Below, piece by piece: positions 1-64,000 of a stretch of DNA of 64,000 nucleotides. A program made the position numbers and the translations under genes. The notes under the pieces were generated by a model that did not search any database, was not told the DNA's origin, and was given only the letters and a program-made list of their open reading frames with translations. How positions within the stretch are numbered: position 1 is the stretch's first letter; the number at the start of each line of letters is the position of its first letter. Source of the stretch: Pocillopora verrucosa (Eukaryota > Cnidaria > Anthozoa > Scleractinia > Pocilloporidae); contig NC_089313.1 of the NCBI RefSeq assembly GCF_036669915.1, forward strand, positions 15,739,575 to 15,803,574, read 5' to 3'.

Positions 1-3000
1 GTTAGTTCTTTGAAGTTCTGTCCGAAAGCTGACTTCCTTATCGCATCATCTTGGGCAAATGATGTGAGTGTTTGAAATCTGCATTTGTTTGCTTTCTACG
101 ATCCTTTCTACCAGCTATACTTTGATCATTTCACTCCTAAAATTGATATTTTCATCGTCCTTATCTGTTAATTTGAAAAATAAACCTCACTTATCTAAGG
201 AAGGCAAGCTTCAGAATACAATTATCAGTTGGTCAATTTAGGGCAGACATGTACATGTGTACATGTACGATAAAGGATAATCAGCTTTCCTTCAGATTAA
301 GACACCTCCAAAGTTTGCCAAAAAAAAAGCTATCAATAATATTATTTTAAAAAAGCAAAAAACTTAAGAGGATTTATTTTGTTAGAAATAAATAAAATTC
401 CAAGCTCTTTAGATTGCATTAATGACCTGAAATAACTGATGGCATGTATCTACAAAACTAGGGGTAATCTTCACCTCATTGCTCATGTACAAAAGAGAAA
501 CTTAATGAATCTTTTGGCTTGGTTTCATCGTAAAGAATTGATGATAACTCATCATTATAGAGAAAGACAAATCAAAAAACAATTTTATTCCCCTTGAGAA
601 ATCAAACCTCAGATTTTCAGTTTCCTTGCACCAAGGTTTGTTTTCTTAATGGGACTGATTTTTTTACTTTATTCAACATCGTGTGACTAGTGGAATGATA
701 TCCCTCTTTATTCCACTACAGAGTTCATGATTTGCCATCTTTCTCATTCCCAGAGTGCAAATTATTTTTTTGTCTCTGTTAGATTCGATGTTGGGAAGTC
801 AGAGAAGATGGTCAGATTGTTCCAAAGGCACAGCAAAATCATACAGGTCCAATCCTGGATTGCTGCTGGCATGATGTAAGTTATTTGCTTTGCACTACTA
901 TCTTTACTACTATATATTTTATGTTTTGCAGTATATACTGATGTTGGCTTCTGTAAGATTTCTTTGCCCTGTTTTTGCTGTTTATTTCTAGGATGGCACA
1001 AAAGTGTTTACAGCATCCACTGACAAACAGTGTAAGATGTGGGATTTGAATTCCAATCAAGCCATCCAAGTGGCTCAGGTAATACAAATGCACTTTCCAC
1101 ATCTCAGCCATATCACATTTGACCCATTAACTCCCATTGGTCATCAAGATAGAATTTCTCCTTACAATATTAATACACTACCAAGCAGAAAGGTGATGAA
1201 AATAAGAAAAAATATAAATTGGGGGTGTATTTGGTGAACCAATACCAAATTCTCTAAATTTGCATGTTAACCCTTAAACTTCCAAAATCTGATTGTCAAT
1301 TCTACCCTCTGGCTACTACACATTTCCTTGTAAATTGATTATGAGAATTAGGTGTTCAATCAAGGTAATAAATTTTGCCTGATGAGTTTGAGTATTCTCA
1401 TTACCTGTTTGCTGTATAATACATGGGTACTATGTGGAGAAGTTACATGATGATCACTTCTGGGAGTTAAAGGATTAAGAATTGTATGGCAGACATCAAA
1501 GAGAAGTACTGATGCTCAAGAAAATCTATGTTTTTATCAAAGAACAGAGAATACATTATTCTTTTTGCCCTCAGTAATTCACATCAAGCTAAGAATTCTT
1601 TGGAATTCAGAAGTTTGTTTAGTGACAGAGGCAAAAAGGGCTTACAAACTGAACCCTTTCAGTACCAAGATCTCAAGCATAACTCACAATCTTCCACGCT
1701 TTTTAATGTTAGCTCCAACATTCCCCAATTGATAAGTTTCTTTACTTTCATCACCTGTCTGGTTATTAGTGTATTTATAATGTAGGGTGTAATTACTTTT
1801 TGATCACTCCTAGAAGTGAAAGGGTTCACTATAAAAGCATGTCAAAAGTGTCCCCACATCATAAAGATGAGTAATCAAACAATTATGAAAGTTGTAGTTA
1901 ATTTCTTTCATGTTCTTTTCCTGTTGTTCAGCATGACAAACCAGTCAAAACATGTCACTGGGTACAGGCACCAAACTACAGCTGTCTTATGACTGGCAGT
2001 TGGGACAATACACTGAAGTTTTGGGACACTAGATCAAATAATCCCATGATGGTTATAACACTTCCAGAGAGGGTCTACTGTGCAGATGTGGTGTACCCAA
2101 TGGCCATTATTGGAACTGCACAGAGAGGAATAATTTGTTATCAGCTGGAGAATCAGCCATCAGAATACAAGAGGATTGATTCACCACTGAAGTACCAGGT
2201 TTGTAACTTAAATGATCTATCAGTTTAGAAAAGGTGTAAATATTATAACATATTGGTATTAGCCGGGAATGTAACAGACAATGAGGGCATCAGATTCAGT
2301 TTTAAACAACAGCCCTTCCTCCTCTTTCTATTCAACTTTGTACACCAAAGAAACAAGTCTTCGAGATTGGAAAGAGGGATTGTATTGCTGCCATAACAAC
2401 TTCAACACAGACAAAGTGTGTAATTCTGCAAACCCCCCTTAATGGGGTTCGTGCATATGTATACGCACTGTTACCTAGTAACGCGTGATATATTTTTCAC
2501 ATCACGTTCCACTAGGAGTCTCAGATGGAAGCTGTGTAGTAAAACCTGTTTCGATGCGGTCGGAGAATCTAGGCTAGATCAAGAAATTCAAAGTGAACTA
2601 CGTCTGGTGTTTTGACTGTAATTTGGAAAGCTTTGTTTGCTAAGTGGATAAAGATAAAGCAGATTAAGTTAAGAAAATTGTTTTGATCTTTGAAATTCAT
2701 AAAGATTTTGTCCATGAAAGATTATGCAAATTCACACCTGAAATTGAAGCAAACCGTAATTTGAGTTTTTTGTTTTCATAAGTTTGGGTGATATTTAAAA
2801 GTTAAAGTTGGTCTTCCTAAAGCGAAGACATTGTTCACTGAAGGGAAAGGTTTCTTCACTTCCTTTTCCTGTTCAGGCAATGTTCCATCCCTGATCTCTC
2901 ATGGATCACAGACATGGCAATTCCACTCTGCATTTATTCTGCAGTGTAGTTTACTTCATCTTGCCTTGAACTGAGTACTAGAGCTTCTGAGTGATCCAGA

Positions 3001-4918
3001 TGTCATGAGGTCAACTCCTTCTCTTTGTTCTTTGCATTTGACAAAGAGCTCACATCTCTCGTTTGTGTGATGATGATTAACTAATATAGTTAAACAGCTT
3101 TGTTTGTCTTTTGCTACTTTCAAAAATGGTGATATTTCATTTTGATTGGGACAATGCTTTTTTATCATGATATGTCATTTTGATTGGGGTGATGCTTTTT
3201 TCTCATAGAACCGCTGTGTGAGTATTTTCCGAGATCCAAAGAAAAACAACCAGCCTGTTGGCTTTGCTCTTGGCTCAGTTGAAGGAAGAGTTGCAATCCA
3301 GTTCATTCAACCACAAAACCCGTAAGTCCAAGTCAATTCCTGTTTGCTTGACATTTTATAATCAAAATGGAACTCTATGGCTCAAACAATAGTTTTTTTT
3401 TTTACTTGTAGGAAAGACAACTTTACATTCAAGTGTCACAGATCTAACGGAACAGGAAATGCAAACTATCAAGACATTTATGCTGTAAGTTTATAATTAT
3501 GAATACCTAAGTAAGCTTTCTGACAAGAGGAAGGTATGTGCACCTTTTGATTGAATTGTCCAGTGGCAAAATTCAATTATTTGGATGGATGTGACGCAGG
3601 AAAGCTGCAGCCTTGTAACATTTTCTCACTGTTGCACTCATAACCTTGTCGTTGATTCATTTTTTTTTAATAAAATTAATGTCTTTGCTGAGGGTGTGAG
3701 GTAATTTTTCAAACAATTTGTCCAAGACAGTGGGTTAAATTAAGGATTGATAACAGCAAACTTAAACAATCTCAGTACATTATCTGAAATAAAATAGTTT
3801 TGAAGTTTAAAATTTGTTTCACAACATAGCCATGTCAAATTTGAATTGATAATAACCTGATCTAAGGGTAGAAAGGTTTTCCTCACTTTTCAAGAGAAAT
3901 GTTCCAGAAAGTCTCTGTTAACTTAAATAGACTCAGATTTCCTGCATCACTTAAAAGCTTTTTCAGTATTGGATATTATTGTATGCAAAGGAAAGCAATC
4001 CCCAATTCTTTTATTTTTCAGGTAAATAATATTGCTTTTCACCCTGTGCATTGCTGTCTGTTGGCCACTGTAGGATCAGATGGAAAGTTTAGTTTCTGGG
4101 ACAAGGATGCTCGTACAAAGCTTAAGGTATGCACTCATCTATACTTTGGGAGACTGGATGCAAAACCTGTCATTTGCTTTTATACTCCATATGGAATAGT
4201 TTCCTTTTGTCGATCATTGAAATTTTATCACATGCAACAAGATTGAATATGAAACATTAAGCAAATCTTTTTCAACAAGCAAGAACTGGAGATGAGATGG
4301 CAGTTAACAAGGTGAACAGCACCAATTCAACCAAAACTATCTAATGCCAATATCCATATTCTCCATACTCTGCTTTATACTCCTCATTTAGTGCTGATGA
4401 GGAGAATTTATTGAAAAATCACAACTTCTTAGGTTGATGGTCATTTCCTTTATTCTTCTTATCTCAATGAACAATTCAGAAGCAAAGGAGAATTTAGATG
4501 CTGGTCACTCATGGGGTTTAAAAGGATATCCAGTTGTTGGGTTAATATTTGAAAATCTGTAACAGAAAGACTCCCAGCTTCACTCACTTTAGAGTGTACA
4601 AATAGTTATACTGAAGGTTTTCTTTCTTCTTAAATACTTTTGTTTTCTTTATCAGACTTCTGAGCAGCTGACCATGCCCATAACGGCCTGTACTTTCAAT
4701 TCAAAAGGAAACATATTTGCTTACAGCTCTAGCTATGACTGGTCAAAGGTAATTATAGAATTATATACTTCCTTAGTTCTTCATGAATGGATTGGAAATC
4801 GTGAGACTGAACTGCAATATTTGTTTCTTTTAAGGGACACGAGTACTTCAACCCCCAACTCAAGCCCAAGATCTTTCTCAGAAATTGCACAGATGAGCTG
4901 AAACCCAGGAAAAAATAA
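1..4918 (+). CDS. RAE1: mRNA export factor RAE1 (GLE2), 3' part
   Basis: Nine exons are visible: 1-63, 783-875, 992-1078, 1932-2198, 3209-3321, 3412-3484, 4022-4126, 4656-4748 and 4835-4918 (TAA at 4916). All have GT-AG borders and the reading frame stays open, giving 325 residues. The family is about 368 residues, so roughly 45 N-terminal residues lie left of the window. The translation follows RAE1 closely: SWAND then [106 protein letters not shown] and a basic C-terminus. These are blades of a seven-bladed WD40 propeller. In other animals RAE1 binds the GLEBS motif of NUP98 at the nuclear pore and acts in mRNA export, and it also acts in spindle assembly. Introns at 1079-1931 and 4127-4655 carry MITE-like repeats. 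Confidence 0.96.
1119..1516 (+). mobile_element. MITE-like family C copy interrupted by a family A copy
   Basis: In the RAE1 intron, 1119-1266 plus 1479-1516 align with the intact family C copy at 36775-36980 (shared words include AGAATTTCTCCTTACAAT and CTAAATTC). The C copy is split at a TTAA by a family A element at 1267-1478. See the finding on nested insertion. Confidence 0.8.
1267..1478 (+). mobile_element. MITE-like family A, TTAA-flanked
   Basis: TTAA at 1267-1270 and at 1475-1478 flank termini CCCTTAAACTTCC and GGGAGTTAAAGGA, which are imperfect inverted repeats. The interior (TCTGATTGTCAATTCTACCCTCT... GAGTATTCTCATTACCTGTTTGCTG...) recurs at 16501-16686, 26652-26864, 26878-27063 and 46188-46399. 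It has no coding capacity. TTAA target duplication and CCC ends are typical of piggyBac-related non-autonomous elements. Confidence 0.85.
1651..1829 (-). mobile_element. MITE-like family C, decayed, reverse orientation
   Basis: The stretch CAATTGATAAGTTTCTTTACTTTCATCACCTGTCTGGTTATTAGTG... ending AGTGAAAGGGTT is the reverse of the family C body at 36775-36980. The copy is diverged and shortened. Confidence 0.55.
4335..4533 (+). mobile_element. MITE-like family B copy in the last long RAE1 intron
   Basis: It contains the family B words CATATTCTCCATACT, GATGAGGAGAATTT, GGTCATTTCCTTTATTCT and TTTAGATGCTGGTCACTC. The termini have decayed and no TTAA remains. Confidence 0.65.
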
Positions 4919-4919
4919 A
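4914..4919 (+). terminator. possible polyadenylation signal of RAE1
   Basis: An AATAAA hexamer overlaps the RAE1 stop codon. If used, the 3' UTR would be only about 20 nt. A later signal is possible. Confidence 0.3.
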
Positions 4920-5162
4920 TATTATAAAGGATGTTGTAGATCTCTCACTGACTTCTGTGCAATGAGCAAGTCCTGCACCAGCCATCAAGAACTTGGCTTA
5001 GTTTAAGAGTACTTGCATTGAGATGTAATCAAATGATAGACCATATGACAAAGTCAATGGAATGGAAATTATGTAGCTGTAAAGCAAACATTAGATATCA
5101 TGGCTATCATGTCTAGTTTATAGGAATTACTCTTAGCTCAGAGGGTACGAGTATTGTATCAC

Positions 5163-5374
5163 TTAACCCTTTACTCTTTGTTATCAGCATGCATATTCTC
5201 CTTATTGTTCTGTACACATTTCTTTTGGTACTGGTAAGGAGAACTCGTTAAAAAAATCAAAGCTTTTTAGGTTAGCGTTCATTTCCTTTATTCTCATGAT
5301 CTCAATAAATTATTCACCAGTATCACTGAAAGGCGAAATTGGATGCTGGTCACTCTCAGGTGTTAAAGGATTTA
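5163..5374 (+). mobile_element. MITE-like family B copy
   Basis: It begins TTAACCCTTTAC at 5163, carries CAGCATGCATATTCTCC and AGGAGAACTCG, and ends GTGTTAAAGGA then TTTA. It is related to the family B copies at 14423, 27787, 30367, 36446 and 46627. Confidence 0.8.
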
Positions 5375-6088
5375 TGTTGATATAATAGAGCAATATAAAT
5401 GTTGTTCATAAACTTCTACATGTACTACGTGAAGAAAAACCTGAAGATGCGCAAAAATACAGAATGTTTTTAAAAATACTACTTTGCTCGTAGAGATATA
5501 TTAGATTTGGCGCTTGAAAGAAAGACACTTCACTCTCGGAATGCCCCTCTTTATCTGGAGGAACTTATATATAATTTCTTCAGCGGAAGCAAAGATGGCT
5601 AGACATTGGATCTCTTTTACGTTGTTTTGCTTATCAACACGAATTAAAGGTCCATTAAAATATAAAAAAGGACACAGGCCAGTGTTCCGTCACCCGCACT
5701 ACCAAGTTTTGTCGGTAACAGCTGCGGTGAACGGCCAAAAGGTTACTCTATGAGATTAAACAAATTTGTCATGATGTTGGTGTGTTTTGTGCTTTCATTG
5801 TTTTGAAACTGCTGAAAAGCGTTCGTCCTCTGAAAGAAAAAACCACCCAGAGTTAGCAATTAGTAATGTTGTGTACATTTGCAAGAAGCGTGACCAAAGT
5901 AAGCGTTTTTCTTGCGATGTCATTGCATTAAGTCGTCTAGGTGGAGTGGTCATAATCTCACGAGTTGCTTCGTGCAAGCGGAACAGGAAACATTTCTGTC
6001 ATCAACAACACAGCTCTCGCACAAAAACATTCAGTATTCTGTATTCCTTTAGAGTATTCTTCATATATTAAATGCTTAGTTCCTCTTC

Positions 6089-6200
6089 AAAATAAATTTG
6101 TTTTGGTGAGTTCGTCACAGTCTATCACCAAGACAAGCTGTCAACAGTAAATAAATTTTGTTTGTTCATCACAGTCTATCATTAAGACAAGCTGTCATGA
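6089..6200. repeat. two-copy tandem duplication, unit about 56 bp
   Basis: A unit with AATAAATTTTGTTT...TTC(G/A)TCACAGTCTATCA..AAGACAAGCTGTCA is present twice in a row with a few substitutions. Confidence 0.7.
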
Positions 6201-7973
6201 GCGTCAGGAAGTTAGTACTTTTTTAAGATCTCGCTTTTTCCCTTCATTCCACCTTTGGTCCCATTGCGTACAAAAGTGAACCATTTGAGTTCGTGATTGT
6301 TCTGTTTTCCTTTTACGTGCTTAACAGTCTCTTCCGTTTCCTTTGAATCAGGAGAAACGTGCGTTCGCGTGACTCACAATTTTCCCAGTTTGCTACGAGG
6401 AAACCTAAACTACTGCTACGGAAGCTCGTTGTATTAAATCTTTAAAAAAAATCGGAATGGGGCTTTCAGGAGAGGGAGAAAAAACTTATTTTAGTAAGCA
6501 CTTGGAGAAGCCGGGTTCTATTCAGTCTTGAAACTTTGAGTGGAGCAACCTTCCAGAACACTTTTGTTCATGATTTTCGCTGTGACGTCAAGTAACACGA
6601 TTTAAGTGAAATATTAATGTCATAATCACTTTGTCCCAAGAGGCGGTCTCTTAATCCTTTGATATTGGATTAATGACTGATGGGTGATTGAGGAAGGCGG
6701 TGGAACCCTCTCCGTTGAGAAAAGGAAAATGAGCCTGAACTACGAGTGTTCATTCTGACTAAACCTTGCGGTCGCTTTCATTGTAATGAAATCTTCGACG
6801 AGTTGTCGTAGAACCCGATTCTTTTCCAGTACCATCCTAAACTATTTTGTTTCTCGACTCTCAGCTGAGTCCGTTGACTGCTCTAAGGAAGGGGACAAGA
6901 ATTTGGACTACGTAAAATAAATAGGATATCTTTTGTCTGAACGCCAGCACCTAAATTGGTAGACAAGATTAAAGAACAACAATAAATATGTTGAATCTGA
7001 AGTATATCTATTCAGTCATAACAAGGAATGGATCAATTGTTCAGGAGTTTTACCAAACACACAAATATTAGAAAGAATTAATAAAAAGCACACTCTTGTT
7101 TTTAAAAAACAATAAAAAACAAATTACTGTCCTTCATACAAAACTCTTGTTTTTTTAACAGCTCGATCGCTTTCGCAAAAAGCAATCAAACAAAGCCTAT
7201 TAATGCGTTTCACGTCGTTTCCGGCTGAAACAACGACGCTGAGTTACACTTAAGTCTTTTGTTTTCCTCTAATATTGATTTGACAACTTCACTGTTGTGC
7301 AACAGTTTGCAACTTAAGATGTCACAACAAAGGAAAGATCTTCTAATTGGTTGATGTAGATAAAAATAACCAATTTGTTTAACTGTGTCTATTTGCGAAC
7401 TCACGGCGCTCGATTTTTAAGACAGCTAAAATTAAAAGTCACGCAATATTTTGAGAAGCCATTCAATACTTTCGCACCTAAACTTGACTGAAATTCACTC
7501 AGAAATATCAGCAAGAGAAATTTCTTAGCTTCTTTAGATTGAACCCACGGGAAAATAAATTTCGTTGTGTTGACCATACAACCTAACTTTTGCTCTCTTA
7601 AATACTATATCCCCATCTACTCTACCAGGTCAGACAGTCTTATTTTTTACCAAAGGTGATTTACGATTTTGCTCAGTTTTGCGGTAATTCTTGAGGATTG
7701 TAATGTAACATTTCTCACCACATGATCATAAAAACGATCAATATTCTCGCCTCAAGTTTAATATACCAACCGATACTCCCTTTAGTTTAGATAAGTATAT
7801 CAATATTGGATTATTTCACACTCCTCAGAGAAGTTGTTTTGAAATTAAGAGAAAACATTCATGTCAAAAACGTACCCGTCTAGAAGGAGTTGACAAGATA
7901 TCTCTGAGAGTTCATGAGGAAATGATAAGAAAGGATAGATTTATAAAAATATTAATCAGCGGAGCTCTCTTAT

Positions 7974-8630
7974 CTAGTACGACACAGATTTGCTTCTTGT
8001 GGTTCTTGTGCCATTAGATAGTAGAGGTAAACTGGTCTTTCTTCGTGGCAGGCTAGCTGTCATTAACTCGTTTCGTTGTCGCACACCTGAGAAATTCCGA
8101 CTGTACATTGGCACTCTTGTGCCATTTGGAGGCGTTTGTAACGGAGATGAAAATCCTGTTTTGTTCGGGCTGGTTCCTTTTTGGGTCGAATCGCTACTAA
8201 CAGATAACAAGTGACCAGATGAGCCGGTAAAACTGCTACGCGATGGAAGTAAGTCCATCGAAGGCATTGTCACGGTCTTGTGAAGTGCTCTACGATTTCT
8301 CGACAAGGGTGCACTTTCCAGCCTTACGTTTTTGGTTACAAATGGTTGAAGGGTCAAATCTTCTTTTGAATCAGATGCAAGAACGCTTTTACTGAGTGGC
8401 GTGCGACCGGAATAGTTTTGAGCAGGTGGAGCACTTGGAACTCTTCGCAACGAAGCTTTATCTCGTATGCCCTGAATTTGTTCCTGTCTCCGTGCGAACG
8501 CTTGAGTTGCCTTCTCCATTTCACGCATGCGAGTCGTTCTATCTCTTTCCAGCTGCTGGAGTTCGAGACTAAGTCTCGTTTGATGCACAGAGTTTCTTTT
8601 TAAAGCCGAATTTTCGTCCGCAGAGGACAT
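7974..8630 (-). CDS. unrecognised basic protein of 218 residues, single exon
   Basis: An uninterrupted frame runs from ATG at 8630 to a stop at 7974. Residues 15-65 are predicted helical, with alternating Glu/Arg/Gln (LELQQLERDRTTRMREM, FARRQEQIQGIRDKA), like a short coiled coil. The rest is low-complexity, rich in Ser, Arg, Thr and Pro (RRVPSAPP, LPRRKTSLPLLS, TTRSKSVSY at the C-terminus), and is probably disordered. The length and codon use look like a real intronless gene, with no repeat content. I do not recognise the family. It is divergent from the EF-hand/coiled-coil gene at 9795, about 1.16 kb away. No function is assigned. Confidence 0.7.
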   Translation of the reverse strand: MSSADENSALKRNSVHQTRLSLELQQLERDRTTRMREMEKATQAFARRQEQIQGIRDKASLRRVPSAPPAQNYSGRTPLSKSVLASDSKEDLTLQPFVTKNVRLESAPLSRNRRALHKTVTMPSMDLLPSRSSFTGSSGHLLSVSSDSTQKGTSPNKTGFSSPLQTPPNGTRVPMYSRNFSGVRQRNELMTASLPRRKTSLPLLSNGTRTTRSKSVSY

Positions 8631-9794
8631 TTTGTCTCGAGATTCGTAGCGCTGTCAAAGTCAACTGTGTTGTCTGCCTTATACGATTCTCATGCTTGTT
8701 ATTTTATGACACGTATCTGACCTTTTCACCACAGAGGCAGTGACCCCGAACTGTTTATGCTTTCTATTGATTAGCAGCATCATTCATCTCATGCTATTGG
8801 TAGACATCCAGAAAGTGTGTTTCTTTTTCATCATAATTGTGTTTTATGAACTAAACAGGAATTAAAGGCTTTTCTTTAAAAGGTTTGATAGTTATGCAAT
8901 GAGCGCCATTAATACAGAACGGCTTAGAAATTTTTTTTTTCGGTTTTTGTTTTTGTGTTTGAGATTAAAGAGAATAATTACAGGCTAAAAAACGCATTCT
9001 TGTCAAAGAGATTTTAATTCATCGAACAAGAACTTAGGCTGGTAGTTTTTGTAAGTGCGAAGCTTTGGAGTTTACAGAATATAAATACAATATCACTTTC
9101 AAAGATCGAGGTTTTCTCACGTGTCTTTGGGGTAATCTTATTGACTTAACTCCATTTACCATTTACTCAAAAATCAAGGTTACGTGTCTATCATTTTTCG
9201 GTGATCTCAAAGTCGTCACTGAAACCTACTTCAAGACTCTTGAGAAAGTATCCGCACTTGGATATCCGCTCACAGTTAATACCTTTTTATGGCATTTCCA
9301 TAATACTTAATTTTTTTGAACGCGATCGGTTCTTTCAGCCGATATAAACTGATTTAACAGCCCCAACCATTGTTCCATATGTTAATTTGTACGTCAACAC
9401 TTGGAAATCACGCAAGAATTAAAGGTTTTGCTTGAATAAACAAAGCGCAACACGTGAAGGTTTTCTATTCTCGGACTCATAAACTGCTTAAAACGTCAGC
9501 TGAAGCTCACTTCTGATATTCAACCTTAACATCACGAACACTTTTATGTGTGTTTTACAAGTGTTTCTACTTATTTTCCACTTAGCTCATTTCCTTTCCA
9601 AATATTATATATTCAATACAAAAAAATAATGACAAACTGCCTCCTCTTCTATTCTCTTGTTGGATCAATGAACATGTAATGTTCTTTGAAAATTGTCCAC
9701 TGTTCTTCTTATTAGATTCAGTCGTCCAGTCCAGAGTTGAATACGTATTAATGACGTCATGGTGTCCAGGACTCCGGTGTAAACAATAATCAAC
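8631..9794. other. divergent intergenic interval
   Basis: It lies between the start codons of two divergent genes, so it should hold both promoters. No CpG-rich core, TATA box or repeat family stands out. A short open frame at 9065-9310 looks incidental. Confidence 0.5.
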
Positions 9795-9802
9795 ATGGCG
9801 GC
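9791..9802 (+). promoter_or_regulatory. TISU element at the start codon of the EF-hand gene
   Basis: CAACATGGCGGC spans the ATG at 9795 and matches the TISU consensus SAASATGGCGGC at every position. In mammals TISU acts both as a YY1-bound transcription element and as an initiator for mRNAs with very short 5' leaders. Use in this organism is inferred. The match also supports 9795 as the true start. Confidence 0.7.
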
Positions 9803-12800
9803 TTCAAGCGACTGGATTAGTAAAGATGAAGCTCTTACGGACACATTTAACCGCTTTAATACAGATTTCTCGGGTGAACTAACAGCAGAACAACTGCAGG
9901 AGCTACACTCTGACATACGAGATGGAGGGATAAGTTTACCGCAGGTAGAAGCGTCAATAGAGGCCGTTTGTGCGGCCGAAACTTGCGACAGGCAGGAACT
10001 TTATGATGTTCTCAACGAAATGGACCGGAGGTATTTTCTCGTTCGCGACTTGCAATGGGAGTTTTCAATGCTGGACAGGGAAAATAAAGGTGCCATTAGT
10101 GAAAGAGAAGCAAGATTCCTGTTCCAGGCTGTTCACGACGATTTTTTCTCGCATCGCCGGTGGCTCAAATTCCTTCGTAGTCGCGCTGCTCCCGGTTCTG
10201 GAATTAGCTTTGCAGAGATTGAAGTTCCACTTTGCGATATGCCAACCATGGATTGGCTGGACGAAGAAAGGCAGGATGAGGATAATGAAAAGGAGGAAGA
10301 GTTGAGACGTAAACGGGAGAAAGAGAGAGCCGATGAAGAGGCGAGGAAGGCCGCCGAGAACAAGGCGAAATTTGAGAAAGAAGCAGCGAAGAGAAAAGAA
10401 GAAGCAGCAAGGAGAAAAGCCGACGCAGAAGCTGCTAAGAAGAAAGCCGAACAAGAAGAACTGGAGAGGAAGGCGAAAGAAGAGGAGGAGGAAAGAAAGC
10501 GCCGGAAGTATGAGGAAGATGCGAAGAGGCTCAGCGAGGAAGAAGCAAAACAAAGAGAAGAAGAGGAAAGACTGAGGCAGGAAGAAGCTAAGAGACTAGA
10601 GGAAGAAGAGAGGAAGAGAAGGGAGAAGGAAGAAGCTGATCAGAAGTGGAAGAAAGAGGAACTGCGAAAACAGCAAGAGCTGGAACGAGAAAAGGAAGAA
10701 AGAGGTAAGAAAGTATTTACTTAAAATTGTTTTTACCAAAATTTGTAAGGGATGTTGTCTAAGATTACAAGCCTGAGGTAGAGCCTGTGGTTACATCCTG
10801 GGCGGGGAGGGGGTGTTATTCCATGATCCATGGCTGCTGATTTAGAATGGTAATTGAATTGAGTGGAGTGCAATTTGGTCTGACGAATTGAATTGAATTG
10901 AAAGAGCACGCAGCACAAGTTTGATTCGAAATTGCAAAACCAAACTTGCACAACATGTAGTTCAATTGCCACTTTAGTACATCAATGCTGAAACTGCAAA
11001 ATTCAGACAGTAAAATACAGGGTATTTTAGTCTGTAAAAATATTTTATTGATCCAGTGCTGATCTGGTTTGTAAAAAGTTGCAAAAATTGTCTTTCATTT
11101 TCCACTAATTTGATTGGTTACATTAAACAAGCTTTGAGATCTGATTGGCTATTATGTTTTAGTGAAGGTTTCTCTTTGGCTGAGAAAAAGATGGAATTTA
11201 GGGGAAAAAAAATGGTGATATGTGAATAAATCACACCAATAAGAGCCAATCAGATTGCAATGGATAACTTGCTCTCTAGCAGATGAGTGAAACAAAATGA
11301 GCTGTGCTATCCATCGGATAGCAATTTATCTAGTGGATAGTGTTTTACACCCTTCAAGCAACTGGAATCAAACTTTTTACTGCCAGTCTTCAGTTAATTC
11401 TTTAAAAAAAGTGACATGTGACCAAATTAATGTACTTGAAACCTCCCTTTGGGCTCTGGGTTGTAGAGGTTGGTGCTTTTAAAGATGTTCTGGAAAAATT
11501 GGAAGGCTAAAAAATCTTCTTAGGCTATCTTATCTTAAGAAGGGATATCCATTGTGCCTGTAAGTTCCTAAGAAGATTTTCATTTGACCTCCTTGGTGGG
11601 GGATGGTAGTTACAGCATAAGATAACAATACCCATAGTTGTAAGTGACACAGTCTGCCAATGCAATCGAAGTGTAATTATTTGAAAGTGTGTCTGATGTA
11701 CCATTCTTCTCTGGAAATGGATACTAGAAAGTGTATTTTTCCATTACATTTCATGATCATGTAGAAAGAGAGGAGCTGGAACGAAAGCAGAGAGAGGAGG
11801 CGATGGAGGCTGAAGAATTAGCTGAAGAAGCAGAAGAAGCAGAAAGAGTAGCAGCAGAACAAGCTCGTCTAGCAGCTGAAGCTGCAAAGAAAGCAACAGA
11901 TGAGGCAGCAAAGAAGGCTGCTGAAGAAGCACAAAAGAAAGCTCTTGCTGAAGCCATGGCAAACAAGGAAAAGAGATTGAGGGCCAACTTAAAGGGGGCA
12001 GTGAAATCTAGAAAGGAAGAAAAATTGGAAGGATCAATCAAGGAAGCCAAGACTGCTAAAATGCCTGGTAAGTTCTGATTCTTATTATTGGTCTGTATTA
12101 CATAAAGAAAATTTTTCTGATGCAAATAGTTATTTGGGAGGAAGTTGGCTAAAACAGGTGTCTTTCATATATAGCAGACCTTATTGCTCTTCATTTATAT
12201 TCATGTTAATTATCTTTTCTGAGCACATGGACATGTTATAAGACAATTATAGAATTTTCACTATAAAGCAAGGCCAAAGCCTTTGTAACAACCAAGATCT
12301 AATGGGGTTACACTTTGTATGTGGCAGGTTTGAAGAATGACATTGATACTGCAGAAAACACTCTTAAGGATGTCCAAGCAGGGGAAGCCTTAAAAAGTGC
12401 AATTAGACGTCGACATCTGGGTGATTTGGAGAAGTCAATGGCCCACATTCGAAAAAATGCCTGGGAGAAAGGCTGGGGCATTGAACTCAAAGAAGGAGAA
12501 AAACTGGCAAGCAGATTAAGACGTCTTGAGAAACTGAAAGCAGAAATCATGGAACTGAAACAAAGTGTAATATCAGAGATCAGGAGTTATGGGAATCCGC
12601 CTCCTGCAGTCCACAAGGTATGTACTTATACGGGATTTATACATTTATTTAATATTCTATGTAGATTATAGCAGAGCTCACAGAGCGTAGCCCCATGATT
12701 ATACAAAATAGTAGTAACCCATCAAGCTGAAAAAATTTGGATGTAAGACCATACAAGGTGCTACTTTTAACATGAGTGGTCAACTGTACCGCGGGCACAC

Positions 12801-15049
12801 CAACGCCATGGCTTTGTTCAGTAGTCCAGTGGTCAGTGCACTGGGCTCCGAGTCAGACCACCCAGGTTCTAGTCCTGGCTGGAGCAATGCGTTGTGCCCT
12901 TGAGACGTGCAGGAAAAAAAAATGCGAGCTCTGCTTTTAGGCTTGGCTAAATCTATATATTAGATATATTTTTTATTAGTTCCTTTTTTTACAGCTCATT
13001 AAAAACATTTCATAATAAGGTGATCAGAAATGCACTCTAGAGAAACATGCAATGAAAAGTAAAGATTATAATTGATTATAATTGACAAGAATCAATCTTG
13101 ATTAAAACAGGATTTAAAGCTTACCAGAATGTATTGTCATTGAGAGTTGAAAATATCCCTCCTTGCAAACTGTCCAAAGCTTCTAGTTTCCCCCCTCCTC
13201 CTACCACACTCTCTCTTGTTAGGGAGGGGAAAGTGTATATGCTACTATTCTAAATTTAAGGTTATTTCAATTTGTGCAGCACAATATTAAAATAGAAAAG
13301 TCTTGATGCAGCTATCTTGAATCTTAAGTCTTTATTACTCCAACTTTCATCTTCTCTTGTCTTATCAAGTCTAGATTTATCAATATTCCTTGATACTTGT
13401 TTCTTTACAGGTTATGATTGCCACATATCTGCTGCTCAACTATCCTGAGAAGGAGTTGCTTAACTGGAAGAACATGCAAGCACTGCTTGGCAAGACAGGC
13501 AAAGAGGGTTTGAAGCGGCAGGTCACATCACTAGATCCATTACATGTGGACATGAGCAAGGCTGACTATGCTTTTGAAAAATATCTGAAGGAGACTGATT
13601 TGGAGACAATCAGAGATACAAGTGCTGGGGCAGCCACATTCTATGTTTGGGTGAGTCTAAATGGTATACAAGGGGCGGGGTAGGAGGGAAGATTCCACAG
13701 AGTGTGCTATAGCCCCAAGTGAATAAGATGAATCCAGTATCATGTTGGTGCAGACTTAGTAGTAAGTGTTAGCCTGCAGTTAGCTTGTTTTAATTGGAGG
13801 AATGAGATACAGTTACAGGCTTGCAATCATTTGTTAGACTACCATGTCTTCAGGGTTTAAGTGGATGGAGAGGGTTAGGGGCATAGCATTCTCAACAAAA
13901 AATATACCTGTGCTGCAGACTATGTTGGTTTTCATCCTTTTCCCTAGGGTTCTTTCATGGTTTTTTATTTTTCTCCTAAGAAAGCAATACTTTGAGCTCA
14001 TTCAGATTATTTCAGGAACTTGTAAATAAAGAGTGTCTCAGTGTGTGCATCAACCTTAAATCCTAATTACTTTATATTTTTTATGTATTCATTTTTATGT
14101 ATACTTAACGATTATCTACCAACTCTTTCTTGCTATCAAATCAGCCCACACTTTTTAAAATAGTTTTGTCCCTTAGCAACTGCCCATGAAATTAATAGGT
14201 AAACAGTAAAGATTCACCTCAACAAATAGATTCCAAGTTTCTGTGCATCTGTTCAGTAGTAGATTGCAGATGACGTCAAAACATGTTCAAAAAGTGGCAC
14301 ACAAAGGGCAGCCAAGGGTGTCACTGATGTTGTCATTGCATTTGGATATCTTCTGTGATCTATTACTGTACAGACCCATGGAAACATGGAATCTGTTTGT
14401 TTTATATAATAAAAAAATGTTATTAATCCTTTACACCCTAACATCAGCATGCATATTCTCCATACTGTTCTCTATATGTTTCCTAAGGTGCTGACAAGGA
14501 GAATTTGGTTTGCAATGTAGAGCTTCTTTAGTGGGTGATCAGTTCATTTATTCTCATGACCTTAATGTTTGATTTAGGGGTGATATTGTAAGGATGGGTC
14601 TGTCCTCTAATAGATCATAGGTAACAACTAATCAAAATGTGTGGTTATTCAATGTATTATGTAATGCTTGATTGACAATGATGCTTTGGTTTTTGTAGTC
14701 AACCAACATGATAGAGGAAGTCCATTCTGTTGCTGAGCAGAAGGAGAAACTGTTGGAAGAAGAAAAGAAAAGAAAACAAGAAGAAGCTGAAGAAGCAAGG
14801 AAGGTGGCAGAGAGAAAGAAAGCTCGTGAAGCTGCAAAGAAAGGTGCACCACTGACTAAAAGAACGTCACAGATACCTGGAAAAAAGACTTCAGTGACTG
14901 ATCAGGGAGGCAGAACATCAAGGGATGAAACAAGAGGAAGAAGTAATTCTAGAGGCAGAGAAGGGAGTAAGGAGAATTTGAGCAAGTCCCCTGCCAGACC
15001 AGGTGTGGCACGAAGGGCCTCTAGCAAGTCTCCTGCTGCTCGCAGCTAA
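9795..15049 (+). CDS. EF-hand, long coiled-coil protein with a dynein-stalk-like segment
   Basis: Exons are 9795-10704, 11765-12067, 12328-12617, 13411-13650 and 14699-15049 (TAA at 15047); phases join without a break to give about 697 residues. Residues 15-34 form a weak EF loop (NTDFSGELTAEQ, Glu at position 12 replaced by Gln). Residues 94-105 form a better one (DRENKGAISERE). Residues 155-490 are an almost continuous Glu/Lys/Arg/Ala coiled coil. From about 490, GNPPPAVHKVMIATYLLL, NWKNMQALLGK, a Leu/Asp segment, YLKETDLETIRDTSAGAA and VW follow, then a second coiled coil. That order resembles coiled coil 1, the microtubule-binding domain and coiled coil 2 of dynein heavy chain. The tail (620-697) is basic and Ser/Arg/Gly-rich. 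There are no AAA modules. A ciliary or microtubule role is inferred. Confidence 0.85.
12811..12922 (+). repeat. tRNA-derived SINE-like unit
   Basis: It lies in intron 3 of the EF-hand gene. An A-box-like GTGGTCAGTGCACTGG is followed by a B-box-like GGTTCTAGTCC (one mismatch to GGTTCRANNCY), spaced as in a tRNA, and by a short A-run at about 12913. It lacks a cloverleaf good enough to be a tRNA gene. Confidence 0.55.
14423..14605 (+). mobile_element. MITE-like family B copy, 3' end decayed
   Basis: TTAATCCTTTACACCC at 14423 leads into CAGCATGCATATTCTCCATACTG, GTGCTGACAAGGAGAATTTGG and GGGGTGATATTGTAAGGA. It lies in intron 4 of the EF-hand gene. Confidence 0.75.
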
Positions 15050-15052
15050 TTT

Positions 15053-15058
15053 AATAAA
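15053..15058 (+). terminator. polyadenylation signal of the EF-hand gene
   Basis: AATAAA lies 3 nt after the stop codon at 15047-15049. A GT-rich stretch (GTACTTGTTTGAGT) follows within 25 nt. Confidence 0.5.
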
Positions 15059-16500
15059 CTCATACGTACTTGTTTGAGTACATATCTTTCAATGGGGCTG
15101 GTTCATGGTTTGCTCATCGTGACAGTTTTAGCCCTAGTTTTTAATTCCACCATCAGCAATCTGTGTTAATCTCTGCTGGATTCTAAACCATCCCCCTACC
15201 TGTTGGGTAGATTCTTACCTCCTTGTTGTTTGTCTACTGCAGTAAACAATTATCACAAGATTTCATTCTTTTAAGAGCCAAGTCTTTGTGGTTTTTAAGA
15301 TCACTTCAAACATTTAATTCTCATAAAAACCCACAATCACCAGACTTCCAAAGGTTATACATCTTTTTAACATGTATCTGGTTAATATGGAAAGACTCAA
15401 ACAGCTTGAGAGAGGCAAATAAGTGAACAAGCAGTCATCTGCTTGAAATTTCATCTTTGGAAGTCAAGAGTTTTCTTTGCCCAATATTCATAACAAGTGA
15501 ATCTGACAATTGTCCTTCTCAAAAAGATGTTTTTCCATATTGTCATAAGGGTAGGATAAAAAAAGTTCTGAGTTCCCCTGAAGAATGGAACTTCAGACCT
15601 TTCAAAATTACATGCTCTGATGCTTTACTGTTGAGCCTCCAAGACTTTTCAATAAGCTAGGTCATTACTAAGTTCATTCTAACTAACACACACTGGGAGC
15701 AGGTACAGATTGCCCTCGTACCTGCAGATCACAAAATATAAATAATGATATCAATGTTTAATTAAAAGTAGTCTGTAATGCAGGCCACAATTCAGTTATC
15801 TAAGGACGTTTTTGTTCTTTAGTAACCTGCTCATTATTTATTTCTGTGGCTAAGATGTACATATTTTTCACATTTAGACTGCTTTAAGAAATCATTGTTC
15901 ACTCAAACATACCTGGATTGCATAAAGGAAGTCTCTATACTGTGCAGTTCAGAGGGAAAATGTATTTTTGACAACTTCTGTTGCATATTTTTGTAATACA
16001 AAATAGGAGAGCAAGGGAATTATTTACTTGCCTTTGTACATATCAGCATTGTCCCATGTTTATAATAAAAGAAGAAGTTAGTTTCTAAAGAATTGATTGT
16101 GCTGCCTTGATGGTCAGTAACACATACTGGTCTATTTATTGTTTGTGTTAAATATTTGTTATCCTTCGCAGTAATAATAGGAACAAGCACACCTTTAAGT
16201 TTAACTGGCTGAAGGAGAGTAATCGTTTTAGTACAATTACTCGGGTGAACATCAGAGCTACTCCAATTCATCCTCTTTTTTATTTACTTTCTAAGGCATC
16301 AAAATATTGTGCAGTGGCCATGTTGGAATCAGTGCCTGACTTCTATTACAACCTAGTGGATGATTGTGGCAAGATGTTGTGTTAATGTGAACCAATCAAA
16401 CTGTGCAAATCTCTATAATCACCTGGATGGGTTCTTTAAAGGGTGGATAATGATTTTCACCAGATAAATTGCTATTGGTTGGATGATTTAGAATGTTTTG

Positions 16501-16686
16501 TTAACCCTTTAATTTCTACCAATAATATCCTTACATTGCCCAGCAAACAGGTAATGAGAATACTCAAACTTATCAGGTAGAGGTTGTTATCTTGATCTAA
16601 TGACAAATTCTCATAACTAATTTACAGGAAATGTGTAGCAGCTAGAGGGGAAATTCACAATCAGATCATGGGAATTAAAGTGTTAA
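16501..16686 (-). mobile_element. MITE-like family A copy with TTAA on both sides
   Basis: TTAACCCTTTAATTTCTACC begins at 16501 and GGGAATTAAAGTG-TTAA ends at 16686. The body is the reverse of the copy at 1267-1478 (CAGGTAATGAGAATACTCAAACTTATCAGG). Confidence 0.85.
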
Positions 16687-16810
16687 CACTCATCCACTGG
16701 TTGGTGATTTATCCATAGAATAACGTTATCTTTCCTTTGAACAATTGGATCCTGTAGGTTTAGTTTCCAATATAAAAAATGACATTCACTCATAATGCTG
16801 TAAACATTCC

Positions 16811-16816
16811 TTTATT
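16811..16816 (-). terminator. possible polyadenylation signal of TMEM14
   Basis: TTTATT on the plus strand is AATAAA on the minus strand, 295 nt beyond the TMEM14 stop codon. Confidence 0.4.
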
Positions 16817-17110
16817 GAAAAAAAATGCTGACAGATTCTTGTGTTTCTTACACCTTTGCATCTCCATGATATACAGCACAGTCTAAAAGAGGAAAAGGGA
16901 GGGTTTTTACATAGAAGACTTACTAAACTGGATAGTTAAAAACCAGCAATAATGTACCATGAATACGTCTTTAACATTACAGCACCTTGATTTTACATTT
17001 CAATATTCAGTCTAGATGAATATGGAATATCACTAACAAAACCTAGCTACATTACAGGGTAGATAGTGCATGATACTGAGTTGGAAACAAAGCTGTTTAG
17101 AATCTTGTTA

Positions 17111-17828
17111 TCAGTTCTGCATCAGACGGTAAGACATGCGCACAGCTTGAGCAACACTGAAATATATAAAAAATCAATTCACCATTGTACTTAAGTTTTC
17201 TTTTAAAGTTTGAGTCTAACAAGAAAAACAATTTTGTTTTAGCAAACAACTTAAGGTACCTCAAAGTTGCCACCAACCCAGCTGGCATGAACTTTCCTGA
17301 TCTTGCAAATCTTGATCCCATCACTCCAGACAGGACCAATGATGTCACTGAAATGATAGATAAATGAAGATTTATGATACAGAGGAAGAGTTTTATAATC
17401 AATTTTATATAGTGCAGCGTTGTCATCCATGGGTAAATTATTAATACGCCATTTCCAAATTACTTTAAGCCTCTTTTTCAAAGCCTGGTGGTCAACCATT
17501 CGTATAAAACTGAGTTTAATTTGCATGTGAATGAAAGGATGAGCAGCAGGACTTGCTTTGGAAATGAGACGAAAGGTAACTTGGAAATGGCTTATTGTTG
17601 CAAAGTGTTAATATGTTCTTACCAAGCATGACCCAAACATTTCTTGGATTTGAGGAGGTCTGGTAAGCACCAAGTGCAGAAATGCCACCAAATGCCAGCC
17701 CAGCAGCTAAAGATGGTACACTCCCTATGAGGCAATAATGCAGTTTTACTAAATTCCATCAATAAGTCAGTCAAGTTGGTAGACAACCTTTGGGTGTGGG
17801 TAGCCTACAACCAGGCTCCTTCATGAGG

Positions 17829-17863
<35 letters not shown>

Positions 17864-18953
17864 TGTCAGTGGGAGAGTATAATAGGGTAATATAGTATTA
17901 TCAACTGAGTTGATGGCATAAATTGACCACCGTAAAGAGTTTCAAAGATAACATTTCCAGCATTTAGAAAGCCTCAAAACTCTAGAACAAAAATTTCTTT
18001 CAAATTGGCCTTCTTAATCCCCGTGGTATCAACAGGCGCTTTTCATTTATCTAATTTATTCTTGTTTTCTAGTTGTCATATTCCCACCAATAGTGTAGCT
18101 CCATTTTCTGCATATAAACACAAACACACACAACCCACAATTCCTCCAATCACTCTGACAAAGGAATTATGTTCTCACCTTTGATTTAGTGTGCAAGTGA
18201 GAAATTTAAGAGTATTTAATTTTATTGTATGACACCATGTTGAATTCACTTTACTGCTGACTCACTCCATTGTTGGCTGAAACTTTTTTTAATAAATGTG
18301 AAACACACTCCACCCTCAAAAGGTGTATGGGGTGGAGTCGGGGGGGGGGGGAAGGGGACGATGAGGTGTCTGAGAGAACAAATATTGGGTTCTTCAAGCA
18401 CGGGATGTAACGTAATAAAATCATATCATACAAGTTTATTTTTTAAAGCAGTTAGAGATCCAAAAGGCGAATAAAATAAAAGGTAGACCATTTAATCCAA
18501 GGTTGGCGTTCGGACATGAAGCGACACACTAACTTAACTTTTAATCTTCCAGTACGACACGGTCCATTGATTTTTTTCAAGTTGCAGATAAATCGAAATG
18601 CTTTTCTTTAAATCCATAGTTACAGAATTTAAGGAAAAAGTCATTTTCTTGAAAAAATTCTTTTCCATCTCCATCCATGTCCAGTTTTGCAAGAAATTCC
18701 TCTTTCATACAGCTACACCAAACCTAAAATAATTCCCGAACCACTTAAAAATGTGAGCTGAGTCATTGCTGACATAACAGCTGTATAGCTACATGCTTTG
18801 AGAAGCTTTATGGGCCGTGAATATTGAAATCCCTTACCCTTGTCAGATCAAAACATGACGTAGCTATCACTTACCGGCTTTCACGTATCCTATGACGCCA
18901 CCAAGGGCAACGATTACGGAAAATCCATACGAGATGTAGTCAGGAGACGCCAT
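17111..18953 (-). CDS. TMEM14: TMEM14-family transmembrane protein
   Basis: Four exons on the minus strand: 18875-18953 (ATG at 18953), 17623-17724, 17260-17347 and 17111-17156 (stop at 17113-17111). They total 315 nt, or 104 residues. The family is about 100-115 residues. The translation carries the family signature: [21 protein letters not shown], a Gly-rich second helix ([11 protein letters not shown]), [29 protein letters not shown] and a short Arg-bearing C-terminus. Four hydrophobic segments are expected. In mammals TMEM14C is an inner mitochondrial membrane protein needed for late haem synthesis; whether this copy matches TMEM14C or TMEM14A cannot be settled by eye. The start context AAAATGGCGTC resembles a YY1/TISU-type start. 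It is divergent from FAM91A1. Confidence 0.93.
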
Positions 18954-19308
18954 TTTACCTGAGGACTGCATGGTTACCGTGAGTTTACTGGGCACGAGTT
19001 TTTTTACAGGGAATGTAGTAACTTAAGGCTTGCCTTGAAGTTTTCCTTCGAGGAAAGAATAAATTGATTAAAATTTAGGTTTTTTGATTTAAGATGAATG
19101 AAGATGTTGAAGAAGGATTCAAAATCAAAGAAATAAAGCCGCGAGTTCCCGCGTAAAGTTCAATTTCCCTGGAATTATGAGCCCCATACAAAGATAGCCA
19201 GCGGACTACCTAACAAGTCATTCTAGGAGGGAAGTGAAACTTATAAGGATGAAGGGGCGAGAAATTTGTGTCAGTGTTTGGTATTTTAAGGCAATCATAG
19301 ACGACTAA
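18954..19308. promoter_or_regulatory. shared upstream region of TMEM14 and FAM91A1
   Basis: Only 355 bp separate the start codons of two divergent housekeeping-type genes, so this interval very probably works as a bidirectional promoter. No TATA box is obvious, and the 5' UTRs must fit inside it too. Confidence 0.55.
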
Positions 19309-32519
<13,211 letters not shown>

Positions 32520-32924
32520 CAAACGCAGATGCCATAACTTAGACATAGTTATAATAATCTTCATTCTATTAAGTTTTGTACGATATGTGAAAAGAATATG
32601 AGATGAAAAATTTATGCCCAAGTTATATCATTAAGTTACATCAGTGATCAATACAAAGCATTTTAGCTGTTAAATTGATATTTGGCTGCCATTTAGCAAT
32701 ATCGCAATCTGACTAGTTTTGTGACGCAATGATTCTCTGAAGCTCTTGAAACTCGACTGCAAGTTTTTAATGAAATCCTGAGAAAATATAAACTATTGGA
32801 GGCTTAATTTTATTCTTTATAACATCAAATTTTATCATAGATTGTTATACCTTTTCCTAATTTAAAAATGTGGAAAAATTCAATAACTTGTTTTGAGATC
32901 AGCACCATCTTCGCTAAAATTTCG

Positions 32925-33070
32925 TTGTAGAAGAACGATTTATTGAGAGTGATCTTGTGATTGGTCTGTAAAGTTCACGCCACCGTCTAAACCAATCAGA
33001 GACAAAGAAGAAAAGCAATCGCGATTTGGTCATTCGCGTTTACCCGCGGTTTAGACTGTCAACGTGCGTT
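32925..33070. repeat. third copy of the ATTGG/CCAAT repeat unit
   Basis: CTTGTGATTGGTCTG, CACGCCACCGTCTAAACCAATCAGA and CATTCGCGTTTACCCGCG match the tandem units at 31880-32275. It lies just beyond the 3' end of FAM91A1. Confidence 0.65.
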
Positions 33071-33840
33071 CAATTTGAGATCCCAAGGTACCTTGCGTTG
33101 TTACAGTTGACTGTCACAGTCAACTGTTGTGACAGTTGGTTTGGATGAATTTGGGTTTCGTTTTTACGTTACTTAATGTAAAAGCGGTCCATATGCTGAT
33201 AGTCGGCTCTTGTAGCGTGAGCTAGGAAGCGCCAATAGATCAACAACTAGGTAAGCTTTCAGTTTTCTTTAGTTCTTAACTGAGGTTTCTGATAGAGGTG
33301 ACAATTATAGTGTTAGAGAGAATCTTCCAGCTTCTTGAAATATTGATAGAGACAAGACAATGAGATTCAAGTGTAACAAATGGTTTTTGCGACTATTCGT
33401 ATCAGGGCTAGTATAACACGGACTTAATGGTGACTCGTAATAAATGAGAATCTAATCCCTGTCTTAAATATCTCTGCCAAAAAAAGCATAGTAAACTATG
33501 GAAAAACCCTGTTCTTTTTGTACCTTATTATATAAATGCGATTTGTAAAGACAGCGTTCAATTTGCCCTCGTTGTTCTTTACTTGGGGACTGGTGTTAAA
33601 CAGGGAGATAATTGTTTATTTGTGTTACATACATAAACCACAAACCGGGGAATCTTTTTTTGAGACAAATTGAAAATTCAAGATTATATTAACTTTTGCT
33701 TATTGCAAATGAAATATTCATGTAAATATCTTAGTAATTTATTTTTACTCTTAAAAATACTGATACGATTTTGAAGGTTGTATTCGATGAACCAAATAAA
33801 TTTAACTGTTGGATTTAATGTGTTTTAGCAGTGATTATTT

Positions 33841-33958
33841 AACAATTATTCCGTGAGCGCGCGTCGGATATGAGATAGTAAATAGCCAACAGGAGGCGTA
33901 GCGCCAAGTTGGCTATGAACAATCTCGTATCCAACAAGCGCGAATGGAATAATTGTTT
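33841..33958. mobile_element. foldback/MITE-like palindrome with about 50-bp arms
   Basis: AACAATTATTCCGTGAGCGC... at the left end is matched in reverse by ...GCGAATGGAATAATTGTTT at the right. The inner parts of the arms read TAAATAGCCAAC and GTTGGCTATGAAC. A single-arm relative is at 38409-38452. No ORF. Confidence 0.75.
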
Positions 33959-34523
33959 TATTAAATTTCATTGAATCCTGAACGTTTGAATAACTAGAGC
34001 CTTTTTCATCTTCGCAACAGTTGGCGCAATGCATTTCCATATAAGGTGACTTGGAACAGGAGCCGTAATCGGAGTTGAGTTAACCAATCAGAACACTAGC
34101 AATGTGCTATTCAGGGTTGAAAATTTATTAATTCCCGTTATTGAGTTCGTTTAGCTTTTGTTTTCGTGTAACCATGGTAAACGTAACGTTTATGATTAGT
34201 GTAAGTTATGTTAATGAATAGTTTCTTTGCCCTGTTTTTTTGTAAAACTATTTAATAAGTTCGGCAAGAAGTAAAGTTTCCAGATAAAAATTTTATTAGA
34301 GTGCCAGCAAATAGTATTACAGTTACGTCTAAGAAAATAACTCGACGATAGCAATTTATTTTGAGCGTTCTTTGGCTGAGATTTCAAAAAATTTATTGTA
34401 AAAAATACTTCCGAGGCTCCAGGCTTTCTTGGTCTCATCTCGAAAAGATGGTTTAAATCTCGTAAATTCTTTTAAAAAATAGCAGTAATAAAAATATAAG
34501 GCGTAAAGACATCGTACACTACA

Positions 34524-34529
34524 TTTATT
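34524..34529 (-). terminator. polyadenylation signal after the last kinase exon
   Basis: TTTATT on the plus strand (AATAAA on minus) lies 10 nt beyond the stop codon of the proposed last exon. Confidence 0.45.
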
Positions 34530-34539
34530 AATGTATTGG

Positions 34540-50480
<15,941 letters not shown>

Positions 50481-52118
50481 AATAGGAGGCTCACTTCAGA
50501 AAGCGTACAAAGTGGCCCATTTGTAAACAGGAAAACCCCGCGACATTGCAATTTACAATCGGCATGTGCGATCAGCGAAGATCAACCAATCGACGGGTGG
50601 AATTTTGACCGCACGCGCCAGCTATTGTTTTGTATGGTTGACGATTGTGTCGAAACACGCCTCTGATTGGTCGAAGAACAAAGAGGCACTATCTGACGCG
50701 TGCCTTGCTGTATGAACGCTCTTACGAAAGCCAACATTTGAAAAGCGGAATATCGCGTCCACAGTAAACACACGCTAATTTCGGCCCCACGAGATCTTTT
50801 TTTCTTTGCTGTAAATGACTACAAATTAGCAGTTCAATACGTTAATATCCGACAGAGGAAATACGCACGAGGAATAATTTTTTACGCTTTGAAAATAGGT
50901 AAACAGAACCTCGTGTTAGCATTGATTTATTTTTCTGTGGGCGGCTGTTTCTAAATACTTTTGCGTATGACGCTTTAATACTGACTTCGATCGTGCCTTA
51001 TTTTAGCAAAGTGTCAATTTTAGCGGATCTCTCAAGTCAAATTTGCCATCTTTTTTCCAGATTCCACGCTCCACTGCGATCACATAAAGTATTTATAACA
51101 CAGTTAAGTGGACACGTTTCAGCAGGGAAAAACCAGACTTTTGCTTCAGGCGATCAAATATCTGTAATGAACATCAAGCGCGCGCAACTTTCGCAGTTGG
51201 TCCTACCCTGTGGTCTCCCTTAAGGCGGATGATTTTCAACAGCTAATCGTATACTATTCTAATTTTAATACACAGGAAAAGCTTAGTTTAAAATATGCGG
51301 TGCGAAAACAGATGCAGGCGTCATACCCCGCCCAAAATGACAACTGACGCGCTCGGGTTAAATTCGAACAACACTCGCCGAATTCTTTCTAAGCCAACGG
51401 CTGCGTTAGCTTATTGCAATACTGATGTGTTGTTTTTCTTTACGCCCTGTCTTCCAATACAAGTCGCCGAAGATATCACCCGCAGTAAGATTATAAAAAA
51501 TTCAGTTTGCGCAGTGATGCGTTCAGCGCAGCTATATAAACACGGTGTTGCAACTTTTGCGGGAATCATGAATTTCTAATGTAGGTGAAGTAAAAGTGAA
51601 ATGCTCACGTCTTAGTAACGATTACAGTTATTTGGCTTTGGCGATCCCTTTTTGAAACGGCTGTCTCTGATTTGCACCGTGCATGGCTCGTGCGCGCTTT
51701 GGAAGAATAAACACACACAGTTTAAATTTTCATAATAATAGTATTATAATTTTCTCCTCTTCAATTTTGATTCACTTTTAAACACGCTTCATGGCGAGGG
51801 AAAAGAGAAATTCGTAAAAATACAGCACTTCGGAGAACTTTTAAATTATTTAGGATCCTTTTTTGTACAATTATCTTAATAAAAGCTCTCTAAAACGAGA
51901 ATACACCAGTCAATACAAAATGAACGAAATAAATCTTCGGTCGAAAAAAAAACTATACACAGATAACGTGTCCATAGCGGTTAGAAAAAACGAAGGGTTC
52001 AAACAACAACCCCGCGAATGTTTTTAAGCTTATAAAAATCTCTAGAAGGGGAAATTCCACAAGTCAAAAGTAGTGTCCTTCCACCAGCACAACATTTCAC
52101 GGCGAAAACGACAATCAG
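50481..52118. other. upstream region of the kinase gene and 3' flank of SoxC
   Basis: CCAAT at about 50585 and ATTGG at about 50666 suggest a kinase promoter within 200 bp of its start codon. The remainder, to the SoxC stop at 52119, is AT-rich with no convincing coding frame. An open frame at 51295-51579 has no motifs. Confidence 0.5.
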
Positions 52119-52991
52119 CTACAAATGTCCGAGAGAGTTCTCTAGCCACTGACCTTGAATAAGCTCAGAAACCTCAGGTGGGGTATAAAGATCGGGAAAA
52201 TCAAATTGGCCACCATTTGCCCCGTTCAGATCAAGCAAAGGGGAAACAGGCAAGCCATTGAAGTTCACATTACCAAATTCTAAGCTTGGCCACGAGTTGG
52301 GAATCTGTTGGTTGTGATTTACACTCGTAGGCACTTGCTGATCTTGTTTGAACGCTTGCTCGAAGTCGTCATACAACGAAAGCTGATCAATAGGGTCCTC
52401 TGGTGTGGTGCCGATCGCATCGGGAACATTCGGTGGTGGGGTGATCGGCGAAACGAAATCGCGTCGTTGCTTCTTGAACGGAGGCTCGCCGAGGGAACTG
52501 CCGTGTTTCTTGGAGGAACTCAAGCCAGGAAATCCGTGCGCGCCGGGAAGGGCTTCGCGCTTGGTGCCCGCCGCTTCTGCGACGTTCTTCCTTGAGTGCC
52601 CTTCCGCGGAATTCGAGTTTTTACTATCTGGTGCACCGTTGCTATTCTTCTTACTGGGTTGCTTTTTCTTACGCGGACGGTATTTGTAATCGGGATAAGC
52701 TTGCATGTGTCTTATGCGAAGACGCTCCGATTCCTCTACAAACGGTCTCTTTTCACCCTCCGAGAGCAGCTTCCAGCGTTTTCCCAGACGTTTGCTGATC
52801 TCGGCGTTATGCATGTCAGGGTGCTCCTCGGCCATTTTTCTACGCTCGATCTGGCTCCAAACCATAAACGCGTTCATGGGGCGCTTGACATGTTGAAGAG
52901 ATTTCTTTGGTTCTTCCTCGGGTTCGTCCACAGTGGGCACTTGTGCTGGCGGGCTTGGCGAGTTGAGCTCGCTTCCATGGAAGACCATCAT
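52119..52991 (-). CDS. SoxC: SoxC-group HMG-box transcription factor
   Basis: An intronless frame runs from ATG at 52991 to a stop at 52119, 290 residues. The HMG box spans about residues 34-112: [56 protein letters not shown]. The IERRK and [16 protein letters not shown] words and the lack of introns place it in SoxC (Sox4/11/12 relatives) rather than SoxB or SoxE. The last 30 residues ([18 protein letters not shown]) match the SoxC C-terminal transactivation motif. The linker is rich in Ser, Pro and Lys. The open frame extends 72 codons upstream to 53207, but that part is not Sox-like, so the MM start at 52991/52988 is preferred. SoxC factors bind the minor groove of ACAAT-type sites and act in neuronal and progenitor programmes in animals. 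Confidence 0.95.
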
Positions 52992-53360
52992 CACTTCAAT
53001 TACTCGTGCGCGAAGTAAAAAAACAAAAAAGTCTCTATTATACGAACAGTGGATGGAATTCAGTGGTTCCAGCCAGTCAGGGAGTGCGGAACTCGATTCG
53101 TTGTGTCCACAGGTGTGGAGTAGTCGTAACGCGGTCAGTAGGAGTGCAAGCTCTTTTCCGCTCGACACGTTATCAGCGAGTGAAGTAGCATAAACTGATC
53201 GTGGCAATTTCTATTTTTAATTTACATCCAACTTGAATTTGCGTTGGTTTCTCTGTGACGCCGTGACACGTCACCTCACGCTAACACAAAGGAACCAATG
53301 ATGGGAAGCAAAACCCGCTCAATGCTCCGCCCCGTGTTCGCCGCACGGCCTTCTAATTGG
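52992..53360 (-). promoter_or_regulatory. SoxC 5' leader and probable promoter
   Basis: ATTGG at 53356-53360 gives CCAAT on the sense strand about 365 bp before the ATG. The interval is GC-richer than its surroundings. An in-frame open extension at 52992-53207 is read here as 5' UTR. Confidence 0.45.
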
Positions 53361-56300
53361 TTCGTTTCGTGGCTCCATAGTCGTTTTGCTTGTGTGTTTT
53401 TAAATGGGGTTTGCGCGCCAAGTGTCGGCGCAAGACACGATTTTGATTAAAACACAAGAATCGAGTGAAATTACCGTGATATCGGCAGTGATCTCTTGCG
53501 AGATGCCCCCTGCTTATCAATGGTTCAAATTTTGTCGTTAACGCGCTTACATGCGTGCGGTTTTCCTTTAAAACGTGGAAGTAGCGAGATCGGTTTTGTC
53601 CAGTTTGTTTCAAATTCATGCCACGTGCTTAGAACAATAGAACGGCGCATCAGTAATGACTTACAACACTAAGAGATTGTCACAACATTGGAAAATTTGC
53701 ATCTCATTCTGGACTGTTTGAATTAAAAAGAGAACCTCTGGATCTATCTTTTTTTTTCTGGCATAGTTTCCAGTTTTGGCGTTACGCCCTCACGGATTTA
53801 CGTCTTTTTCCTTTTTATTACCTCAATCATATAACATATCTTTCTGAAGAATTTTGACAAACAGTGGGAATGAGCGCGTCGGCGGGTAAATTAGGAAAGA
53901 TCAGTTTTGGTTTACCGTGGGAAGTTAGAAATGGGGCGGGGACCACTAGTAAGGAGGTGCAATTAATCCCTGTTTCTTAGCTACCTGAATTTGGATTAAA
54001 GGTAGCAAAGAATTTGTGTATTTTTTTACTGCGGTGAATCTGCGGGCAGTTTAAACCGTGCGTGATAGATAGTTTGGTATCGGTTTTTCATCTTATTATG
54101 GAGAAGTCCCCGCGGACTGCGTCAATTAGTGCTATATTCGTCTTTCCGCCTCAAGGGCCAAAAATTAAATTATAATAATGGTAATTCGGTGGCGGGGTGG
54201 ATTTGTTGATCCTACGGAAGTCTGATGAGTGACGCACACCTCTCTAAAGAGTTTGTTTTTTTCGCTTTCATTTGAGTTTTATTGTGTCAAGGCTCGGAAA
54301 TTACGCGGAGCTGATGCGCGATTTGTAGAATAAACAAAGTTTGGGGAAATTTACCGTTGGTGCTACCTTCGCGAAAGCAAAACAACCTGTTGAATGTGAA
54401 ACAACCTGCCTCGTAGAACTCAAAATGGTCGCTTTGGAGACGGAAGCTCCCAGCCAATGAGATGGCGAATGGCGGTATATTGGTAGACAGGTGTCACTGG
54501 CGTCCGAAGCGATAGGGCTGATTCATTAAACACACAGGTGACACTGAGAGGTCACTGCACGATCCACGTGCTTAGAGACCGCCAGCTGGCTGCCAATCAT
54601 CGTTCGACTGTTCTTTCGCGAGTTGGAAAAAATATAAGACATTTAAAAACACCTCGTTCTTGCTGGCCGGAGCGGTTGCCGCGGTTTCAGAGGACGCGGG
54701 GCAGACTTTAATCTCCCGCTCAAATTTGCCGCTCGGTTTAAAGTCGTGCCCCGTGAGACCTGGGGCTCATTAGACCGAAACGTAGCACCACAGCCCTGCC
54801 GATCTGTTAATGCAATTCCTTTTTTCTCTTTTTCAAAACCCTCGCTTTACTCATGTCGGTGTTTGTATTGTATTTGACCGGATTATGTAAGTGAAGTGGA
54901 GTGACCGCCAATGGCCGCCTGTGATTGGCTGTTGCCACCTGAGCCAGATGTTTGGTGGTAAATTTACGGCGGCAAGGTCTCATAGGAACAACTAAACGAA
55001 ACACATCCTTGCGAGAGAGTGCCATCTTTGACTGTAAGACGATAAGTAACTCTTGTAAAGATGAAAACAACGAGTTCATCCTATATTGGTTTAGGTGCTG
55101 TATAAGTACACTATCTGGCGCAAACGATTCTCGTAAAAAGCTCCGGTATTTTATTTTCTATTTTATTGTTCTGACACCACAGTGTATTTAATCTATCTTT
55201 CTGATTTGTAAGATCAAACTTAGAATTTTTAACACCTTAGCTGTAAATCTTTTGGACGAAATTATTTTTACTGGAGAAACAGAATAGTATAGACTGTGAA
55301 TCGAAAATGATATACAGTATAGTAGTTCATCTTCAGCTATTGTTCGTTACAGATTTGTACTTGGAGATCGTACTATAACTTCAGGCTCTCTAATACATCA
55401 TAGTACGTGCGACAGAAGAAGGAAATAGTAAACATCTTTCCGCGTACGTGACAGTAGAAATTAACGAGTTTCTATTAACTGTTTTGACGATATTGTTGAA
55501 CGCATAATGGTCGAGACATTTTCTAAATTTACAGACGCTACCACATTTGGCCCTATTTTTTGACCTACAACACGATGCGGACTTCTGCGGTTTTAATTTT
55601 AATGTCTTAGTCCATTAAACAAAACTATATATAACGATAACAGATCGATCCTGTTGGAAACCAATACTGATCATCGAGTTGTTTATATGCTCGCCTCGAG
55701 TTAAATTTTGTTTTTTACATATATATTTGCACAGATTAAAGCGTATAATGTCACAGAGAATCGATCAATTCCTTCCGTGTGGCGTTCATATATGTTTCTG
55801 CCAACATATTCATTCGAGATGTCTCCTTGAAATAATTCCTTGATATCAGCTGAAATTTTGGAAACGGGTACTTTGACTGGTAGCCCTACATTTTCTCAAT
55901 TTTTTTTCAAGTCTAGTTCTTGTTTCATGGTGGTACATAGAAATGTCCTCTCACCTATCTGAATTGGACCTGAAATTTGCTTCCACCCGTTTATGCAAAT
56001 ACATCAGAATGTCTTGTTTGCGAGTAAGTCAAACTAAGCATTCGTTCTAATTTTATGCTTTCCTGTAATTTACACCTTTTCATTAAATCTCCAATGGATG
56101 AAAAACGGAACAAGTTTAGTAGTTTTGGCGCTGAGCATTTCCAAGATTAAGAGTCATTATTCTCTTCAGAGGTGAAGACCTATTTTGAATTTGAAAGTCT
56201 CAGGATGTAAGCGCCGATAACATTCAACAAATTGGAAAACTGTTTCATTATGCTAGACTCAGATGATGATAAGAATTTTGAACAGTTGTTTCTAACAATT

Positions 56301-59300
56301 TTACGTATTTCTTGTTTGTATTTCACAATTACTTCGCTGTGACTTGGCGCTTTACGCAATATTTAATTGCTGTGTAATATTTCGCTTAGTTGTAAGTCTC
56401 GTTCATATATAAACAGTGCCAATGACACCCCACTGTTCTTTATACGTTGAATCATCTGCCAAATTTTCTTTCGTGGCGCGATCGAAGTATTCGCTGAACT
56501 TTAATCTTACGTTTAGGTTGGTTTTTTACGTGCTTAGGGAATATTGCAACAATTAACGCACTTTAAAAAGCGGAAAAAAGGAACACAACTCCGCGCTTAA
56601 AGGATATTAAAACACACAATGAAGAACTACGGTGTTTACTGGGCAGGCTATTTAATCTTCTCAGCTTTCCGGATGAACGGAAAGGCATAAATCCCGCCGT
56701 GATCGAAATAAAAATCAACTTTGGTAAACAATTAGACATATTCCCCTTTCATTTTTGTAAATAATAATTCCCGTCAATGTCCATAAATGGCATTAACCCC
56801 ACGTAGATGATGGTTCAGGCGAGATTTGTTAGCTAAAAGTAAACGCGGGTATCGCTGAATATCGAAGATTGTAGAACCAGGAGATGCTGGTTTAATCGGT
56901 GTAAAAGCAGCGTTTTTAATTTAGAATAATGTGGCTTTTAGTATTTAACTCGACAGAAGTTTTTTTCTGGCAGCATCTAGAAAAAGATGCAAACTGCGAT
57001 TTATTTTACAGAAAAAAATTGATTGATTTCACCGGCTCAAATTGGGTGAAGGTGTCCTAATTGTCAAAAGTTCACTGTGATTATACCAACTTAACCAATA
57101 TACTAACCGTGAAGCAGCAATTTTTTTTTTTCAAAAATCCTTTGATTTTTTTATTCGTGTTGAAAGTCTCTTTCTAGAATCAAGATCGATGTAATTTTCA
57201 GAGCGTTCATATCCTTTAAGGCACGTTTTTACGTAATCTTTTATAACACTTTTATCTTCTCTTTGTCGTTTGTAATAATTGTGTCACGAGTGTTATGTAA
57301 TAAGCCTTAACGCACATGAAATTTTTTGATTGTTAATCTGCACTGCCGTTTTTCTACAGTACAATAATTTTGTCCTTTATCGTTTGCAACATTGAAGTGT
57401 TTCTTTCTTGCTGAACATTGTACTTTCACAAATAATTTTGTTGTGAGTTTTATGTTTTGAACAGCTCTGGACGTTTGATCAGTTTTGGATAAGGCCGTGA
57501 TCAAAGCTCGTTGGTAATGCACCGAACATATTACACCTGCCCGTTGCCTCCGAGCTATCAAAAATCATCTATATTCTTAGCTCTCCATGTCTTAAAATAA
57601 TCTTTTTGTATTTGAATAGCGTTGCAACAGAATCCCTCCTCCTCCTCCAGATGTTTTTCAATCACTAGTTTTAAGGTGCAGATATTTTTCATGAACCTAG
57701 TGATACTAACAGAAAGGCCATCTTGAAAACTTTTCTAACGAAAAGGGCTCGGAAGATCGATAAAAGATGTTAAGCAGATTTGAAGAGTTGAGTAGAAGTA
57801 ACTTTTTTTATGAACGAGGTACCTCAATGCTATTTAGAAAGTCGATATAAGAAACATTTCATCTGGTACTCAATCGGATCTTTAATTCAATTCATTTCTA
57901 AATTAATGCTCGTTTCATGATAGTGAATAGCGACTTTTTGGAGCTCAGTATGCCAGACTTCAAGTATATTCTACAGGTAGACATTCTACACAAAATAATT
58001 TATAGATCACTGGTACTAAAATAGAGGAAAATTCTAGCCTTAGGTTCTCTCGCTATGTGCTCCAACATCTCCGCGTGAAATAGTCTCGCCCTAGCAGGAT
58101 ACTACCGGTAGTTTTCTGTAAATTTTTTTTCAACGCTAAAATTAATATATTACCACTGCGTTTCCTGTAATCTAAGTAGGTTTTAGGCTCATCTTGATCA
58201 AGCCAGAATATAAAACAGCAGCCCCTTAATAAATGACTTTTATTGCGATTTATGTCGAAGTAATCCTTGCTGTTTATTTGCCTGTCGTCATGGCCTTGTC
58301 AAACGCTTTCTCCCTCTTCTGCTCTTTACAACCTTGATATTCCCTCTTGCCTGTTGCCGGTCTTGTGATTTTTTTTCTGCGAGTTCAACGCTCGAAGGAA
58401 AAATTTGAAAACATCGAGCTGTGAGTAGTCTAAACTGTGATTCGTTCATAAAATGTAGGAGTACGTGTGAAGTGGTCATTAAAATTTAAAGACTTTCACC
58501 CGAAGGAGATTTGATTACAGGAGGGGAAGGGGGGGGGGGGAGGGACGCCTGCCGGAATCAGGGGGTTCCAGGATGTAAAAGTCAGCACAGAAGACGTCGG
58601 TGGAATCGATAGGTCTGTTTAGTCGTAACACTCAGTTTAAGGTTGCTGTGTGGAACTGAATTAGTGAAAGACCGAATGTTTGGGTGTTAAATGCCCGAGT
58701 GCAGCAGTGTTTATTCAATGTTGTCAAATCCGCTGTATACGTAGCCTCTAGCGAATGAAAGCATGCGAACCATTTCCGACGACTATTTACCAATCAGAAG
58801 ATTGAACTAGCGTTCCAGTGCCTGCACACGGTAACGTCTGTATTTCACTCGTTGCCGTCCGAAAGACATCGTGTTACTCGACCACGATCATGGTATATTT
58901 TAGGAACGGCTATGCGAACATAGAAAAGTTCTGTCCAATATCAAAGAAAAAGCCACCCGCTAACATCTGTCTTTGAAATTGGGTAACGTGTATTGGCTGT
59001 TGTTCGGGAACAGTCTTCCAAGTCTGACTTTCAGCTGCTTATTTTTGATTGGTTTGTTCTGAACATTCCTGAGGTCCTTTTCATCGTGCCCTTCCAGTCT
59101 TCCACTCTTTCTTTTTCCATGTATTCTCCCCTCTAAGAATATTTTAGCTAACCTCTCCCTGCTTTTAACCGAAATTACCGAGGTTTTTTGACTTCTTTTG
59201 AGTTTCGACGAATTGCGTGGGAAATGTTTCTCAGCTACTGATCCTGCTACCGAGACAGTGCGTGCAGGAAGATCTGGTGACCCAGTGAACACAGGTGTCA

Positions 59301-62300
59301 GTACGCACAAATTGAACAAATTCCAAGTTGTGCGTGGGCGTGAATGTGAGCTTCCGGAAAAGAGCCGTAGCCGCCAGCTGGAAGAATCGGCTACTCTTGG
59401 AAATGGGGAAAATAACCACGCGGAAAATGCATGAAGTTCCGCGTGGCGTAGAAGTGTAGTTAGTGCTCACGTATCTTTGACGTTTCCGCTTGGAAAAGTG
59501 TTTTACAGCTAGATCTGTAATCTTGGATGTGAATGATTTCAAATGAGAAAAATAAATAGGTTAAAGGCAACTGAAAATCGCTGTAGATCCAAAATAGAAA
59601 GTTAAAACTCAGAGCTATTGTGATGTAATCACACTGGCAAAGAGAGTTTTCATTTGTTAAACGGGACAAGTTCGAGAAGAATTCAAGCAGCTTTAAAATA
59701 ACTTGAATTAATATTTTACTCGCTAAGGTAGCGTAAGGACTTTCGAAACGTAGACAGGTACAATCTTTTACAGGTATTTTGGTTGTTGGGTTGTTTGACA
59801 TTCGCGAAGATGCCTGTCAAGTTTTTAAGCGGCTTACCAAACTTGAACCCATGCATAAACGGCTTGTCAAGAGCGACACACAGTACCCTGATTGTTAGTG
59901 AATTGAGAAATTCAGTCTCTTTTGAAGGACTTGATTTAAAACTGTATAAGAGAGAAAGAGAAAAACATAAACTGCAATCGTATTACCGGTAATTTTCAAT
60001 GCCCTTTCTGGTGAACGTCGTCTCAAGAATACGAACTGCACATTCGTTACCGGTTTTCCTTGCATTCATTAAATGTTGTTTATAAGGGAAGAAAAAAACG
60101 GAAGAACGACCATATGCTAGTAGAATTTATTTCTGCTTCGAGAGACAGTGCTGTTTAGAAGACGAAACGGTACCTGTGAATTATTTATGGTGAAGTGAAG
60201 GAATGTCATTTTTAGTTTAACAGAAGCCAAAGACTTTGTAAAGAGTAAACAGAGTTAAGATCAATTTCGGCCTTAGTTAAGTATGGTTCAGTTCATAGAT
60301 TACGTTTTGGCAGAGATAAAAACATTTTTTATGCTTCATTGACTCATATCGTCCAGGTTATTACACCAAAAGAGCTACAATCGTAGTTTATATTGGGGAG
60401 ATAGGATTACTGAGCTGCAATACTCTTGTGATCAAGAGCATTCAGATGAAAATGGAAGAGTTAACTTCTGTTTAATCGTTTACTTCACTTGGTTAAGGAA
60501 AGTTCAGAATGACTTCATGTGGGTTTCTTATCCTAAAGTTTTTCTTCGTCGGTTTGAATGTTAAATTTCGTCAGAGCGAAGGTGATTACTTTGGCCATTG
60601 GTCACCTGCGCAGTAGGTGCTGAAATTTAAAGAAGTGGACACTAGTGTTTTGGAGCGACATACGTGAGTGATAACTCGTTTTGTGCACACCTCAGAAAAG
60701 TCGTGATTGATCAAGGGTCCTTTTGCGCTCCCTGCCTAAAAGGAACGCCTCGCTGCAAATATCAACGAAGCACGCACTGTCGATCAGGCTCAAAATCTGT
60801 GTGGTATTTATAATCATATCCTCGGCTTGTTATACCAACCGCTGCAATTATAATTAAATGAAACTCCCGCCGGTCTTTTTTGTCATCTACGAAAATCGTC
60901 AGCGAGGTGGAAACCATACTCCACTATCCTTCATCTTTCGGGTCGGTTTACTGTCGTCTTTTTGATGATTTACAATCTCATGGTACTCATTATTGAAACG
61001 TCCTTCAATCCGACGGAAATTTGTTATGTGGAAAAAAAAAAAGAGACCCAAATTTCGTGAGGAAGGTACTTCCAAATCTCCTTTTTAGCTAACTTAGTGC
61101 TTTTAAAAGGCTCTTTCAATTGAAGGATTTTGTTTTATTTCGAAACCTCTTCATTGCAGTCTTATGGAAGACCCATAGAAGAGTTTCAGCCGTTTTCACA
61201 GTGTAATTGAGTGAGGGCTAAAAATGCATATAGAAGTTTCTACAATTTTTGTCAAAGCTTTGTCAGCACTATTTTTTTTCTAATTAAGGAGTCTTTCCAC
61301 CACAGCTAACCTGCTAGGCCCTCAAGAAGACATGTGCTGTGAATACCAAATCAAATGAAGCGCTAATGGATTGTAAATAGATGACTGGTACCTGTCTGCA
61401 ATTAGGAGATTTCAAAGGGTTCTTTTCTGTAAATAATTAGTAACTGGTTGCCTACTTTACTATTTTGGGGACTGCCAGCTTGTTTTCCACGGATTGTTTT
61501 CTGTTAGAAAAAAAGAAAAGATAAAAAGCGGAAGGGTTATTTTAATTTCTTGCTGTTTCAGGTGGGTCCTTTATGAATAGCAACAACTAAACTGGTGCTT
61601 GCTTCTTTCCCAGTGTCCAACCATGCGAGGGAAAAGTTGGAGACAAGTTTTAAGTTCATTTATGCTGCACGATTTGTCACAAAGTCATCACTGGGCCGTT
61701 TTTTAAAACAACCGTGATAAAACACGAAATGTAAACCTAGTTAAATGCATAAGCCCTGTTAATATGGCTAGATCTTTCCTTTTAACGCTTCGAATTGTCT
61801 TGGGCTATTCAGACTTCACTTAGAATGAGAGAGAGGAACATGACATGGAGAGGGTAAAATTACTGAAACATTTAGGAGATTTGGAATGAGAGTGATATAG
61901 AACTGGACAATCAATTTTTTAGACAGAAGAAGAAATAAGGAAAAAATGAACAGGGAATGAACTACTATTTTAGGGTATGAGATTGAAGGGGGGTGTGGGA
62001 GGAAGGTTAAGGGTGGGGGTGGGGTTTGTCAGAAACTTAAAGCTCAAGACATGGACACTTGTTTGAAAGGGGGTTTAGTACTGTATTAACAGTAGTTTCC
62101 CAGATGGAAAGTTTGTGGAAAAATAATTGGGAATAAATTGATTGGAACGGTAGGTAAGCAAAATGATTTTTTAGGTTAGCAGATTTGATGTTCAAGGACT
62201 TTGTGGTCTGGGTGTGATGAAGAGTTTATCAAAAAAATGATCAATCAACTCAAATCGAAGATAAAATAAGCTCTTCAGGCTTGACAATGATAACTACATT

Positions 62301-63258
62301 TTCCACCTTCACCATCGTAAAATTTTTAATAACAATGATGTTTATGAGAATAACATAAATTAACATTAAATTAGTTGTGAGACAAACTTGACCTTACACA
62401 GTTATGAAGACAAGGTGTTAAAATGTTTATCCCAGTGTAAACAGTGCCTTCTTATCAGGATTCTGGAGTGGATTTACAATGAACCATAGCACTCCTCCAG
62501 TCAGTTGGTTTTCTACTTAGAAGCAGAATATCTTTTACATCATCAACGATGGTTTACTCACATAGATACAAGATAGAATGTCAGAAATCCAAGAGGAGCG
62601 TTATGACTCACACACAGTTTTTTCTTGTATGGATGCCTTCATAAGAGTGTATAAGAGCAATAAATAATTGTTCCAGCATTCTTATTTGGCAAGAATACAT
62701 TGCATTGCTTGGTGACTCTTACACTTGTGGTTTGTACAAAAATTCTCATTCTTGATGTTTTTATAACTTAATGGCCTTTAGAGTTCGCTATCATCACACA
62801 GATTCTCACACTCTCCATGCTATCAGCATATTTGCAAGTGGTAAAGATAGCTTGCATGCCAAACTTGATCCTTTTTGATGATATTACTTTCTTTACACAG
62901 GGTTTTTTTTTTAAACAATATTAATCATGCTTGGAGCTTAAATAATATTGTCATAAATATATCTTTAAGTCGTTGTGTCTTCTCCCAAATCATAGACATA
63001 TATAAATGTATGTAGTGGTACTTCAAAGTACTAGTTGTATGTTGGGAAAAAGATTGTGGTTAAAAAAAAAAGTCCATCCTCTCTTCTGTTTACTTGAAAA
63101 GATGACAGCAGAAGTATTCAGTTTTGTCAAAAAAACAACAGTCTTAAACTAAAAAAAAAACTGAATTAACACATTTATCTATTGTTTGGAATTAAAATTT
63201 ATAAAACTTTGACTAACAATTAAATAGAAGTTTATAAAGTAATTAATGTCAATCACAG
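53361..63258. other. about 10 kb upstream of SoxC without a recognisable gene
   Basis: 53400-55100 is locally GC-richer and contains several CCAAT/ATTGG boxes (about 54454, 54592, 54925). The rest is AT-rich with poly(G) at about 58530-58542. None of the TTAA MITE families found elsewhere is seen here. The longest open frame, 119 codons at 58960-59319 (-), is Lys/Arg-rich and unrecognised. The interval may hold SoxC regulatory DNA; this is inferred from position only. Confidence 0.45.
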
Positions 63259-63951
63259 CTAGGAGCTTGAAGCCTTCTTTTTTGATTTTTTTGTCTTCTC
63301 AAATCTAATTGTTTCCACTTCTAGCTGTGCCATTTCTGTGATTCTCCCCTGGAAAGATGGACTTGCACCCACCATGGGGTCTTGATATTTACATCCTGAG
63401 GAATGAAGTACAGAAAGTTGAAGGGGTAAGACTTGTTTGACCAAATAACCCTTGGGGTTCCCAAGAAGTGTTGTCTCTGAATAGAAGCTACAATGTATGC
63501 CTAGTAAGTCTTGCCAAGATGAAACATGTTTGAGAGAGCTACCTATACAAACAAAAATTCACAGGCTTTCAACTTGTGAAGTAAAGAAATATTTTCGTGT
63601 TTGATTAGATGTTTGACAACCTTTGTATTTTATGCAAAAAAAAAATTCCCATCTCAACAGTGCTTTGTTTGTTAAGAATTGTGTGACACTTGTCTCACAG
63701 ACTGAGACTATTTACAACAATTGTTTGTTTGGTCATATCTTTTGTTCAGTGGTACTGTGAAATAATGTAGACTCTGTTCTGTCAAGTCGCAGTCTTGGTA
63801 GTATTCAAGTAAAATGAGATGGGAGAACAAGTTCTTAAAATGTCCCCTTAGAAACCTTTTGTTGTTGTCTATTGGTCCACGGGATGCAGTTATAAGGAAC
63901 AGTTTCAAAGTAATCTCACCTTTAAGATTTAAAGTTGCCTTTGTTTTCCAC
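63259..63951 (-). CDS. unrecognised protein, last two exons (3' end)
   Basis: Minus-strand exons 63951-63920 (after CTTCTAG, before GTGAGA) and 63395-63259 (after CATTCCTCAG, stop TAG at 63261-63259). Phases agree, so the C-terminus reads WKTKATLNLK, then GCKYQDPMVGASPSF, RITEMAQLEVETIRFEKTK and a Lys/Ser tail. The lysine-rich end resembles small cytoskeletal or ciliary proteins, but I cannot name the family. The rest of the gene lies to the right of the window. Confidence 0.6.
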
Positions 63952-64000
63952 CTAGAAGACAAAAAGATAAAGAACACCACAAATGAAAACTAGAATAAGA

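Follow-up and report, generated by a model that had tools for sequence, protein, structure and literature searches.

Gene structure and domain order

A five-exon gene of the animal type appears to occupy positions 9795 to 15049 on the forward strand of the window, the 64,000-nucleotide stretch of Pocillopora verrucosa DNA analyzed here. Joining the exons from the sequence gave a single open frame for a protein of 697 aa, with the ATG at 9795, the stop codon at 15047–15049 and four introns, which were all GT-AG. The preliminary description had given the coordinates 9795..15049, and these fitted the predicted gene exactly. The peptides that it quoted were also present in the translation: GNPPPAVHKVM (interrupted by intron 3 between K and V), LLL, NWKNMQALLGK, ETIRDTSAGAA and VW, followed by a charged helix.

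All parts of the gene were on the forward strand. Exon 1 comprised an EF-hand-like region with non-canonical loops (residues 1–157; 9795..10265) and an E/K/R-rich charged rod (residues 158–303; 10266..10704), which reached residue 325 in exon 2. By composition, exon 2 (residues 304–404; 11765..12067) held the end of the rod and an Ala-rich stretch. Exon 3 began with a putative helical hairpin (residues 405–455; 12328..12479), which was predicted from the sequence. It continued with CC1, the putative ascending stalk helix (residues 456–493; 12480..12593), and ended with the start of a core resembling the microtubule-binding domain of dynein (NPPPAVHK, residues 494–501; 12594..12617). The rest of the core (VMIATY...YVW, residues 502–581) was encoded by exon 4 (13411..13650). 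Exon 5 encoded CC2, the putative descending stalk helix (residues 582–632; 14699..14851), and a basic, Ser/Arg-rich tail with the stop codon (residues 633–697; 14852..15049).

No AAA or motor family was found in the five exon frames (E ≤ 1), in residues 1–163 and 403–627 (E ≤ 10) or in the spliced protein (E ≤ 0.01), in agreement with the earlier claim that the AAA ring is missing. A fragment of a dynein gene was ruled out by the gene's own start and stop codons and by the lack of an AAA family. In addition, the nearest upstream ORF of at least 200 aa was on the opposite strand.

Comparison with the dynein stalk and its microtubule-binding domain

It had been proposed that the stalk of dynein, with the microtubule-binding domain, occurs here without the dynein motor, and the profile comparisons bore this out. 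With the 225-aa segment 403–627 as the query, Pfam MT (PF12777, dynein stalk) matched residues 441–611 (E = 1.6e-5, 24.5 bits; gathering cutoff, 24 bits), a range that includes CC1, the core and CC2 up to residue 611. Three shorter segments scored 20.4, 23.1, and 20.0 bits against the same cutoff. A profile built from six dyneins gave 41.9 bits on the segment vs. a maximum of 6.5 bits among 5000 block shuffles, and a nine-dynein profile gave 45.2 vs. 8.4 bits. Among the 2199 six-frame ORFs of the window (at least 20 aa), the nine-dynein profile found only two at E ≤ 1, and these were consecutive exons of the predicted gene. The frame of exon 4 alone, which lies mostly outside the coiled coils, scored 15.9 bits with this profile. 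With hhalign, the value was 98% over residues 467–587.

The similarity might also come from coiled-coil composition only, without homology. Pfam MT was missed in the scan of the whole protein (E ≤ 0.01), for the bare 105-aa core (E ≤ 10) and for the frame of exon 3 or exon 4 alone (E ≤ 1), as this explanation would have it. However, the flanking helices without the core gave no Pfam MT match at E ≤ 10, and shuffling of the core abolished the match in four of four cases at the same threshold. The reversed segment was also without Pfam MT at E ≤ 10. With the block shuffles reaching at most 8.4 bits and exon 4 being found by itself, a purely compositional origin is highly improbable. Chance coiled-coil similarity was ruled out by the shuffles, the reversal and the helices-only control. 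From these comparisons, it is almost certain that the segment is homologous to the microtubule-binding domain of dynein.

When residues 403–602 were searched against PDB with phmmer, 11 sequences were found at E < 0.01 (best E = 5.7e-5), each identified from its name or length as a dynein heavy chain or a dynein construct. A PDB search with a seven-row alignment gave 98 matches, at least 60 of which were dyneins by name or length; six of the seven rows were themselves dyneins, and thus this result was uninformative about the window protein. In a ten-row tree, the branch of the window protein was 4.96, and it was placed in no supported group among the dynein classes. The model of exon 4 made without an alignment had a mean pLDDT of 51.1, which was too poor to use; it contained five helices of at least four residues, and Foldseek with it returned one match, which was unrelated (E = 9.1).

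Because the full-length Pfam scan missed the domain, it could be unlabeled in a known protein. The predicted gene may then correspond, as an orthologue, to a eukaryotic protein that already has a name but no annotation of its stalk-like domain; this is compatible with the other readings and quite conceivable, at a little under even odds. By name, no such protein was among the PDB matches (E ≤ 10) of residues 403–602 or 1–163, which is weak evidence against it. A literature search of titles and the beginnings of abstracts named no dynein-tip domain outside dynein and no combination of EF-hand and stalk. In viral contigs, patterns for exon 4, exon 3, and the EF region matched 11, 20, and 14 stretches, respectively, and in prokaryote genome contigs the exon 4 pattern matched 148 stretches; none of these was confirmed by tblastn.

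The identity of the window protein to nine dyneins was 16–28%. Like a dynein heavy chain, it showed the order CC1, PP..V, W, S.GAA (similar to S.AA), W, CC2. Unlike a dynein heavy chain, it had an EF-hand-like region and a charged rod in place of the AAA ring and motor. Seventeen columns were strongly conserved, with no more than one exception among the 8–9 dyneins that have a residue there. Ten of them were retained, including the PP pair, both Trp and Ser572, and the other seven were altered. Before the PP pair, Gln483 (codon at 12561..12563) replaced the Lys found in all nine dyneins, a loss that was not part of the earlier account; a Lys (K482) was one residue away. Leu535 stood at the position of a Phe in 9/9 dyneins. 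The V-x-P motif of dynein CC2 was lost, with Val and Pro (8/8 each) changed to Ala593 and Gln595. The Gln483 column was that of human DYNC1H1 K3301, and presumably of K3299 in the mouse numbering, which we take to be two lower. K3299 has been described as adjoining beta-tubulin D427 (PMC6629372). The change from Lys to Gln483 may weaken microtubule binding. The loop preceding Leu535 was at most three residues longer than in human DYNC1H1; thus, there was no 13-residue flap of the kind described for DNAH7 (PMC6629372).

The net charge of the core was 0, and microtubule binding may therefore be lost. This leads to another explanation, in which the tip is a degenerate descendant of the dynein stalk that no longer binds microtubules and acts as a protein–protein module on a long cytoskeletal rod. 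The uncharged core, the low identity and the replaced Lys, Phe and V-x-P residues are in line with such a loss. However, 10 of the 17 strongly conserved columns were kept, K482 is adjacent to the lost Lys, and the electrostatic contact could come from the basic tail. We consider a degenerate tip unlikely.

Charged rod, EF-hand-like region and basic tail

Residues 158–325 contained 68 E-K/R pairs at i,i+4, compared with 39.2 ± 4.7 in 2000 shuffles. Helical hydrophobic periodicity was not found in residues 158–300, as 831 of 5000 shuffles were equally strong. With this excess of pairs and few hydrophobic residues, the rod resembles the single alpha-helix (charged rod) proteins, and it differs from them in being joined to a dynein-like tip, a pairing absent from the papers listed in the literature search. 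The single-helix-like rod had not been mentioned in the preliminary description.

The periodicity of the putative hairpin was weak (250 of 5000 shuffles equally strong). The 3.5–3.6 periodicities of CC1 and CC2 were matched by 48 and 47 of 5000 shuffles, respectively. Only seven of the 51 residues in CC2 were hydrophobic, and an antiparallel stalk is uncertain for this reason.

The N-terminal EF-hands of the preliminary description held in part. On residues 1–163, EF-hand_6 passed its cutoff (26.0 bits; cutoff 25), whereas EF-hand_7 did not (27.5 bits; cutoff 30). The exon 1 frame scored under the cutoff for both families (24.9 and 18.9 bits), and so did the whole protein (21.1 and 21.5 bits). 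Similarity to EF-hand proteins was recognizable over residues 11–125; the best PDB match (E = 9.3e-6) was 3l19, a calcium/calmodulin dependent protein kinase represented by its EF region. Unlike in EF-hand proteins, no loop in the window protein fitted the canonical 12-residue calcium-binding pattern (a PROSITE-type pattern). The suggestion of a calcium-responsive protein thus found weak support, and calcium control is doubtful because a canonical EF loop is lacking. The model of residues 1–160 made without an alignment was too poor to use (mean pLDDT 46.9), and Foldseek with it returned 61 matches (best E, 1.7).

The suggested link to the axoneme gained no support from the promoter, in which X-box-like sites had about the background density. 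A strict X-box pattern matched three times in the window and not in positions 8655–9900. A loose pattern had 2 of its 111 window matches in that interval, about the number expected by length.

The tail (residues 633–697) had a net charge of +12 over 65 residues, with 18% Ser. It contained SQIP (residues 638–641; 14867..14878), a candidate EB-binding site, which is likewise recorded here in addition to the earlier account; the protein has no second [ST]x[IL]P site. Motifs of the S/T-x-I/L-P type are described as binding EB proteins (PMC4365484). An SQIP within a basic, Ser-rich tail is reminiscent of SxIP plus-end tracking proteins; these are defined by EB binding, for which the window protein is a candidate. 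On this basis, the protein may be a plus-end tracker first of all, recruited via EB proteins by its SxIP motif and basic tail, with the dynein-like tip being secondary. The position of the lone site in the +12 Ser/Arg-rich tail argues for it. However, an SxIP motif appeared by chance in 1216 of 100,000 tail shuffles (1.2%). Primary plus-end tracking is somewhat unlikely, and it is compatible with the microtubule-gripping foot proposed below.

Proposed role as a passive microtubule tether

To our knowledge, the dynein tip has been described only within the dynein motor. In the motor, the register of the stalk sets the grip of the tip. Here, we propose, with a probability of about 60%, that the protein has no motor and grips microtubules passively with a dynein-type stalk tip as its foot. 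CC1 and CC2 would come together in a short antiparallel stalk that offers the domain to the microtubule. Because the AAA ring is absent, the stalk register could not be shifted by ATP, and the affinity would be constant or controlled by partners. The EF-hand region, on the side of the rod away from the foot, would bind a partner, and the protein would thereby tether or cross-link something to microtubules. The basic tail might supply an additional contact, either with the lattice or, via EB proteins, with the plus end. As read from its sequence, the protein would be a tether for microtubules, passive and built on a charged rod.

More tentatively, animals may have a family of motor-less dynein-stalk proteins that has gone unnoticed, each with a dynein foot recruited onto an EF-hand-capped charged rod and acting as a fixed-register microtubule tether. 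This family would have been missed because full-length profile scans leave the domain unreported. A natural ring-less tip would reveal the behavior of the domain uncoupled from ATP and would give a fixed-register comparison for models of affinity control. A further gain would be a microtubule tether of a kind that annotation of full-length proteins can overlook.

Gene model and genomic setting

The predicted gene was complete on the + strand and comprised five exons separated by GT-AG introns, in which a single frame ran from ATG 9795 to the stop codon at 15047–15049 and encoded 697 residues. An AATAAA hexamer was found at 15053, shortly 3′ of the stop codon. Upstream, a CRE-like palindrome, TGACGTCA, one of three such sites in the window, was located at 9752–9759 (~36 bases 5′ of the start codon). 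A 226-aa ORF at 7974–8654 on the − strand, perhaps part of a divergent gene, had no Pfam match at E ≤ 0.01. Visual inspection of intron 3 picked out a tRNA-like stretch (12790–12910) with a B-box-like GGTTCTAGTCCTGGC, which may be a SINE head. The 29-base core of this stretch (12854–12882) was single copy in the window at ≤3 mismatches, and ARAGORN listed no tRNA.

The window appears to be animal-type genomic DNA, because it carries interrupted genes together with a FAM91 C-terminal domain exon (30673–31125, +; E = 7.3e-17), a SIK3-type UBA exon (38735–39085, −; 29.8 bits, cutoff 27), a protein kinase exon (49842–50141, −; E = 2.9e-24) and an HMG-box ORF (52119–53210, −; HMG_box E = 1.9e-27), which we take to be SOX-type. 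The UBA and kinase exons shared a strand and perhaps belong to a single kinase gene. The WD40-like exons at 1902–4243 (+), with a WD40 score under the cutoff of 27 in 1902–2225 (24.9 bits, E = 2.8e-5), presumably resemble the mRNA export factor Rae1.

Homology to the dynein microtubule-binding domain

The Pfam MT family (PF12777) matched residues 403–627 at 24.5 bits (cutoff 24; E = 1.6e-5), with an aligned span of 441–611. In a control set of nine sequences scanned at E ≤ 10, MT was unlisted for the reversed segment, for all four versions with residues 491–590 shuffled, and for the flanks joined without the core. Three shorter true segments scored 20.4, 23.1, and 20.0 bits, all under the cutoff (E 4.5e-5 to 3.8e-4). 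Scanned by itself at E ≤ 10, the 105-aa core did not list MT either, and neither did the exon 3 and exon 4 frames taken singly (E ≤ 1). A scan of the full-length protein (E ≤ 0.01) also left MT out, presumably owing to biased composition.

A six-dynein profile gave 41.9 bits for the segment and 39.2 for the full protein, against a maximum of 6.5 over 5000 block shuffles. The nine-dynein profile (DYNC1H1, 6kjo, DNAH17, DNAH9, 7kzm_B, 9y6s_5c, DNAH6, 8glv_Fm, and DNAH2) gave 45.2 and 42.6 bits, against 8.4. Among 2199 six-frame window ORFs (≥20 aa), just two reached E ≤ 1 with this profile, and both were consecutive exons of the motor-less gene (starts 12303 and 13375; 14.9 and 15.9 bits). In PDB, phmmer with residues 403–602 matched 20 sequences at E ≤ 10, 11 at E 5.7e-5 to 0.0059 and nine at E 0.35 to 1.0. 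All except PLZ2.3 (E = 0.47) were dynein heavy chains or dynein constructs; 9fqr_Hl, 8glv_Cn, and 6rzb_C, differently named in the PDB table, were counted here by length or match position, and their dynein identity is partly our assumption. The hhalign comparison gave 98% probability over residues 467–587. Since the independent dynein profiles and hhalign agreed, the homology of the segment to the dynein microtubule-binding domain is not in serious doubt. The observations of the preliminary description were confirmed, and its suggestion of a dynein-tip domain outside a dynein was supported by the profile comparisons.

The identity to the nine dyneins was 16–28%. Seventeen columns were compared in which the dyneins that have a residue at that position (eight or nine) agreed with at most one exception; ten were kept (E488, P495, P496, V499, L509, W520, Y559, S572, W581, and K596) and seven changed (E477, Q483, L535, T563, G574, A593, and Q595). 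All nine dyneins have Lys where the motor-less protein has Q483. In mouse dynein, K3299 is reported to lie beside beta-tubulin D427 (PMC6629372). DNAH7 has a 13-residue flap, whereas the same loop in the motor-less protein is at most three residues longer than in DYNC1H1. The human DYNC1H1 equivalent of Q483 is K3301, which we take to be mouse K3299, the mouse numbering presumably being two lower. In a ten-row tree the motor-less protein had a branch of 4.96 and fell into no supported group, which gave it no place among the dynein classes. The titles and abstract openings in the part of the literature searched named no dynein tip outside dynein, and no relatives were found in the viral and prokaryote contigs scanned.

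Stalk helices, rod and N-terminal region

The helical periodicity of the putative stalk helices was modest, equalled by 48/5000 shuffles for CC1 (residues 456–493) and 47/5000 for CC2 (residues 582–632), and CC2 was poor in hydrophobic residues (7/51). Residues 158–325 fit a single charged helix, because i,i+4 E–K/R pairs were in excess (68 vs. 39.2 ± 4.7 in shuffles) and hydrophobic periodicity was absent from residues 158–300. The EF-hand similarity at the N-terminus exceeded one Pfam cutoff with residues 1–163, but neither the exon 1 frame nor the whole protein gave a score that reached cutoff. The loops NTDFSGELTAEQ and DRENKGAISERE deviated from the canonical pattern, and a PROSITE-type EF-loop pattern had no match in the protein. 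A strong calcium response is therefore unlikely for the predicted protein, and the calcium-responsive role proposed earlier was not supported. Structures predicted from contiguous window DNA without alignment had mean pLDDT of 51.1 (exon 4) and 46.9 (residues 1–160), and Foldseek returned nothing useful with these two low-pLDDT models.

Predicted role

The architecture of the protein and its dynein-tip homology were established at the level of sequence. Microtubule binding by the predicted tip is in doubt because the lysine is lost and the core is neutral. X-box sites in the promoter were at background, which left the suggested axoneme linker without support here. The 65-residue C-terminal tail had a net charge of +12 and one SxIP motif, which arose in 1216/100000 tail shuffles. 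This candidate motif, SQIP, may allow EB-dependent plus-end recruitment (SxIP background: PMC4365484). We propose that the rod of the protein would end in a short stalk bearing a dynein-like tip, and that this tip would tether a partner, held by the EF-hand region, to microtubules with an affinity that, as there is no AAA ring, would not be cycled by ATP.
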